This document shows positions 1 to 64,000 of a stretch of DNA of 64,000 nucleotides, piece after piece. Every line of letters begins with the position of its first letter. Positions within the stretch are counted from its first letter, which is position 1. Source of the stretch: Lachnospiraceae bacterium (GTDB lineage: Bacteria > Bacillota > Clostridia > Lachnospirales > Lachnospiraceae); contig JAFRRM010000029.1 in the NCBI GenBank assembly GCA_017428105.1, positions 1 to 64,000 on the forward strand, read 5' to 3'. Made by a program: the position numbers and the translations under genes. Below the pieces are notes generated by a model, which saw only the letters and a program-made list of their open reading frames with translations, was not told where the DNA came from and made no database searches.

Positions 1-6
1 ACAATT

Positions 7-88
7 GGGGGAATTCCCGAGTGGCCAAAGGGGGCAGACTGTAAATCTGTTAGCAGTGCTTTCGGTGGTTCGAATCCACCTTCCCCCA
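7..88 (+). tRNA. tRNA-Tyr (GTA)
   Basis: Class II tRNA of 82 nt. The acceptor stem GGGGGAA (7-13) pairs with TTCCCCC (81-87), with A88 as discriminator. The anticodon loop CTGTAAA puts GTA at 41-43. The T-arm reads GGTGG-TTCGAAT-CCACC, and there is a long variable arm between the anticodon and T arms, as expected for bacterial tRNA-Tyr. CCA is not encoded. It is the first of three tRNAs in a tandem cluster. Confidence 0.97.
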
Positions 89-107
89 CTCGCAAGAGCC
101 TGAAAAG

Positions 108-180
108 GGGATCATAGCTCAGCTGGGAGAGCACTTGCCTTACAAGCAAGGGGTCACAGGTTCGAGCCCTGTTGGTCCCA
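108..180 (+). tRNA. tRNA-Val (TAC)
   Basis: The acceptor stem GGGATCA (108-114) pairs with TGGTCCC (173-179) with one G-T wobble. The anticodon stem CTTGC/GCAAG encloses the loop CTTACAA, giving anticodon TAC at 141-143. The D-arm GCTCAGCTGGGAGAGC and the T-loop TTCGAGC are canonical. CCA is not encoded. Confidence 0.97.
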
Positions 181-205
181 GAGGGCTCTTAATTTTTATA
201 TACAG

Positions 206-277
206 GCCAACGTGGCTCAACGGCAGAGCAGCTGATTTGTAATCAGCAGGTTGCCGGTTCGAATCCGGCCGTTGGCT
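206..277 (+). tRNA. tRNA-Thr (TGT)
   Basis: The acceptor stem GCCAACG (206-212) pairs with CGTTGGC (270-276), with discriminator T277. The anticodon stem GCTGA/TCAGC encloses TTTGTAA, giving anticodon TGT at 238-240. It is the last tRNA of the cluster and is followed directly by a T run and a terminator hairpin. Confidence 0.96.
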
Positions 278-294
278 CTTTTTTTATACGGAAA

Positions 295-332
295 GGCGGG
301 TGTTTTTAAGCACCCGCCCTGTTTCTTTTTCA
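295..332 (+). terminator. Rho-independent terminator of the tRNA cluster
   Basis: GGCGGGTG (295-302) and CACCCGCC (311-318) form a perfect 8-bp stem followed by CTGTTTCTTTTT. It ends the tRNA operon. Because the preceding A/T-rich sequence lies on the other side, it may also stop minus-strand transcription arriving from the DUF5688 gene. Confidence 0.8.
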
Positions 333-361
333 GCAGTAATATGCCGAATGATCCGGAGCAG

Positions 362-1261
362 TCACTCCACGATCGTTAATTCTTTTGTAGCCCTGTCATA
401 GTGATAAATATTATCCGACAGGATCTCCGCGTTTTCCACCACGTTTCGGTTGATCTCCCGCACCATTTTCCGCAGGGAGCTGCTGTCCGTATGGATGCTC
501 TCGGGCACCATGATGCATTCGTTCACCGAGGAGGGGAGGATGAAATAGCTGCCGCCGGCGATCCCGGAAAGCTGCTCCAGAACGCCCGGATAGAATAGAG
601 CGGCGGCGGATCCCCAGACACGGCGCGTGATCACGTACAGGGGGATGTCCTGCGGAGGCAGGTCTGCGTCCGGGAGACAGTTCTCCTCCAGGATGTCGCG
701 GATCGGACGAATGACGGCCGGCATCAGGGAAACGCTGTTCCGGAAGGCCTGTCCGAACAGCTGCTCCTCCGTCATGCCCCACTGCTGCAGCATTTCCCGG
801 CTGATCAGGATGCTGGCTTTGCCGCCGTCCGTTTCGCCCAGGTAAGCGTGGCAGGTCACGGCCAGATCCAGGAACGTCTGATGCGGAGCGCGGCCCAGCA
901 GCTCCTCATTGCCTTTCCGGCCGCAGATGCGAACGAAGAGGCGGGAGGCGATCCTGTCGCTGGAGAAAAGCTTTTCACACAGTTCTCCGTATTGCGAGGG
1001 GAAAGAGATCTGGCGGATCATGTTTCCCATTTCCTGCAGGACGTCCTCCAGTTCGCTTCCGTTGAGCAGGTCCTGATAGAACAGATCCAGCCGGATGGCC
1101 GGTGTGAACTGCTGCCGGCTTTTCCGGACGACAAGCCCCGTATAGGACTGGTTGATCTTTCGGATGCGGGGAAGCGTGACTTCGCTGGCGGCATATTCAG
1201 CGGGCAAATAGTCGCGGATCTGCTGCGCGGCGGTGTCGGCGAATTCTTCAAAGGTCATCAT
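362..1261 (-). CDS. DUF5688 family protein
   Basis: A 299-residue protein with no signal peptide or membrane segment. Its composition and pattern match the clostridial DUF5688 family: an N-terminal helical start MMTFEEFADTAAQQIRDYLP, the LVVRKS strand, and the YHYDRATKEL ending. Function is unknown. The start codon overlaps the adhesin stop (ATGA at 1258-1261), so it is probably translationally coupled to the adhesin 3' part on the same strand. It carries no catalytic motif I recognise. Family assignment is from memory of DUF5688 sequences. The coding region itself is secure. Confidence 0.85.
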   Translation of the reverse strand: MMTFEEFADTAAQQIRDYLPAEYAASEVTLPRIRKINQSYTGLVVRKSRQQFTPAIRLDLFYQDLLNGSELEDVLQEMGNMIRQISFPSQYGELCEKLFSSDRIASRLFVRICGRKGNEELLGRAPHQTFLDLAVTCHAYLGETDGGKASILISREMLQQWGMTEEQLFGQAFRNSVSLMPAVIRPIRDILEENCLPDADLPPQDIPLYVITRRVWGSAAALFYPGVLEQLSGIAGGSYFILPSSVNECIMVPESIHTDSSSLRKMVREINRNVVENAEILSDNIYHYDRATKELTIVE

Positions 1262-4200
1262 GGCATTCTCCTTTTGCGGCGGGGCAGCAGCAGGAAGAGG
1301 CCGGCCAGACCCGCCAGGAAGACGGCGGCGTGCATGCCGAGGCTTTCCGTATCGCCCATGGGCGGGACGGGCGGCTCCGGAGGCGCCGGTTCCTCCGCTT
1401 TGCGGTATACGTAAATGACTTCCTGAGGGCCGGCTGCGACCGTCCCTTTCCGCGGCGCGGAATCTTTGCCCATCCGTACGTATCTGTAGCCGTCCACGGT
1501 CTTCTGAACGGTCCGGTAAGGAGTGCCGACCGGGACGTCCTGCAGCACGACGGCGCGCTCGATCAGGACTTTGCCGTCTTCGTCCACATAGATCACCGTG
1601 ACGGTCCCGGTCCGGACGGCGGGGACTTCCACTTTCTGCTCGGGCGGCGTGACCGGCGTTTCCGGATCCTCCGGATCGGCTGCGGAGACGGCCAGCACGT
1701 TAAGCACGCGGCCGGCTGCCGCATCTTCCGCGGTCACGGTGTATTCCGCGTCACGGGTCCAGGTCTCGCCGGGGTCCAGAATATCCAAAACAAGGTGAAG
1801 GTCCACAAGGGCGTCGTCGATCGTCACGCCGGTCAGGGCCACGTTGCCGTCGTTCGTGACGGTCAGGCGGTACCGGACCGTTTCGCCTTCTGTATAAGCG
1901 GACCCGTTGGCCGGAACGGAAAGAACTTCCTTGACGGTCAGGAGAGAAGGATGAGGCAGGAAAGCGGGGACATGCTCATCATCTTCCGCGGTCAGCTCCG
2001 GGCGGTCCGGATCGTGGACGGCGTCCGGGTTTTGCGTACGTGCCGCGGCGATGTTGACGAATTCGCCGGCTTCGGCGTCTTCCCGCGTGATCACGTGTGT
2101 CGTGAAGAATTCCTGCGTCTCACCGGGCTGCAGGACGCCGATGACGGTATGGAAACCGGTCTGCTCATCGGTGACTTCGACCCGGTACAGGGGCATGTTG
2201 CCGCTGTTGCCCACCAGGATGCTGTATCTGACCGTTTCGCCGGGACGGAAGGGCGTCAGGGAAACGCGGCGGTGGATCTCCCCGTCCGGAGAAACGGAAG
2301 AGGACTGGGCGGTGATATGGGAGGACTCCGTCACGGATTTGTCGATCCACAGCTTCGGAGCCGGAACGATCGTGGGGACCTCTGTTTCCGCGGGCGGCGG
2401 GACGATGGGGTCCTCCGGACGGCCCGGCGTCCTCCCTTCTGAGGTGAGCACGTTGCGGACGCGGCCGCGCTGCGCATCTTCCGCGGTCACGGTGTACGTG
2501 ACGATCTTCTCCCATTCTTCGCCCGGAGCCAGGCTGACGGCCTCTTCCAATCCGACCAGCTCATCGCACACGGCGATGCGCAGGGGCTGATCGCCTGTGT
2601 TTTTCAGATGCAGGCGGAACCGGACCGTTTCGCCCTGTACGAACGCGGCGCCGTTCGCGGGAACGCTGAGCACTTTCTTGTCCTGGACGTAGCCGGGGGC
2701 ATAAGGCATGACGGGGACTTCCTCCGGATCCTCCGCGCGGAGATGCGTTTCGGGGTCATAAGGATCCTCCGCTTCCGCCACGGCGACGTTCCGGAAGGTA
2801 TCCTGCTTCGCCTCCTCTTCGGTGATCGTGTGGGCCGTGAAAAATTCCTGCGATGCGCCGGCCCCCAGGAAAGAGATGACCTCGTCAAGGCCGGTCATGG
2901 CATCCGTGACGCGGACTTTGCGCAGGTCCGTTTCCCCTGGATTGGTGACGGTGATCCGGTACTGCACGGTCTCGCCGGCAATGTAGGCGATGCCGTTGGC
3001 GGGGGAGGAGACCGCTTCCTTTAGAAGGCTCAGGGCGGAGACCGGAGCGGGACGGTAGTGCACCGTCTGCGCCTCGTCGGTCAGGGACTTGTGCTCCGCG
3101 ATCAGGACGTTTGCCTCTGCTTCCCAGAGTTCCTCCGTTACGACGATGCTCTGGCCCGCATAGGGAAGCGCGTCGAAGGGGATCTCCATGGTCTCGCGCC
3201 AGAAGGCCGCCCGGGCGGTAAAGGCCTTTTCGACGCGGACGCCGGGGACCGGCGTACCGGTCCCGTCGCCGTTCTTCACCATCAGCAAGGCGACGAGGCG
3301 GTATTCCCTGTCGGGGACCAGGCCGTCGGCGGTGACTTCGTCCCGGATCACGGCGTTCCTGCGTGCGATGCCTTCCCGGGTGCCGGATCCGGCGTCCCGC
3401 GCTTCGGTCAGGATGCCGGCCTCGCGGTTGAAGATGGTGCCGAAGGAATGGTACTGGCCGCCGTACCAGATGCGGAAGGCGTCGTCCCGGAACATGAAAT
3501 AGGTCCGGTTGGCCGGGGAGCGGATCTCCTCCAGATAGTAGGAACCGTAAGGCAGGGCGTAGTCCCCGTCGTCGGCCGGGGCTTCGCCGAACCAGGTGCC
3601 CCAGGTCCAGGCTTCCCGTTCGGTCAGATCGTCGATCACGGACTGCGGGACCATCGCGGCGTCCGCGTACGGCGCCAGGACGGCGTCGAGGCCGTTCGTG
3701 TTGAGGGTATGCGGGTTGTACAGCTGGTCCGTGCCGTAAAAGGCGTTCGGGTTCAGGAAGATATAGTGGCTCTCGCCGGTCTCCTTCAGCGTCAGTCTGA
3801 ACAGGAGACAGGGCAGATGCTGCTGCGTGGAGGCTGCCTTCTTTTCGAAATAGATCCCGCCGCGGACCGCCTTGTTGTCAAAATGGAGAAGATCAGGAGT
3901 ATAGACCGGCCGGCCGCCCCCGCCGGTGACGGCGCGGAACAGTTTTTCTTCGCGGTCGGTATAAAGATAGGACGCGTTGGCATAAAGCTGGCCGAAGCGG
4001 TCGCTGCCGGCGCCGTATTTTTCCCGGTCGGAAAGCGCGTCGAACAGGTCGCCCTGCTTCACGGAGGTGTTGACGGGCAGCTCCGTCACGCCGTAGGTCC
4101 CGTAGGGAAGGGCGTAAGGAAGTCCGATGACGCCGTCCTCGCCGGAAAGCAGGATATCGATGACCTGGCCGGGGGCAAACAGCCTGTCAGACTGCCGGAT

Positions 4201-6707
4201 GAAGACCGGGCCGGCGGAGCGATTGACCAGGGCGAAGCGGATGCCGGCAAGACTGCCGCCCCCCTGGGCCTGGCCGGCGCCCAGATCGGCGTCGTATTTG
4301 AACAGCTGCGGAGGCTCGGGGGCGGCGGGCTCGTTCTCGAAGATCTCCCCGTCCGGGCCGGCGGCTTCGACGATGCAGCCTTCCTCCGCGAGAGTCACGG
4401 TGTAATGCGTGTCGTGCCAGAGATAGGAGGGGTTGGCCATTTCGCTTGTGCCGCGGATGAGTTCCTGGCCGATGACGGCGGTGTCGTCGATCCGCAGTTC
4501 CGCCGCTTCATAGGTCCCGAGAGCCAGGGCGCGGGCGGAAGAGGAGGCCCTGCCGGTCTCATCCGCGGTCAGGACTAGAGCGACGGCACCGGGCGGGATG
4601 ATCGTCCCGTCGGGGAGCGGCACGGCTTCTTCGGAGCGGTTGATCACGGCGAAACGGATCTCGGCGAAGGAGGCGTCTCCCTGCGGGATGGCGCCGGTGC
4701 GGCTGTCGCGTTTGGTGACGGAAAGGCCGCCGCGGAGGAAAATGTTTTCCGCCGTGACGGTGATGGCCTCGTGAGCACTGTCCAGGATCACCGGGTTCGG
4801 GGCGATCGTTCCGGGGCGGAAGAGCGCGGAGCGGGGGTCGGCCGGCTCCTCGGTGACGGTGTAGCCGTCCGCGTCGGAGAAGGGGACGGCCTCAAAGGCG
4901 GCCAGACCGTTTTCGTCGGTCACGGCAGTCAGTTCCACGGACTCTCCCAGGAGGGAGCGGCCCTGCAGACGGAAGACAAAGCCGGCGGGGACGATCCCGG
5001 GCTCAGGAGCGCCGTCCGCGGTGACCACGTGCTTTTCGACGGTGACGGAGCCTCTCTGAACGGAATTGACGACGGTGCCGAGGTCGTAAGTCGTGCCGGC
5101 ATCGCCGGTAATGGTGACCGGCCGGCCGGGCGCCGCGAAGGAAGCGTCCATCTGATAGCCGGCGGGAACGAAGGTCTCGATCAGGACGGCTTCCGTACCG
5201 GCGGGGATGTCCGTCCACACGATCTCGCCGCGGCTGTCGGTGGTCTTTTCATGATCTGTTTCCTCGTAGCGGAGATTGAAGCGGACGCCGGCGAGCGGGG
5301 CGCCAGCGTCGTCGGTCTTCTTCAGACGGGCGCTGACCAGGGAATGGTTCGTGACCGTGCCGAGATCGTAGGTGAAGCGGTCGTCCAGCTCGACGGTGAG
5401 CGCCATGCCGTCCCCGCTATAGGCCGGGTCGGGCCGGTATCTGCCGTCGGGGACAGAGACTTCGATCAGGCGGGCGGCGGTGCCGGAGAGGATCCCGGTC
5501 CAGGCGATGCGTCCGTCGGCGTCCGTGGTCTGCCGGTGGCTCTCCCCGTCATATTTCAGATCAAAGACGACGCCTGCGACGGGCCGGCCGTTCTCGTCGG
5601 CCTTCTGCAGGGTGACGCTCCCGCGGCGGACGTTGGTAACGGTGCCGAGGTCGAAAACAGTGTCCGGATCGCCCCGAAGCGTTACGCTTTGGCCGTCCGG
5701 GGCCTGATAAGCCGGATCGATCTCATAGCGGCCGTCTGGGACGGAGACTTCGATCAGACGGGCGGGGATGCCGCTTTTGGCCCAGGGGATGCCGGACCAG
5801 GAGGCGAGGCCATTGGCGTCGGTGACGGCCCGGTGGTCCGTGCCGTCATAGATCAGGCTGAAAACGACGCCTGCGATGGGACAGCCCCGGTCATCGGTCT
5901 TTCTCACGGAAGCCTGCAGATATTTTGCCGCGGCCCGGTCCGAGACGGTGCCGGCCGGCTTCGCGGTGCCGGCTTCGGCGTCCTCGGCAGAAACGCTCAC
6001 GGACAGGACGTTTTCGGTCCACAGGAAGTGATCGTTGGCCAGCAGGGAGGTGCCGAGTTTCCCGGAACCTTCATATCGGTCGCCGGGGACGATCGACGCG
6101 TCCCGGCGCAGTTCGCAGATCAGATAGGAGCCGGCCGGATAATTCTTCCCGGTGGTGAGCGCGGCGGAACTGCCGGATGCGCCGGAGACGGTCAGGATCT
6201 CCGTGACGCAGCCCGGGGCACGGTCCGTGCCGCCGACGGTCACAGGGGCGGCGGAAGCGTTCACGACGGCAAAACGGATGCCATTCAGGGAAGCGCCGGG
6301 CGGAATGTCGCCCGCTGCCTTTTTGTTGACGGACAGGGCGATCTTCTGGGGCTGTTCGGCGGAGAGAATCTCCAGATCCTCCGCTTCGTTTTCCTGGTTC
6401 CAGCGGCCCTTGTCCGCATGGATGAAACCGTCGGAGCCGATCGTGAAGCGGACGGTATGGACCGAGGGATCCAGCGCGTAGCCGGCCGGAGCGGCGGTCT
6501 CCCGCATGGTCAGCGTGCCGGCCGGAAAGCCGGGCTTGCCGGAGGCGTCGGTCAGCAGGGCGGGGCCGGAGACTTTCCAGGGATCGCGGTAATAGACGAA
6601 GCCGTCGGCGTCCGTTTTGAAGGTCCAGACCGTGACGGCGCCGTCTTCCGCGGTGAATTTCATTTCGTACTGTGCATCGGCCAGGGAGAGGGCTCCCTGC
6701 GCGCTTC
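1258..6707 (-). CDS. VaFE/SpaA-type surface adhesin, 3' part of an intron-split gene
   Basis: Open frame of about 1800 residues after the first ATG at 6663. The frame is also open upstream to 6705, and those extra codons (AQGALSLADAQYE) are the conserved beginning of a SpaA/Cna-B domain, so the ATG is not the true N-terminus. Approximate order from that ATG: SpaA domain ending in MRETAAPAGY (1-70); repeated 'FAVVN/FAVIN/FALVN' beta domains (from about 105, 650 and 790); three Cna_B-like repeats ending in DLGTVTN (250-535); a VaFE-like domain (about 1086-1208); four DUF11-like 'SPANG..GETVRYR' repeats (1208-1680); a MucBP-like strand region VTVIYVDEDG (about 1681); a proline-rich segment; and a sorting signal PPMGDTESLG, a hydrophobic helix and an RRKRR tail. 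It is the stalk of a wall-anchored adhesin. Its signal peptide and thioester head lie at 8631-9755, separated by the group II intron. Confidence 0.85.
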
Positions 6708-6772
6708 ATAGCCGGAGGTTATGGGTTCCCTCCGGCGCACACCCGGCGTGCGGCTTTCACCGCACCGGGCGT
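6708..6772 (-). ncRNA. Group II intron domains V and VI with 3' splice site
   Basis: Domain V (6772 down to 6739) folds as an 8-bp lower helix ACGCCCGG/CCGGGTGT, a 2-nt CG bulge on the 3' side, a 6-bp upper helix TGCGGT/GCCGCA and a GAAA tetraloop: 34 nt in all, the family length. The catalytic triad position reads CGC. Domain VI (6736-6711) pairs GCCGGAGG with CCTCCGGC around an ATAA-containing loop. The exon resumes at 6707 with GAAGCGCGCAG. I could not place a bulged branch-point A at the usual 7-8 nt from the end. Confidence 0.85.
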
Positions 6773-6808
6773 TCAGCCATTGAAATGGAGAAAGGAACAA
6801 GGCGGGGG

Positions 6809-7930
6809 TCATTCTTCCGCACCGCAGCGGGAGCATCTCCGGATCTCCGCGGTCTCTTCCGGAATGATCACGGGGCTGTATTCCTCGTCATGGCGGATGA
6901 CCGCGTATTCCGCGGGATGCTCGATGACGCCGATGACCACGAGGGCGGAGTACGTGCGGTCGCTCTCGCCCCGCAGGGCGTGCTCCTTCGCGTGCTGTGC
7001 GTCCCATTCCAGGCCTTCTTCGGTCCAGCGGCCGTCCGCGTCCAGAAGGCCGTGCTCACGGCCGTAAACGGTCTGATCCATGCCGCAGCCCTCGCAGAAC
7101 CAGTGCATTTCCGTCACTTCTTCGGTCCGGGCTTCCTGCAGGAGGATCCGCTCGTCCCACGCGTCCTGCGTCTTGACGTACTCGATCCCGGCTTCGCGGA
7201 TCACGACGGTCTCCGTGCACCAGTCATGCCCCGTGGCCGGGATCGGACGGGTCTCTGAGGCACGGCAGACGGAGCAGGTGCGGGTCTCGGCGCCTGCGGC
7301 GGTGCAGGAGGGGGCTGCGGTCACGGTCCAGGGGCCGAAGCGGTGCTCGTGGACGGTGGCGGAAGGGAGCGCGGCCGTGGATGACGGGGCGGCTGCCGAG
7401 GCGGTCGTCTTCGGTTCGGCCCCTGCGGTCGTCGGCGGAGCAGTCGGTGCCGCGGTCGTCGGCGGAGCAGTTTGCGCTGCGGCTGTCGGCGGAGCGGTTT
7501 GCGCTTCCACTGCTGATGAAGTGCTTGGAGAAGCGGAAGTCTGTGATGCGGCCGGCGCAGCGGCTGACGGAAGACCGGCCGGTACGGAAGACGCCGCTGA
7601 AGCAGCAGAAACTGCGGAAGACGGGGCGCTCTGCGATTCGGCCGAATTTTCGGAAGGGGAGAGAAAAGAATAGATCGTTCCGGAAATATCCGGATAAGTG
7701 GTTCGGAATGAAGGAATATCAGATAAATTTACTGCAAAAGTGGATGACGAAGATTCGCAGACCGTTTCCGCTTCGGAACTCTGTCCCGCGGGTTTCCGCC
7801 CGATCCCGCATCCTCTGACGGCCAGCGCCAGCAGCAGAAGGATCAGGCCTGCCGGCGTGACCGCGGCGGCCTTGAGCACGACGGACTCCCGTTCCGCGTC
7901 TTTTCTTTCATTCCGTTTGCTTCCCTTCAT
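6809..7930 (-). CDS. Membrane-anchored Ser/Ala/Thr-rich protein with CxxC zinc-ribbon-like tail (intron cargo)
   Basis: About 373 residues from the ATG at 7930, which has GGAGGAGG 8 nt upstream; the alternative ATG at 7966 lies upstream of that site and is less likely. It has a basic N-terminus, one membrane helix or uncleaved signal (PAGLILLLLALAV), then a long low-complexity stalk of S, A, P and T with APPTTA-like repeats. The C-terminal part has three CxxC pairs (CSVC, CEGC, CSRC) and the sequence RPIPATGHDW, which resembles the surface-protein repeat that ends in 'PATGH'. It lies wholly inside the intron at the domain IV position and overlaps the upstream small gene by 23 nt. No similarity to intron maturases is visible. 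Function unknown; a cell-surface protein is an inference. Confidence 0.7.
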   Translation of the reverse strand: MKGSKRNERKDAERESVVLKAAAVTPAGLILLLLALAVRGCGIGRKPAGQSSEAETVCESSSSTFAVNLSDIPSFRTTYPDISGTIYSFLSPSENSAESQSAPSSAVSAASAASSVPAGLPSAAAPAASQTSASPSTSSAVEAQTAPPTAAAQTAPPTTAAPTAPPTTAGAEPKTTASAAAPSSTAALPSATVHEHRFGPWTVTAAPSCTAAGAETRTCSVCRASETRPIPATGHDWCTETVVIREAGIEYVKTQDAWDERILLQEARTEEVTEMHWFCEGCGMDQTVYGREHGLLDADGRWTEEGLEWDAQHAKEHALRGESDRTYSALVVIGVIEHPAEYAVIRHDEEYSPVIIPEETAEIRRCSRCGAEE

Positions 7931-8144
7931 GATCTTTTTCCTCCTCCTTTTTCTTTTTCTTTTCATACAGCTTCCGGATCCGCACGCCCGGCGGATCCTT
8001 CCAGCGTTCCTTTTTGCCGCTGACCGGCGGAATGCTGCGGATCAGCGCGCGGGGATCCAGCCCCAGTTCCTGTGCCATGGCCAGTTCTTCCGGGCTCAGG
8101 CGGCAGCGGTGCCGGGCTTCCCGCCAGGTCGGTTCCTTTTTCAT
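7908..8144 (-). CDS. Small basic conserved hypothetical protein (intron cargo)
   Basis: A 78-residue protein from the ATG at 8144, preceded by AAAGGA. The core WREARHRCRLSPEELAMAQE, then LGLDP, SIPP, WKDPP and LYEKK, matches a widespread small bacterial family of unknown function that typically reads W..AR...LS...V.MA.ELG..P..L......WK.P....I..LY. The C-terminus is a highly charged K/E run. It is the first gene inside the intron, on the intron-sense strand, and its 3' end contains the ribosome binding site of the next gene. Longer in-frame starts upstream fall in intron RNA domains and are unlikely. Recognition of the family is from memory. Confidence 0.65.
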   Translation of the reverse strand: MKKEPTWREARHRCRLSPEELAMAQELGLDPRALIRSIPPVSGKKERWKDPPGVRIRKLYEKKKKKEEEKDHEGKQTE

Positions 8145-8651
8145 GTCGTTCCTTTGTTCAATGGCTCCCGGGCTGTTCCTCCCGCCTTCATTGCAAAGGC
8201 GATCGTCAGTCGTGCCCGGGGCTCTCAGTCCGGTCCCTTCCGGAAACCGGACCTTTCCCTGTTCCGGTCCCGCGGTCATGCGGTGCGTTTAGGTGCCTTC
8301 CCCGGTCCGCACGGACGTCCGGCCGAAAGCCGGAGAGGAGTTTCACGAGGATGGGCCGCTACTCGTCCTCCCGTGCGGCCTGCCGTTTCCGGCAGGGTCC
8401 CGCCGGTGTATCCGAAGGTTCGTCAGGTCCCGCCGCACAATAGCGGGATCATTCTCACCGTGCGCATCGGAAGCCGGTCCGCCCGTCCGTGCCGTCAGGT
8501 TTAGGCCGGGCATTCCCCGTCGCCGCGCTTTGCCGTCCGGGTCACCCCGTTTTGGCAGCGGCCAAGGCCGGAGGATCGCTCCTCCCCGCAGGATCAGTTC
8601 GCTTGTCATAAGCGGCGCTTCCTGTGGATTTCAAAGCGCAACGGGTCGCAC
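8145..8651 (-). other. Group II intron 5' RNA domains (I-III)
   Basis: A 507-nt stretch without a convincing gene, rich in short inverted repeats when read on the minus strand. It begins GTGCGACCC at 8651. Segments such as GAACCTTCGGATACACCGG and CTCGTGAAACTCC resemble the conserved GGTATAC.ACCG and CGTGAAACT blocks seen in domain I of other bacterial group II introns. I take it as the structured 5' half of the intron. Open frames crossing it lack ribosome binding sites. Confidence 0.65.
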
Positions 8652-9755
8652 GTCATCCTGGGACTGGGCATCCTTCTTCTGCAGGAGGATGCCGACGGGG
8701 TCATAGGGCAGCGGGGCGGACTTGGCCTTCACGTACCCTTTCAGCGTATCGGTCACCTGCTCGCCGGTCAGCGTGATGACGGCCTGGGGCGGTTCGCCGT
8801 AACTGGCCGCCCGGTCCGTCCAGACCACGAACTGCGGTGTGGTGATGGTGCGCGAGGCGGCGACCGTCACGCCGCCGGGGATCGCCCGGGAGGAGGTGAT
8901 CTTCAGGACATTGCCGCTCTTCACGGCGGTGACGGCGGGATCGGATGCCGTGAAAGCAAATCCGTCCAGCACCCCGTTGGCATCCGTCAGGGAAGCCGTG
9001 TACTGCGAGCCGTTCTTCGCCAGGTCCACCACCTGTGCCTCCGCTTCCTTCCGGTTCATGAAGGAGGGGATGGCGGGGTTGACCAGGGCGGTTTTGACGG
9101 CAGTCACGATGCTGTCGTACTCGCTGCCGATCCGGCTGAGGCTGGGGCAGGAGGGGTTCAGGACCTCCCGGACCGCGTTCCTGCCGGAGGGCGGCGCGAC
9201 GTGGCTGAAGTCCGCATCGCGTTCTCCCACGATGGTTTCCCAGATCAGGATCTGGGTGGCGTACCACTTGCTGAGGATGCTGCGGTCGAAATCGGCGGGG
9301 ATGTAGTAGCCGCTGCCGTCGGCGGTCTGCTGCACTTCGATCGGGCCGTCATACCCCTGCAGCATGACCTGGCCGAGCAGAAATTTGGTCACGTCCGGGG
9401 GAATGGTCTCGTTCAGGCTCTCCGGGTATCCGTTCCAGTAATCGTCCCGGGCGATCCGGTCCACGGCGGTGCTGGCGCCCAGGGAGACGCCCGGCTCGAT
9501 GCAGTAGGCCGCCGACCCGTTCATGACGAAGACGGTGAAGGTGCTGCTCCTGCCCAGCTGCCAGCCGCTCATGAGTTCCAGGTCTTTCGGCCTGCCCCAG
9601 CTGCTGTCGGCAGCGCCCCATTCGTTTAAGGCCAGATAGGGGGTGATCAGCGTGCCGCCGGCCGCGCGGGCGGGCAGCGGGATTCGGAAGATCCCGGCAG
9701 TCAGAAGCAGGGCTGCCAGCAGGGCGCCGATGCGTCGGACTCGTGTGTGAAACAT
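8631..9755 (-). CDS. Surface adhesin N-terminal part: signal peptide and thioester domain (5' exon)
   Basis: The open frame has 374 codons, but only codons up to the GAC at 8652-8654 are exon. The last six (VRPVAL) plus the stop are intron sequence. It begins with a signal peptide (ALLAALLLTAGIF ... ARA). AYCIEPG is the cysteine context of a TIE/thioester adhesion domain, followed by WYATQILIWETI, also typical of that domain. It ends in the start of a SpaA repeat, LLQKKDAQSQDD. The start ATG at 9755 is preceded by GAAAGGAG. Thioester domains form covalent bonds to host amines. The stalk and anchor of this protein are encoded at 1258-6707 beyond the intron. Without splicing the product would be a secreted, unanchored head. 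Confidence 0.85.
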   Translation of the reverse strand: MFHTRVRRIGALLAALLLTAGIFRIPLPARAAGGTLITPYLALNEWGAADSSWGRPKDLELMSGWQLGRSSTFTVFVMNGSAAYCIEPGVSLGASTAVDRIARDDYWNGYPESLNETIPPDVTKFLLGQVMLQGYDGPIEVQQTADGSGYYIPADFDRSILSKWYATQILIWETIVGERDADFSHVAPPSGRNAVREVLNPSCPSLSRIGSEYDSIVTAVKTALVNPAIPSFMNRKEAEAQVVDLAKNGSQYTASLTDANGVLDGFAFTASDPAVTAVKSGNVLKITSSRAIPGGVTVAASRTITTPQFVVWTDRAASYGEPPQAVITLTGEQVTDTLKGYVKAKSAPLPYDPVGILLQKKDAQSQDDVRPVAL

Positions 9756-10159
9756 GCTTTTTTCTCCTTTCTCATCATAAGAAAATGTGGCGGGGACCTG
9801 AAATGCGCCATGCCCCGGCGTCCCCGGCCGGGAAGGCTTATATATCCATGAACCCGCACGGGGCGGGAGAATAACCGAAGGAGTACGGATAACGGAAGAG
9901 AAGCGGAAAAGACGGGAAACGGCCGGGCCGGAGCCGCGGCGGAATAAGAAGGATGGCGTGATTTACGGGGATGATGGACGGATCTGCTTTTTTACGGTAA
10001 GCCGGGCCGGCGGGTTTTGCAACTGCGATTTACTGCATTTTATCCACAATTCCGGCATTCCTCCTTCGTCCGGGAGACCGTAAGCGGAAGGCACCGGAAA
10101 AATCTTTGAAAATCATGCAACAGGCGGCAAGGAAAATGAAAAAGTTCACAAAAAAGCGG
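9756..10159. other. Intergenic region between divergent adhesin and rpmF
   Basis: About 400 nt with no supported gene. The adhesin promoter must lie here on the minus strand. An A/T-rich stretch near 9836-9850 (tatatatcc) could hold a -10, but I see no convincing -35. Confidence 0.5.
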
Positions 10160-10188
10160 TTGACAGACCGATGCTCTTTCGCTATAAT
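10160..10188 (+). promoter_or_regulatory. Sigma-A promoter of rpmF
   Basis: TTGACA (10160-10165), a 17-nt spacer and TATAAT (10183-10188): a perfect consensus promoter, about 65 nt upstream of the L32 start. AAGGAGG precedes that start. Confidence 0.92.
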
Positions 10189-10254
10189 GGCGAAGCACGA
10201 TTTATTCAGGCCGTTAAAGCCGTCGTGAAATTTGGGGTAAGGAGGTAAGGTCAT

Positions 10255-10437
10255 ATGTCTATTTGTCCCAAGAATAAGTCCTCTAAGGCAAGAAGAGACA
10301 GCCGCAGAGCCAACTGGAAAATGAGCAATCCTACATTAGTCAAATGCAGCAAATGCGGCGCGTTGATGGTACCTCACCAGGTATGCAAGGCTTGCGGCTC
10401 CTACAACAAGAAACAGATCGTTGAGGTAGCGGAGTAA
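10255..10437 (+). CDS. rpmF: 50S ribosomal protein L32
   Basis: A 60-residue basic protein beginning MSICPKNKSSKARRDSRRA, the L32 signature, with a four-cysteine zinc ribbon (CSKC ... CKAC) in the second half. The length is normal for the zinc-binding form of L32 in Firmicutes. It is preceded by GTAAGGAGG and a consensus promoter and followed by its own terminator, so it is monocistronic here. The usual upstream partner, the DUF177/YceD gene, is absent. Confidence 0.97.
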   Translation: MSICPKNKSSKARRDSRRANWKMSNPTLVKCSKCGALMVPHQVCKACGSYNKKQIVEVAE

Positions 10438-10454
10438 GATCCTCTCTTCAAAAA

Positions 10455-10484
10455 CGGCCGGTCCCGCGGGGCCGGTCTTTTTGT
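10455..10484 (+). terminator. Terminator after rpmF
   Basis: CGGCCGGTCCC pairs with GGGGCCGG across a short loop with one bulge, then TCTTTTTG. It lies 17 nt after the rpmF stop. Confidence 0.75.
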
Positions 10485-10603
10485 TGTCCGCGGATGTGTC
10501 GAAAAGACGCGCGGAACGCCCCGCTGTTGCAGGCATGCTTCTCCTGCCGTGGTAGGGTAAGGGCAGGTCCTGACAAGACGGTGAGAGAGGAGGAGCCGTG
10601 TTC

Positions 10604-10846
10604 ATGGAAAACGGTTTGATATGTCACAGACAGAACGACGACTTTACGGACGCGCTGGCTTCCTGCCTGTCCAGCGGACTGAGCGTCTGGCTGGACGGCG
10701 TACCCCAGACCGGGGAGATGCTGACCGGGTCCCTGCTTCTGAAAGAGGACGCGGACTGGGTCGGCACGTTCCTGAAGGCGGACGACGGATCTCTGCTGGG
10801 CATCAGCTTTACCGATTCCCGCCATGGTAATACCCTTCCGAGTTAG
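10604..10846 (+). CDS. Small hypothetical protein
   Basis: About 80 residues (MENGLICHRQNDDFTDALAS...), with no membrane segment, mostly acidic, no recognised domain. GAGGAGG at 10587-10593 supports either the ATG at 10604 (spacing 10) or an in-frame GTG at 10598 (spacing 4). It is enclosed between the rpmF terminator and the promoter of the GH18 gene. That promoter begins only 20 nt after its stop. Repeated L-G-D/S-hydrophobic patterns suggest beta strands, but I assign no function. Confidence 0.55.
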   Translation: MENGLICHRQNDDFTDALASCLSSGLSVWLDGVPQTGEMLTGSLLLKEDADWVGTFLKADDGSLLGISFTDSRHGNTLPS

Positions 10847-10865
10847 CGGAAATCGAGCCTTCCGG

Positions 10866-10894
10866 TTTACAGACGGATCCCTTTATGGTATAAT
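10866..10894 (+). promoter_or_regulatory. Promoter of the GH18 gene
   Basis: TTTACA (10866-10871), 17 nt, TATAAT (10889-10894). The expected transcript start is about 10901, giving a leader of only about 15 nt that contains AAAGGAGG. This fixes the ATG at 10917 rather than an upstream in-frame start. Confidence 0.75.
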
Positions 10895-10916
10895 CCGCTG
10901 GAGAAAGGAGGACTCC

Positions 10917-12596
10917 ATGGCTTCAAGCAGGAAGAAAGAAAAGACCGTATTACCGACCATCATCGTACTTGCCGCAGTGGCTGTCCTTCTGGGGATCGCC
11001 GTGCTGACGAACAACAAGCCCAGCACGCTCCGTGTGGATCTGGAAAACTATTTCTCCTCCCGGGACGGTGCGTTTGCCGTGGTGTGCAACGATCAGCTCA
11101 CCCACGAGGACGTCATCCTCCGGGACGGCGTCGTCTACGTTTCCGTGACCTATCTGAAGGAACAACTGAATAAGCGCTTTTACTACGACGAAACAGAAAA
11201 ACTGCTGCTTTACTCGCATCCCTCCGGGACCCGGGAAGCTGACATGAAGTCCCTGTACGAAGGAGCCAGCATCCTGCTGGAAGAGAACGGCGGCACGTAC
11301 GTGCAGCTCAGTTACGTCCAGCAGTACACGGCGCTGACCTGGGAGCTTTTCGAGGACCCGCAGCGTCTGGTGATGCGGACGGTCTTCGGGGACCACGGCG
11401 AAGTGCAGACGATCCGGCCGGCCACCATCCGGTCCGGCGCGTCCCAGACCAAGCCGATCATGGCCGAAGTGGAGAGCGGAGTGCCGCTGTTCTATCTGGA
11501 AGAGCAGGCCGAGTGGGATTACGTCTGTACGGCGGACGGCATCCTGGGCTACGTCTCCAAGGCGGAAGTGAGCGACCCGGTCATCCGGAACATCCCTTCG
11601 CCTTATGCGGAGCCGGCTTATTCCATGCCGGAACCCATGCAGAACATCGGGCTGGTGTGGCAGCAGGTCCAGGTGAAGGCGGAAAACGGCGACCTGGAGC
11701 GGCTGCTGGCCAAATCCAAGGGCGTGGACGCGGTCGCGCCGACCTGGCTGTTCCTCAAGGACGGGGAGGGCAATTTCGACTCCTCCGCCTCGGCGGACTA
11801 CGTGAACGCGGCTCACCGGAAAGGCATCCTGGTCTGGGCGCTCCTGAACAACATGGACAACGCCATTTACGGGGACGAACTGCGCAGCGTCTTTGACGTG
11901 ACCAGCCACCGGAGGCACCTGATCGACGGGATCATGGACGTGCTGCGGGAATGCGGCGCGGACGGGATCAACGTGGATATCGAGAGCCTTCCCGCGGAAG
12001 GGGGACCGGGCTATCTGCAGTTCCTGCGGGAATTGTCCCTGGCCTGTCACAAAGAGGGCTTGATCCTTTCCGTGGACAACTACGTGCCTTCCGCCTGGAC
12101 TGCTCATTACGACCGGAAGGAGCAGGCGGTCTTTGCGGACTACCTGATCGTGATGGCCTATGACGAGCACTACGCCGGTTCGGAAGCCGGATCCACCGCT
12201 TCGCTGCCGTTCGTGATCAAAGGCGTGGAGGATTCGCTGGAGCAGATCCCCGCTTACAAACTGATCTGCGGCGTGCCCTTCTTCACCCGGCTATGGGTGG
12301 GAGGCGGCCGGACGCCCAGCAGTTCGCCGCTGGACATGCGGTCCGTGTCTTCCTATCTGGAACGCTATGAAGCGGAACCGCAGTGGAACACGGAACTGGG
12401 GCAGTCCTATGCGGAATTCACGCTGGACGGCGAGCAGGCCCGTATCTGGATCGAAGACGTGGAGTCGATGTCACTGCGCCTGGACAGACTCAGCACCTAC
12501 GGCCTGGCCGGTATCGCGGCCTGGCGTCTGGGCATGGAAACGGATGATGTCTGGACGGTCTGGAACCAGTTTTTCGAGATCAACCAGATCCCTTAG
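10917..12596 (+). CDS. Membrane-anchored glycoside hydrolase family 18 protein
   Basis: A 559-residue protein with an N-terminal membrane anchor (residues 11-30, LPTIIVLAAVAVLLGIAVL). An extracytoplasmic region resembling a copper-amine-oxidase-N/stalk domain follows (VILRDGVVYVSVTYL), then an SH3-like segment (about 160-225). The GH18 TIM barrel (about 240-555) carries the catalytic motif DGINVDIES near residue 349, the family D-x-x-D-x-D-x-E. The YADYLIVMAYDEH-type strand and the closing GIAAWRLGMET also fit GH18. Closest well-known relatives are the YaaH/YdhD spore and cortex glucosaminidase-like proteins. Substrate is probably peptidoglycan or chitin-like N-acetylglucosamine polymer (inference). 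It is transcribed alone between its own promoter and terminator. Confidence 0.88.
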   Translation: MASSRKKEKTVLPTIIVLAAVAVLLGIAVLTNNKPSTLRVDLENYFSSRDGAFAVVCNDQLTHEDVILRDGVVYVSVTYLKEQLNKRFYYDETEKLLLYSHPSGTREADMKSLYEGASILLEENGGTYVQLSYVQQYTALTWELFEDPQRLVMRTVFGDHGEVQTIRPATIRSGASQTKPIMAEVESGVPLFYLEEQAEWDYVCTADGILGYVSKAEVSDPVIRNIPSPYAEPAYSMPEPMQNIGLVWQQVQVKAENGDLERLLAKSKGVDAVAPTWLFLKDGEGNFDSSASADYVNAAHRKGILVWALLNNMDNAIYGDELRSVFDVTSHRRHLIDGIMDVLRECGADGINVDIESLPAEGGPGYLQFLRELSLACHKEGLILSVDNYVPSAWTAHYDRKEQAVFADYLIVMAYDEHYAGSEAGSTASLPFVIKGVEDSLEQIPAYKLICGVPFFTRLWVGGGRTPSSSPLDMRSVSSYLERYEAEPQWNTELGQSYAEFTLDGEQARIWIEDVESMSLRLDRLSTYGLAGIAAWRLGMETDDVWTVWNQFFEINQIP

Positions 12597-12653
12597 AAGG
12601 CATGAAAAATACAATTCACGGGGGGACCGGGACCATTTCATGGCCACAGGACC

Positions 12654-12685
12654 GGGCGGCGGGGAGACCCGCCGCCTTCTGTTTT
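12654..12685 (+). terminator. Terminator after the GH18 gene
   Basis: GGCGGCGGG (12655-12663) pairs perfectly with CCCGCCGCC (12668-12676), loop GAGA with flanking base, then TTCTGTTTT. Confidence 0.8.
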
Positions 12686-12754
12686 GGCGGAAAAGACCCG
12701 TCTGCCGCAAAACGGGGACCGAAGCCCGGGCGTCCCAAAACATCTCTCCGGGGA

Positions 12755-12783
12755 TTGCTTTTTCCGTTCGGAGAAGGTAAACT
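12755..12783 (+). promoter_or_regulatory. Possible promoter of the MATE gene
   Basis: TTGCTT, 17 nt, TAAACT. A partial match, placed 36 nt upstream of the ATG. Confidence 0.4.
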
Positions 12784-12819
12784 TTAACTGATAAAATTGC
12801 CGGAACACAAAGGAGCATC

Positions 12820-14214
12820 ATGTTAAGGGTATTTTCCATCTCTTCCCTGCTGGGCGGCGAGCCGGTCCGGGGGGAGCTGCCGCCGGAGAAGGAACTGTAC
12901 GGGACTTTTCTGCGCCTGGCGTGGCCGTCCGTGATCGAGGCGGTCCTGATCGGGCTGGTCGGCGTGGTGGATACCCTGATGGTGGCGTCCCTGGGCGATG
13001 CCGCCATCGCCGCGGTGGGGATCACCCAGCAGCCCAAGTTCGTTCTGATGTGCTTCCTGTTTGCCCTGAACGTCGGCATCACCGCGGTGGTGGCCCGGCG
13101 AAAAGGGGAGGAGAACCGGGAAGGCGCCAACCACGCCACGCGCAACGGTTTGCTGGTGGGGCTGGTCCTGGTGATCCTGCTCGCGTTTTCGGGCTACCGC
13201 TTCGCGGAGCCCTTCCTGCGGCTGGCCGGCGCGAAGGACGATTATATCGCCGACGCCGTCGTTTATTTCCGCATCATTTCGATCTCCGTCATTTTCCAGT
13301 GCCTGAACGGCTCGATCAACGCGGCGCAGAAGGGGAGCGGCAATACCCGCATCTCCATGATCAGCAACGTGGCCGGCAACATCGTCAACATCATTTTCAA
13401 CTATCTGCTGATCAACGGGATCGGCCCGTTTCCGCGGCTGGAGGTCAGGGGAGCCGCATTGGCCACGGCGCTCGGCGCGCTCGTTTCGTTCCTGGTGTCG
13501 CTTTCCCGCCTGTTCCAGAAAAAGAATTACATCAGTTTTTTCTGCAAGGCGCCCTGGCGTCCGGATAAAAAGGTGCTGGGCCCCATGGTGAAAGTCGCGG
13601 GCAGTGCGCTGGTGGAACAGCTCTGCATGCGCGCGGGATTCTTCATTTTCAACCGCATCGTGGCGGACCTGAACACGCTGGCTTATGCCACGCATATCGC
13701 CTGTATGAATTTCCTGGGGCTGTCTTTCTGCTGCGGGGACGGGTTCCAGGTGGCGTCCACGGCGCTGGCCGGGCAGAGCCTGGGGGCAAAACGGCCGGAC
13801 AAGGCCGTCATCTATTGCAATATCGGCCAGCGGGTGGTATTCTTTGTAGCAGTGATGCTGAGTGTGACTATGGTGCTGCTGCGGCGGCAGATCATCGGTC
13901 TGTATTCTTCCACGCCCGAGGTGGTGGAAATGGGAAGCCGCGTCCTGCTTTTCATTGCCGTGATCACGTATATCCAGACCGCGCAGGTGATCTTCACCGG
14001 CTGTCTGCGCGGCGCGGGCGACACGCGCTTCACGGCGGTCACCGCCGTGGTGAGCGTGGGCGTGGTGCGGCCGCTGTTCGGGTATCTGCTGACCTATCCG
14101 GTCGGCTGGGGCCTGTACGGCGCCTGGGCGGCCGTTCTGCTGGACCAGCTGTGCCGCCTGGTCATGAATTATACGCGCATAAAAAAACGGAAATGGCTGC
14201 AGATCAAACTATGA
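12820..14214 (+). CDS. MATE family efflux transporter
   Basis: A 464-residue integral membrane protein with about twelve hydrophobic helices in two similar halves, as in the MATE family (NorM/DinF type). Typical sequence marks are the first helix pair LVGVVDTLMVASLGDAAIAA, GSGNTRISM after helix 5-6, GDGFQVASTALAGQSLGA in the second half and CLRGAGDTRF near helix 10. It probably exports drugs or metabolites in exchange for Na+ or H+. The substrate cannot be told from sequence. The ATG at 12820 has AAAGGAGC upstream. It is 64 nt upstream of the phosphohexomutase and may be cotranscribed with it. Confidence 0.92.
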   Translation: MLRVFSISSLLGGEPVRGELPPEKELYGTFLRLAWPSVIEAVLIGLVGVVDTLMVASLGDAAIAAVGITQQPKFVLMCFLFALNVGITAVVARRKGEENREGANHATRNGLLVGLVLVILLAFSGYRFAEPFLRLAGAKDDYIADAVVYFRIISISVIFQCLNGSINAAQKGSGNTRISMISNVAGNIVNIIFNYLLINGIGPFPRLEVRGAALATALGALVSFLVSLSRLFQKKNYISFFCKAPWRPDKKVLGPMVKVAGSALVEQLCMRAGFFIFNRIVADLNTLAYATHIACMNFLGLSFCCGDGFQVASTALAGQSLGAKRPDKAVIYCNIGQRVVFFVAVMLSVTMVLLRRQIIGLYSSTPEVVEMGSRVLLFIAVITYIQTAQVIFTGCLRGAGDTRFTAVTAVVSVGVVRPLFGYLLTYPVGWGLYGAWAAVLLDQLCRLVMNYTRIKKRKWLQIKL

Positions 14215-14278
14215 ATTTTCAGGGAAATTTGATATAATATCAGACAGATCTCCGGAGGACCGGAAGAAAGAGGTGACC

Positions 14279-16006
14279 ATGAACGCACGAGAAAGATTTG
14301 AGCAGTGGCTGACGGACCCCGTCTTTGACGAAGCCACCAAAGCAGAACTGAAAGCGATCGAAAACGACGAAAACGCGATCCGGGAGCGCTTTGAGGGCGA
14401 CCTGGAATTCGGCACCGGCGGCATGCGCGGCCTGATCGGCGCGGGCACCCGCCGCATGAACGTATACACCGTGCGCAAAGCCACCCAGGGCCTGGCCAAT
14501 TATATCATCAAAAAAGGCGCGCAGAAGCGCGGCGTGGCCCTGTCCTTCGACTCCCGCCGCTGCTCGGACGAATTCGCCCGCGAGGCAGCCCTGACCCTGT
14601 GCGCGAACGGCATCCCGATCTACATCTTCCCGGTGCTGCATCCCACGCCCATGCTGAGCTTTGCGGTGCGCGACCTGGGCTGCACGGCCGGCATCAACAT
14701 CACCGCCAGCCACAACCCGCCGGACTACAACGGCTATAAGGCTTACTGGGACGACGGCGCGCAGGTGACCATCCCGGACGATGAAAACATCATCGAGGAA
14801 GTCAACGCCATCCAGAGCTTTGCGGATGTGAAGACGATGAGCATGGAAGAGGCGCAGGCCGCCGGCCTGTACCACATCATCGGCCCGGAAGTGGACGAGC
14901 ACTACTACGCCGAACTCAAGAAACTGATCCGTCATCCGGAAGCCATCGCGCAGGAAAAGGACAACATCACGCTGGTCTACACGCCCCTGCACGGCACGGG
15001 CCTGATCCCGGCCAAACGCATCCTGGGCGATCTGGGCTTCTCCCGCGTCTTCGTGGTGGAAGAGCAGGCGCAGCCGGACGGCAACTTCCCGACGGTGAGC
15101 TATCCGAACCCCGAAGATCCCAAGGCTTTCGCACTGGCGCTGGAACTGGCCCGCAAGGTGGACGCGGACATCATCATCGCCAACGACCCCGATGCGGACC
15201 GGCTGGGCGTGTTCCTGAAGAACGGCGGCGACTACATGCGCCTGACCGGCAACATGACCGGCTGCCTGCTGGCGGATTACGAGATCGGCGGCATTCGGGA
15301 TTCCCGCGGCCTGAACGAGCACAGCGTGTTTATCAGCACGATCGTGACGTCCAACATGGCCGGCGCCATCGCCCGCAAATACGGCGTGCGCTTCTACGAG
15401 ACGCTGACCGGCTTCAAGCACATCTGCGGCAAGCTGCGCGACCTGGAGCAGACCGAGCCCGACGTGGACTACCTGTACGGCTTTGAGGAAAGTTTCGGCT
15501 CCTCCTTCGGCCCTTACTGCCGCGACAAGGACGGCATCGCCGCCGTCATGGCGCTGTGTGAAGCGGTCTGCTACTACAAGACCAAAGGCATGAGCCTCTG
15601 GGACGGCCTGCAGGCGCTGTACGCGCAGGTGGGGTATTACAAGGACATCAACATCTCCAAGAACTTCCCGGGCCTGGACGGCAAGGACAAGATGGCCGCC
15701 ATCATGAACAGCCTGCGGAACGATCCGCCGAAGACCCTGGGCGGCCTTCCCGTCGTCGCCATGCGCGATTACCTGAAGAAGACCACAAAGGATTTCGTGA
15801 CCGGCGAGGAAGGCGTGACCACGCTGCCCGTTTCCAACGTCCTGTATTTCGAACTGACGGATGACGCCTGGGTCTGCCTGCGTCCCTCCGGCACCGAGCC
15901 GAAGATCAAGCTGTACTGCGGCGTGAAGGGCGAGACCGACGCGGAAGCGGCAGCCAAGGAAAAGGTGATGGTGGAAGAACTGAACGCCCTGATGGATTCG
16001 TTCTGA
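14279..16006 (+). CDS. Phosphoglucomutase/phosphomannomutase family protein
   Basis: A 575-residue cytoplasmic alpha-D-phosphohexomutase of the PgcA type. It interconverts hexose-1- and hexose-6-phosphates. Visible motifs: FGTGGMRG near residue 45; the phosphoserine loop TASHNPPDYNGYKAY (about residue 145); the metal loop NDPDADRLG (about 303); the sugar-binding loop GFEESFG (about 402); and the phosphate-binding RPSGTEPKIK near the C-terminus. The ATG at 14279 sits after AAGAGGTG. An in-frame GTG at 14273 lies inside that ribosome binding site and is less likely. Together with glgP in this window it fits glycogen or glucan breakdown through glucose-1-phosphate. That link is an inference. Confidence 0.93.
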   Translation: MNARERFEQWLTDPVFDEATKAELKAIENDENAIRERFEGDLEFGTGGMRGLIGAGTRRMNVYTVRKATQGLANYIIKKGAQKRGVALSFDSRRCSDEFAREAALTLCANGIPIYIFPVLHPTPMLSFAVRDLGCTAGINITASHNPPDYNGYKAYWDDGAQVTIPDDENIIEEVNAIQSFADVKTMSMEEAQAAGLYHIIGPEVDEHYYAELKKLIRHPEAIAQEKDNITLVYTPLHGTGLIPAKRILGDLGFSRVFVVEEQAQPDGNFPTVSYPNPEDPKAFALALELARKVDADIIIANDPDADRLGVFLKNGGDYMRLTGNMTGCLLADYEIGGIRDSRGLNEHSVFISTIVTSNMAGAIARKYGVRFYETLTGFKHICGKLRDLEQTEPDVDYLYGFEESFGSSFGPYCRDKDGIAAVMALCEAVCYYKTKGMSLWDGLQALYAQVGYYKDINISKNFPGLDGKDKMAAIMNSLRNDPPKTLGGLPVVAMRDYLKKTTKDFVTGEEGVTTLPVSNVLYFELTDDAWVCLRPSGTEPKIKLYCGVKGETDAEAAAKEKVMVEELNALMDSF

Positions 16007-16030
16007 AACAAAGAACACAGACTAAAAAAG

Positions 16031-16058
16031 GGGCGGACCTGAGTCCGCCCTGTTTTAT
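16031..16058 (+). terminator. Terminator after the phosphohexomutase gene
   Basis: GGGCGGAC (16031-16038) pairs with GTCCGCCC (16043-16050) around CTGA, followed by TGTTTTATT. It sits between convergent genes and may act for both. Confidence 0.85.
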
Positions 16059-16073
16059 TGATGGAATACTTCC

Positions 16074-17024
16074 CTAGATTGCTGCCAGTATGTGCAGATT
16101 TCGTATCTCCCCGTCCTGGATCTGATCATTCACCGAATACGCGTGCTTCTCCAGATCGCCGCAGGTGGCCTTCGTGATCTCCTGCTCCATGAGTTCCGCG
16201 ATGAAGACGCCGGCCAGATCCTCGATCAGGGTGATCTTTTCTTCCGCGGTCTCCGCATCATTCGGACTGCTGATCAGGAAGGAGAACGGTTCGGTGAGTT
16301 CGCTGAAGAGCGGAAGATCCCGCAGCGCACGGAACTGCCACTTGTAGTAGGGCATGAACGCCCCGTTCAGCAGGAAGCAGGCGTGCAGGGCGGCGCGGAC
16401 GAATTCGCCGGCGGCCAGGGCGGCGGCGCCGGTGTCGGCCCGGCGGACGCAGCGGCGGTAGTTGTACTGGCCGGCCTGCGCCATCAGCAGGAGAGCGCCC
16501 GCCAGCTTCTTCAGGCGGATGTCCTCGGGCATGACGGAAAGACGGGAGAGAGGTCCGCTCATCAAACCGCTGCGGTCCAGAAAAAGAGTGCCTTTGCTGA
16601 GCTCGAACAGGTTCTGCTCGGGCAGGGTGAGCCATTGCCCCACGGTTAGGATCCCGTCCGGCGTGCCGGTCTTTTCCCGGAAGAAATCATCGGCGCGGAT
16701 GACTCCGTGCCGGCTGCCGCCCACGGGATCCAGCCGGCTTTTCCGCAGACCCATGAATTCGCCGGGCAGCTTCGCATAAGCCCGCTCCAGGCGGAACGTC
16801 GTCTGCCGGTCCATTTCCTCCTCGCCCGGGATGAACAGGCAGAAGCCGGCTTCGAAATCATGGTCCCGCGAGACTTCGTCATCATAGCCGAAGCACTCCG
16901 ACCCGCTGCCGATCAGTCCGGCCGCGATGCGGTCCGCCCATTCGGGAAACTGCTCCTGCAGCATCGGCAGGCCGAACTCTTCAAAATAATTCCGCGAAAT
17001 TTCCAGTCCGTTCACAGCGATCAT
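16074..17024 (-). CDS. DUF4037 nucleotidyltransferase-like protein
   Basis: A 316-residue soluble protein of the DUF4037 family. Near the N-terminus, LIGSGSECFGYDDEVSRDHD provides the GS ... D-x-D arrangement of nucleotidyltransferase-fold proteins. The middle has a PLSRLSVMPEDIRLKKLA segment and the C-terminal helical half is typical of the family. The biochemical role is not established. Its start overlaps the stop of the upstream TPR gene by 4 nt, so the two form a coupled pair. This gene pairing recurs in Firmicutes from memory. Confidence 0.85.
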   Translation of the reverse strand: MIAVNGLEISRNYFEEFGLPMLQEQFPEWADRIAAGLIGSGSECFGYDDEVSRDHDFEAGFCLFIPGEEEMDRQTTFRLERAYAKLPGEFMGLRKSRLDPVGGSRHGVIRADDFFREKTGTPDGILTVGQWLTLPEQNLFELSKGTLFLDRSGLMSGPLSRLSVMPEDIRLKKLAGALLLMAQAGQYNYRRCVRRADTGAAALAAGEFVRAALHACFLLNGAFMPYYKWQFRALRDLPLFSELTEPFSFLISSPNDAETAEEKITLIEDLAGVFIAELMEQEITKATCGDLEKHAYSVNDQIQDGEIRNLHILAAI

Positions 17025-17872
17025 TCCTTTCGGCCGTAGATCTCCCGCGCGGTCTCCTCCAGTTCCTCCGCATCCATGAACCGCCCGTAATACCGGAACG
17101 TCGGCGCACAGGAGCGCAGAACGAAGGCGTAATACCCGTTCCGCGGCAGGGAAGGCGTGTCCAGCGCCGTCCGGGCCTGATCCAGCAGGTCCTGAACGGC
17201 CTCCTCCGCCTCCTCCGGCCCATTTTCCAGCGTTACCAGATCGGCCAGATTGAGGTATGTGACGGCCATTTCCAGTTCGCCGCCGGGTATGTTCTCCATG
17301 ACGGACAGGGCTCTCCCGTAATACGACCGGGCTTCCGGATAACGGCCCAGGTCCATGAGCGCCAGCGCCATGTTGTTGTACAGGCCGCCCAGGCGGGAGT
17401 CCGGCGCTCTCAGGTGCGCCTCGTAGACCGCCTGCGCCTTTTCATAATATGGCAGCGCTTCCGCAGAACGGCCGAAGGTCTTATACACCGTTGCGATGTT
17501 CACCCATGCGGTCGCGCCGGTGAGGGAACCTTCCATCCCGGTCTCTTCCAGCAGGGTCAGCGCGGCGTTCACCGCCGCCATCGCCTCCGCTTCCCGGCCG
17601 CGTTTGCGCAGCAGGCCCATCCGCTCGCCCTGGATGGCCAGCGCGCCTTTTTTGTCGCCGCCGGCCAGGGCGTCCGCCAGCCAGTAATCCAGGTGGCGCT
17701 CCGCGGCGGCCCAGTCGTCGCGGCTTAAGTGCTCGTCCAGCTTTTCGATGATGCGGGACATGGGAACGGGACGGGCGGGAGCCTCTGGAAGAGCCGCGTG
17801 CATGTTGAGGAGGCACTGGGGCTCCGCGTAGTCTTCTTTTTTCAGTTCGCCGTTCATTCGTTCGTCAGACAT
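17021..17872 (-). CDS. Tetratricopeptide repeat protein
   Basis: A 283-residue soluble protein made mainly of TPR units. Clear ones are AMAAVNAALTLLEETG, ALPYYEKAQAVYEAHL and ARSYYGRALSVMENI, each followed by an A/G-rich partner helix. It probably works as a protein-protein scaffold, perhaps for the DUF4037 protein coupled to its 3' end. The start at 17872 has CCGGAGG upstream, and a promoter lies about 35 nt further on. Confidence 0.88.
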   Translation of the reverse strand: MSDERMNGELKKEDYAEPQCLLNMHAALPEAPARPVPMSRIIEKLDEHLSRDDWAAAERHLDYWLADALAGGDKKGALAIQGERMGLLRKRGREAEAMAAVNAALTLLEETGMEGSLTGATAWVNIATVYKTFGRSAEALPYYEKAQAVYEAHLRAPDSRLGGLYNNMALALMDLGRYPEARSYYGRALSVMENIPGGELEMAVTYLNLADLVTLENGPEEAEEAVQDLLDQARTALDTPSLPRNGYYAFVLRSCAPTFRYYGRFMDAEELEETAREIYGRKE

Positions 17873-17904
17873 GGCAGGCCTCCGGATCTTGCGTTGTTTT
17901 CTCC

Positions 17905-17933
17905 ATCTTAATCAGCGCCGGGATAAAAATCAA
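17905..17933 (-). promoter_or_regulatory. Promoter of the TPR-DUF4037 operon
   Basis: On the minus strand TTGATT (17933-17928), 17 nt, TAAGAT (17910-17905). Confidence 0.6.
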
Positions 17934-18107
17934 GAAGCAGACGCTTCCGTTTTTTTATTTTGCGGACCGGACACAGTTTATGGATCGAAATCTCGTCCGG
18001 CATCGGATTCACTCCGCCTTCTCCCTTGACGAACCCTCTTCCCCGTGAGAAAACATAACAAATGATCGTCCGTTTATCCCTGAATCTATCGATCATACGG
18101 GAGCCTT

Positions 18108-19676
18108 ATGGAAAAACTGACAAATGATACTATTTCGCGGATCTGCCAGCAGGCGGAGGAGTTTCTGCCGAAAAAGAACATGGACCAGAAGGAGCGGCTG
18201 AGGATCCTGCTGCTTCTGGAGGAAGTGCTGCTGTATTATCAGCGCGAGATGGGTGAGGAGCAGGAGTTTGAGATCCGATTCCGGAAACTGCCGGGCCGCC
18301 GGGCGATGAAACTGAAAGTCCGCGGCGCGGAAAAAAATCCGTTCGCCAGGGAAGGCGGGGAATTCGAGATGCTGCGTCGCCTGCAGTCCCCCATACCGGC
18401 CGCGGCGGTATGGAGCCGTCATAACGACTGCAACGTCGTGGATTTCGCGCTGCTGCGGAAAAGGAAGATGTCCTCCGCGGCCAGAACGATGACGGCGGTA
18501 GCCCTGGGCGTGATCCTGGGATTTCTGGGGACCCTGCTGCCGCAGGACCTGCAGAAAACGCTGGCGCAGCATTATGTCGGCCCGATCCTGAACATGCTGC
18601 TGGGCGTGATCACCGCGGTGTCCCTTCCGATGATCTTTTTCTCCCTCTGCTGGGGGATCTGCACGATCGGCGACGTGGAGACGCTGAGCCGGATCGGCAA
18701 GCGGATGCTGGGCCGGTTCATGCTGCTGATCTTCGTGTTCACGACGATCTTCGGTTTCATCGTCTGGCCTTTCTTCCATACCGGCTCCGGCAGCGGAGGC
18801 AGTTTCCGGGCGGAAGAGTTCGTGCAGATGCTGCTGAACGTGGTCCCGAATAACATTCTGAATCCCTTTGTGAAAGGGGATACGCAGCAGATCATTTTCA
18901 TGGCGGTGATCGCGGGGATCATCCTGCTCATCCTCGGGGAGCGGGTCGGCATGCTGACCCGCGGGGTGGAGCAGGTCAATCTGTTCTGCCACCGGCTGAT
19001 GATCCTGTCGAATCAGGTCATTCCCATGATGGTATTCCTGAGCATCCTGAAGATCATTCTGGGCGGCCAGGTCTCGGTGCTGACGCGGTCCATCAAGATC
19101 CTGCCGGCCTTTCTGGTCCTGTGCCTGATCCTGATGGCGGCCATGCTGCTCAAGACCGCCTGGCATCAGAAGCTGCCGGCGGGGCAGCTGCTGAAAAAAA
19201 GCATGAAAGTCTTCCTGATCGGCCTGACCACCGCGTCTTCCGCCGCGGCCATGTCCCAGAACATGGAGGACTGCCGCGACCGCTTCGGCCTGGACGAGCG
19301 GCTGGTGAGCTTCGGCGTCCCGCTGGGGCAGACGCTGTTCAAGCTGGGCGGCATGGCCCGCTTCCTCTGCATCGGCTTCGGGGTGGCGGAGCTGTACGGA
19401 GTGCCCATGGATGCCAACTGGGTCCTGATCCTGATCGTGACCGGCATCCTGCTGTCTGTGTCCGCCCCGCCCGTGGCCGGCGGCACCGCCGTCTGCTTCA
19501 CGATCCTGTTCCGGCAGCTGGGCGTGCCGGAAGACGCGATCGGGATCGCGCTGGCGCTCAACGTGTTCATGGACTTCCCGCTCACCGCCGTCAACCTGTT
19601 CACGCTGCAGATGGAACTGACGGATCTGGCGGGATCGATGAAGCTGCTGGACAGAACCTGCTGGAAAAAAGCGTGA
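18108..19676 (+). CDS. Dicarboxylate/amino acid:cation symporter (DAACS/SDF family)
   Basis: A 522-residue protein. The first ~120 residues are soluble and charged, an extension not needed for the SDF fold. Hydrophobic helices start at about residue 125 (ARTMTAVALGVILGFLG). The C-terminal core carries the substrate region: TASSAAAM resembles the serine-rich hairpin, and GVPLGQTLFKLGG, SAPPVAGGTA and LNVFMDFPLTAVN correspond to the conserved hairpin 2 and helix 8 motifs of GltPh-like transporters. It likely imports glutamate, aspartate or a C4-dicarboxylate with Na+ or H+. The N-terminal extension could be regulatory; I do not recognise it. The ATG has ACGGGAG upstream. Confidence 0.88.
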   Translation: MEKLTNDTISRICQQAEEFLPKKNMDQKERLRILLLLEEVLLYYQREMGEEQEFEIRFRKLPGRRAMKLKVRGAEKNPFAREGGEFEMLRRLQSPIPAAAVWSRHNDCNVVDFALLRKRKMSSAARTMTAVALGVILGFLGTLLPQDLQKTLAQHYVGPILNMLLGVITAVSLPMIFFSLCWGICTIGDVETLSRIGKRMLGRFMLLIFVFTTIFGFIVWPFFHTGSGSGGSFRAEEFVQMLLNVVPNNILNPFVKGDTQQIIFMAVIAGIILLILGERVGMLTRGVEQVNLFCHRLMILSNQVIPMMVFLSILKIILGGQVSVLTRSIKILPAFLVLCLILMAAMLLKTAWHQKLPAGQLLKKSMKVFLIGLTTASSAAAMSQNMEDCRDRFGLDERLVSFGVPLGQTLFKLGGMARFLCIGFGVAELYGVPMDANWVLILIVTGILLSVSAPPVAGGTAVCFTILFRQLGVPEDAIGIALALNVFMDFPLTAVNLFTLQMELTDLAGSMKLLDRTCWKKA

Positions 19677-19731
19677 GAAAAGGCAACAGGAGAACCGTCC
19701 CCCGTCACCTGCGTCCCCCCTGTCACCTTGT

Positions 19732-19775
19732 GTCCCCCTGCCGTGCGAAAAGGCTTGACAGGGGGACGTTTTTTC
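19732..19775 (+). terminator. Terminator of the symporter gene, overlapping the ileS promoter
   Basis: GTCCCCCTG (19732-19740) pairs perfectly with CAGGGGGAC (19759-19767), followed by GTTTTTTCC. The loop contains most of the TTGACA box of the ileS promoter. Confidence 0.65.
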
Positions 19776-19783
19776 CCTATAAT
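19755..19783 (+). promoter_or_regulatory. Sigma-A promoter of the ileS T-box leader
   Basis: TTGACA (19755-19760), 17 nt, TATAAT (19778-19783): perfect consensus, directly upstream of the T-box leader. Confidence 0.92.
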
Positions 19784-19789
19784 GACCGG

Positions 19790-20076
19790 GTAAATTGAAT
19801 ACCCCAAAGACAGTGATGGAGAGAGTACCCTGCCGGCCAAAGGCACAGAGAACCGGGAATGCTGAGAACCGGCGCGAGTAGCGGCAGCGGGAAGGTCACT
19901 CCGGAGTCGCCGCCCGAAAGGGAGAGGTGCGGGGCCGGCACGGCGCCGGTCCGGATGGCATCCCTCGTCAGTAGGCCCGGCCGGGTTCCGCCCGTCAGCG
20001 CGGAGGGTCTGTGTCTGCAGACGCCAAATGGGTGGTACAGCGAGTCGGCTCGTCCCGTTTGGGATGAGTTTTTTTG
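19790..20076 (+). promoter_or_regulatory. T-box leader controlling ileS
   Basis: About 285 nt between promoter and gene. AGAGAACCGGGAATGCTGAG (19848-19867) matches the conserved distal stem I region, and AATGGGTGGTACAGCGAG (20027-20044) contains the T-box sequence that binds the uncharged tRNA acceptor end. It is followed by the terminator stem CTCGTCCC/GGGATGAG and a seven-T run (20049-20075). The ATC at 19960-19962 in GGCATCCC is a candidate isoleucine specifier. Uncharged tRNA-Ile should stabilise the antiterminator and switch on ileS and the overlapping glgP. Confidence 0.88.
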
Positions 20077-20126
20077 TAGGAGAGGAGCCGATGTGGGGTC
20101 GGCCCGGAAAAAGGAGAGGAAACCGC

Positions 20127-23100
20127 ATGTATAAAAAAGTCCCTACCGATCAGAATTTTGTTTCCCGCGAGCAGGAAGTCCTGAAATTCTGGAAGGAGAA
20201 CCACATCTTCGAGAAGTCCGAGGAGGGCCGCAAGGACCGCCCGTGCTATACCTTCTATGACGGGCCGCCCACGGCCAACGGCAAGCCGCACATCGGCCAC
20301 GTGGAGACCCGCGTCATCAAGGACATGATCCCGCGCTACCGCACCATGAAGGGCTATTACGTGCCCCGCAAGGCCGGCTGGGATACCCACGGCCTGCCCG
20401 TGGAGCTGGAAGTGGAAAAGGCGCTGGGCTTGAACGGCAAGGAACAGATCGAAGAGTACGGCATCGAGCCGTTCATCCAGAAGTGTAAGGAATCGGTCTG
20501 GAAATACAAGGAAATGTGGGAGCGGTTCTCGGACATGGTCGGCTTCTGGGCTGACATGGACGATCCCTACGTGACCTATCACGACGAATATATCGAGTCC
20601 GAATGGTGGGCTCTGTCCGAACTGTGGAAGAAGGGACTGCTATACAAGGGATTCAAGATCGTTCCCTACTGCCCGCGCTGCGGCACGCCGCTGTCCACCG
20701 CGGAAGTCTCCCAGGGCTACAAGCTGGTCAAGGAACGCTCCGCCGTCGCCCGCTTCAAAGTGAAGGGCGAGGACAACACGTTCTTCCTGGTGTGGACCAC
20801 CACCCCCTGGACGCTGCCGTCCAACGTGGCGCTCTGCGTGAACCCGAACGAAAACTACGTGAAGGTGTACGTACCGGCGGAAGATAAGAACTACATCCTG
20901 GCGGAAGCGCTGCTGAACGTGATCAGGACCAAGGAAGGCGACCCCGCTCCGGAGATCCGGGAGCGCTGGACCGGCAAGGAACTGGAATACAAGGAGTACG
21001 AGCCGCTGTTTGACTTCACGGGGGAATTCGTGGCGGAGCAGCGGCAGGAGAAGGCGTTCTACGTGACGTGTGACAATTACGTCACCATGACCGACGGTAC
21101 CGGCATCGTGCACATCGCGCCGGCCTTCGGCGAGGACGACGCGAACGTCGGCCGCCACTACGGCCTGCCTTTTGTCCAGTTCGTGGACGGCAAGGGCGAG
21201 ATGACGAAAGAAACGCCGTACGCAGGCCTGTTCGTCAAGAAGGCGGACATGGTGATCCTGCAGGATCTGGAAGATGCCGGCCTGCTGTATGAAGCGCCGA
21301 AGTTCGAGCACGAATATCCGCACTGCTGGCGCTGCGACACGCCCCTGATCTATTACGCCCGCGACTCCTGGTACATCCGCGAAAGCGATTACAAGGACGC
21401 GCTGGTAAAGAACAACAACACCGTCAACTGGCTGCCCGAAGCCATCGGCTCCGGCCGTTTCGGCAACTGGCTGGAAAACATCCAGGACTGGGCCATTTCC
21501 CGCAACCGCTACTGGGGCACGCCCCTCAACATCTGGGAATGCGCCTGCGGCCACCGCGAATGCATCGGCAGCCGCGCGGAACTGGCGGAGAAGAGCGGCG
21601 ATCCCGCGGCGGCAGCAATGGAACTGCACCGCCCGTACGTGGACGGCGTCACGATCCCCTGCCCGAAATGCGGCGGCACCATGCACCGTGTCCCGGAGGT
21701 GATCGACTGCTGGTTCGACTCCGGCGCCATGCCGTTCGCGCAGCATCACTATCCGTTCGAGAATCAGGACAAATTCGCGCAGCAGTTCCCGGCCGCCTTC
21801 ATTTCCGAAGCGGTCGACCAGACCCGCGGCTGGTTCCATTCGCTGATGGCGGAAGGCACGCTGCTGTTCGACAAATCCCCGTACGAAAACGTCATCGTGC
21901 TGGGCCTGGTACAGGACAAGAACGGCCAGAAGATGAGCAAGTCCAAGGGCAACGTCGTGGACCCGTTCGACGCGCTGGCGAAGTACGGCGCAGACGCGAT
22001 CCGCTGGTATTTCTACAACAGCTCCGCCCCCTGGCTGCCCAAGCGCTTCTCCGAAGAAGCCGTGCTGGAAGGCCGCTCCAAATTCATGAGCACGCTGTGG
22101 AACAGCTATGCGTTCTACACGCTGTACGCGGAGATCGATCAGTTCAATCCCGCGGACTATATGACAAACGGCAAGTGGGAACCGAAGGACCTGCCGGTCA
22201 TGGACCGCTGGCTGCTGTCTAAACTGAATACCCTTATTCTGACCGTGGACAAGGCGCTGGACGAATACCACGTCACCGAGGCGTCCCGCGCGCTGGCCGC
22301 GTTCGTGGAGGAACTCTCCAACTGGTACGTGCGCCGCTGCCGCGAGCGCTACTGGGCGCCGGGCATGGAGCAGGACAAGATCAACGCGTACATGACGCTG
22401 TTTGAAGCGCTGCGCACGGTCAGCCTGCTGTCCGCGCCGATGGTCCCGTTCATGACCGAGGCCATCTACCAGAACATCATCCGGCCGGTGATCCCGGGCT
22501 CGGAGGAGAGCATCCATCTGTGCGATTACCCGGTCGCGGACGAGAGCCTGATCGATCCCGCGCTGGAAGCGGACATGGACCACGCCGTGAAGCTGGTCGA
22601 AATGGGCCGCGCGGCCCGCAACGAGGCCGGCGTGAAGAACCGCCAGCCGCTGTCCCGCATGCTGGTCAAGGCGCCGTTTGAGCTGAGCCAGTATTACGAC
22701 GGCATCATCGCGGAAGAACTGAACGTCAAGAACCTGGAGTTCACGGACAGCGTGGAGGACCTCATCGACTACTCCTTCAAGCCGCAGATGCGGACCCTCG
22801 GCCCGCGCCTGGGCAAACTGCTGGGCGAAGTCAAAAAGCAGCTGGAGCAGATCGACGGCGCAGCCGCCATGGCCGAACTGAAGAGTACCGGCAAGCTGAC
22901 GCTGGACCTGTCCGCCGGCCCCGTGGATCTGGCGGAGGATGACCTGCTGATCGCCGTGAGCCAGAAGGAAGGATTCGTCTCCAATCAGGACGGCGACTGC
23001 ACGGTGGTGCTGGACACTTCCCTGACGCCGGAACTGATCGAGGAAGGCTTCGTGCGCGAGATCGTCAGCAAGGTGCAGACCATGCGCAAGGAGACCGGCT

Positions 23101-23297
23101 TCGAGGTCATGGACCGCATCCGGCTCTCGCACACGGGCAATGAGGTGATCGAAGGCATCTTCGCCCGCCGGGGCGGCGTGATCGCCGGCGAAGTGCTGGC
23201 GGAGGAACTGCTTTGCGGCGAGATCCGCGGCTACAGCAAGGAATGGAACATCAACGGCGAGACCGTGACGTTGGGAGTGGAAAAATGGCAGAATTGA
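20127..23297 (+). CDS. ileS: Isoleucine-tRNA ligase (long, eukaryote-like type 2)
   Basis: A 1056-residue class I synthetase charging tRNA-Ile. PTANGKPHIGHV is the HIGH motif (about residue 45) and KMSKSKGNVVDP the KMSKS loop (about 605). CP1 editing-domain marks TTTPWTLPSN and GTGIVHIAPAFGEDD are present. GWDTHGLPVE and the length of the C-terminal part place it with the type 2 (IleS2-like) enzymes, a group that includes mupirocin-tolerant forms. Tolerance here is only a possibility. The start ATG follows AAAAAGGAGAGG, and the T-box leader ends 50 nt upstream. The 3' end overlaps glgP by 13 nt. Confidence 0.97.
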   Translation: MYKKVPTDQNFVSREQEVLKFWKENHIFEKSEEGRKDRPCYTFYDGPPTANGKPHIGHVETRVIKDMIPRYRTMKGYYVPRKAGWDTHGLPVELEVEKALGLNGKEQIEEYGIEPFIQKCKESVWKYKEMWERFSDMVGFWADMDDPYVTYHDEYIESEWWALSELWKKGLLYKGFKIVPYCPRCGTPLSTAEVSQGYKLVKERSAVARFKVKGEDNTFFLVWTTTPWTLPSNVALCVNPNENYVKVYVPAEDKNYILAEALLNVIRTKEGDPAPEIRERWTGKELEYKEYEPLFDFTGEFVAEQRQEKAFYVTCDNYVTMTDGTGIVHIAPAFGEDDANVGRHYGLPFVQFVDGKGEMTKETPYAGLFVKKADMVILQDLEDAGLLYEAPKFEHEYPHCWRCDTPLIYYARDSWYIRESDYKDALVKNNNTVNWLPEAIGSGRFGNWLENIQDWAISRNRYWGTPLNIWECACGHRECIGSRAELAEKSGDPAAAAMELHRPYVDGVTIPCPKCGGTMHRVPEVIDCWFDSGAMPFAQHHYPFENQDKFAQQFPAAFISEAVDQTRGWFHSLMAEGTLLFDKSPYENVIVLGLVQDKNGQKMSKSKGNVVDPFDALAKYGADAIRWYFYNSSAPWLPKRFSEEAVLEGRSKFMSTLWNSYAFYTLYAEIDQFNPADYMTNGKWEPKDLPVMDRWLLSKLNTLILTVDKALDEYHVTEASRALAAFVEELSNWYVRRCRERYWAPGMEQDKINAYMTLFEALRTVSLLSAPMVPFMTEAIYQNIIRPVIPGSEESIHLCDYPVADESLIDPALEADMDHAVKLVEMGRAARNEAGVKNRQPLSRMLVKAPFELSQYYDGIIAEELNVKNLEFTDSVEDLIDYSFKPQMRTLGPRLGKLLGEVKKQLEQIDGAAAMAELKSTGKLTLDLSAGPVDLAEDDLLIAVSQKEGFVSNQDGDCTVVLDTSLTPELIEEGFVREIVSKVQTMRKETGFEVMDRIRLSHTGNEVIEGIFARRGGVIAGEVLAEELLCGEIRGYSKEWNINGETVTLGVEKWQN

Positions 23298-25735
23298 AAA
23301 TCGATAAAGCGATCCTGAAGCAGCGCATCCAGGAATTCCTGAAGCTGCAGATGGTCTCCTCCATAGAAGAGGCCACGCCGGAACAGATCTACATGGCGAT
23401 GTCCATGGCCCTGAAAGAGCAGTTCATGGACGCCTGGACCGAGACCCAGAAGCGCGTCAAGGCCGAGGACCGGAAGATGGTCTACTACATGTCCATGGAG
23501 TTCCTGATGGGCCGCGCGCTGGGCAACAACCTGATCAACCTGGGCGCGCAGGAGGCCGTGAAGGAGATCCTGGACGAGTACGGCATCGACCTGAACGTGA
23601 TCGAGGACCAGGAGCGCGACTGGGCGCTGGGCAACGGCGGTCTGGGCCGTCTGGCGGCCTGCTTCCTGGATTCCCTGGCATCGCTGGGCTATCCGGCCTA
23701 CGGCTGCGGCATCCGCTACAAATACGGCATGTTCCGCCAGAAGATCGAAAACGGCTTCCAGAAGGAAGTCCCGGACGACTGGCTCAAGTACGGCAACCCC
23801 TTTGAGGTCCGCCGCGCCTATCATACCAAGGAGATCCGCTTCGGCGGGTATACCCGCGGCGAATACGACGAGAACGGCCGCGTGCGCTTCTATCACGAAG
23901 GCTATTATTCCGTGCTGGCCGTCCCGTACGACATGCCCGTGGTGGGCTACAAAAACGGCATCATCGACACCCTGCGCATCTGGAGCGCGGAGCCTGTGGA
24001 ACAGCTGGAGCTGTCCTCCTTTGACGCGGGCGACTACGCCGGCGCGGACGCCGCCAAGAACACGGCGGAGACCATCTGCAAGGTCCTGTATCCGAACGAC
24101 AACCACTACACCGGCAAGGAACTGCGCTTAAAACAGCAGTATTTCTTCGTCTCCGCCACGCTGCAGCGCGCGGTGGAGCGCTATATGGAGACTCACGACG
24201 ACATCCACGGCCTGCCCGAGAAGGTCTGCATCCAGATGAACGACACGCACCCCGCGGTCTCCGTGGCGGAGCTGATGCGCATCCTGCTGGACGATTACGA
24301 CCTGGAATGGGACGAGGCCTGGGCCATCACCACGAAGACCTGCGCCTACACCAACCACACCATCATGGCGGAAGCGTCGGAGAAATGGCCCATCGACCTG
24401 TTCTCCCGCCTGCTGCCCCGCATTTATCAGATCGTGGACGAGATCAACCGCCGCTTCGTCAGCGAGGTCCGTCACCGCTATCCCGGCGACGAGAGCAAGA
24501 TCCGGAACATGGCCATCCTGTACGAAGGCCAGGTGCGGATGGCGCCGCTCGCCATCGTGGGCAGCTACTCCGTCAACGGCGTGGCCGAACTGCATACGGA
24601 GATCCTGGAAAAGCGCGAATTCAAGGATTTCTTCGAAATGATGCCGGAGAAATTCAGCAACAAGACCAACGGCGTCACCCAGCGGCGCTTCCTGCTGCAC
24701 GGCAACCCGCTGCTGTCCGAGTGGATCACCCGCCATATCGGCCCCGGCTGGATCACCGACCTGGATCAGCTCAAGGGCCTGCTTCCGCTGGCGGCGGATC
24801 CCGCGGCCCGGCGCGAATTCATGGCCATCAAGCGCCAGAACAAGCTGCGCCTGGCGGAATACATCCGTGAAAACAACGGCATCGAAGTCAATCCGGACTC
24901 CATTTTCGACGTCCAGGTCAAGCGCCTGCACGAGTACAAGCGCCAGCTGCTGAACATCCTGCACGTGATGTATCTGTACAACAAACTGTCGGATTTCCCG
25001 GACATGCCGTTCGTACCGCGCACGTTCATTTTCGGCGCGAAGGCGTCGTCGGGCTATAAGCTGGCCAAGCTGACCATCAAGCTGATCAACAGCGTCGCGG
25101 AGGTCGTGAACAACGATCCGCGCATCCAGGACAAGCTGAAAGTCGTCTTCATCGAGGACTACCGCGTCTCCAACGCGGAGATCATTTTCGCCGCCAGCGA
25201 CGTCAGCGAGCAGATCTCCACCGCTTCCAAGGAAGCCAGCGGCACCGGCAACATGAAGTTCATGCTGAACGGCGCGCTGACCCTGGGCACCATGGACGGC
25301 GCCAACGTGGAGATCGTGGAGGAAGTCGGCCGCGAGAACGCCTTCATCTTCGGCATGAGCGCGGACGAAGTCATGGCGCATGAGCGCAACCGCGACTATG
25401 ACCCCGTCGCCGTTTTCCGCGAGAACGACGAACTGCGCCGCGTCGTGATGCAGCTGGTGAACGGCTTCTACAGCCCCGAGGACCCGGAACTGTTCCGTCC
25501 GCTGTACGACTCCCTGCTCACCGACAAAGTGAACGGCCGCGCGGACATCTACTTCACGCTGCTCGACTTTGCCTCCTACGCGCAGGCGCAGGAAGCCGTG
25601 GAAGCCGCCTACCGCGACCGCGAGAAATGGGCCGCCATGGCCATCCGCAACGTTGCCTGCAGCGGCAAGTTCTCGTCCGACCGGACGATCGAGGAGTACG
25701 TGCACGATATCTGGCATCTGGAAAAAATGGTATAA
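23285..25735 (+). CDS. glgP: Glycogen/starch phosphorylase
   Basis: An 816-residue enzyme (GT35) that releases glucose-1-phosphate from alpha-1,4-glucans. Motifs include YYMSMEFLMGRALGNNL near residue 60, GNGGLGRLAACFLDS near 118, NGVTQRRFL near 460 and the PLP-lysine signature EASGTGNMKFMLNGALT near 650. The length is normal. The start ATG lies inside the last codons of ileS and follows GGGAGTGG, so its expression may be tied to the ileS T-box. That is an odd coupling of glycogen use to isoleucine supply. The family also contains maltodextrin phosphorylases, which I cannot exclude. Confidence 0.95.
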   Translation: MAELKIDKAILKQRIQEFLKLQMVSSIEEATPEQIYMAMSMALKEQFMDAWTETQKRVKAEDRKMVYYMSMEFLMGRALGNNLINLGAQEAVKEILDEYGIDLNVIEDQERDWALGNGGLGRLAACFLDSLASLGYPAYGCGIRYKYGMFRQKIENGFQKEVPDDWLKYGNPFEVRRAYHTKEIRFGGYTRGEYDENGRVRFYHEGYYSVLAVPYDMPVVGYKNGIIDTLRIWSAEPVEQLELSSFDAGDYAGADAAKNTAETICKVLYPNDNHYTGKELRLKQQYFFVSATLQRAVERYMETHDDIHGLPEKVCIQMNDTHPAVSVAELMRILLDDYDLEWDEAWAITTKTCAYTNHTIMAEASEKWPIDLFSRLLPRIYQIVDEINRRFVSEVRHRYPGDESKIRNMAILYEGQVRMAPLAIVGSYSVNGVAELHTEILEKREFKDFFEMMPEKFSNKTNGVTQRRFLLHGNPLLSEWITRHIGPGWITDLDQLKGLLPLAADPAARREFMAIKRQNKLRLAEYIRENNGIEVNPDSIFDVQVKRLHEYKRQLLNILHVMYLYNKLSDFPDMPFVPRTFIFGAKASSGYKLAKLTIKLINSVAEVVNNDPRIQDKLKVVFIEDYRVSNAEIIFAASDVSEQISTASKEASGTGNMKFMLNGALTLGTMDGANVEIVEEVGRENAFIFGMSADEVMAHERNRDYDPVAVFRENDELRRVVMQLVNGFYSPEDPELFRPLYDSLLTDKVNGRADIYFTLLDFASYAQAQEAVEAAYRDREKWAAMAIRNVACSGKFSSDRTIEEYVHDIWHLEKMV

Positions 25736-25865
25736 ATCGCCGAAGCGCTGCCTGCGGCAGGAGAAGCGAGACGATTTATGTGACATCGTCCGAAAAAATG
25801 AATGATGAGGGGAGTTTTTTCGATGACGATGGAGGGGATAGAATGATCGAAGCGGAGATATGATT

Positions 25866-28580
25866 ATGAAAGACATGGAAAAAACCTACAGCCCCGCCGG
25901 GATAGAAGACAGACAGTACGCCCGCTGGGAGAGCAGCGGATACTTTAAGGCGGACGCGAAGTCCTCGAAGAAGCCTTTTACCATCGTCATGCCGCCGCCC
26001 AACATCACGGGCCAGCTGCATATGGGACACGCTCTGGACAATACGCTGCCGGACATCCTGATCCGCATGAAGCGGATGCAGGGGTTCGAGACGCTGTGGC
26101 TGCCGGGAACGGATCACGCGTCCATTGCCACCGAAGCGAAGGTGGTGGAGTCCATGCGGGAGGAGGGCGTCACCAAGGAGATGCTGGGCCGCGAGGGCTT
26201 CCTGGAGCGCGCCTGGGCCTGGCGGGAGAAATACGGCAAGAAGATCGTGCAGCAGCTCCGCAAGCTGGGCTGCAGCTGTGACTGGGACCGCGAACGCTTC
26301 ACCATGGACGAGGGCTGCTCACACGCGGTGAAGACCGTGTTCGTGAAGCTGTACGACGAAGGCCTCATCTACCGCGGCAACCGCATGGTCAACTGGTGCC
26401 CCAACTGCCGGACCTCCATCTCCGACGCCGAAGTGGAGCATGAGGAGCAGGACGGCCATTTCTGGCATCTGCTGTATCCGGTGAAGGAGACCGGCGAAAT
26501 GCTGGAACTGGCGACCACCCGCCCGGAGACCATGCTGGGCGATACCGCCGTGGCCATCAATCCGGAGGATCCGCGTTTCCTGCACCTGCACGGCTGCCAT
26601 GTGATCCTGCCGCTGCTCAACAAAGAGATCCCGATCGTGCTGGACGAGCACGCGGACATGGAAAAGGGAACCGGCGTGGTGAAGATCACTCCGGCCCACG
26701 ATCCCAACGACTTTGAGGTGGGCAACCGCCATGACCTGCCCCGCGTGCGCGTGCTGACCTACGACGGCCGGATGACCGGCGCGGCGGACGCAGCGGAAGC
26801 GGCGGAACTGCTGGCGAGCGGCCGCGCGGCCCAGGGCGAGCCCGAGGTGCTGGACTGCGGCAAATACGCGGGCATGACCGTCAAAGAAGCCCGGAAGGCC
26901 ATCGTGGCCGACCTGGAAGCCGGCGGCTATTTAAAAAAGATCGAGCCCTTAAAGCATGAAGTGGGCACCTGCTACCGCTGCCACAGCACCATCGAACCCA
27001 TGGTGAGCAAGCAGTGGTTCGTGAAGATGGTCCCGCTGGCGGAGCCGGCCATCAAGACGGTGGAAGACGGCAACATCCGCTTCGTGCCGGAACGCTTCAC
27101 CAAACTTTACCTGAACTGGATGAACAATACCCGCGACTGGTGCATTTCCCGCCAGCTGTGGTGGGGCCATCAGATCCCGGCCTGGTACTGCGACGACTGC
27201 GGCGAGACCGTGGTGGCCGCGGAAGCGCCTGCGGTGTGCCCGAAGTGCGGCGGCACGCATCTGACGCAGGATCCGGACACCCTGGACACCTGGTTCTCCA
27301 GCGCCCTGTGGCCTTTCTCCACCCTGGGATGGCCGGACGATACGGAAGACCTGCGCCGCTTCTACCCCACGGACGTGATGGTGACCGGCTACGACATCAT
27401 CGGCTTCTGGGTGAGCCGCATGATCTTCTCCGGCCTGGCCTACACCGGGAAGGATCCGTTCCACACCGTGCTGATCCACGGCATCGTGCGCGACGATAAG
27501 GGCCGCAAGATGAGCAAATCCCTGGGCAACGGCATCGACCCGCTGGAGGTCATTGAAAAGTACGGCGCGGACGCGCTGCGCATGATGCTGGTGACCGGCA
27601 ACTCCCCGGGCAACGACATGCGCTTCTACTGGGAGCGCGTGGAAGCCAGCCGCAACTTCATCAATAAAGTGTGGAACGCGTCCCGCTTCATGCTGATGAA
27701 CATCGACGGCATGGAAAGAAAACCGGTGTCCGACGTGACGTTGCTGGACGAGGACAAGTGGATCCTGTCCCGCCTGAACGAGGTCATCCGCGAGGTCACG
27801 GACAACATCGAGCGCTATGAGCTGGGCATCGCCCTGCAGAAGATCTACGATTTCGTCTGGGAGGAATTCTGCGACTGGTACATCGAGATGGTGAAGCCGC
27901 GCTTCTACGGCGAGAGCGACGCCGCCTCCAAGGAAGCGGCCGCGGCCACGCTGTACCACGTGCTGCGGAATGCCCTGAAGCTGCTGCATCCGTTCATTCC
28001 GTTCGTGACGGAGGAGATCTACGGCTATCTGGAGACGGGTGAGGAGACCATTATGCGCTCCGACTGGCCGGTCCCGGATCCTGCGCTGGATTTCCCGGAG
28101 GAAGAGCAGCGCATCGCCTGGGCGAAGGACATCGTGAAGGCTGTGCGGCAGATCCGCGTGGACATGCAGGTGGCGCCGTCCAAAAAGGTCCATCTCAGCC
28201 TGGTGAGCGAAGACGCGAAGGTGCGCGGAAGTCTGGAAAAGAGCGGCGGCTTCATCCGCTCTCTGGCCAATGCCTCCGGCCTCGCCGTGCAGGCGGACAA
28301 GGCCGGCATCCCGTCCGACGCCATCAGCGCGGTGACGCCCGCGGCCACGCTCTTCATCCCCATGGACGAACTGGTGGACAAGGCGAAGGAGATCGACCGC
28401 CTGACCGGCGAACTGAAGCGCCTGACCGGCGAACTGGCCCGCAGCCGCAGCATGCTGGGCAACGAACGCTTCCTCAGCAAAGCCCCGCAGGCCAAGATCG
28501 ATGAGGAAAAGGCAAAACTGGAAAAATATGAAAAAATGTTCCGTGAAGTGGAAGAGCGGCTGGCGCAGCTGAAAGGCTGA
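25866..28580 (+). CDS. valS: Valine-tRNA ligase
   Basis: A 904-residue class I synthetase. The HIGH-type motif is HMGHAL (about residue 55), the KMSKS motif is KMSKSLGNGIDP (about 547). MPPPNITGQLHMGHALDNTL and WCISRQLWWGHQIPAWYC are ValRS signatures, and a C-terminal coiled-coil arm (about 830-904) is present. The ATG at 25866 has GGAG 8 nt upstream; an in-frame ATG at 25860 is too close to it. There is no T-box in the 130-nt gap after glgP, unlike ileS, so it may depend on readthrough from the ileS-glgP transcript. Confidence 0.96.
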   Translation: MKDMEKTYSPAGIEDRQYARWESSGYFKADAKSSKKPFTIVMPPPNITGQLHMGHALDNTLPDILIRMKRMQGFETLWLPGTDHASIATEAKVVESMREEGVTKEMLGREGFLERAWAWREKYGKKIVQQLRKLGCSCDWDRERFTMDEGCSHAVKTVFVKLYDEGLIYRGNRMVNWCPNCRTSISDAEVEHEEQDGHFWHLLYPVKETGEMLELATTRPETMLGDTAVAINPEDPRFLHLHGCHVILPLLNKEIPIVLDEHADMEKGTGVVKITPAHDPNDFEVGNRHDLPRVRVLTYDGRMTGAADAAEAAELLASGRAAQGEPEVLDCGKYAGMTVKEARKAIVADLEAGGYLKKIEPLKHEVGTCYRCHSTIEPMVSKQWFVKMVPLAEPAIKTVEDGNIRFVPERFTKLYLNWMNNTRDWCISRQLWWGHQIPAWYCDDCGETVVAAEAPAVCPKCGGTHLTQDPDTLDTWFSSALWPFSTLGWPDDTEDLRRFYPTDVMVTGYDIIGFWVSRMIFSGLAYTGKDPFHTVLIHGIVRDDKGRKMSKSLGNGIDPLEVIEKYGADALRMMLVTGNSPGNDMRFYWERVEASRNFINKVWNASRFMLMNIDGMERKPVSDVTLLDEDKWILSRLNEVIREVTDNIERYELGIALQKIYDFVWEEFCDWYIEMVKPRFYGESDAASKEAAAATLYHVLRNALKLLHPFIPFVTEEIYGYLETGEETIMRSDWPVPDPALDFPEEEQRIAWAKDIVKAVRQIRVDMQVAPSKKVHLSLVSEDAKVRGSLEKSGGFIRSLANASGLAVQADKAGIPSDAISAVTPAATLFIPMDELVDKAKEIDRLTGELKRLTGELARSRSMLGNERFLSKAPQAKIDEEKAKLEKYEKMFREVEERLAQLKG

Positions 28581-28671
28581 GGCGGTTCCCCGCTGCAGGA
28601 ACGGGATCGGGGCGCGACGCTCCGCGGGGGCCGGTGTTTCATCGGCCCTTTTTGAAAACAGGAGGTATCCC

Positions 28672-29136
28672 ATGTTTTTACAGACCGGCACCCCGGCGCC
28701 GGATTTCACGCTGCCGGACAAGGACGGAAACCCCGTGAGCCTGTCGGATTTCCGGGGCAAAAAGGTCGTGCTGTATTTCTATCCGAAGGACAATACGCCG
28801 GGCTGCACCCGCCAGGCGTGCGCGTTCGCGGCGCGGTATGAGGGCTTTAAGGCCGCCAACGTCGCGGTGATCGGGATCAGCAAGGATTCCGTGGCTTCGC
28901 ACCAGCGCTTCGCGGAGAAGTACGGGCTGCCTTTCGTACTGCTGGCGGACCCGGAGCGCATCGCCATCGAAGCGTACGGCGTGTGGCAGGAGAAGAAAAA
29001 CTACGGAAAGGTCAGTATGGGCGTGGTGCGCTCCACGTACGTGATCGACGAGCAGGGGGTCATTGAGAAAGTGATGCCCAAGGTCAAACCGGATACGAAC
29101 GCGGAAGAGATCCTCGCGTATCTGGGACAATCTTGA
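28672..29136 (+). CDS. bcp: Thioredoxin-dependent peroxiredoxin (BCP/PrxQ type)
   Basis: A 154-residue cytoplasmic peroxiredoxin that reduces hydroperoxides with thioredoxin electrons. The peroxidatic cysteine sits in DNTPGCTRQACAF (about residue 45), with the second cysteine of the CxxxxC BCP pair five residues later. FYPKDNTPGC, GISKDSVASH and FVLLADPE are family marks. The ATG is preceded by AGGAGGTATCCC. It lies downstream of valS and upstream of tRNA-Ser. Confidence 0.95.
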   Translation: MFLQTGTPAPDFTLPDKDGNPVSLSDFRGKKVVLYFYPKDNTPGCTRQACAFAARYEGFKAANVAVIGISKDSVASHQRFAEKYGLPFVLLADPERIAIEAYGVWQEKKNYGKVSMGVVRSTYVIDEQGVIEKVMPKVKPDTNAEEILAYLGQS

Positions 29137-29219
29137 CAAACGCCCTCAAACTGACTACAATCGGGTAGACGGCAGGCGGCCGGGACCGGACGGGTCCCCC
29201 GGCCCGGATCGTTCCCCGG

Positions 29220-29307
29220 GGAGAAGTAACCAAGAGGCTGAAGGTATCGGACTTGAAATCCGACAGGTCGGGCAACCGGCGCGGGGGTTCAAATCCCCCC
29301 TTCTCCG
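29220..29307 (+). tRNA. tRNA-Ser (TGA)
   Basis: An 88-nt class II tRNA with a long variable arm. The acceptor stem GGAGAAG (29220-29226) pairs with CTTCTCC (29300-29306), discriminator G. The anticodon loop CTTGAAA gives TGA at 29254-29256, and the T-arm is GGGGG-TTCAAAT-CCCCC. CCA is not encoded. Confidence 0.97.
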
Positions 29308-29310
29308 CGA

Positions 29311-29337
29311 AAAAGGACCCATTCGGGTCCTTTTTTG
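29311..29337 (+). terminator. Terminator after tRNA-Ser
   Basis: AAAGGACCC pairs with GGGTCCTTT around ATTC, with the T run continuing. Confidence 0.85.
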
Positions 29338-29399
29338 GCGGAGCGGATCTGACCGCTGTGCCGGGCAGCGCCCCTGAAGAAACAGAAAGAAGAAATCTT

Positions 29400-30038
29400 A
29401 TGAAAACCATTCTCTGCTACGGCGATTCCAACACCCACGGATATGACCCTTCGACCGGTCTCCGTTATCCTCCCCACGTCCGCTGGACCGGCGTCCTGCG
29501 CGGCCTTTTGGGCAGCGGATTCCTCGTCATCGAAGAAGGCTGCAACGGCCGGACCACGGTGTTCACCGACCCGGAGGAAGGCTGGAAAAACGGACTGGAC
29601 TATCTGAAGCCCTGTCTCAATTCCCACAAACCCATCGATCTGGTGATCCTGATGCTGGGGAGCAACGACCTGAAGCGGTTTACCCGGGCGACGGCCGCGG
29701 ACAGCGCGGACGGGGCCGGCAAGTTGGCGGACGTGATCCATGAGTTTCTGACCGTGAAGCAGGGGTATGCGCCGAAGATCCTGCTGGTCGCACCGCCGCA
29801 GATCCGGCCGGAGATCACGGAGTCGCCTTTCCGGCTGTCCTTTGATGAAAATGCCTCTGCCATGTCGGAGCGGTTCGCGGAGGAATTCAGGCGCGTCGCC
29901 CGGGAAAAAGGATGCTTTTTCTTCGATGCCGCTTCGGTCGCCGAAGCGAGTCCGCTGGATTCGCTGCATCTGGGACTTGATGACCACAGAAAACTCGCGG
30001 AAGCGCTCTGTGAGAAAGTCAGGGAATTGCTTGACTGA
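29400..30038 (+). CDS. SGNH/GDSL-type hydrolase (acyl esterase-like)
   Basis: A 212-residue cytoplasmic protein. Block I is CYGDSNTHGYDP with the catalytic serine in GDSNT. Block II is represented by EGCNGRTT, block III by MLGSNDLK (G-x-N-D), and block V by DSLHLGLDDHRKLAEAL, supplying the catalytic Asp and His. The arrangement is closest to the arylesterase/acyl-CoA thioesterase-I-like SGNH subgroup. Natural substrate unknown. No signal peptide is seen. The start at 29400 follows AGAAAGAAG, a weak ribosome binding site. Confidence 0.87.
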   Translation: MKTILCYGDSNTHGYDPSTGLRYPPHVRWTGVLRGLLGSGFLVIEEGCNGRTTVFTDPEEGWKNGLDYLKPCLNSHKPIDLVILMLGSNDLKRFTRATAADSADGAGKLADVIHEFLTVKQGYAPKILLVAPPQIRPEITESPFRLSFDENASAMSERFAEEFRRVAREKGCFFFDAASVAEASPLDSLHLGLDDHRKLAEALCEKVRELLD

Positions 30039-30107
30039 GAAGCAGTAGCATGTTATTTTGAAATCAGGTGAAACAGGAGCATCCATCGCCCGGAAAGGAG
30101 GCGGATC

Positions 30108-30650
30108 ATGAAAGAGCACGCGTATCGTATGACGGCATTTCTCCTGACGGCTGCGATCCTGCTGTCCGCCTGTGTCCTGACCGGATGCGGGGCGCAGAAA
30201 CAGGAAACGCCGTCTTCGGAAAACGGCCGCCCCTTGACGTGGGACGACTATGGAACGGAGGGACTCCGATCGGTCAGCCTCCGCTTTTCCGAAAAAAGCA
30301 TGGCAAAAAAACGGGCCATTGAAAATGCAGGGAAAGCGGAAGAACTGGTGCATTGCTTGAATAATCTGGCTTTGACCGACACGTCTTTGAGCGTGGATGG
30401 GATCAGACCGGAGGCGGAAGCGGAACTGAGATGGGAAGACGGGAAACGCGTCCTGGTCTCGCTTGGCAAGGTCCTGACGACGGCCTATGCCATGGGAACG
30501 GACGGCGTCTGCCGGGAATCTTCTGAAGAGAACGGAGTCGTCTTTGTTGAGACGGCTGAGAAGGAATTACTGATGAAAGGTCAGATGTCTCAGGCGGATC
30601 TCACAAAGCTGACCTCTTTACTGACCGACCTGTATCAATCGGGCCGGTAG
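30108..30650 (+). CDS. Putative lipoprotein of unknown function
   Basis: A 180-residue protein with a lipoprotein signal peptide: basic start, hydrophobic LLTAAILLSACV and a lipobox LTGC at about residue 26, so it should be anchored to the outer face of the membrane. The mature part is mostly beta/alpha with charged residues. I recognise no domain. GGAAAGGAGG lies upstream of the ATG. It is followed by a terminator and reads as a single-gene unit. Confidence 0.75.
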   Translation: MKEHAYRMTAFLLTAAILLSACVLTGCGAQKQETPSSENGRPLTWDDYGTEGLRSVSLRFSEKSMAKKRAIENAGKAEELVHCLNNLALTDTSLSVDGIRPEAEAELRWEDGKRVLVSLGKVLTTAYAMGTDGVCRESSEENGVVFVETAEKELLMKGQMSQADLTKLTSLLTDLYQSGR

Positions 30651-30696
30651 ATACGGCAGCGGGCTCGCTTCCGCGCCGCAGGGAAAGCACACAGCA

Positions 30697-30718
30697 AAGA
30701 GCCCTCCGGGGCTCTTTT
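30697..30718 (+). terminator. Terminator after the lipoprotein gene
   Basis: AAGAGCCC pairs with GGGGCTCTT around a 3-4 nt loop, with a TTTT run. Confidence 0.75.
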
Positions 30719-30721
30719 CGA

Positions 30722-30751
30722 TTGACAAGATCTTGCCCGGCCTGCTACAAT
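30722..30751 (+). promoter_or_regulatory. Promoter of mutY, apparently giving a leaderless mRNA
   Basis: TTGACA (30722-30727), 18 nt, TACAAT (30746-30751). The mutY ATG at 30759 lies 7 nt after the -10 box, where transcription should begin. No Shine-Dalgarno sequence is present between. Confidence 0.7.
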
Positions 30752-30758
30752 CTGCAGT

Positions 30759-31838
30759 ATGAAAAAGACGAATGCCTCAACCGAATACCCGCCGGAAGAC
30801 CGGAACAGACTGCTGCGGGCGGCGCCGCTGCTGCAGGCGTGGTTCGCGGAAAACGCGCGCCCGCTGCCGTGGCGGGGCGAGCGGGATCCGTACCGGATCT
30901 GGGTGTCGGAGACGATGCTGCAGCAGACAAGGATCGAAGCGGTGTTGGGGTACTATCCGCGGTTTACGGAGGCATTCCCCGCACTGGCCGCGCTGGCGGA
31001 GGCGCCGGAGGAGAAGGTGCTGAAACTGTGGGAAGGCCTGGGCTATTATTCGCGCGCCCGGAACATGCATAGGGCGGCGCGGATCTGCCTGGAGCAGTAC
31101 GGCGGCGCGCTGCCGGGGACGGCGGCGGAACTGAAAAGGCTGCCCGGCGTGGGCGCCTATACCGCCGGCGCGGTGGCCTCGCTGGCTTTCGGGGAGGCGG
31201 CGCCGGCCGTGGACGGGAACGTGCTGCGGATCCTGGCCCGGTTTTTGAATGACGAGCGCGACGTGCTGCAGCCGGCCGTGAAGAAAGAGGCGGAAGCACT
31301 GCTGAAAGCGGTGCTGGAACAGCAGGAGAGGCCCGGGGTCTTCAATGAAGCGCTGATGGAACTGGGCGAAGTGATCTGCCTGCCGAACGGGTCTCCCCGC
31401 TGCAGCCGGTGCCCGCTTGGCGGGACCTGCGGCGCCTTGGCCGCGGGGACGGAAAAGGATCTGCCGAACCGCGGGGAAGCCAGGCCGCGCCGCCTGGAAA
31501 AGAAGACCGTGCTGCTGCTGCGGTGCGGCGGCCGGACCGCGCTGGAAAAACGGCCGGACAAAGGCCTGCTGGCCGGTCTGTACGGCTTTCCGATACTGGA
31601 CGGGGAACTGGGACGGACGGATCTCGTTCCCTGGCTGAACAGCTTCGGCGTCCCGTTCCGCGATCTGCGCGGGGCAGGACAGGCCCGGCATGTGTTTACG
31701 CATGTGGAGTGGGAAATGACCGCCTGGGAAGCGGAAACGGAGGCGGAACTGCCCGGGTTCCTGTATGCGGACCGCGGGGAGATCGAGACGCGGTACGCGC
31801 TGCCGGCGGCATTCAAGGCTTTCCGGGAGCGGCTGTGA
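30759..31838 (+). CDS. mutY: A/G-specific adenine glycosylase
   Basis: A 359-residue DNA repair glycosylase removing adenine opposite 8-oxoguanine. N-terminal LPWRGERDPYRIWVSETMLQQTR includes the catalytic Glu. The helix-hairpin-helix LPGVGAYTAGAVASLAF and VDGNVLRIL supply the HhH-GPD core and catalytic Asp. The 4Fe-4S loop is C-x7-C-x2-C-x5-C near residue 210, one residue longer in the first gap than the E. coli form. A C-terminal NUDIX-like domain (about 245-355) recognises 8-oxoG. The start lacks a ribosome binding site and sits at the predicted transcript start. Confidence 0.95.
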   Translation: MKKTNASTEYPPEDRNRLLRAAPLLQAWFAENARPLPWRGERDPYRIWVSETMLQQTRIEAVLGYYPRFTEAFPALAALAEAPEEKVLKLWEGLGYYSRARNMHRAARICLEQYGGALPGTAAELKRLPGVGAYTAGAVASLAFGEAAPAVDGNVLRILARFLNDERDVLQPAVKKEAEALLKAVLEQQERPGVFNEALMELGEVICLPNGSPRCSRCPLGGTCGALAAGTEKDLPNRGEARPRRLEKKTVLLLRCGGRTALEKRPDKGLLAGLYGFPILDGELGRTDLVPWLNSFGVPFRDLRGAGQARHVFTHVEWEMTAWEAETEAELPGFLYADRGEIETRYALPAAFKAFRERL

Positions 31839-31881
31839 GGCGGCCGGAATAACAGAAAAAATGTGATCAGGAGAAGCATTC

Positions 31882-33636
31882 ATGCAGGAAAAATGGATCA
31901 TTTTAAATAAAAAAGGCGATTTTGACGGAATGGCGCGCGCATTGTCGATCGACCCGCTGACCGCACGCATCCTGGCGAACCGGGACGTGAGAGACGCGGA
32001 AACGGCGCGCGCCTATCTGAAAGGGACGCTGGCCGATTTGCATGATCCCGCGCTGCTGCGGGACGGAGAGAAGGCGGCGGAGCTGCTGGCGGAAGCGCTG
32101 AAGGCCGGGCGGAAGATCGCCGTGGCTTCGGATTATGACGTGGACGGCGTGTTTGCCGGCCAGATCCTGAAGGAGAGCCTGGAAGCGCTCGGGGCGGAAG
32201 TCCGAGTCTTCGCGCCTGACCGGGTGACGGAGGGCTACGGGATCAATCGGCGGATCGTGCACGATGCGGCGGCCTTCGGGGCCGGTCTGATCGTTACCTG
32301 CGACAACGGGATCGCAGCGGAGGATGCCGTGGCTTACGCGAAGGAGCGCGGTCTGACGGTCGTCGTGACGGATCACCATGAGGTCCCGGAAAAGGACGGG
32401 AAGACGGTCCTTCCGCCGGCGGATGCGGTGATCGACCCGAAGCGGCCCGACTGCGGGTATCCGTACGCGGGCATCTGCGGCGCGGTCGTGGCGCTGAAAC
32501 TGGTGCAGCTGCTGGTCCGGAAGCTCGGCCGGGACGAAACGGCGCTGCTGCGGGAGATGATGCCGTATGCGGCGGTCGCGACCGTGGCGGATCTGATGGA
32601 ACTGCGCGGGGAGAACCGCGTGATCGTCCGCGAAGGGCTGGAGCGGCTGCCCGGCTGCCGCAATCGGGGCCTGCAAGCCCTGATGCGGGAACTGGGTCTT
32701 GCGGACAAAAAACTGACGCCCTACCATATCGGCTTCATCATCGGACCCTGCTTCAATGCGGCGGGGCGGCTGGAGACCGCGGACCTGGCGCAGGAACTGC
32801 TGGCGGAGACGGATGACGACCGCGCGGCCGGGATCGCCTCCCGCCTGATCGAGCTGAACAGAAAGCGCCAGAACCTGACGGAGGAAGGCGCCGCGGCGGC
32901 GGACGAACTGGTGCGGGAAAAGGCGGCGGACAGGGTCCTGGTGCTGCATCTGCCGGACCTTCACGAGTCCATTGCGGGCATCGTGGCCGGCCGGATCAAA
33001 GAAAAATATAACAGACCTGCGCTGGTCGTGACCGGGAGAGGGGAGAACTGTAAGGGCTCCGCCCGCTCTATCGCGGCTTACCCGCTGTACGAAAAGATGA
33101 TGGAGTGCGAAGATCTGTTCACCCGATTCGGCGGCCACGCACTGGCGGCAGGATTCTCGCTGCCGGAAGAAAATATCGATATCCTGCGAAAAAAACTAAA
33201 TGAAAATTCCTGTTTGACAGATGACGATTTATGTCCTATAATAAAACTCGATGCGGCGATGCCTCCCGAGTACGCCACAGCGGACCGGATCCGCGAATGG
33301 GACTCCTTAGGACCCTTCGGAAACGGATTTGAACGCCCGCTGTTCGGCCGGAGCGGCCTGGCGGTCACCCGCATCACGGTTCTGGGACAGAAACGGAACG
33401 CCCTCCGCCTCCGCTTCGAAGGCGAAAGCGGCAGAACCTTCGAAGGCATCTGGTTCGGCGATGTCACGGTATGGGAAAACTATCTCCGGGAACACTTCGG
33501 GGAAAAAGCCTTCACCATGCTGGAGCGCAGCCAGATGAAAGCGAAGATGGCCCTGGCCTATCAGCCGATGCTCCACGAGTATAACGGCCTGACGGGCATC
33601 CAGTTCCAGATCCGGCATTTTCAGGCGGTGACTTAG
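31882..33636 (+). CDS. recJ: Single-stranded-DNA-specific exonuclease RecJ
   Basis: A 584-residue DHH-family 5'-3' exonuclease. Motifs: ASDYDVDGVFAG (motif I), TCDNGIA (motif II), VTDHHEVPE (the DHH motif III), GICGAVVALKL and, in the DHHA1 domain, GRGENCKGSARS and FGGHALAAGFS. A C-terminal OB-like domain follows (ITVLGQKRNALRLRF). AGGAGA precedes the ATG, 43 nt after mutY. Its TAG stop lies inside the next tRNA gene: the last ten coding bases are also the 5' end of tRNA-Val. Confidence 0.95.
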   Translation: MQEKWIILNKKGDFDGMARALSIDPLTARILANRDVRDAETARAYLKGTLADLHDPALLRDGEKAAELLAEALKAGRKIAVASDYDVDGVFAGQILKESLEALGAEVRVFAPDRVTEGYGINRRIVHDAAAFGAGLIVTCDNGIAAEDAVAYAKERGLTVVVTDHHEVPEKDGKTVLPPADAVIDPKRPDCGYPYAGICGAVVALKLVQLLVRKLGRDETALLREMMPYAAVATVADLMELRGENRVIVREGLERLPGCRNRGLQALMRELGLADKKLTPYHIGFIIGPCFNAAGRLETADLAQELLAETDDDRAAGIASRLIELNRKRQNLTEEGAAAADELVREKAADRVLVLHLPDLHESIAGIVAGRIKEKYNRPALVVTGRGENCKGSARSIAAYPLYEKMMECEDLFTRFGGHALAAGFSLPEENIDILRKKLNENSCLTDDDLCPIIKLDAAMPPEYATADRIREWDSLGPFGNGFERPLFGRSGLAVTRITVLGQKRNALRLRFEGESGRTFEGIWFGDVTVWENYLREHFGEKAFTMLERSQMKAKMALAYQPMLHEYNGLTGIQFQIRHFQAVT

Positions 33637-33700
33637 CTCAGTTGGGATGAGCGCTTGGTCGACAACCAAGAGGTCGGCGGTTCGAGCCCGCCAGCCACCA
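33627..33700 (+). tRNA. tRNA-Val (GAC), overlapping recJ
   Basis: The D-arm GCTCAGTTGGGATGAGC, anticodon stem CTTGG/CCAAG with loop TCGACAA (anticodon GAC) and T-arm GGCGG-TTCGAGC-CCGCC are canonical. The acceptor stem GGTGACT (33627-33633) pairs with AGCCACC (33693-33699) with one A-C mismatch at the fifth pair. The 5' strand and position 8-10 are also the recJ codons GTG ACT and its TAG stop. It is therefore transcribed with recJ and needs RNase P cleavage inside the recJ reading frame. Confidence 0.92.
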
Positions 33701-33707
33701 CAAATCC

Positions 33708-33742
33708 GTGCACCGGCAGCCCCTGCTCCGGTGCACTTTTTC
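33708..33742 (+). terminator. Terminator after recJ-tRNA-Val
   Basis: GTGCACCGGCAG pairs with CTCCGGTGCAC (one bulge), followed by TTTTTC. Confidence 0.85.
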
Positions 33743-33743
33743 A

Positions 33744-33772
33744 TTGACAAACACCGGGGGCGGGGCTACAAT
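33744..33772 (+). promoter_or_regulatory. Promoter of apt
   Basis: TTGACA (33744-33749), 17 nt, TACAAT (33767-33772), 26 nt upstream of the apt ATG. Confidence 0.85.
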
Positions 33773-33797
33773 AAATTCTGTGCGAAAGGAGCGCGAA

Positions 33798-34325
33798 ATG
33801 GAAAAGAGATTAGAAGAATACGTAGTGACGATCCCGGATTTCCCCGAGCCCGGCATCATGTTCCGCGATGTGACCGGCATCCTGCAGGACGCGGACGGTT
33901 TCAAGCTGGCGGTCGACCAGATGTGCGCTCTGGTGGAGGATCTGGATTTTGACGTGATCGTCGGAGCGGAAGCCCGCGGCTTCATCTTCGGCGCCGCCAT
34001 GGCATATAAGCTGGGCAAGGCCTTCGTCCCGGCCCGCAAGAAAGGCAAGCTCCCCCGGGAGACCGTGCAGGTGGAGTACGCGCTGGAATACGGCACGGCC
34101 ATCATGGAAATGCATAAAGACGCCGTGCAGCCCGGCCAGAAGGTCGTCATCGTGGACGATCTGATCGCGACCGGCGGCACCGTGAAGGCCATCGCGCAGA
34201 TGGTGGAGATGCTGGGCGGCGAAGTCGTGAAAATGTGCTTCGTCCTGGAACTGGCCGGCCTGAACGGCCGCAAGGTCCTGGAAGGCTACGACGTGGCCAG
34301 CTGCATCGCCTACGAGGGGAAATAA
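33798..34325 (+). CDS. apt: Adenine phosphoribosyltransferase
   Basis: A 175-residue type I phosphoribosyltransferase that makes AMP from adenine and PRPP. IPDFPEPGIMFRDVT is the Apt N-terminal signature, AEARGFIFGAAMA the adenine-side loop, RKKGKLPRETVQVEY the flexible loop and VVIVDDLIATGGT the PRPP-binding motif. The length is standard. The ATG follows GAAAGGAG and a good promoter. The TrmH-family gene starts immediately after its stop. Upstream recJ is a common neighbour in Clostridia, where relA often comes next; here relA is absent. Confidence 0.97.
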   Translation: MEKRLEEYVVTIPDFPEPGIMFRDVTGILQDADGFKLAVDQMCALVEDLDFDVIVGAEARGFIFGAAMAYKLGKAFVPARKKGKLPRETVQVEYALEYGTAIMEMHKDAVQPGQKVVIVDDLIATGGTVKAIAQMVEMLGGEVVKMCFVLELAGLNGRKVLEGYDVASCIAYEGK

Positions 34326-35096
34326 GTGATCACTTCCCTGTCGAACCCCCTGGTCAAGCAGGTCGGCCTGCTGAATAAAAAGGCCTCTCTTCGCAAAGAA
34401 GAGGGCCTTTTTGTGGTGGAAGGCCGCCGCTTCGCCGAAGAGATCCCCGCGGACCGCCTGGAGCGGGCTTTCGTGACGGAGGCTTTCCGGGACACGACGG
34501 AAGGCGCGGCCCTGGCGGAGCGTCTGCAGGCGGAAACGGTCAGCGAGGCTGTGCTGCAGAAAATGTCGGACACGCAGTCCCCGCAGGGGATCCTGGCCCT
34601 GGTGCGCATGCGGGAAACGGCCCCGGAGGAATGGGGCGGCGGCCCGCTGCTTTTGCTGGAACGCGTGCAGGATCCCGGAAACCTGGGGACCATTTTCCGC
34701 ACCGCGGAGGCGGCCGGCGCGGGCGGCATCGTCCTGGACGGGGAGACCGCCGATCCCTACGGCCCCAAGGTGCTGCGCTCGACCATGGGCGGGATCTTCC
34801 GCGTGCCGTTCCGCACGGTCCCGCGCATCGGAGACGAAGTGAAGCGCCTTAAGCAGACCGGCGTCCGGGTCTACGCGGCGCATCTGCAGGGACAGACCGC
34901 CTTTGACCGGGTGAAATATCCCGCGCGCTGCGCGTTCCTGCTGGGCAACGAGGGCAGCGGCCTGTCGGACGAGGTCAGCGGCCTCGCGGACGAATGGATC
35001 CGCATCCCCATGGAAGGCCGCGCGGAATCCCTGAACGTGGCCGTGGCCGGCGCGCTGCTGCTGTACGAGGCGTACCGGCAGAGACGGAACGGGTGA
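34326..35096 (+). CDS. TrmH/SpoU family RNA 2'-O-methyltransferase
   Basis: A 256-residue SPOUT methylase with an N-terminal substrate-binding domain (SLSNPLVKQVGLLNKK...). Catalytic-core motifs are 1 (QDPGNLGTIFRTAEAAG), 2 (FLLGNEGSGLSDEV) and 3 (IPMEGRAESLNVAVAG), which form the trefoil-knot SAM site. The likely target is rRNA or tRNA ribose; the exact site is not predictable. It starts with GTG at 34326, directly after the apt TAA, with GAGGGG in the apt end as ribosome binding site. So apt and this gene are coupled. A second SpoU enzyme (rlmB) is at 58018. Confidence 0.9.
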   Translation: MITSLSNPLVKQVGLLNKKASLRKEEGLFVVEGRRFAEEIPADRLERAFVTEAFRDTTEGAALAERLQAETVSEAVLQKMSDTQSPQGILALVRMRETAPEEWGGGPLLLLERVQDPGNLGTIFRTAEAAGAGGIVLDGETADPYGPKVLRSTMGGIFRVPFRTVPRIGDEVKRLKQTGVRVYAAHLQGQTAFDRVKYPARCAFLLGNEGSGLSDEVSGLADEWIRIPMEGRAESLNVAVAGALLLYEAYRQRRNG

Positions 35097-35221
35097 GAGG
35101 CGGAAGACGGGACCGGCGAGCGGCAGAAGACGTCCGTCCGCCCGCGGACCGGCTCCTGCAAAAATGTTATATCATCCGCGAAAGTATAAAAAAGATTAAC
35201 CGTTTTTTCGGAAATTTCCCC

Positions 35222-35250
35222 TTGAACAGCCCCGTATAATCCGATATAAT
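35222..35250 (+). promoter_or_regulatory. Promoter of the thiolase gene
   Basis: TTGAAC (35222-35227), 17 nt, TATAAT (35245-35250). A second TATAAT at 35235-35240 has no matching -35. Confidence 0.75.
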
Positions 35251-35306
35251 TATTGCGGAAAACGACGATGTGTGATCCAATCCAAACCCAAATAAAGGAG
35301 AACAAC

Positions 35307-36566
35307 ATGAAAGACCTCTATGTAGTAAACTGCTGCCGTACGGCCGTCGGTTCTTTTGGCGGTTCCCTGAAGGACACCCCCGCTGCCGACCTGGGCGCGA
35401 TCGTGGTGAAGGAAGCCTTAAAGCGTGCCAATGTTGCCCCCGAAAACGTGGATGAGCTGATGTTCGGCTGCATCCTGACTGCTGCCCAGGGCCAGAACGT
35501 GGCCCGTCAGGTCGGCGTGAAGGCCGGTCTGCCTTTCAGCGTTCCCGCCTACACCGTCGGCATGGTCTGCGGTTCCGGCATGAAGTCTGTCATTGAAGCG
35601 GCCCGCGCCATCCTGGCCGGCGACGCCAACATCGTCGTCTGCGGCGGTACCGAAAACATGAGCGCCGCTCCTTTCGCCTCCATGGAAGCCCGCTGGGGCG
35701 CCCGCATGGGTGACAAGAAGCTGGTCGACACCATGATCAAGGACGGCCTGTGGGATGCGTTCAACAACTACCATATGGGCACCACCGCCGAGAACATCTG
35801 CGACGTCTGGGGCATCACCCGCGAAGAACTGGATGAGTTCGGCCTGAATTCCCAGTTAAAGACCGAAGCGGCCCAGAACAGCGGCCGTTTCGACGATGAG
35901 ATCGTTCCCGTTCCCGTGAAGGTCAAGAAGCAGATCGTGGAATTCAAGCGCGACGAGTTCCCTCGCGCCGGCTCCACGGCGGAAGGCATGGCCAAGCTGC
36001 GCGGCGCGTTCCCGGCCGGCCCCGAAGGCGTGGAAGATGAGATCGTCCACACGTTCCAGCCCACCGAGATCCACGAAGCCGACACCCGCAAGCACGTCCA
36101 GCGCGTGACCGCCGGCCAGGCCTCCGGCATCAACGACGGCGCGGCCGCCATCGTGCTGGCCTCCGGCGAAGCCGTTGAGAAGTACGGCCTGAAGCCCATG
36201 GCCAAGCTGATCGGCTGGGGCCAGGGCGGCGTCGATCCCAAGATCATGGGCGTAGGCCCCGTGGTCGCCTCCCGTCAGGCCATGGCGAAAGCCGGCGTGA
36301 CCATCGAGGACATGGATCTGGTGGAAGCCAACGAAGCGTTCGCGGCCCAGTCCATCGCGGTCGCCCGTGAGCTGCACTTCGACATGAGCAAGGTCAACGT
36401 GAACGGCGGCGCCATCGCCATCGGTCACCCCGTAGGCGCTTCCGGTGCCCGCATCATCGTCACCCTGCTGCATGAGATGGCCAAGCGTCCCGAAGCCAAG
36501 AAGGGCCTTGCCACCCTGTGCATCGGCGGCGGCCAGGGCGTTGCCACCGTATTTGAAAAGTGCTGA
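35307..36566 (+). CDS. Acetyl-CoA C-acetyltransferase (thiolase)
   Basis: A 419-residue thiolase condensing two acetyl-CoA to acetoacetyl-CoA, the entry to clostridial butyrate-type fermentation. The nucleophilic cysteine is in GMVCGSGMKS (about residue 90). The catalytic His is in GGAIAIGHPVGASG, and the second Cys in CIGGGQG. It is longer than the usual ~392 residues because of a 25-30 residue insert after KLRGAFPAG (roughly GVEDEIVHTF through HVQRVTAG) before the conserved ASGINDGAAA. The ATG follows AAAGGAG and a strong promoter. Codon use is notably C-rich and uniform, suggesting high expression. The other butyrate genes are not in this window. Confidence 0.95.
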   Translation: MKDLYVVNCCRTAVGSFGGSLKDTPAADLGAIVVKEALKRANVAPENVDELMFGCILTAAQGQNVARQVGVKAGLPFSVPAYTVGMVCGSGMKSVIEAARAILAGDANIVVCGGTENMSAAPFASMEARWGARMGDKKLVDTMIKDGLWDAFNNYHMGTTAENICDVWGITREELDEFGLNSQLKTEAAQNSGRFDDEIVPVPVKVKKQIVEFKRDEFPRAGSTAEGMAKLRGAFPAGPEGVEDEIVHTFQPTEIHEADTRKHVQRVTAGQASGINDGAAAIVLASGEAVEKYGLKPMAKLIGWGQGGVDPKIMGVGPVVASRQAMAKAGVTIEDMDLVEANEAFAAQSIAVARELHFDMSKVNVNGGAIAIGHPVGASGARIIVTLLHEMAKRPEAKKGLATLCIGGGQGVATVFEKC

Positions 36567-36585
36567 TAACGTCGGCACGTCCGCA

Positions 36586-36614
36586 AGGGGAAGGGCTCAG
36601 GCCCTTCCCTTTTG
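36586..36614 (+). terminator. Terminator after the thiolase gene
   Basis: GGGGAAGGGC pairs with GCCCTTCCC around TCAG, followed by TTTTGC. Confidence 0.85.
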
Positions 36615-36732
36615 CGTTTCGGGGAAATAAAAAATTTTTTACTCCCTGTCCCGTTTCCTCTTATTCGCTTGTATGATAAGTGAGGGCAGCAAAGAGCGGA
36701 TCGTCCGCCTGCCTTCCCCGGGAGTGACCGTC

Positions 36733-37206
36733 ATGGATTTTGAAGCGCTTTACGAACAGCATGCCGGATGGATGTACCGCCTGGCTTTTGCGATCCTGCG
36801 GCAGCCGCAGGACGCGGAAGATGCCGTCCAGGAGGCTTTCCTGACTGTTGCCCGGAAACCCGGATTCTACGGCGCGCTGACGGGCGGCCCTCTGAAGGCG
36901 GCGCTGACGGTCATCACCCGCAGCCGGGCGCTCAATATCCTGCGGAAACGCCGCGAGATCGCCGACAGCGAACTGACGGACCGGAATCTGCCGGGCGATC
37001 AGGTGTCCTTCACGTTCGGACTTTCCTGGGAAGAAGCGGTGGCGTCGCTGCCGTCCTCCGTACGGGAAATGGTCCTGCTGCATTTCGCGGACGGCTTCAC
37101 GGCGGCCGAGATCGCGGACCTGCTGGATGTCAAACAGGAAACCGTGCGGAAAACGCTGTACCGGGCCCGGAAACAGATCCGCCGGCATCTGGAGGAGGGG
37201 GATTAG
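36733..37206 (+). CDS. RNA polymerase sigma factor, ECF/sigma-70 family
   Basis: A 157-residue sigma factor. Region 2 is ALYEQHAGWMYRLAFAIL and DAEDAVQEAFLTVARK; region 4 is a helix-turn-helix FTAAEIADLLDVKQETVRK-type segment ending RKQIRRHLEEGD. I use the ATG at 36733, which has GGGAGTG upstream, rather than the in-frame ATG at 36673, which has no ribosome binding site. The next gene starts 3 nt after its stop and encodes a membrane protein with anti-sigma features, the usual arrangement for an extracytoplasmic-stress sigma factor and its regulator. Confidence 0.9.
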   Translation: MDFEALYEQHAGWMYRLAFAILRQPQDAEDAVQEAFLTVARKPGFYGALTGGPLKAALTVITRSRALNILRKRREIADSELTDRNLPGDQVSFTFGLSWEEAVASLPSSVREMVLLHFADGFTAAEIADLLDVKQETVRKTLYRARKQIRRHLEEGD

Positions 37207-37209
37207 ATC

Positions 37210-38862
37210 ATGTTGTCAGATAAAGAAAAACGGGAACTGGAAAAAGCCGCCTCGTCCGTGCAGGATGCCTGGCTGGCCGAACTGGACGAGGAGATCGGCG
37301 GGATCGGTGCGGAGCCGCCCGCCGGGATGAAGGAACGGCTGGCGCAGGCGTACCGGGACGCGCAGGCAGAGCAGACAGGGAAAGCGGAGCCGGAGAAGAA
37401 ACGGGCGCCCCGCCGCCCGGTGCTCCGCTGGGCTTTGTCCGCGGTCGCCATGCTGATCGTCCTGATCGGCAGCTGGCTGGCCTTTGACAAAACGGCACGC
37501 GCGGAAGCCTCGGACTGGATGAAAAACATCCTGGGGATCGAATCCACTGCCCAGGAAGCCTATGACCGCCTGCTTCGCTTCCTGGGCGGCACGCCGGACC
37601 AGAGGGACCGGTACCGGGATCCGAAGGGCGAAGCCTGGCGGCCGGTTTTCGGCGGCGCGTGGCTGAACGGAGAAAAGGACCTGGTCGTGGCGGTGACAGA
37701 CGATTCTTCGGAGGTCACCAAAGTGCTTCAGGACGTCCTGCGCTTCGACCGCGTGCAGTTCCGGAGAGTGAAATACAGCTATGACGAACTGTATGACGCA
37801 TATGAAACGATCCATGAAAGGCTGAAAGCAGAACCGTTTCAGGGACTTGCCGCTTACTCGGTAAATGTGGAGGAGAACCGGATCGATCTCAGTTTTACCG
37901 AGGATGCCATTGATGTGCAATATCGCTTTCTGACCTGGCTGGACGCGGATGTCCGGAAGATCGATCTGTTCGGATTTGATTCCGAACCGGTCTGGATCAT
38001 CAGAGACCAGGAGGACGCGGATCTGAAACTGGCAAATGATCTTGCCGCGGAGGGATTGCTGGAAAGCTGCCGCCTGACGCAGCTTGGAGACGTGGAGGCC
38101 GCCAGGACGCCGGCGCAGGAACTGCCTCCGGAAATGCTGCAGGACATCGAAGAATACATGCAGTATAAAGCGGAAAGCGAATTCACGGTCACGAGACTGG
38201 ACAAACAGGTCGTGGAAGAAGGCGATCTGGTCAGGATCAGCTATCGGCCCTACACAAAAACACAGTTCCTGGAAATGAACAGCATCGAACTGCCCTGCCG
38301 GTGCGGCGGAGAGACAGCTCCCGGCCTGGAAGCGATCCAGTCGTCCGTCACCCCGGGCCGCCGGGTGGGAGAGTCCTATACCATCGATTACGCCGGCGCG
38401 CCGTACGACACGGACGAACCGGTCTTCTGTGACATCACGATCCTCTATATATACCGGGCGGAACCGCATGAACTGGACGACGCCTTCGTGCAGGAATTTA
38501 CGGAATATTCCTCAGTGGAAGAATGGCGTGACGCGCTGATCCGGGAGAAAATGAGCTGGGGATCCGTGCCGGATGCCTGGCATCAGGTGCTGGAAAAACT
38601 GCTCCCGGCCTGTCAGTTTGAACTGGATGAGGACCGGATCCGGGAGAAAATGACAGACCCGGAAATGGCGAAAGCGGCGATCCGGGAATATCTGCTGGTG
38701 CAGGCGATCGCGGAGCATTACGGAATAGCGGTGACCGATGCGGACGTACAGGCGTACATCAGCGAACACCAGATCTATCTTTACGGTCTGCCGGGAACGG
38801 CCCTGACCGCCTGCAAGTGGCGCGCCATGCGGGAAAAGGTCATTGAAAAGATGACGGAGTAA
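37210..38862 (+). CDS. Membrane protein: anti-sigma-like N-terminus fused to a trigger-factor-like foldase domain
   Basis: A 550-residue protein. Residues 1-70 are charged and cytoplasmic, followed by one membrane helix (about 75-97, WALSAVAMLIVLIGSWLAF), so about 450 residues lie outside. The middle part (100-290) has alternating beta/alpha pattern I do not recognise. Residues about 330-425 resemble an FKBP-like PPIase domain: VEEGDLVRISY, then a central insertion, then a strand ending with ITILYIYRAEPHELDDAFV. Residues 425-550 resemble the C-terminal chaperone domain of trigger factor (EWRDALIREKM ... AIREYLLVQAIAEHYGIAVTDADV). The gene follows the sigma factor by 3 nt and is very likely its anti-sigma partner. 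Domain calls are by eye. Confidence 0.75.
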   Translation: MLSDKEKRELEKAASSVQDAWLAELDEEIGGIGAEPPAGMKERLAQAYRDAQAEQTGKAEPEKKRAPRRPVLRWALSAVAMLIVLIGSWLAFDKTARAEASDWMKNILGIESTAQEAYDRLLRFLGGTPDQRDRYRDPKGEAWRPVFGGAWLNGEKDLVVAVTDDSSEVTKVLQDVLRFDRVQFRRVKYSYDELYDAYETIHERLKAEPFQGLAAYSVNVEENRIDLSFTEDAIDVQYRFLTWLDADVRKIDLFGFDSEPVWIIRDQEDADLKLANDLAAEGLLESCRLTQLGDVEAARTPAQELPPEMLQDIEEYMQYKAESEFTVTRLDKQVVEEGDLVRISYRPYTKTQFLEMNSIELPCRCGGETAPGLEAIQSSVTPGRRVGESYTIDYAGAPYDTDEPVFCDITILYIYRAEPHELDDAFVQEFTEYSSVEEWRDALIREKMSWGSVPDAWHQVLEKLLPACQFELDEDRIREKMTDPEMAKAAIREYLLVQAIAEHYGIAVTDADVQAYISEHQIYLYGLPGTALTACKWRAMREKVIEKMTE

Positions 38863-38899
38863 AAAAGAGTGCCATTGGGGGACTGTCCCCGAACGGCAC
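38862..38899 (-). terminator. Terminator for minus-strand transcription from the pyridoxal kinase gene
   Basis: Read on the minus strand, GTGCCGTTCGGGGACAGTCCCC... closes with AATGGCAC and is followed by TCTTTTTTAC. It sits immediately after the plus-strand anti-sigma gene, about 120 nt beyond the kinase stop. Confidence 0.5.
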
Positions 38900-38906
38900 A
38901 AAAAAT

Positions 38907-39012
38907 CTGACAAAGGAACCGTCCCCCTGTCAGAAAAAAGCAGGCCGGGCTGTCTGTCGCCGGCCTGCCGCGCGGAAGTCGAAACCTGACGAAGGAACCG
39001 TCCCTCTGTCAG
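38907..39012. repeat. Two copies of a short palindromic repeat (CTGAC...GTCAG) with a central GGAACCGTCCC
   Basis: Copy 1 at 38907-38933 and copy 2 at 38986-39012 share the form CTGACaAAGGAACCGTCCC-nn-TGTCAG. Between them, CAGGCCGG (38941-38948) and CCGGCCTG (38959-38966) form another hairpin. A related GAACCGTCCC element lies at 19691-19700, after the symporter gene. They look like dispersed REP-type or Clostridia-specific palindromic elements at gene ends. Confidence 0.65.
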
Positions 39013-39019
39013 GTTTCTG

Positions 39020-39853
39020 TTATTTTCCGAGCATTTTCATCAGGTCGGGGAGGGTGGTCTCAAAGTCCACGCCGTACCAGGGGCGTTCGGGGTTTTGGAG
39101 GGTCACGTCGATGGTGTGGGCGGTGTAGTCCGCGGCGATGCGGAAGGCGTCGGTGAGGGAGAGGCCCTGCACCAGGCCGCCGACGGCGACGCTGGAGAAG
39201 AGGTCGCCGGTGCCGTGGTAGGAGGCGTCGATGCGGCCGTTCTGGTAGACGAAGTGTTCGCCGGTCTCCGTGTTGAGACCATAGATCCCGGTCTTGCCGG
39301 GGGACAGGGACACGCCGGTAAGAACCACGATCTTCGAGCCCAGCTTTGCCAGTTTGTCCAGCAGGCCCAGAATGTAGGCTTCGTCGTACACTTCCTTATA
39401 TTTCGTGCCGGTCATGAAGCAGGCCTCGGTGATGTTGGGGACGATGATGTCCGCCTCGGCGCAGAGCCCCGCGTTCAGGCGCGCGTAGTTTTCGTCGAAG
39501 GCCGGGTACATCTTGCCGTTGTCCGCCATGACGGGGTCGATGAAGATAAGCGTGCCGTCTTCCCGGAACGTCCGGAAGATCTCCTTGCTGATCTCGATCT
39601 CCTCCGCGGAGCCCAGGTAGCCCGTGTAGATCGCGTCAAAATGGATGCCCTCGGCTTTCCAGTGGGCGGCGATGGGCCGCAGCTGGTCCGTCAGGTCCTT
39701 GACGGTGAAGCCTTTGAACATGGTGTGCGTGGACAGGACGGCGGTCGGCAGGATCGTCGTTTCCACGCCCATGGCGGAGATCACGGGGAGGGCGATGGTG
39801 ATGGAGCATTTCCCGAAGCAGGAAATGTCCTGGATGGTAAGGATTCTTTTCAT
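39020..39853 (-). CDS. Pyridoxamine/pyridoxal kinase (PfkB family)
   Basis: A 277-residue ribokinase-superfamily enzyme that phosphorylates vitamin B6 forms. IQDISCFGKCSITIALPV at the start and LGSAEEIEI are typical of the clostridial pyridoxamine kinase group. IDPVMADNGKMYPAF and the anion-hole region ASYHGTGDLFSSVAVGG, with the catalytic Asp, are the PfkB signatures. The ATG at 39853 has GAGGT upstream; the frame remains open further up but without another supported start. TATAAT on the minus strand near 39897-39892 suggests a promoter just upstream. It is convergent with the anti-sigma gene. Confidence 0.9.
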   Translation of the reverse strand: MKRILTIQDISCFGKCSITIALPVISAMGVETTILPTAVLSTHTMFKGFTVKDLTDQLRPIAAHWKAEGIHFDAIYTGYLGSAEEIEISKEIFRTFREDGTLIFIDPVMADNGKMYPAFDENYARLNAGLCAEADIIVPNITEACFMTGTKYKEVYDEAYILGLLDKLAKLGSKIVVLTGVSLSPGKTGIYGLNTETGEHFVYQNGRIDASYHGTGDLFSSVAVGGLVQGLSLTDAFRIAADYTAHTIDVTLQNPERPWYGVDFETTLPDLMKMLGK

Positions 39854-40112
39854 TTCTATTACCTCAAAATAAGTTGATTGCCAAAAATATATTATACACA
39901 CTCCTGTTGAGAATTGGAATACCCCGCAGCAAAATTGTTTCTGCAGGCGCGGATCGGACGCGGGATCGGCTGCCGCAGGCAAAATACGCCCGGTTATTTT
40001 GCTATTTCGGCCCTTTATCCGGGGCGCCGCGTCATGTATGATGGCTGTAAGAAAGAGAGGTGATGCGTCATGAGGACCGGAGCAAAAAAGCGGCGCGGAG
40101 CCGGCGAACGCC

Positions 40113-40141
40113 TTGCATACCCGCGGTTTTTCTGGTATGAT
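40113..40141 (+). promoter_or_regulatory. Possible promoter of nfeD-SPFH; remainder of the 308-nt gap
   Basis: TTGCAT (40113-40118), 17 nt, TATGAT (40136-40141), just upstream of GAGAGGAGGTGACAGT and the ATG at 40162. The rest of the gap (39854-40112) holds the kinase promoter on the minus strand. It also has short open frames (e.g. 40070-40165) that I do not count as genes. Confidence 0.5.
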
Positions 40142-40161
40142 TCCCGAGAGGAGGTGACAGT

Positions 40162-40659
40162 ATGAATAGCCTGTATGTCTGGCTGGGCATATTCGTCCTG
40201 GCTGTGATCATCGAGGTGGCGACCGCGGGGCTGGCCACCATCTGGTTTGCCTGCGGCGCTTTCGTCGCGTTTATCCTGGCGGTCCTGAAGGTGGACATCA
40301 TCTGGCAGGTGGTCGCGTTCGTGGCGGTGTCCCTGCTGCTCCTGGCCTTCACGCGTCCGATGGCGAAAAAGTACCTGAACCGGAAGACCGAAAAGACCAA
40401 CGTGCTGGATAAGATCATCGGCCGTACCGCCCTGGTGACGGAGGAGATCAACAATATCCTGGCCACCGGCAAGGTCACGGTGGACGGCATGCCCTGGACG
40501 GCCCGCAGCACGGATCCGGACGGGACCATCCCCGCCGGAAAGGAAGTCGTGATCGAGCAGCTGATGGGCGTCAAATTGATCGTAAAACCCCTGGAAAGCA
40601 AAATAGAAGAACTGAGTCCCGCGGAATCGGGACCCGCCCAGTCAAAGGAGGAAGAATAA
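40162..40659 (+). CDS. NfeD family membrane protein
   Basis: A 165-residue protein with two or three membrane helices at the N-terminus (VWLGIFVLAVIIEVATAGLA and VVAFVAVSLLLLAF). A soluble OB-fold NfeD domain follows (about 75-150, IGRTALVTEEINN... GKVTVDGMPWTARS). NfeD proteins work beside SPFH/flotillin proteins in membrane organisation. Here the SPFH gene starts 1 nt after this gene, with its ribosome binding site AAAGGAGG inside the nfeD end. It lacks the serine-protease domain of long NfeD forms. Confidence 0.9.
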   Translation: MNSLYVWLGIFVLAVIIEVATAGLATIWFACGAFVAFILAVLKVDIIWQVVAFVAVSLLLLAFTRPMAKKYLNRKTEKTNVLDKIIGRTALVTEEINNILATGKVTVDGMPWTARSTDPDGTIPAGKEVVIEQLMGVKLIVKPLESKIEELSPAESGPAQSKEEE

Positions 40660-40660
40660 C

Positions 40661-41611
40661 ATGTTGACGATGGCAATTACGGAGAAACTTTTCGGCAGCA
40701 TCGCGATCATCGCGGTCGTCCTGGTCGTTCTGATCATTATCGTATCCTGCATCAAGATCGTGCCGCAGGCCACCGCGTTCGTCGTGGAACGCCTGGGCGC
40801 CTATATCGGGACCTGGGGCGTGGGCCTGCATTTCAAACTGCCCTTCGTGGATAAGGTGGCCCGCCGGGTCAGCCTGAAGGAACAGGTCATCGACTTCAAG
40901 CCGCAGCCCGTCATCACCAAGGATAACGTCACCATGCAGATCGACACGGTCGTGTTCTTCCAGATCACGGATCCCAAGCTGTACGCCTACGGCGTCGTGA
41001 ACCCCATCATGGCCATCGAAAATCTGACCGCCACCACGCTGCGTAACATCATCGGCGAGCTGGAACTGGACCAGACGCTGACCTCCCGCGAGATCATCAA
41101 CACCAAGATGCGGACCCAGCTGGACGTCGCCACCGACCCTTGGGGCATCAAGGTGAACCGCGTCGAGCTCAAGAACATCATCCCGCCGCGCGAGATCCAG
41201 GATTCCATGGAGAAGCAGATGAAGGCGGAACGCGAACGCCGCGAGAAGATCCTGCAGGCCGAAGGTGAAAAGAAGTCCACCATCCTGGTGGCCGAAGGTC
41301 ACAAGGAGCGTGCGATCCTGGACGCCCAGGCGGAAAAGGAAGCGGCCATCCTGCGGGCGGAAGCCAAGAAGGAAGCCATGATGCGCGAGGCGGAAGGCCA
41401 GGCGGCCGCGATCCTCAAGGTGCAGCAGGCGAACGCCGAAGGCATCCGGCTGATCAAGGAAGCCGGCGCGGACCAGGCGGTCCTGCAGATCAAGAGCCTG
41501 GAAGCCTTCGCCAAGGCGGCGGAAGGCCAGGCCACCAAGATCATCATCCCTTCGGAGATCCAGGGACTGGCCGGCGCGCTGACCGCGCTGAAGGAAACGG
41601 TCAAAGACTGA
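40661..41611 (+). CDS. SPFH/stomatin-like (QmcA-type) membrane protein
   Basis: A 316-residue protein with one N-terminal membrane helix (IAIIAVVLVVLIIIVSC), then the band-7/SPFH domain (about 30-190): IVPQATAFVVERLGAY, FVDKVARRVSLKEQ, TKDNVTMQIDTVVFFQ and NIIGELELDQTL are close to the prohibitin/stomatin consensus. A long alanine- and glutamate-rich coiled coil (190-270, EKQMKAERERREKI onward) and a short C-terminal hydrophobic segment end the protein. It should form ring-like oligomers at the membrane with the NfeD partner. Confidence 0.94.
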   Translation: MLTMAITEKLFGSIAIIAVVLVVLIIIVSCIKIVPQATAFVVERLGAYIGTWGVGLHFKLPFVDKVARRVSLKEQVIDFKPQPVITKDNVTMQIDTVVFFQITDPKLYAYGVVNPIMAIENLTATTLRNIIGELELDQTLTSREIINTKMRTQLDVATDPWGIKVNRVELKNIIPPREIQDSMEKQMKAERERREKILQAEGEKKSTILVAEGHKERAILDAQAEKEAAILRAEAKKEAMMREAEGQAAAILKVQQANAEGIRLIKEAGADQAVLQIKSLEAFAKAAEGQATKIIIPSEIQGLAGALTALKETVKD

Positions 41612-41692
41612 CCGTCCGTCCGGAACATAAACAGAGGATGCGCCGCGCCCCGGCGCATCCTGCCGTTGTCATAAAACAGCAGAGGAACTTTC

Positions 41693-43201
41693 ATGGAACG
41701 ATTTATCTTGTCCCTGGACCAGGGAACAACCAGCTCGCGTGCGATCCTGTTCGATCATGAGGGCCGGATCCGCGCGATGGTGCAGGAAGAATTTACGCAG
41801 TATTACCCGAAACCCGGCTGGGTGGAGCACGATCCCCGGGATATCTGGCGCTGCCAGCTGAAGACCGGCCGCCTGGCCATCGAGCAGCTCGGCATCAGGG
41901 CGGAGCAGATCGCCGCCGTGGGCGTCACCAACCAGCGGGAGACCACCATCGTGTGGGAGAAGGAGAGCGGCCAGCCCGTGTATCCGGCCATCGTGTGGCA
42001 GTGCCGCCGCACGGCGGGGATGATCGACAAACTGGTGGAAGAGGGCTGGAGCGAAAAGATCAAGGCCAAGACCGGCCTGATCCCGGACGCCTATTTCAGC
42101 GCTTCCAAGATCGCCTGGATCCTCGAAAACGTGGACGGCGCACGTGAGAAAGCGGAGCACGGAGAGCTGCTTTTCGGCACGGTGGACACCTGGCTGATCT
42201 GGAACCTGACCGGTGTCCACGTCACGGACTATACCAACGCCTCGCGCACCATGCTTTACAATATCCACGAGCGCTGCTGGGACGACGAACTGCTGGACCT
42301 GTTCCGCATCCCCCGCTCGATGCTGCCGGAGGTGAAGCCGTCCAGCTGCGTCTACGGCATGACCAAGCCCTTCTGGTTCGGCGGCGAGATCCCCGTGGCC
42401 GGCGCGGCGGGCGACCAGCAGGCGGCCCTGTTCGGCCAGTGCTGCTTCCAGCCCGGCGAGGTCAAGAGCACCTACGGCACCGGCGGCTTCATGCTGATGA
42501 ACACCGGCAGGCAGGCGGTCGCCTCGCAGAGCGGCCTGCTGACCACCATGGCGGCCTCCCTCGGCGACGAGCCGGAATACGCGCTGGAAGGCAGCGTCTT
42601 CGTGAGCGGCGCCGTAGTCCAGTGGCTGCGCGACGAACTGCGCATCCTGGACGCGAGCCCGGATTCCGAATACTTCGCGGTGAAAGCGAAGGACAACGGC
42701 GGTGTTTATATGGTCCCCGCCTTCACGGGCATCGGCGCGCCGTACTGGAACCAGTACGCCCGCGGCATGATCGTGGGCCTGACCCGCAGCACCAGCAAGG
42801 CGCAGATCGTACGGGCAGCGCTGGAAGCCATCGCCTATCAGACCGCCGACGTCTGCGAAGCCATGGAGAAGGACTCCGGCCTGGACTTAATGAGCATCCA
42901 GGTGGACGGCGGCGCGTCCAAGAACGATTTCCTGATGCAGTTCCAGAGCGACGTCTTAAACGCTGTGGTCTGCCGTCCCGCCTGCGTGGAGACCACCGCC
43001 ATGGGCGCGGCCTTCCTGGCCGGCCTGGCCGTCGGCTTTTGGGAAAACAAAGAGGAGATCAAGCAGCTCTGGTCCGTGGACGCCCTGTTCCGCCCGCAGA
43101 TCAGCGCAGACAAGCGCAGCGAGCTGCTGGACGACTGGCACCTGGCCGTGGAGTGCGCGCTCCGCTGGGGCAATGCGAAACGCGAAAGAACCGGCAAATA
43201 A
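41693..43201 (+). CDS. glpK: Glycerol kinase
   Basis: A 502-residue FGGY-family kinase making glycerol-3-phosphate. [15 protein letters not shown] is the N-terminal ATP site, [10 protein letters not shown] and [15 protein letters not shown] the glycerol-contact region, [10 protein letters not shown] and [15 protein letters not shown] the second signature, and [15 protein letters not shown] a C-terminal ATP-fold motif. Length and motifs are complete. It stands 81 nt after the SPFH gene and 24 nt before the dehydrogenase gene. No glpF or glpD is in the window. Confidence 0.97.
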
Positions 43202-43225
43202 TTCTTCTCAAGGAGGACTTATCAT

Positions 43226-44335
43226 ATGGAAACCCGTCCCTACGTCCCGTGGGACCTGATGAACAGTTTCATGATCGACGTCTTCAAGGCGTACGGCGTC
43301 CCGGAAGAGGACGCGGCGATCTGCGCGGACGTCCTGCTGGAATCCGACCGCCGCGGCATTGAGAGCCACGGCTGCAACCGCTTCAAACCCATCTATCTGG
43401 ACCGCATCGACAACGGCACGCTGCTCCCGGTCACGAAGATCGACATCCTGAAGGAAACGCCGACCACCGTCGTCATGGACGCCAACAACGGCATGGGCAT
43501 GGTGGCCAGCTACCGGATGATGGAAAAGCTGATCGAAAAGGCGAAAGTCTACGGCATGGCCGGCGGCGCCATCTGCAATTCCACGCACTACGGCATCGCG
43601 GGCTACTGGACCACGATGGCGGAAAAGGCCGGCATGATCGGCATTTCCGGCACCAACGCCCGCCCGTCCGTCGCCCCCACCTGGGGCGTGGAGCCCATGA
43701 TGGGCACGAACCCCCTGACCTTCACCATGCCAACCGACGAGGACTTCCCGTTCAACTTCGACTGCGCGACCTCCATCGTCCAGAACGGCAAGATCGAATT
43801 CTACGAACGCAGCGGCAAGGAGACTCCTCCCGGCCTGGTTGTTACGAAGGACGGCGGCACCATGACCGATTCCGGCCAGATCCTGAAGACCATGCGGGCC
43901 GGCAACTGCGCGCTGCTGTCCATCGGCGGCCTGGGCGAAGCGACCGGCGGCTACAAGGGCTATGGCTTCACCACCATCGTGGAGATCCTCTCCGCGGCGC
44001 TCACCGGCGGCCCGTTCATGAAGGATCTTTCCGGCAAGAACCCCGACGGCACGAACCGCATGTACCGCCTGGGCCATTTCTTCTTCGTGATCAACCCCGA
44101 ATTCTTCATGGGCCTGGATACCTTCAAAGAGACGGCCGGCGGCATCCTGCGCGGCCTGCGCGCTTCCGAAAAAGCCCCCGGCGCGGACCGGATCTATACC
44201 GCCGGCGAGAAGGAATGGGATGCCTGGCAGGAGCGCAGGGACAAAGGCGTTCCCGTCGGGGAGACCATCCAGAAAGAACTGACCGGCCTGCGCGACAAGT
44301 TCGGCCTGCCGTATCATTTCCCGTTTGAAGACTGA
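43226..44335 (+). CDS. Malate/L-lactate dehydrogenase family oxidoreductase (Ldh_2 type)
   Basis: A 369-residue NAD(P)-dependent enzyme of the Ldh_2 family, which includes malate, ureidoglycolate and sulfolactate dehydrogenases. Marks: SDRRGIESHGCNRF (about residue 48), NSTHYGIAGYW with the catalytic His (about 120), NPLTFTMPT and the C-terminal YKGYGFTTIVEILSAAL. AAGGAGG precedes the ATG. The gene sits directly upstream of malic enzyme, which suggests a C4-acid substrate such as malate. The exact substrate cannot be fixed from sequence. Confidence 0.9.
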   Translation: METRPYVPWDLMNSFMIDVFKAYGVPEEDAAICADVLLESDRRGIESHGCNRFKPIYLDRIDNGTLLPVTKIDILKETPTTVVMDANNGMGMVASYRMMEKLIEKAKVYGMAGGAICNSTHYGIAGYWTTMAEKAGMIGISGTNARPSVAPTWGVEPMMGTNPLTFTMPTDEDFPFNFDCATSIVQNGKIEFYERSGKETPPGLVVTKDGGTMTDSGQILKTMRAGNCALLSIGGLGEATGGYKGYGFTTIVEILSAALTGGPFMKDLSGKNPDGTNRMYRLGHFFFVINPEFFMGLDTFKETAGGILRGLRASEKAPGADRIYTAGEKEWDAWQERRDKGVPVGETIQKELTGLRDKFGLPYHFPFED

Positions 44336-44395
44336 CAGCCGCCCGGCTGACGCTGAGACCGACATCGACATCGACATATAAAGGAGCAACGATCC

Positions 44396-45568
44396 ATGGA
44401 TTACGCGAAAGAATCACTCCGCCTGCACGGAGAATGGAAAGGCAAGATCGAAGTGGTGGCCACCGTGCCCGTCGCAACGAAGGACGACCTGTCCCTGGCC
44501 TACACGCCCGGCGTGGCGCAGCCCTGCCTGGAGATCCAGAAGGACATCAATAAAAGCTATGAACTGACCAGACGCCACAATCTGTGCGCCGTCATCACGG
44601 ACGGCACCGCCGTTCTGGGACTGGGCGACATCGGCCCGGAAGCCGGCATGCCCGTCATGGAAGGCAAATGCGTGCTGTTCAAAGCCTTCGGCGGCGTGGA
44701 CGCGTTCCCGCTCTGCGTGAAGACCAAGGACGTGGACGAGTTCGTCAACACCGTCTACAACATTTCCGGCAGCTTCGGCGGCATCAACCTGGAGGACATC
44801 GCGGCGCCCCGCTGCTTCGAGATCGAGCGGAAACTGAAGGAAAAATGCGACATCCCGATCTTCCATGACGACCAGCACGGCACGGCCATCATCACCCTGG
44901 CGGGCCTGACCAACGCCCTGAAAGTGGTGGACAAGAAAAAAGAAGACGTGCGCGTGGTCACCTCCGGCGCCGGCGCGGCGGCGATCTCCATTGTGAAGCT
45001 GCTGCTCTCCGCAGGCTTCCGGCACATCACCATGTGCGACCGCAAAGGCGCGATCTGCAAGGGCCGCGACGGCCTCAACTGGATCAAGGAGGAGATGGCG
45101 GAAGTCACGAACCTGGAGCGCAAAGCCGGGACCCTGGCTGATATGCTGGTCGGCGCGGACGTCTTCATCGGCGTGTCCGCCCCCGGCATGGTGACCACGG
45201 AGATGGTGAAGACCATGAACCGCGACGCCATCATCTTCGCCTGCGCGAACCCGACCCCGGAGATCTTCCCCGAGGACGCGAAAGCGGGCGGCGCGAAAGT
45301 CATTTCCACCGGCCGCAGCGATTACCCGAACCAGATCAATAACGTGCTGGCCTTCCCGGGCGTGTTCCGCGGGACCTTCGACGTGCGCGCCAGCGACATC
45401 AACGAAGAGATGAAGATGGCTGCGGCGCACGCGCTGGCGGACCTGGTGAGCCCGGAAGAACTGTCCGCGGATTACATCATCCCGCGCGCCTTCGACAAAC
45501 GCGTCGGACCGGCAGTGGCCGCCGCGGTGGCGCAGGCCGCCCGGGACAGCGGCGTGGCCCGGCTGTGA
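44396..45568 (+). CDS. NAD(P)-dependent malic enzyme
   Basis: A 390-residue short-type bacterial malic enzyme converting malate to pyruvate and CO2. [11 protein letters not shown] includes the catalytic Tyr, [20 protein letters not shown] and [12 protein letters not shown] the substrate loop, [14 protein letters not shown] the metal site, and [16 protein letters not shown] the nucleotide-binding Rossmann fold. It lacks the C-terminal phosphotransacetylase-like domain of the long MaeB form. AAAGGAG precedes the ATG. Together with the preceding dehydrogenase and glpK it forms a small carbon-metabolism cluster with short gaps. Confidence 0.94.
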
Positions 45569-45574
45569 TTCCGC

Positions 45575-45603
45575 TTTCCATTTGCGCTATACTGTGATAT
45601 AAT
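45575..45603 (+). promoter_or_regulatory. Promoter of the lipoprotein-exporter-AAA gene group
   Basis: TTTCCA (45575-45580), 17 nt, TATAAT (45598-45603). The leader contains a perfect hairpin GGGCGCTG/CAGCGCCC (about 45629-45648) just before the GAAAGGGGG ribosome binding site. Confidence 0.6.
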
Positions 45604-45676
45604 AATTTGTTAGGAGTCGAATAACGGAGGGCGCTGGCTTCAGCGCCCCGCTTCCGTACAGAAAGGGGGAACGGAC

Positions 45677-46111
45677 ATGTCCCTGAAAAAAACGCTTTCG
45701 ATCCTGATGCTGATCACCGTCCTGCTTCTGACCGCCTGCGGGAACCAGTCGGGCACCGCACAGAAGACAGACGGCGTGGACGTGGACCTCAGCAAGATGG
45801 GCGGCGCCGTGGTCTACGGCAAGGTCTATGACATGGTGAACAACGGCGCGAATTACGAGGGCCAGGTCGTCCGCATGGCGGGAGTCGTCAACGAGATCCC
45901 GGTCACGCAGCGCGGCGTGCAGGTGGACACCCTGTATTCCTGCGTGATCTTCGACGCCACCAAGTGCTGCTCGCAGGGCATCGAATTCGTCCTGCCGGAG
46001 GGGACCGCGTATCCGGCCGTCGGGACGGAAGTCGTCGTGCAGGGCGTCTGGAACAACTACCAGCTCTACGGCATCGACCGCTACCGCCTGCTGGACGCGA
46101 AGATCCTGTGA
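45677..46111 (+). CDS. Small lipoprotein, OB-fold-like
   Basis: A 144-residue protein with a lipoprotein signal (LSILMLITVLLLTACG; lipobox LTAC, Cys about residue 21). The mature domain has the pattern GKVYDMVNNGANYEGQVVRM ... YSCVIFDATKCCSQGIEFVL ... YPAVGTEVVVQGVW. That looks like a small OB-fold lipoprotein of the kind annotated as having a tRNA_anti-like or YdeI/NirD-type beta barrel. A CC pair follows the ATK turn. Exported and membrane-anchored; role unknown. Confidence 0.8.
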   Translation: MSLKKTLSILMLITVLLLTACGNQSGTAQKTDGVDVDLSKMGGAVVYGKVYDMVNNGANYEGQVVRMAGVVNEIPVTQRGVQVDTLYSCVIFDATKCCSQGIEFVLPEGTAYPAVGTEVVVQGVWNNYQLYGIDRYRLLDAKIL

Positions 46112-46154
46112 CCTTCCGCTTCCGTAAACTAACTGAAAGGAACCTGTTTTCCGT

Positions 46155-46658
46155 ATGGATTCCATCATCCGGTCCATCGCCGACGCTCTGAACGGCCTGC
46201 CGAAAGAGCTGGTGGTGTTTATCATTTCCCTGTTTCCGATCCTGGAGCTCAGGGGCGGCCTGATCGCTTCCGCCCTGCTGGGCCTTCCCATCGAACGGGG
46301 CATCCTGTTCGCCCTGGCGGGCAACATCGTGCCGATCCCCTTCATCCTGCTGCTGATCACCCCCATTTTCGACCGGCTCAAGAAAACGAAGCGGATCCGT
46401 CCGCTGGTGGAGAAACTGGAGGCCAAGTCCATGGGCAAGAGCGACCGCATCCAGAAATACGAGTTCTGGGGCCTGCTCCTGTTCGTGGGGATCCCGCTGC
46501 CGGGCACCGGCGCGTGGACGGGCGGCCTCATCGCTTCCCTGCTCAACATCAAACTCAAGAAAGCCGTTCCGGCCATCTTTCTCGGACTGCTGATGGCGAC
46601 GGTGATCATGTGCGTCATAACTTACGGCATCCCCGCCCTGGTGCGGAGCGCCGCGTGA
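46155..46658 (+). CDS. Small multidrug export family membrane protein (COG2426)
   Basis: A 167-residue integral membrane protein with about four helices. ELVVFIISLFPILELRGGL near the N-terminus and LLFVGIPLPGTGAWTGGLIA in the second half are the conserved re-entrant-like motifs of the Sm_multidrug_ex family, distantly similar to DedA/VTT proteins. Transport substrate is not known despite the family name. GAAAGGAAC lies upstream, 43 nt after the lipoprotein gene. Confidence 0.88.
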   Translation: MDSIIRSIADALNGLPKELVVFIISLFPILELRGGLIASALLGLPIERGILFALAGNIVPIPFILLLITPIFDRLKKTKRIRPLVEKLEAKSMGKSDRIQKYEFWGLLLFVGIPLPGTGAWTGGLIASLLNIKLKKAVPAIFLGLLMATVIMCVITYGIPALVRSAA

Positions 46659-46671
46659 GGAGAAAAGACCA

Positions 46672-48156
46672 ATGGCAGTAAAGGACCGAGTGGAAAACTG
46701 TTTCGGCATGTGCGACCTGATCACGGCCGCGGGCGTCAGCGATTCCCAGCAGCGGAACCTGCGCAGCATGCTGCGCGTGGACATGGTGAATTTCTGCGTG
46801 TACCTGGCGTATGAGGACAATGTCATGACCCAGGACGAGGAGCGCTTCATCAGCACCATGTTTTCTTATCCCCTCAACTGGGCCACCCGCGCGGACGCGC
46901 TGGCCGAGCTCAACAAAGTGGAAGGATTCCCCAAAAAGATCCCGACCGCCATCAAATATTTCATCCTGGCCGACGCCGGCCGCCGCGTCCCGAACGACCC
47001 GTACCGCCATCAGAAGACGGCTTACCTGATCCAGACCTACGAGGAACTGGGCAAGGGCATGGCGCTCATCAGCGGCAGCAAAGCCGTGGAAGCTGCCGCG
47101 GCCGCCTACGTGAAGATGCTGGACAAGTTCGTGGAGGGCTACGGCCTGTTCCGCAACAAGAACGTGCGCATCAGCGGCGGCAGGCCGAACGCGGACGGCA
47201 CGAAACCCTCCGCAGGCGTGCGCATCACCACGGAAAAGACCGGCGGCAAAGCGGCCCCGTCCGGCGCTGAGACCGGCGCCCCGGCGGCTTCGGACGCCGC
47301 GGAAGTCCCGCCCCGCCCGGTGGATCTGGATCCCAGGCGCGTGGACGAGATCATGAAGGAACTCAACGACCTCGTCGGCCTGGAGAGCGTGAAGGAAGAG
47401 ATCGGCCGTCTGGTGAACCTGCTGCGCGTGCAGCAGATGCGCCAGGAATTCGGCCTGCAGAATAAGGGCACGTCCCGCCACATGGTGTTCTACGGCAACC
47501 CCGGCACCGGCAAGACCACGGTGGCCCGCCTGCTGGCGGACATCTACCGCGAACTGGGCCTTCTGCCCACAGGCCAGCTGGTGGAAGTGGACCGCGCCGG
47601 CCTCGTGGGCGGCTACGTGGGGCAGACCGCCATCAAGACCAGCGAAGTCATCGAGCAGGCCGTCGGCGGCGTGCTGTTCATCGACGAGGCGTACACCCTG
47701 ACCGCCCACAAAGGTCAGAACGATTTCGGCCAGGAGGCGGTGGAGACCATCTTAAAGGCCATGGAGGACTACCGGGACGAGCTCATCGTGATCGCCGCGG
47801 GCTACACGGACCTGATGCAGGAATTCCTGGAATCCAATCCGGGCCTCAAATCCCGCTTCAACTATTTCATCGAATTCCCGGACTACACCCCCGAAGAACT
47901 GGTGGCCATCCTGGAACTGATGTGCAAAAAGAACGAATACACGCTGTCTCCGGAGGCCAGAGAGAAAGCCCTGGCCATCTTTACGGAGCGCTGCGAGGAT
48001 AAACCCGACAATTTCGCCAACGCCCGCGAAGTGCGCAATTTCCTGGAAGACGCCATGCTGAACCACGCCGGCCGCGTGACGAAACTGCCCAAGAAGGCCC
48101 GCACCAAAAAGGTGCTGAGCCAGCTGGAGGCGGAGGACCTGGGAGAACTGACATGA
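46672..48156 (+). CDS. AAA family ATPase of the CbxX/CfqX (SpoVK-like) type
   Basis: A 494-residue protein. The N-terminal ~200 residues are a helical domain of unknown type with low-complexity linker (about 175-215). The AAA module covers about 225-480: GLESVKEEIGRLVNLL, Walker A GNPGTGKTTVARLLA (about 278), GGYVGQTAIKT and Walker B GGVLFIDEAYTL (about 340), then sensor and lid regions. This subgroup includes SpoVK and the rubisco activase CbxX. No Rubisco gene is present, so a sporulation or general remodelling role is more likely. Its TGA overlaps the next gene's ATG (48153-48156). Confidence 0.9.
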   Translation: MAVKDRVENCFGMCDLITAAGVSDSQQRNLRSMLRVDMVNFCVYLAYEDNVMTQDEERFISTMFSYPLNWATRADALAELNKVEGFPKKIPTAIKYFILADAGRRVPNDPYRHQKTAYLIQTYEELGKGMALISGSKAVEAAAAAYVKMLDKFVEGYGLFRNKNVRISGGRPNADGTKPSAGVRITTEKTGGKAAPSGAETGAPAASDAAEVPPRPVDLDPRRVDEIMKELNDLVGLESVKEEIGRLVNLLRVQQMRQEFGLQNKGTSRHMVFYGNPGTGKTTVARLLADIYRELGLLPTGQLVEVDRAGLVGGYVGQTAIKTSEVIEQAVGGVLFIDEAYTLTAHKGQNDFGQEAVETILKAMEDYRDELIVIAAGYTDLMQEFLESNPGLKSRFNYFIEFPDYTPEELVAILELMCKKNEYTLSPEAREKALAIFTERCEDKPDNFANAREVRNFLEDAMLNHAGRVTKLPKKARTKKVLSQLEAEDLGELT

Positions 48157-50120
48157 GCGTGCTGGTGATCGGCGGCGGCGCGGCGGGCATGATGGCCGCG
48201 CTCTTCGCCGCCCGGGAGGGAGAACGGGTCTTCCTGCTGGAAAAGAACGAAAAACTCGGCAAAAAACTGTATATCACCGGGAAGGGGCGCTGCAACCTGA
48301 CGAATACGGCCGAAACGGAGGCGTTTCTGGGAAAAGTCTTCCGGAACCCCCGTTTTTTACGTTCCGCGCTCGCTTCTTTTGACAATACCGCGATGATGTC
48401 GCTGCTGGAGGACGCCGGCCTTCCCCTGAAGACCGAGCGGGGCGGGAGAGTGTTCCCGCAGAGCGACACCGCCTCGGACGTGACGCGCACGCTGGAAAAA
48501 CTGCTGCGGGCCGCGGGCGTCGGGGTCCTGCTGAACACGGAGGCCGTCTCCCTGATCATCAAGGAAAAACGGATACGCGGCGTCATCACGCGCCAGAACG
48601 GCCGGATCGCAGCCCGCCCGGCGGACAAGGTGATCCTGGCCATGGGCGGCCTGTCCTATCCCTCCACCGGTTCCACCGGCGACGGCTTCCGCCTGGCGAA
48701 GAACGCCGGCCACACGGTCACGGAAACGCTGCCGTCCCTGGTCCCGTTCAACGCGTCGTTTTCGGAACCGGTGCGCGCGGCGGGCCTGACGCCGGGCGGC
48801 CTGTCCGGCCTGACCCTGAAGAACGTATCCCTGAAACTGACCGCCGGCGGCAAAAAACGTTATGAAGAACAGGGCGAGCTGATGTTTACCCATTTCGGGA
48901 TCACCGGCCCCCTGGTGCTCAGCGCCTCCGCCTTCGCCGGCGACTGTGTGCTGAAAGGCGAGCCGATGGAGCTGTCCGTCGACCTGAAGCCGGCCCTCAC
49001 GGAGGACCAGCTGGACCAGCGCCTGATCCGCGACCAGAAGGAAGCGGGCAGGACCGCCCTCTCCACGATGCTGGGCGGCTACCTGCCGCGGGCCCTGGTC
49101 CCGGTGATCCTGGCCCAGGCGGGACTGGACGGCGCCGAGAAGGCGGCGCGTCTCTCCCGGGAGGAGCGGAGCGCCCTCATCCGCGCCTTGCGCGGCCTGA
49201 TCATGACGGACGTCAGCCTGCGCGGCTTCCCGGAAGCGGTCATCACCCGCGGCGGCGTCTCGGTCAGAGAGGTGGATCCCCGGACCATGGAGTCGAAACT
49301 CGTCAGAGGCCTGTATCTGGCTGGCGAGATGCTGGATCTGGACGCGGCCACCGGCGGCTACAATCTGCAGATCGCCTGGTCGACGGGCGCTGCGGCCGGA
49401 AGGGCGGCGGGACAAAAGGAGAAGAACATGGAAGAAGAGAAGCGGGAAGAACGGAAGAACCGGCACATCGCCATCGACGGCCCCGGCAGTTCGGGCAAGA
49501 GCACCATCGCGAAGCTCGTGGCCAAGGAGACCGGCCTGATCTACGTGGACACCGGCGCCATGTTCCGCGGGATGGCCATCCATTTCCTGCGGCAGGGCCT
49601 GGACGCTTCGGACGAGGCGGGCATCACCGCCGCCTGCGCGGACGCGGACGTGACCATCGCCTACGAGGACGGCGTGCAGCAGGTATATCTGAACGGGGAA
49701 AACGTGACGCCGTACCTGCGCGAGGAGAAGACGGGCCAGATGGCTTCCGCCTCTTCCGTGTACGCGCCGGTGCGTGAGAAAATGAAGGGGCTCCAGCAGA
49801 AACTGGCCCGGGAGAAGGATGTCGTCATGGACGGCCGCGACATTGGGACCGTCATCCTGCCGGACGCGTATCTGAAGATCTACCTGACCGCCTCCGCGGA
49901 AGTGCGCGCCGAGCGCCGTTACCGCGAGCTCCTCGAAAAAGGCCAGGAGGCCGATCTGGAAACGATCCGGAAAGAACTGGAAGAGCGCGACTGGCGCGAC
50001 ATGCACCGGGAGATCGCCCCGCTCCGGCAGGCGGAAGATGCCGTGCGGATCGATTCGTCGCAGATGACCGTGGAAGAAGTCAAGGAAGCGGTCCTGCAGC
50101 TGTACGGGCGGGAGAAGTGA
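48153..50120 (+). CDS. cmk: Fusion of BaiN/HI0933-like flavoprotein and cytidylate kinase
   Basis: One uninterrupted frame of 655 codons. Residues 1-420 are a BaiN/RdsA-like NAD(P)/FAD oxidoreductase: FAD Rossmann motif VLVIGGGAAGMMAALFA, GKKLYITGKGRCNLTN, MGGLSYPSTGSTGDGF and LDLDAATGGYNLQIAWSTG. Residues about 432-655 are a complete cytidylate kinase: IAIDGPGSSGKSTIAKLVA (P-loop), YVDTGAMFRG and VVMDGRDIGTVILP. An internal in-frame ATG at 49428 follows AAAAGGAG with 7-nt spacing, so a free Cmk of about 230 residues can also be made. Cmk phosphorylates CMP and dCMP. Followed by ispH (TGATG overlap) and rpsA, the usual clostridial cluster. Confidence 0.92.
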   Translation: MSVLVIGGGAAGMMAALFAAREGERVFLLEKNEKLGKKLYITGKGRCNLTNTAETEAFLGKVFRNPRFLRSALASFDNTAMMSLLEDAGLPLKTERGGRVFPQSDTASDVTRTLEKLLRAAGVGVLLNTEAVSLIIKEKRIRGVITRQNGRIAARPADKVILAMGGLSYPSTGSTGDGFRLAKNAGHTVTETLPSLVPFNASFSEPVRAAGLTPGGLSGLTLKNVSLKLTAGGKKRYEEQGELMFTHFGITGPLVLSASAFAGDCVLKGEPMELSVDLKPALTEDQLDQRLIRDQKEAGRTALSTMLGGYLPRALVPVILAQAGLDGAEKAARLSREERSALIRALRGLIMTDVSLRGFPEAVITRGGVSVREVDPRTMESKLVRGLYLAGEMLDLDAATGGYNLQIAWSTGAAAGRAAGQKEKNMEEEKREERKNRHIAIDGPGSSGKSTIAKLVAKETGLIYVDTGAMFRGMAIHFLRQGLDASDEAGITAACADADVTIAYEDGVQQVYLNGENVTPYLREEKTGQMASASSVYAPVREKMKGLQQKLAREKDVVMDGRDIGTVILPDAYLKIYLTASAEVRAERRYRELLEKGQEADLETIRKELEERDWRDMHREIAPLRQAEDAVRIDSSQMTVEEVKEAVLQLYGREK

Positions 50121-50965
50121 TGGAGATCAGGGTCGCCGGGACCGCCGGCTTCTGCTTCGGTGTCGAACGCGCGGTGGACCGCGTGGAATCCCTGCTGCGG
50201 CAGGGGAGATCTCCGCTGTACACCTACGGCCCCATCATCCACAACGAGCAGGTGGTGGAGGACTTTGCCGCCCGCGGCGTGCGGGTGCTGCACAGTCTGG
50301 AAGAAGCGCAGACCGTTCCGCCGGGCACGCTCGTGATCCGGTCCCACGGCATCAGCCGCGCGGAGCAGGAACGCATGGAAGCGCTGGGATTTGAACTGGA
50401 GGACGCCACCTGCCCCTTCGTCAAGAAGATCCATCATCTGGCGCAGCAGGCGGACGGAGACGGACGGCAGGTCATCATCACCGGCGACCCGCGCCATCCG
50501 GAGGTGCGCGCCATCGTGGGATGGTGCGGCCGGCCCCCCTTCGTGATCGGGGCGGAGACGGAAATTCCGGACCTGCCGGCCGATACGCCGCTCCTGGTCC
50601 TCAGTCAGACAACATTCCTGTTGGAAAAATTTCAAAAAATAGTTGAAAATATTAAAAAGAAATATTATAATGCGCTTGTTGTGAATACCATCTGTCATGC
50701 CACACAGAAAAGGCAGCAGGAAGCGGAGGAACTCGCGGCCGGCGCGGACGCCATGATCGTCATCGGCGGCAGGCAAAGTTCCAACACGGCCAAGCTTGCG
50801 GAGATCTGTGAGGCACATTGTGCTAACACTTACTACGTCCAGTCCGCCGAGGACCTGGATCATCAAGGCTTTGTACCGGTACGTGTTGTGGGCATCACAG
50901 CAGGGGCCAGCACCCCAAAGAAAATTATTGAGGAGGTTCAAAATTTTGTCGGAAGTAAGTTTTGA
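50120..50965 (+). CDS. ispH: 4-hydroxy-3-methylbut-2-enyl diphosphate reductase
   Basis: A 281-residue iron-sulfur enzyme, last step of the MEP isoprenoid pathway. The three cluster cysteines are in GFCFGVERAV (about residue 12), DATCPFVKKIH (about 97) and NTICHATQKRQ (about 192). HGISRAEQE and GDPRHPEVRAI are further family marks. The ATG at 50120 overlaps the cmk stop, with GGGAG upstream; the GTG at 50117 is the alternative. Its 3' end overlaps rpsA by 20 nt. Confidence 0.96.
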   Translation: MEIRVAGTAGFCFGVERAVDRVESLLRQGRSPLYTYGPIIHNEQVVEDFAARGVRVLHSLEEAQTVPPGTLVIRSHGISRAEQERMEALGFELEDATCPFVKKIHHLAQQADGDGRQVIITGDPRHPEVRAIVGWCGRPPFVIGAETEIPDLPADTPLLVLSQTTFLLEKFQKIVENIKKKYYNALVVNTICHATQKRQQEAEELAAGADAMIVIGGRQSSNTAKLAEICEAHCANTYYVQSAEDLDHQGFVPVRVVGITAGASTPKKIIEEVQNFVGSKF

Positions 50966-52169
50966 ACAAATGCTGAATGAAGAAGGTTCCCTGAACCAGA
51001 TACGTACGGGCGAGATCGTTACGGGTACCGTTATCGGTGTGAAAGATAACGAGATCAACCTGAACATCGGTTACAAGGCCGACGGCGTCATCACGAAGTC
51101 GGAATACACCATGGATCCTTCTCTGGACCTGAAGAGCGCCGTCAAGGTCGGCGACCAGCTGCGCGTCAAGGTCCTGAAAGTCAACGACGGCGAAGGCCAG
51201 GTCCTGCTTTCCTACCGCAGACTGGCTTCGGACCGCGCCTATGAAGTGCTGCAGGAATCCTGCGAGAACGGTACCGTCCTGTCCGGCACGGTCTCCCAGG
51301 TCACCGAAGGCGGCCTGTCCGTCATGGTGGACGGCGTCCGCGTCTTCATCCCCGCCAGCATGGTGTCTCCCCGCTTTGAGCGGGATCTGTCCCATTACAT
51401 GGGCCAGGAAGTGGAATTCGTCATCACCGAGTGTGTGCCGCGCAAGCGCCGCGTGATCGGCAACCGCAAGAAAGTCATCCAGGAGCGCCGCGAGGCCGCC
51501 GAGTCCGAACTGCTGTCCCGCATCGAGGTCGGCATGATCCTGACCGGCAAGGTCAGCTCCATCATGGATTACGGCGCCTTCATCGACCTGGGCGGCGCGG
51601 ACGGTCTGCTGCACATCTCCGAGATGAGCTGGGGCCGCTTCGAGAAGCCCAAGAAGCTCCTGTCCGTGGGCCAGGAAGTCGAAGTGTTCGTCAAGAGCAT
51701 CAACGGCAAGAAGATCAGCCTTTCCATGAAGTTCCCGGATCAGAACCCGTGGCTGCATGCGGATGAGAAGTACGCCATCGGCAATATCGTGACCGGCACC
51801 GTGGCCCGCATGACCGATTTCGGCGCTTTCGTCCAGCTGGCTCCCGGTGTGGATGCCCTGCTGCACGTGTCCCAGATCTCTTCTGAACGCGTGGAGAAGC
51901 CTTCGGACGTCCTGAAGATCGGCCAGCAGATCGAAGCCAAGGTCCTGGAGTACAACCCGGACGACCGCAAGATCAGCATCTCCATCAAGGCCCTGGAAAT
52001 GGACCGCGAGCAGCCCGCTGAAGGCGCTCCCATCACCATTCCCGAAGAAGTCGTCGAAGCCGTGAGCGAAGCGAAGCCCGAAGAGGCCGTGCAGACCCTG
52101 GGCGACGCCCTTCCCAGCCTGGAGGAAGTGCTTCCCGAAGAAGCCCCCGAGGAGAAGACCGAGGCCTGA
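50946..52169 (+). CDS. rpsA: 30S ribosomal protein S1 (four S1 domains)
   Basis: About 407 residues with four S1 RNA-binding domains. They begin near GEIVTGTVIGVKDNEINLNI, GTVLSGTVSQVTEGGLSVMV, GMILTGKVSSIMDYGAFIDL and GNIVTGTVARMTDFGAFVQL, with a glutamate-rich tail. This is the Firmicutes form, shorter than the six-domain E. coli S1. I choose the TTG at 50946 because AGGAGG lies 9 nt upstream inside ispH and the SEVSFEQML start is typical. The next ATG at 50970 has no ribosome binding site. In other Clostridia IspH and S1 are fused; here they overlap but are separate. Confidence 0.93.
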   Translation: MSEVSFEQMLNEEGSLNQIRTGEIVTGTVIGVKDNEINLNIGYKADGVITKSEYTMDPSLDLKSAVKVGDQLRVKVLKVNDGEGQVLLSYRRLASDRAYEVLQESCENGTVLSGTVSQVTEGGLSVMVDGVRVFIPASMVSPRFERDLSHYMGQEVEFVITECVPRKRRVIGNRKKVIQERREAAESELLSRIEVGMILTGKVSSIMDYGAFIDLGGADGLLHISEMSWGRFEKPKKLLSVGQEVEVFVKSINGKKISLSMKFPDQNPWLHADEKYAIGNIVTGTVARMTDFGAFVQLAPGVDALLHVSQISSERVEKPSDVLKIGQQIEAKVLEYNPDDRKISISIKALEMDREQPAEGAPITIPEEVVEAVSEAKPEEAVQTLGDALPSLEEVLPEEAPEEKTEA

Positions 52170-52191
52170 TCCCGGACGGAATCAAACAGCA

Positions 52192-52219
52192 AAAGCGGGG
52201 ACGCCGTTCCCCGCTTTTT
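52192..52219 (+). terminator. Terminator after rpsA
   Basis: AAGCGGGGA pairs with TCCCCGCTT around a CGCCGT loop, followed by TTTG. Confidence 0.85.
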
Positions 52220-52302
52220 GCTTGCCCGGAACAAGGAGGATCCCCCGGGAGCCCCGGCAGGGCGCCCGGCCCGCCCGCCCCTGGGATACGGGATAAAAAG
52301 GC

Positions 52303-52331
52303 TTGATTTTATCCCCGGACTGCGGTATTAT
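52303..52331 (+). promoter_or_regulatory. Promoter of the lipoprotein gene at 52363
   Basis: TTGATT (52303-52308), 17 nt, TATTAT (52326-52331), with AGGAGG 20 nt further on. Confidence 0.7.
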
Positions 52332-52362
52332 TTTACTGCCTATGGCTTATAGGAGGCTTTTT

Positions 52363-53136
52363 ATGTTAAAAAAGAGTTTGATCCCCGTCGTACTGATCCT
52401 GAGCCTGCTTCTTCTGCTGACCGCGTGTCACAAAGATCCGGACCCCGCCACGCTTCCGGGACCGTCGTCCACCACCGAGTCCGCGACCGGCGATCCGGGC
52501 TCCGAGGGCAGCACCACCAAGCAGCCCACCACCACGGCGTCGCGGACGAAGGCCACCACGACCCAGCCTACCACGGAGCCGCCGATCGCGGATCATCCGT
52601 TCGAGCCGACCGGGTCCGGCATCTACGTCACCCGCGAGGGCGTGATCAAGAGCGCGGAAGTCACTTCCTTCGACAACCGGAAGTATCCGCAGGTGCGCTA
52701 TGACGAAACGGAACTGAAGGAATTCATCGACGCGGAAGTCAAGGCTTTCAACGAAGCGAAAAAGAAGAACGCCGTGACCGTGGAGGACCTGACCGTGAAG
52801 GGCGGCGAAGCCACGCTGATCCTGAATTACGCGGATTTTGACAGCTTCCTGGAGTTCCAGGGCGCCGACTTCGGCGTTAAGCACCTGACGCTGCTTTCCC
52901 GGGAAGACGCCGTCCGCAAATACAACATCAACAACCTGGTGGACACGGCCGGCGTGAAGACCGACCTGCTGATCGCCCTCCAGGATACCGACGTCCAGGT
53001 CCTGGTCATCACGGGCAAGACGCTGATCACGCTGAACGGCGACATCTGCTACATGTCCTCCGGCATGTCCCTGACCGGCGTGAACATGGTCCGCTGCGAA
53101 GACGACGTGAATTATTCCTACATCGTATTCCGCTGA
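52363..53136 (+). CDS. Putative lipoprotein with Thr-rich linker
   Basis: A 257-residue protein with a lipoprotein signal (VVLILSLLLLLTAC, Cys about residue 22). A Thr/Ser/Pro linker (about 30-80; TTKQPTTTASRTKATTTQ) is followed by an alpha/beta domain of about 160 residues. That domain has no motif I recognise. The ATG follows AGGAGG with 6-nt spacing and lies downstream of a promoter. It should be tethered outside the cell membrane. It is 90 nt upstream of glyS and may be cotranscribed with it. Confidence 0.8.
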   Translation: MLKKSLIPVVLILSLLLLLTACHKDPDPATLPGPSSTTESATGDPGSEGSTTKQPTTTASRTKATTTQPTTEPPIADHPFEPTGSGIYVTREGVIKSAEVTSFDNRKYPQVRYDETELKEFIDAEVKAFNEAKKKNAVTVEDLTVKGGEATLILNYADFDSFLEFQGADFGVKHLTLLSREDAVRKYNINNLVDTAGVKTDLLIALQDTDVQVLVITGKTLITLNGDICYMSSGMSLTGVNMVRCEDDVNYSYIVFR

Positions 53137-53226
53137 TCTCCGGAATGGCCGCGGCCTGCTGAGCCCGGCCCGGAAGACGGAATCTTTCATTATGTCCGAA
53201 TCCTGAAGAAAAAGAGGTTAGATCAC

Positions 53227-54621
53227 ATGGAAAAGACAATGGACAAGATCGTGGCACTGTGCAAATCCCGGGGCTTCATTTTCCCCGGTTCCGAAATATA
53301 CGGCGGCCTGGCCAACACCTGGGACTACGGCCCCCTCGGCGTGGAGCTGAAGAACAACGTCAAGAAGGCCTGGTGGCAGAAATTCGTGCAGGAAAACCCG
53401 TACAACGTGGGCCTGGACGCCGCCATCCTGATGAACCCGCTGACCTGGGAGGCCAGCGGCCACCTGAAGGGCTTCTCGGATCCGCTGATGGACTGCCGGG
53501 AATGCCATGAGCGCTTCCGCGCGGACAAGCTGATCGAAGACTGGTGCGCCGGCAGCGGATTTGAACTGCCGAAGCCCATCGACGCCTTCTCCCAGGACGA
53601 AATGAAAGCCTTCGTGGAAGAGCATCAGATCCCCTGCCCGACCTGCGGCAAGCACAACTTCACGGACATCCGCCAGTTCAACCTGATGTTCAAGACCTTC
53701 CAGGGCGTGACCGAAAACAGCAAGAACACGCTGTATCTGCGCCCCGAAACGGCCCAGGGCATCTTCACGAACTTCGTGAACGTCCAGCGGACGACCCGAA
53801 AGAAAGTCCCGTTCGGCATCGGCCAGATCGGCAAATCCTTCCGCAACGAGATCACGCCCGGCAACTTCATCTTCCGGGTGCGCGAATTCGAACAGATGGA
53901 GCTGGAATTCTTCTGCAAGCCCGGAACGGATCTGGAATGGTTCGATTACTGGCGCAGCTTCTGCCGGAACTGGCTGCTGAGCATCGGACTGAAGGAAGAG
54001 GACATCCGCCTGCGGGACCACGATCCGGAAGAGCTGGTGTTCTATTCCAAGGCGACCACCGACTTTGAATACCTCTTCCCGTTCGGCTGGGGCGAGCTCT
54101 GGGGCGTGGCGGACCGCACCGACTACGACCTGACGCAGCACCAGAACACCTCCGGCCAGGATCTGAGTTATTTCGATCCGGAGACGAACGAGCGCTACAT
54201 CCCGTACGTCATCGAGCCTTCGCTCGGCGTGGAACGCAGCGTCCTGGCGGTGCTGTGCGGCGCGTACGACGAAGAGGTGCTGGACGAAGCCAAGGGCGAC
54301 GTCCGCACGGTCCTGCATTTCCACCCGGCCATCGCGCCGGTGAAGATCGCGGTGCTGCCGCTCTCCAAGAAACTGAGCGGGCCCGCGGAGAAGATCTACG
54401 CCGCCCTCAGCAGGCATTACAACTGCGATTTCGACGCGACGGGCAACATCGGCAAGCGCTACCGCCGCGAGGACGAGATCGGCACGCCGTACTGCGTGAC
54501 ATACGATTTCGATTCCGAAACGGACGGCGCCGTGACGATCCGCGAACGGGACAGCATGGAGCAGGTCCGCGTCCCGATCGCCGGACTGAAGGAGTGGTTC
54601 TCCGATAAGTTCGATCTTTGA
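53227..54621 (+). CDS. glyS: Glycine-tRNA ligase (alpha2 type)
   Basis: A 464-residue class II synthetase of the homodimeric GlyQS type, not the alpha2beta2 bacterial type. [20 protein letters not shown] at the start, [14 protein letters not shown], motif 2 [21 protein letters not shown] and motif 3 [14 protein letters not shown] are present. The C-terminal HGTP anticodon-binding domain begins at about residue 365 ([10 protein letters not shown]). A zinc-type Cys pair is visible (CRECH, CPTC). No T-box leader is present in the 90-nt gap upstream. Confidence 0.97.
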
Positions 54622-54641
54622 GAATTCCCCGGGGAGGGCAG

Positions 54642-56213
54642 ATGAAGAAAAGACTGATCGGCTTTCTTTTGCTCCTCGCGATGCTGATCGGCGCGTTCGC
54701 CCCGGTCGCGCGGGCTGACGGAGATCAGCTCTCGGAAGAGGAGCGGAAAAAGCAGGAGGCGGAATCCCAGGCGGCCCGCATCAGCGGCCTCCGGGACGAC
54801 CTCCTTCTTGAGCTGTCCGCCAAACGCGGAGAAGCTGACGCGCTGATGGATGACATGATCTCCCTGGACGGCCAGATCGCCGCAGTCCGGGCCAACATCG
54901 ACCGGATCCTGCAGGAACGGGTCGAACAGGAGGCGGACCTGGAACAGCAGAAGGCCTCCATGGCCATGCGCATCCAGTTCGCCTACGAGCAGTCCCCGAG
55001 CACGTATCTGGAACTCCTGCTCGGATCCCGCTCCCTGAGCGAGATCCTGAACAACGCGGAATATATCCGCTCCATCTCCGAATACGACGAGCAGAGGAAG
55101 GAAGAGTTCGAAAAAGCCCTTTCGGAGTCGGAAGAAAAACTGAACGAGATGCGTTCGGAGGAGGAACGGCTCAGCTCGCTGCTGTCCGATACCGCCTCAA
55201 AACTGGACGACTATCAGCAGATCACGGACGATCTCCTGAAGAAGATCGACGAATATAACCGGGAGGCGGAAGCCTATTCCGCGGAAGCGGCGGCGCTGGA
55301 TCAGGAGATCGCGGAGATCGCCGAACGCCTGAAGCGAGAGGAGGAAGCCGCCCGGAAGGCAGCGGAGATCGCCCGCCGGCAGAAGGAAGAGGAAGAGGAA
55401 GCACGCCGCCAGGCGGAGAGCATCTCCGCGGAGGAAGAATCGCGGCGCCGGGAAGAAGAGAGCCGCGCGGCCGAGACCACCGCGGCCCCGGAAGTCCCCG
55501 AAACGCTCCCGGTCATCACCGAAGCACCGGAGACTTTACCGCCCGAAACGGATCCGCCGGCCACGGAGCCTGTGCAACCGCCCGAAACGGAAACCGTCCC
55601 GCCCACGCAGCCGCCGGAATCGGAGCCTCTGCCGCCGGAAACGGACCCGCCGGAAACCACGCCTGCGGAGACCGACCCGCCCGAGACCGACCCGCCGGAG
55701 ACCGACCCGCCGGAGACTGATCCGCCGGAGACCGACCCGCCTGAACCAACAGAGGAAATGAGCGATCTGCAGCGCCGCTATCTGATGATCTCGGATGAGC
55801 GCGGCGTCGGCTCGCTGGAGATAGACCCCAACTGGCTCAACCCCAGCGGTTATACCAACCTGTATTTCCTGGCAGCCATCATCGACGCGGAGGCCGGAGG
55901 CCAGCCCTATGAGGGACGCCTCGGGGTCGGGGACGTGATCTTCAACCGCATTCTGGACCCCCGCTTCCAGATGACGATCTACGACGTGGTCTACGCCCCG
56001 AACCAGTTCACGCCGACCATCAACGGACTGCTGGACCTGGTCCTCGCGCGGGGCGCCCGCGAATCCTGCATGCAGGCGGCGCAGGACTGCTTTAACGGCA
56101 TCCATCACTTTGACACGCGCTGGCTGTATTTCTGCGCGCCGAGCACCTGGGAGGCTTTCCATCCCCCGTACACGGAGTATATCCAGCTCGGCGACCATAT
56201 TTTCTACTATTGA
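54642..56213 (+). CDS. Secreted SleB-like cell wall hydrolase with CwlO-type coiled coil
   Basis: A 523-residue protein. Signal peptide (LIGFLLLLAMLIGAFAPVARA); long coiled coil (about 30-270) like the N-terminus of CwlO/PcsB peptidoglycan hydrolases (QIAAVRANIDRILQERVEQE); a Pro/Thr/Glu linker with five exact ETDPP repeats (about 343-367). The C-terminal domain (about 400-523) is of the Hydrolase_2/SleB type: AAIIDAEAGGQPYEGRLGVG with the catalytic Glu, VIFNRILDP and a YFCAPSTWEAFHPPY-like ending. It should cleave peptidoglycan glycan strands outside the membrane. The ATG at 54642 follows GGGGAGGG. The pairing of a CwlO coil with a SleB domain suggests a division or spore role (inference). 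Confidence 0.9.
   Translation: MKKRLIGFLLLLAMLIGAFAPVARADGDQLSEEERKKQEAESQAARISGLRDDLLLELSAKRGEADALMDDMISLDGQIAAVRANIDRILQERVEQEADLEQQKASMAMRIQFAYEQSPSTYLELLLGSRSLSEILNNAEYIRSISEYDEQRKEEFEKALSESEEKLNEMRSEEERLSSLLSDTASKLDDYQQITDDLLKKIDEYNREAEAYSAEAAALDQEIAEIAERLKREEEAARKAAEIARRQKEEEEEARRQAESISAEEESRRREEESRAAETTAAPEVPETLPVITEAPETLPPETDPPATEPVQPPETETVPPTQPPESEPLPPETDPPETTPAETDPPETDPPETDPPETDPPETDPPEPTEEMSDLQRRYLMISDERGVGSLEIDPNWLNPSGYTNLYFLAAIIDAEAGGQPYEGRLGVGDVIFNRILDPRFQMTIYDVVYAPNQFTPTINGLLDLVLARGARESCMQAAQDCFNGIHHFDTRWLYFCAPSTWEAFHPPYTEYIQLGDHIFYY
55668..55742 (+). repeat. Five tandem 15-bp repeats encoding ETDPP
   Basis: Five units of the form GAGACCGACCCGCCs in tandem, with two silent changes in the fourth unit (GAGACTGATCCGCCG). 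They code for the proline-rich linker of the SleB-like hydrolase. Copy number could vary between strains by slippage. Confidence 0.9.
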
Positions 56214-56235
56214 TCCGGGAGGTCATGACGCATCC

Positions 56236-57630
56236 ATGAAAATTTTCAACACTCTTTCCCGTCAGAAGGAAGAATTTGTCACTCGGGAGCCCGGCAAGGT
56301 CAAAATGTACGTCTGCGGCCCCACGGTCTATGACTTCATCCACATCGGCAACGCCCGCCCCATGATCTTCTTCGACAGCGTCCGCCGCTATCTGGAATAC
56401 AAGGGCTACGACGTGAACTACGTCTCCAATTTCACGGACGTGGATGACAAGATCATCAAGCGCGCCTTTGAGGAAGGCGTGGATTCCTCCGTGATCTCCG
56501 AACGCTTCATCGGGGAATGCAAGACCGACATGGAGGGCATGGGCGTGCGTCCGGCCACCACGCATCCGAAGGCCACCGAGGAGATCGGCGGCATGATCGA
56601 AATGATACAGGCCCTGATCGACAAAGGCTACGCGTACGAAGTGAACGGCACGGTTTATTACCGCATCCGGAATTTCAAACGCTACGGCGAACTGTCCGGG
56701 AAGAACCTGGACGACCTGATCAGCGGCAACCGCGCCCTGCTCGTGACCGGCGAGGAGGAGAAGGAGAATCCCGCGGATTTCGTGCTGTGGAAGCCGAAAA
56801 AGGAAGGCGAGCCTTTCTGGGAGTCCCCCTGGGGCGACGGCCGGCCCGGCTGGCACATCGAATGCTCGGTCATGTCCAAGAAATACCTGGGCGAGCAGAT
56901 CGACATCCACGGCGGCGGCGAGGACCTGATCTTCCCGCACCATGAGAACGAGATCGCGCAGAGCGAAGCCGTCAGCGGCAAGAGCTTCTCGCGCTACTGG
57001 ATGCACAACGCGTTCCTGAACATCGACAACAAGAAAATGTCCAAGTCCCTGGGCAACTTCTTCACCGTGCGGCAGATCGCCGCGAAATATGACCTGAAGG
57101 TGCTGCGCTTCTTCATGCTGAGCGCGCATTACCGCAGCCCGCTGAATTACAGCGCGGAACTGATGGAAGCCGCCAAGAACGGCCTGGACCGGATCGAGAC
57201 CGGCCTGGTCCGCCTGCGCGACGAAGCGGCCAAATGCCCCGACGCCCCCGCCTCCGCCGAGGTCCGGGAAAAGACCGACGCCCTCCGCGCCCGCTTCGAA
57301 GAAGCCATGGACGACGATTTCAACACCGCGGACGCGATCTCCGTCCTTTTTGAAATGATCCGCTATGCCAATACCCTGGCGCCGGAGGAGACCCCGGCCG
57401 GGGACTGGCAGTATCTGCGCGGGACCATCCTGAAACTGGCGGACATCCTGGGCATCGGCGAGCCGAAGCAGGAACTGCTGGACGACGCGGTGGAAGCCCT
57501 GATCGAAGAGCGCCAGGCCGCCCGGAAGGCGAAGAATTACGCCCGGGCCGACGAGATCCGCGCCATGCTGGCGGCGCAGGGCATCCTGCTGGAAGACAGC
57601 AAAGACGGCGTCAAATGGAAAAGAGCATAA
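56236..57630 (+). CDS. cysS: Cysteine-tRNA ligase
   Basis: A 464-residue class I synthetase. MYVCGPTVYDFIHIGNARP carries the zinc Cys and HIGH-type motif, GWHIECSVMS and GGGEDLIFPHHENE further zinc ligands, and KMSKSLGNFFTV the KMSKS loop (about residue 267). The ATG at 56236 follows GGGAGG at 12 nt. Its end overlaps Mini-III by 16 nt, the classic Firmicutes cysS-mrnC-rlmB order (normally with cysE/gltX upstream; not here). Confidence 0.97.
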   Translation: MKIFNTLSRQKEEFVTREPGKVKMYVCGPTVYDFIHIGNARPMIFFDSVRRYLEYKGYDVNYVSNFTDVDDKIIKRAFEEGVDSSVISERFIGECKTDMEGMGVRPATTHPKATEEIGGMIEMIQALIDKGYAYEVNGTVYYRIRNFKRYGELSGKNLDDLISGNRALLVTGEEEKENPADFVLWKPKKEGEPFWESPWGDGRPGWHIECSVMSKKYLGEQIDIHGGGEDLIFPHHENEIAQSEAVSGKSFSRYWMHNAFLNIDNKKMSKSLGNFFTVRQIAAKYDLKVLRFFMLSAHYRSPLNYSAELMEAAKNGLDRIETGLVRLRDEAAKCPDAPASAEVREKTDALRARFEEAMDDDFNTADAISVLFEMIRYANTLAPEETPAGDWQYLRGTILKLADILGIGEPKQELLDDAVEALIEERQAARKAKNYARADEIRAMLAAQGILLEDSKDGVKWKRA

Positions 57631-58031
57631 GAGAAGCCTTCGGGCTGAAACAGACCGATCCCGTCCGCGTGCCCAGTCTCTCGCTGGCCTATGTCGGGGA
57701 CGCGGTCTTTGCCCTGTTCGTCCGGACCCTGCTTCTGGAACGGAGGAACGGACCCAACGGCGCCCTGCACAGCCGGGCGCTTCCCTATGTCTCCGCGGTA
57801 GGCCAGGCCAAAATGGCGGAAGGCCTGCAGGAGATGCTCACGGAAGAGGAGACGGCGGTCTTCCGCCGCGGCCGCAATGCCAAGCCGGAGCACGGCGCGA
57901 AAAACGCCAGCACCCGGGAATACCATCTGGCCACCGGTCTGGAAGCGCTTTTCGGCTACCTGTACCTGCAGGACCGGGAAGAGCGCATCACGGAACTACT
58001 GAAAGCGGGAATGCCCTATGCCGAACAATGA
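57615..58031 (+). CDS. mrnC: Mini-ribonuclease III
   Basis: A 138-residue RNase III-fold nuclease lacking a dsRNA-binding domain; matures 23S rRNA 3' and 5' ends in Firmicutes. LSLAYVGDAVFALFVR carries the catalytic Asp, and ATGLEALFGYLYL the catalytic Glu. RGRNAKPEHGAKNAS is the basic loop of the family. Starts inside cysS and overlaps rlmB by 14 nt. Confidence 0.95.
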   Translation: MEKSIREAFGLKQTDPVRVPSLSLAYVGDAVFALFVRTLLLERRNGPNGALHSRALPYVSAVGQAKMAEGLQEMLTEEETAVFRRGRNAKPEHGAKNASTREYHLATGLEALFGYLYLQDREERITELLKAGMPYAEQ

Positions 58032-58755
58032 ACGACTGGAAGGCCGCCATGCGGTCACGGAAGCCATCCGGGCCGGTCTGAAACTGGATCTCATCTACCT
58101 GCAGAAAGACCTGAAGGAAGAGCAGAAGAACAGCGTGCTGGACGCGGCGAAACAGGCCGGGATCCGCGTGCGCCTCTGCGAGAAGGACAAACTGGACGCC
58201 CTCTCGGCGACCGGCCGGCACCAGGGCGTGATCGCCGAAATGGAACCGCTGCCTTACGCCGAAGTCTCCGACATGCTGGCGGACGCCCGCGCGAAGGGCG
58301 AGGATCCGTTCCTGGTCCTGTTAGACGGGATCGAGGATCCCCATAATCTGGGTGCCATCATCCGCTCGGCGCACCAGGCCGGCGCCCACGGGGTGATCGT
58401 CCCCAAAAACCGCGCGGCGGGCCTGAACGCCACGGTCGCGCGCACGTCGGCGGGAGCGGTCAGCTTCCTTCCGGTGGCCCAGGTGACGAACCTGTCGCGC
58501 ACCATGGAGGAACTGAAAAAGGAAGGCCTGTGGTTCGCCTGCGCGGACATGAACGGACAGGTGCTGTTCCGGCAGGATCTGAAAGGCCCCATCGGCCTGG
58601 TGATCGGCAGCGAGGGAGACGGGATCTCCCCCAACGTCCGGAAGCACTGCGACTTCGTGGTCTCGATCCCCATGAAAGGACGGATCGATTCCCTGAACGC
58701 TTCGGTGGCGGCCGGCATCCTGATGTTTGAGGTCGTCAGACAGAGAAGCATGTAA
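58018..58755 (+). CDS. rlmB: 23S rRNA (guanosine-2'-O)-methyltransferase
   Basis: A 245-residue SpoU/TrmH enzyme of the RlmB group. N-terminal substrate domain NNERLEGRHAVTEAIRAG, then motif 1 DPHNLGAIIRSAHQAG, motif 2 LVIGSEGDGIS and motif 3 IPMKGRIDSLNASVAAGI. Third gene of the cysS-mrnC-rlmB overlap cluster, which groups tRNA charging with 23S rRNA maturation. Confidence 0.94.
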   Translation: MPNNERLEGRHAVTEAIRAGLKLDLIYLQKDLKEEQKNSVLDAAKQAGIRVRLCEKDKLDALSATGRHQGVIAEMEPLPYAEVSDMLADARAKGEDPFLVLLDGIEDPHNLGAIIRSAHQAGAHGVIVPKNRAAGLNATVARTSAGAVSFLPVAQVTNLSRTMEELKKEGLWFACADMNGQVLFRQDLKGPIGLVIGSEGDGISPNVRKHCDFVVSIPMKGRIDSLNASVAAGILMFEVVRQRSM

Positions 58756-58812
58756 GACCCGGGCGGGAGCGGCATCCGGCCCCCCGGAAAGAATGAAAAA
58801 AGGAGATGTGCC

Positions 58813-60036
58813 ATGCCTGTATGTGTACGGAGTGAGATCGGTCCCTTAAAGAAAGTCCTGCTGAAGCGCCCCGGAAAGGAACTGGAGCACCTGGTCCCGG
58901 AGACCATGGGAAGCCTGCTCTTTGACGACATTCCCTTCCTGCACCGCGCGCAGGAGGAACATGACGAGTTTGCCGCCCTGCTGCGCAGCCAGGGCGTTCA
59001 GGTGCTTTATCTGGACGAACTGACGGCGGAGACGCTGAAGGCGAACCCGGGCCTGCGGGAGCAGTTCATCCGGGATGCCGTCCAGCAGGCCGGCCCCACC
59101 GCCCGCGGCTACCGCGAACCGGTGGAGGAATACCTGAACGGCATCGGGGACGACCTGGAACTCATCCACCGCATCATGGCCGGCGTGCCGCGGCGCGAAC
59201 TCTTTCCCGGCCATACGGGCCATCTGGCGGATCTGATCGACGACAGCACGGATTTCGCGATCCCGCCCATGCCGAACCTGTATTTCACCCGCGATCCCTT
59301 CGCCGTCATCGGGACCGGCGTCAGCCTGCACCGCATGCACACGGAGATCCGCAACCGCGAAGTGCTGTTCGGCCAGTATATCTTCAACTATCATCCGGAG
59401 TACAGGGACAGCGTGAAGCAGTATTATACCCGGAACGATCACTTCAGCCTGGAGGGCGGCGACATCCTGAACCTCAGCGAGAGCGTGCTGGCGGTCGGGA
59501 TCTCCGAACGCACGCAGGCGGAGGCCGTTGACCGGCTCGCCCGGAACATTTTCCGCGACGAGGAATCACGCATCGATACGGTCCTGGCCTTCTACATTCC
59601 CCATACCCGCGCGTTCATGCACCTGGATACGGTGTTTACCCAGGTGGATCATGATAAATTCACGGTGCATCCGGGCATCCTGCCGTCCCTGCGCATCTTC
59701 GAGATCACGGGACGCGGGGAGAGCAAACCGCGCTTCCGGGAACTGGACGAAAGTCCGCAGGAAGCGCTGGCCCGCTATCTGCACCTCGACAAGGTCGAAC
59801 TCATCCGCTGCGGCGGAGGCGACCGGATCGCGGCGGACCGCGAGCAGTGGAACGACGGTTCCAACACGCTCTGCATCGCGCCCGGCAAAGTGCTGGTCTA
59901 TGACCGCAACTACGTAACGAACCGTCTGCTGGAGGATGCGGGCATCACGGTCCTGTCCTTCAACGGCTCGGAACTGTCCCGCGGGCGCGGCGGCCCCCGC
60001 TGCATGAGCATGCCTTTCGAACGGGAAGATCTATGA
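58813..60036 (+). CDS. arcA: Arginine deiminase
   Basis: A 407-residue guanidino-group-modifying enzyme converting arginine to citrulline and ammonia. Active-site regions: NLYFTRDPFAVIG, SLEGGDILNL, HLDTVFTQVD with catalytic Asp/His, and the nucleophilic Cys near the end in GRGGPRCMSMPFER. The length is normal. AAGGAGATG precedes the ATG. The usual partners arcB and arcC are not in this window, so the ATP-yielding pathway cannot be completed here; an acid-stress role through ammonia is possible. Its end overlaps the ABC exporter by 4 nt. Confidence 0.96.
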   Translation: MPVCVRSEIGPLKKVLLKRPGKELEHLVPETMGSLLFDDIPFLHRAQEEHDEFAALLRSQGVQVLYLDELTAETLKANPGLREQFIRDAVQQAGPTARGYREPVEEYLNGIGDDLELIHRIMAGVPRRELFPGHTGHLADLIDDSTDFAIPPMPNLYFTRDPFAVIGTGVSLHRMHTEIRNREVLFGQYIFNYHPEYRDSVKQYYTRNDHFSLEGGDILNLSESVLAVGISERTQAEAVDRLARNIFRDEESRIDTVLAFYIPHTRAFMHLDTVFTQVDHDKFTVHPGILPSLRIFEITGRGESKPRFRELDESPQEALARYLHLDKVELIRCGGGDRIAADREQWNDGSNTLCIAPGKVLVYDRNYVTNRLLEDAGITVLSFNGSELSRGRGGPRCMSMPFEREDL

Positions 60037-61772
60037 CGAGGGATTACAGCAAAAGCCGTTTATCCATCTTTATTTCCTATATCCGGCCGCACCGCCGGGA
60101 TTTCGCGCTGGACATGTTTTTCTCCGTCCTGATCGCGGCGGTGGATCTGGTCTTTCCCTACGTGTCCCGCTGGTCCATGAACACGCTGCTGCCGAACCGT
60201 CTGTTCGGCGCGTTTTTTGCCGTCATGGCGTGCATGCTGGCGGCGTACCTGCTGCGCTCCGTGTTCAACTACCTGATCACGGTGATCGGCCACGGGATGG
60301 GCATGAAGGTGGAGACCGACATGCGCCGCGACGTGTTCAATCATATGCAGGAGCTGTCGTACAGCTTCTTTGACAGGCACCGGACCGGCGTGTTGCTGGC
60401 GCGGGTGACCAACGACCTGTTCGAGGTGGTGGAACTGGCGCATCACGGCCCGGAGAACATTCTGATCTGCAGCCTGACCATCGTGGGTGCCCTGGTCATC
60501 CTTTTCCTGATCAACTGGCGTCTGGCGCTGGTCCTGCTGGTGCTGATGCCCGTGCTGATCTGGTTCACGCTGCGGCAGCGGCGGCGCATGCAGGAGGCCA
60601 ACCGCGAGGTGAAGGTCAAGGTGGGCGAGATCAACGCGGCCATCGAGAGCGGCATCTCCGGGATCCGCACCTCCAAGGCGTTCGCGAACGAAGCGGAAGA
60701 GGACGCCAAGTTCGACAGGGCCAACGAGGCCTACCGCAGCAGCCGGAACGCGTTCTACAAGGCGATGGGGCTGTTCAACGGCGGCATCGAAGCGACCGTC
60801 GGCATCATGCAGGTGGCCGTCATCGCGGCGGGAGGGTTCCTGATCATGCGGGGCCAGATGAATTACATCGACCTCATCACTTTTACGCTGTACATCTCCA
60901 CATTCACCTCGCCGGTCCGGAAACTGGCGCAGTTCATGGAGATCTATACCTCCGGCATGACGGGCTTCGACCGCTTCCTGGAGATCATGCGGACCCGGCC
61001 GGACATCGAGGATGCGCCGGATGCGGCGGAACTGTCGAACGTCCGCGGCGAGATCGAACTGGACCATGTCACGTTCCGTTATACGAAGGACAGGCCGGTG
61101 CTTGAGGACGTGTCCCTGCACATCGCGCCCGGCGAGACCTATGCGCTGGTGGGCTCCTCCGGGGGCGGCAAGACGACGCTCTGCCACCTGATCCCGCGCT
61201 TTTACGACGTGAACGCCGGCCGCGTGCTGGTGGACGGGCATGACGTGCGGAGCCTCACGCAGACTTCGCTGCGGCGGAACATCGGGATCATCCAGCAGGA
61301 CGTGTTCATCTTTGCGGGCACGGTCATGGAAAACATCCGCTACGGGCGGCCGGACGCGACGGACAAGGAAGTCTATGCGGCGGCGGTGCAGGCGGAGATC
61401 CATGAGGACATCATGCAGATGCCCGACGGCTATCAGACGTTTGTGGGCGAGCGCGGCGTGCAGCTGTCCGGCGGACAGAAGCAGCGCCTGTCCATCGCGC
61501 GGGTCATCCTGAAAAACCCGCCCATCATCATTCTGGATGAAGCCACGTCGGCGCTGGACAGCGTCACAGAGGTCAAAATACAGGAGAGCCTGGACCGGCT
61601 GAGCGAAGGCAAGACCTGCCTGGTGATCGCGCACCGGCTGTCCACCGTGCGGCGGGCCGACCGCATCGCCGTGGTGGACGGACACCGGATCGCGGAAGAG
61701 GGCAGCCGGGACGAACTGCTGGCGTTAAACGGGGCCTACGCCGCGCTGGAGCGGGCCCAGGAACTGAAATGA
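60033..61772 (+). CDS. ABC transporter, fused permease and ATPase (MsbA/LmrA-like)
   Basis: A 579-residue half-transporter exporter. Six membrane helices (about 15-310) with intracellular loop motif EINAAIESGISGIRTSKAFA. The nucleotide-binding domain (about 335-575) has Walker A GSSGGGKTTLC (about 372), signature LSGGQKQR (about 478), Walker B IIILDEATSALDS (about 498) and H-loop IAHRLSTVRRAD. It should homodimerise and export lipids, drugs or peptides. Coupled to arcA by an ATGA overlap and 32 nt upstream of pfkA. Confidence 0.94.
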   Translation: MTRDYSKSRLSIFISYIRPHRRDFALDMFFSVLIAAVDLVFPYVSRWSMNTLLPNRLFGAFFAVMACMLAAYLLRSVFNYLITVIGHGMGMKVETDMRRDVFNHMQELSYSFFDRHRTGVLLARVTNDLFEVVELAHHGPENILICSLTIVGALVILFLINWRLALVLLVLMPVLIWFTLRQRRRMQEANREVKVKVGEINAAIESGISGIRTSKAFANEAEEDAKFDRANEAYRSSRNAFYKAMGLFNGGIEATVGIMQVAVIAAGGFLIMRGQMNYIDLITFTLYISTFTSPVRKLAQFMEIYTSGMTGFDRFLEIMRTRPDIEDAPDAAELSNVRGEIELDHVTFRYTKDRPVLEDVSLHIAPGETYALVGSSGGGKTTLCHLIPRFYDVNAGRVLVDGHDVRSLTQTSLRRNIGIIQQDVFIFAGTVMENIRYGRPDATDKEVYAAAVQAEIHEDIMQMPDGYQTFVGERGVQLSGGQKQRLSIARVILKNPPIIILDEATSALDSVTEVKIQESLDRLSEGKTCLVIAHRLSTVRRADRIAVVDGHRIAEEGSRDELLALNGAYAALERAQELK

Positions 61773-61804
61773 GCCGGGAGAAACAGAAGAAAAGGAGAAG
61801 TATC

Positions 61805-62764
61805 ATGACCATAGGGATTTTGACGAGCGGCGGGGATGCCCCCGGTATGAATGCGGCCATCCGGGCCATCGTGCGGGCCGGCCTGTACCACGGCTGGCGC
61901 GTGGTGGGGATCAACCGCGGCTACGTCGGGCTGATGAGCGGAGATACCCGCGAGATGACTTCGACCAGCGTGTCCGAGATCATCGGCCGGGGCGGCACGA
62001 TCCTGTATACCGCCCGCAGCGAGGAAATGATGAGCCTGGGCGGACAGGCCCGGGCGGCGGCCAACTGCCGGGAGATGGGGCTGGACGCGCTGATCGTGAT
62101 CGGCGGCGACGGGTCGTTCCGGGGCGCGCGCGCCCTGGCGGATCTGGGGATCCCGGTCATCGGCGTTCCCGGGACCATCGACCTGGACATTCCCTGCACG
62201 GATTACACCATCGGTTTTGATACGGCTGTGAATACGGCGATGGAGGCCATCGACAAGATCCGCGACACGTCTTCTTCTCACGAGCGCTGCAGCATCGTGG
62301 AAGTCATGGGGCGGTCCGCGGGCTATATCGCGCTTTACTGCGCCATTTCCACCGGAGCGGAGGACGTCCTGATGCCGGAACGCTGGCACGGCGATGAGCA
62401 GGAACTGATCCGCAACGTGCTGGAACGGCGGAATCTCGGCAAGAAGCACTCCCTGATCATCAATGCGGAAGGCGTGGGACATTCCGAAGAACTGGCGAAG
62501 AAGATCGAGGCCGCGACCGGCGTGGAGTCCAGGGCCACGATCCTGGGCTATCTGCAGCGGGGCGGCTCCCCCACCTGCCGGGACCGCATCATGGCCACTC
62601 TGATGGGCGGCCGGGCCGTGGACCTGATCGCGGAAGGGAAACTGAACCGCGTGGTCGCCTACCGGAAGGACGGGATCGTGGATTACGAGATCCATGAAGC
62701 CCTGGAAATGAAGAAGGAGATGGGCAACGTGCTCTACTCCATGATGCCGATGCTGAGACAGTAA
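61805..62764 (+). CDS. pfkA: 6-phosphofructokinase
   Basis: A 319-residue glycolytic kinase. GILTSGGDAPGMNAAIRA binds ATP and GGDGSFRGA (Gly in the second G position) points to ATP rather than pyrophosphate as donor. The catalytic loop reads PGTIDLDIP, where most PfkA proteins have PGTIDNDI; both aspartates are kept. MGRSAGYIAL and LGYLQRGGSPTCRDR are the fructose-6-phosphate and effector sites. The ATG at 61805 follows AAAAGGAG. Confidence 0.96.
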   Translation: MTIGILTSGGDAPGMNAAIRAIVRAGLYHGWRVVGINRGYVGLMSGDTREMTSTSVSEIIGRGGTILYTARSEEMMSLGGQARAAANCREMGLDALIVIGGDGSFRGARALADLGIPVIGVPGTIDLDIPCTDYTIGFDTAVNTAMEAIDKIRDTSSSHERCSIVEVMGRSAGYIALYCAISTGAEDVLMPERWHGDEQELIRNVLERRNLGKKHSLIINAEGVGHSEELAKKIEAATGVESRATILGYLQRGGSPTCRDRIMATLMGGRAVDLIAEGKLNRVVAYRKDGIVDYEIHEALEMKKEMGNVLYSMMPMLRQ

Positions 62765-62780
62765 CGAAAACGAAAGAAAA

Positions 62781-62806
62781 AAGGCGGCCTTGGGGGCCGC
62801 CTTTAC
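62781..62806 (+). terminator. Terminator after pfkA
   Basis: AAGGCGGCC pairs with GGCCGCCTT around TTGGG, then TACTTGTTTT. Confidence 0.8.
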
Positions 62807-62835
62807 TTGTTTTCGGACGGAGAATGCGGTAAAAT
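62807..62835 (+). promoter_or_regulatory. Possible promoter of miaB, near-leaderless
   Basis: TTGTTT (62807-62812), 17 nt, TAAAAT (62830-62835). The miaB ATG at 62844 lies 8 nt after the -10 box with no Shine-Dalgarno sequence. Confidence 0.55.
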
Positions 62836-62843
62836 AAATCGTT

Positions 62844-64000
<1,157 letters not shown>

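Follow-up and report, generated by a model that had tools for sequence, protein, structure and literature searches.

In the window, that is, the whole 64,000-nt stretch of DNA that was analyzed, two long reading frames on the minus strand are separated by a group II intron (Table 1). The upstream frame (exon 1) encodes a secreted head with the CIEPG and TQILIWE motifs, as in thioester adhesins; the downstream frame (exon 2) encodes the stalk of a large surface protein and has neither a start codon nor a signal peptide of its own. Two additional open reading frames lie within intron domain IV, neither of which encodes a reverse transcriptase (RT). A cluster of three tRNA genes (positions 7-277 of the window) adjoins the end of the adhesin locus and is a possible landing site for a variable region.

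Table 1. Features of the intron-containing adhesin locus (positions in the window)
Feature	Position	Strand	Remarks
Exon 1, signal peptide and head (CIEPG, TQILIWE thioester-type motifs)	8654..9755	-	Ends in first strand of SpaA-like domain
Exon 2, 1815 codons after junction codon	1258..6707	-	SpaA, VaFE/T-Q ester, DUF7507 repeats, MucBP, PPMGD-type anchor, TM segment, basic tail
Group II intron, predicted ends	6708..8653	-	Conserved GTGCG motif from 8651
Candidate IBS2, GTCCC	8660..8664	-	Exon -13..-9; 5/5 with GGGAC
IBS1, AGGATG	8654..8659	-	Exon -8..-3 relative to GTGCG; pairs with EBS1
Domain I first helix, GCGCTT/AAGCGC	8615..8639	-	GTACTG/CAGTAC in G211, GAGCAG/CTGCTC in G202
Candidate EBS2, GGGAC	8427..8431	-	Pairs with GTCCC 8660..8664
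EBS1, CATCCT	8348..8353	-	Within AGTA-type hairpin loop
Domain III-like helix	8167..8220	-	CCCGGGC/GCCCGGG here, CTTAGTC/GACTAAG in G211
Domain IV stem, 5' arm	8158..8165	-	GCCATTGA/TCAATGGC; GTCACCG/CGGTGAC in G202
Domain IV ORF 1, 78-aa basic helical protein	7908..8144	-	In all five complete introns
Domain IV ORF 2, up to 385 aa	6809..7966	-	Probable start ATG 7930 behind AGGAGG
Domain IV stem, 3' arm	6776..6783	-	Pairs with 5' arm 8158..8165
Domain V, 34 nt: CGC triad, GAAA loop, CG bulge	6739..6772	-	Identical in 6/6 loci
Domain VI, 8-bp helix	6711..6736	-	No bulged A 7-8 nt from 3' end

The earlier note on this DNA had proposed a group II intron on the strength of a 34-nt domain V with a GAAA tetraloop and a CG bulge, a domain VI hairpin, a GTGCG start and a TAT end (6710-6708), all of which are indeed present. 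The Rfam covariance search (2.6 kb searched) places domain V/VI at 6774-6711 of the minus strand with the model RF00029 (39.2 bits, E 1.4e-5); because this score falls just under the 40-bit cut-off, domain V is absent from the list produced by a scan of the whole window at the gathering threshold. The homologous introns of two related genomes, G202 and G211, score above the cut-off. In the 2.26-Mb genome that includes the window (G000), this is the single domain V-type match, and the other Rfam models, including those for group II domains I-IV, gave no match to the intron in the 2.6 kb searched. Four of the five available 5' ends retain an unaltered GTGCG motif, and the intron shows the 5' GUGYG and 3' AY ends of this class.

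Five further genomes of the genus (G204, G205, G211, G202 and G212) contain the same intron, always at the same head/SpaA junction; three of them (G211, G202 and G212) were added by a domain V search of 16 genus genomes. Five loci, including the one described here, are complete, and that of G212 is cut by a contig end, leaving the 3' part only. The interrupted gene encodes a large surface protein at all loci, and the intron follows the secreted head and precedes the first SpaA-like domain. In two other species, represented by G205 and G204, exon 1 is present at 81% amino acid identity and its frame likewise ends just inside the intron. Across 85,000 species genomes, five records contain a domain V of exactly this sequence, and all are Lachnospiraceae MAGs from the rumen or foregut. 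A covariance model of the intron 5' end (R1) detected only G000 and G202 and yielded no matches outside the genus among 397 family genomes, of which 157 contain ordinary domain V matches; plasmid, phage and viral collections contain no match to the intron. One DNA match (L003, in G028) was dismissed as a chance match within a response-regulator gene. A MAG artefact was rejected as well, given that goat, buffalo and RUG sets all include MAGs with the intron. Conservation of the intron extends to at least five species within a genus of rumen Lachnospiraceae. We found no paper on this intron in the open-access literature searched.

Comparison of the homologs reveals extensive compensatory change. 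The first 52 nt of the intron comprise two helices in which all 11 pairs are kept in every row of the alignment with letters, with compensatory (double) changes in eight of the 11, a number that none of 500 shuffles reached; when the structure is slid along the alignment, the paired fraction drops to 23-67%. The first helix of domain I is 100% paired, with double changes in four of the six pairs, and such changes also occur in further helices of domains I, III and IV. Domains I to IV are predicted in order, with covarying helices, in all five complete introns. The ribozyme of G000 is 91-92% identical to those of the two close species in its 5' part and 99-100% identical in its 3' part, at an exon dS of 0.49-0.63. 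In domain VI, the 8-bp helix is uninterrupted and contains no branch-point A bulge. The G202 intron begins with GGGCG in place of GTGCG (L064:7109), has a weak or degenerate domain VI near 8997-9021 and carries an A 8 nt from its 3' terminus; these features could reflect decay or a different architecture. Taken together, the RF00029 match, the homologs and the covariation demonstrate that the group II intron in this adhesin gene is real, as the note had claimed, and its ribozyme is probably still competent for splicing.

No intron-encoded protein of the RT type (IEP) is encoded in domain IV, the loop of which is 1372 nt long here and 1.3-2.5 kb across the introns. The GIIM maturase domain (PF08388) was detected in none of the 16 genus genomes, with positive controls. 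Because the G000 MAG is 96% complete, the absence of an IEP or maturase from the entire genome is likely rather than certain. The single RT of this genome (L063; G000:C35:43041-43664) belongs to the UG26 family (DRT-type model, PADLOC E 1e-171). An RT acting in trans was rejected because the RT of G000 is of the UG26 type, RVT_1 matches occur in each of the 16 genomes whether or not the intron is present, and a maturase domain is lacking. An intron devoid of an IEP needs either a host factor or robust self-splicing.

The two proteins that are encoded in domain IV are conserved along with the intron. The homologs of the short one (67-78 aa) are 61-83% identical within the G000/G204/G205/G211 group and 46% identical in G202; this protein showed no Pfam or NCBIfam match, and a fold search yielded nothing significant. 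Small, basic, unnamed proteins of the same family are encoded elsewhere in Lachnospiraceae (L005, L006, L007 and L008), in one case (L007) beside VirB4/TraE-like genes. A role of the small protein as an intron-specific factor was discarded because these relatives have no domain V within their 1.5-kb flanks. The long protein (344-452 aa in the five complete introns) is predicted to be membrane-anchored and to consist of a Ser/Thr/Pro-rich linker and a C-terminal part with conserved His, Trp and Cys residues. Domain IV of the G211 intron additionally carries a MazE-like/PIN-domain pair of the toxin-antitoxin type (L062:8051-8795, minus strand). When compared with G000 at dS values of 0.4-0.67, the two domain IV frames common to the complete introns and both exons show ω values of approximately 0.18-0.26: 0.24-0.26 for the short protein, approximately 0.18-0.24 for the C-terminal part of the long one, approximately 0.23-0.26 for exon 1 and approximately 0.24 for exon 2. 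Judging from these ratios, both non-RT genes of domain IV, the long one in its C-terminal part, are under purifying selection, as are the frames of the head and the stalk. Since ω is approximately 0.23-0.26 in both exons, the stalk appears to be translated, notwithstanding the lack of its own signal peptide.

The separation of a secreted head from a wall-anchored stalk by the intron, another claim of the note, is supported by the homologs, the covariation and the selection on both frames. The CIEPG motif of the proposed thioester head is present, but the match of Pfam TED to this head is weak and below the cut-off (E 0.048); the AlphaFold model of the head (mean pLDDT 37.5) is unusable. The proposal that the two flanking frames contain halves of one SpaA domain appears right by eye but is not proved by Pfam SpaA, which scores the exon 2 half alone at 33.0 bits and the joined sequence at 32.9 bits and hence does not discriminate between them. 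A consensus scan of the minus strand from 6400 to 10100, which is a weak method, revealed no promoter or terminator and therefore gives no indication that head and stalk are transcribed separately.

In one respect, the original description of the intron has to be revised. Exon 1 ends on a full codon before GTGCG, whereas exon 2 after TAT starts at the second codon position, so that the textbook join of GTGCG...TAT preserves the frame in none of the five complete loci. Translation across it would terminate 15 aa downstream in G000 and 6-51 aa downstream in the remaining loci; the exon 2 phase in G212 is the same. Splicing at the boundaries originally given would therefore not produce an adhesin, and the true 5' splice site would have to lie upstream. 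A 5' site at -2, -5 or -8 (or at +1) relative to GTGCG restores the frame in every complete locus, and with the -2 join, the junction codon is Gly in all five. In G000, this join combines 1102 and 5450 nt into 2183 codons and a stop; the spliced adhesin of about 2180 residues that the note had envisaged would be recovered with the -2 site, and with the ends as first described it would be lost to the frameshift.

The pairing between exon and intron points to the same position. IBS1 and EBS1 are AGGATG/CATCCT in G000, G204 and G205, CAGATG/CATCTG in G211 and GCGACG/CGTTGC, with one G-U pair, in G202 (CGTATC, an earlier choice of EBS1 in G202, was replaced by CGTTGC after a wobble-aware scan). 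In all of them, IBS1 occupies exon positions -8..-3, EBS1 is in the same hairpin loop, and the pairing ends 3 nt before GTGCG. A scan of 905 exon-intron offsets found a single offset with 6/6 pairing in all three lineages in that loop; under an empirical null, with only three independent lineages and a loop window that was fixed after the match was first seen, the marginal rates multiply to 7e-6, or about 1e-4 for the 20 offsets near the boundary. Other group II introns are cleaved flush with EBS1. If this holds here, the 5' splice site is most likely 8654|8653, 2 nt upstream of GTGCG, because the EBS1-IBS1 pairing ends there. A second pairing, at -13..-9, involves GTCCC/GGGAC (5/5) here, GACAG/CTGTC in G202 and four of five positions in G211, and is a candidate IBS2-EBS2 interaction.

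Two other positions of the 5' splice site have to be weighed against this one. The group II intron C.te.I1 of Clostridium tetani (McNeil, Simon and Zimmerly, PMC3919590), which lacks an IEP and resides in a surface protein gene, has its 5' site shifted by 8 nt, and the exact equivalent of that shift was the solution that we considered first and demoted after the IBS1/EBS1 scan. A site 8 nt upstream of GTGCG would also restore the frame in all five loci, and GTCCC/GGGAC, which would then be IBS1-EBS1, pairs at 5/5 positions, as does GACAG/CTGTC. EBS2 is nevertheless the better fit, both for the 4/5 pairing in G211 and for the location of the intron partner before the AGTA-type hairpin; the 6-bp pairing that covaries and involves the hairpin loop stops at -3; and C.te.I1 is reported to have no EBS2, whereas a candidate for it exists here. 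The -8 site thus seems rather unlikely. Splicing at the canonical GTGCG, which would append a short frameshifted tail to the head and never yield the full adhesin, agrees with the preservation of this motif at the 5' end of four of five introns and with the fact that most group II introns splice at GUGYG (PMC4424553). Given that EBS1-IBS1 is not flush with GTGCG, that the same phase offset is kept at every locus and that exon 2 is conserved as a protein despite having no start or signal peptide of its own, we regard canonical splicing as very improbable.

The lack of both an IEP and a branch-point A could also indicate that the intron is dead and the gene split, with only the head being used or the halves functioning as separate proteins. 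This possibility appears quite remote because compensatory changes maintain both the helices and the intron-exon pairing, and exon 2 has kept an uninterrupted frame, ranging from 1495 to more than 2100 codons across the loci, with ω close to 0.24. A regulated switch, akin to the on/off switch for surface attachment that the note had suggested, in which the unspliced RNA would supply the secreted head and the domain IV proteins and the spliced RNA the anchored adhesin, with the 78-aa protein as a regulator or splicing factor, is compatible with, and an extension of, the reading that we prefer. The presence of both domain IV frames, under purifying selection, in each of the five complete loci is in its favor; the occurrence of the 78-aa family away from introns and the lack of clear regulation in C.te.I1 under the tested conditions, with approximately 75-95% of the transcripts unspliced (PMC3919590), weigh against it, and we consider such a switch unlikely.

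The explanation that probably accounts for these observations is that a group II intron without an RT or maturase, which is competent for splicing and no longer mobile, has been kept in an adhesin gene of rumen Lachnospiraceae, with the 5' site set at -2 by EBS1. Under this scenario, which we infer from comparative sequence analysis, EBS1 would pair with IBS1 and define the 5' site at 8654|8653, the 3' site would be TAT|G at 6708|6707, and ligation would fuse head and stalk in frame at the Gly codon, yielding a wall-anchored protein of 2183 aa. Splicing in vivo would probably be hydrolytic because domain VI has no bulged branch-point A. The unspliced RNA would give rise only to a secreted head of 374 aa and could also express the two non-RT proteins of domain IV.

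The fixed intron boundary might have an additional consequence. The heads of G000 (8654-9755), G211 (L062:9656-10579) and G202 (L064:5036-7129) are unrelated except for the stretch beside the intron, where the G000 and G211 heads share 45 aa at 40% identity; the neighbor gene indicates that G211 has the intron at the same locus as G000. This pattern suggests that head modules have been replaced between lineages with the intron boundary kept. An intron-free allele at the orthologous locus was not found: in G201, G213, G209 and G202, the neighbor gene is located beside other genes. Intron-free relatives in G213 and G206 carry head and stalk in single frames (2354 and 2268 aa); they are not alleles because their heads are only 31-34% identical and they are located elsewhere. 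It is conceivable, albeit as a tentative reading that we would not expect to hold, that the intron has been domesticated as a post-transcriptional fork between a secreted head with two domain IV proteins and the full adhesin, the fixed boundary permitting head swaps in frame.

In a 2015 review, C.te.I1 figured as the sole known case of a bacterial group II intron in a genome devoid of IEPs (PMC4424553). A survey of representative genomes published in 2022 reported 281 IEP-less introns among 2,381 and required domains I-IV to lie within 1300 nt of domain V (PMC8919778). The intron described here, with a 1372-nt loop, was probably overlooked for this reason. Because an intron comparable to C.te.I1 has been retained, with compensatory changes, by five or more species, this type of element can be examined by comparison and no longer as an isolated case. 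Three questions become directly testable: whether bacteria can benefit from group II introns that only splice, to what extent EBS1-IBS1 alone sets the 5' site, and which functions non-RT proteins have within a bacterial group II intron.

The closest studied intron is C.te.I1. Both introns lack an IEP, in the intron as well as in the genome, and are hosted by surface protein genes; in both, use of GUGCG would not fuse the frames, whereas an upstream 5' site, which is predicted for the present intron, does. C.te.I1 splices hydrolytically in vitro, contains four copies of domains V and VI, has lost EBS2, and its 311-nt domain IV loop resembles no known protein (PMC3919590). The intron analyzed here differs in that the predicted shift is 2 nt rather than 8, EBS2 appears to be present, a single copy of domains V and VI leaves no alternative 3' exons, domain IV carries two protein genes, and the intron is found in several species rather than one. 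In fungal mitochondrial IIB1 introns of rRNA genes, 5' splicing takes place 1-33 nt upstream of GUGYG via an altered IBS1-EBS1 pairing (PMC4424553), and loss of the branch site has been reported for introns with shifted 5' sites that are spliced by hydrolysis (PMC4424553, PMC3919590). These fungal introns resemble the present one in the shifted 5' site, the lost branch site and a non-RT protein in domain IV (LAGLIDADG in the fungi); they differ in residing in organellar rRNA genes and in the loss of EBS2, and the domain IV proteins described here match no homing endonuclease. With B.a.I2 of Bacillus anthracis (as described in PMC3919590), the intron shares the property that only one possible junction fuses the flanking frames, although it is the 3' site that varies, by 4 nt, in B.a.I2, and the 5' site that is shifted here. 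Finally, like mobile bacterial group II introns, it comprises ribozyme domains I-VI with ORFs in domain IV, and unlike them, it has neither an RT nor a maturase and is present in one copy per genome at a fixed insertion site.
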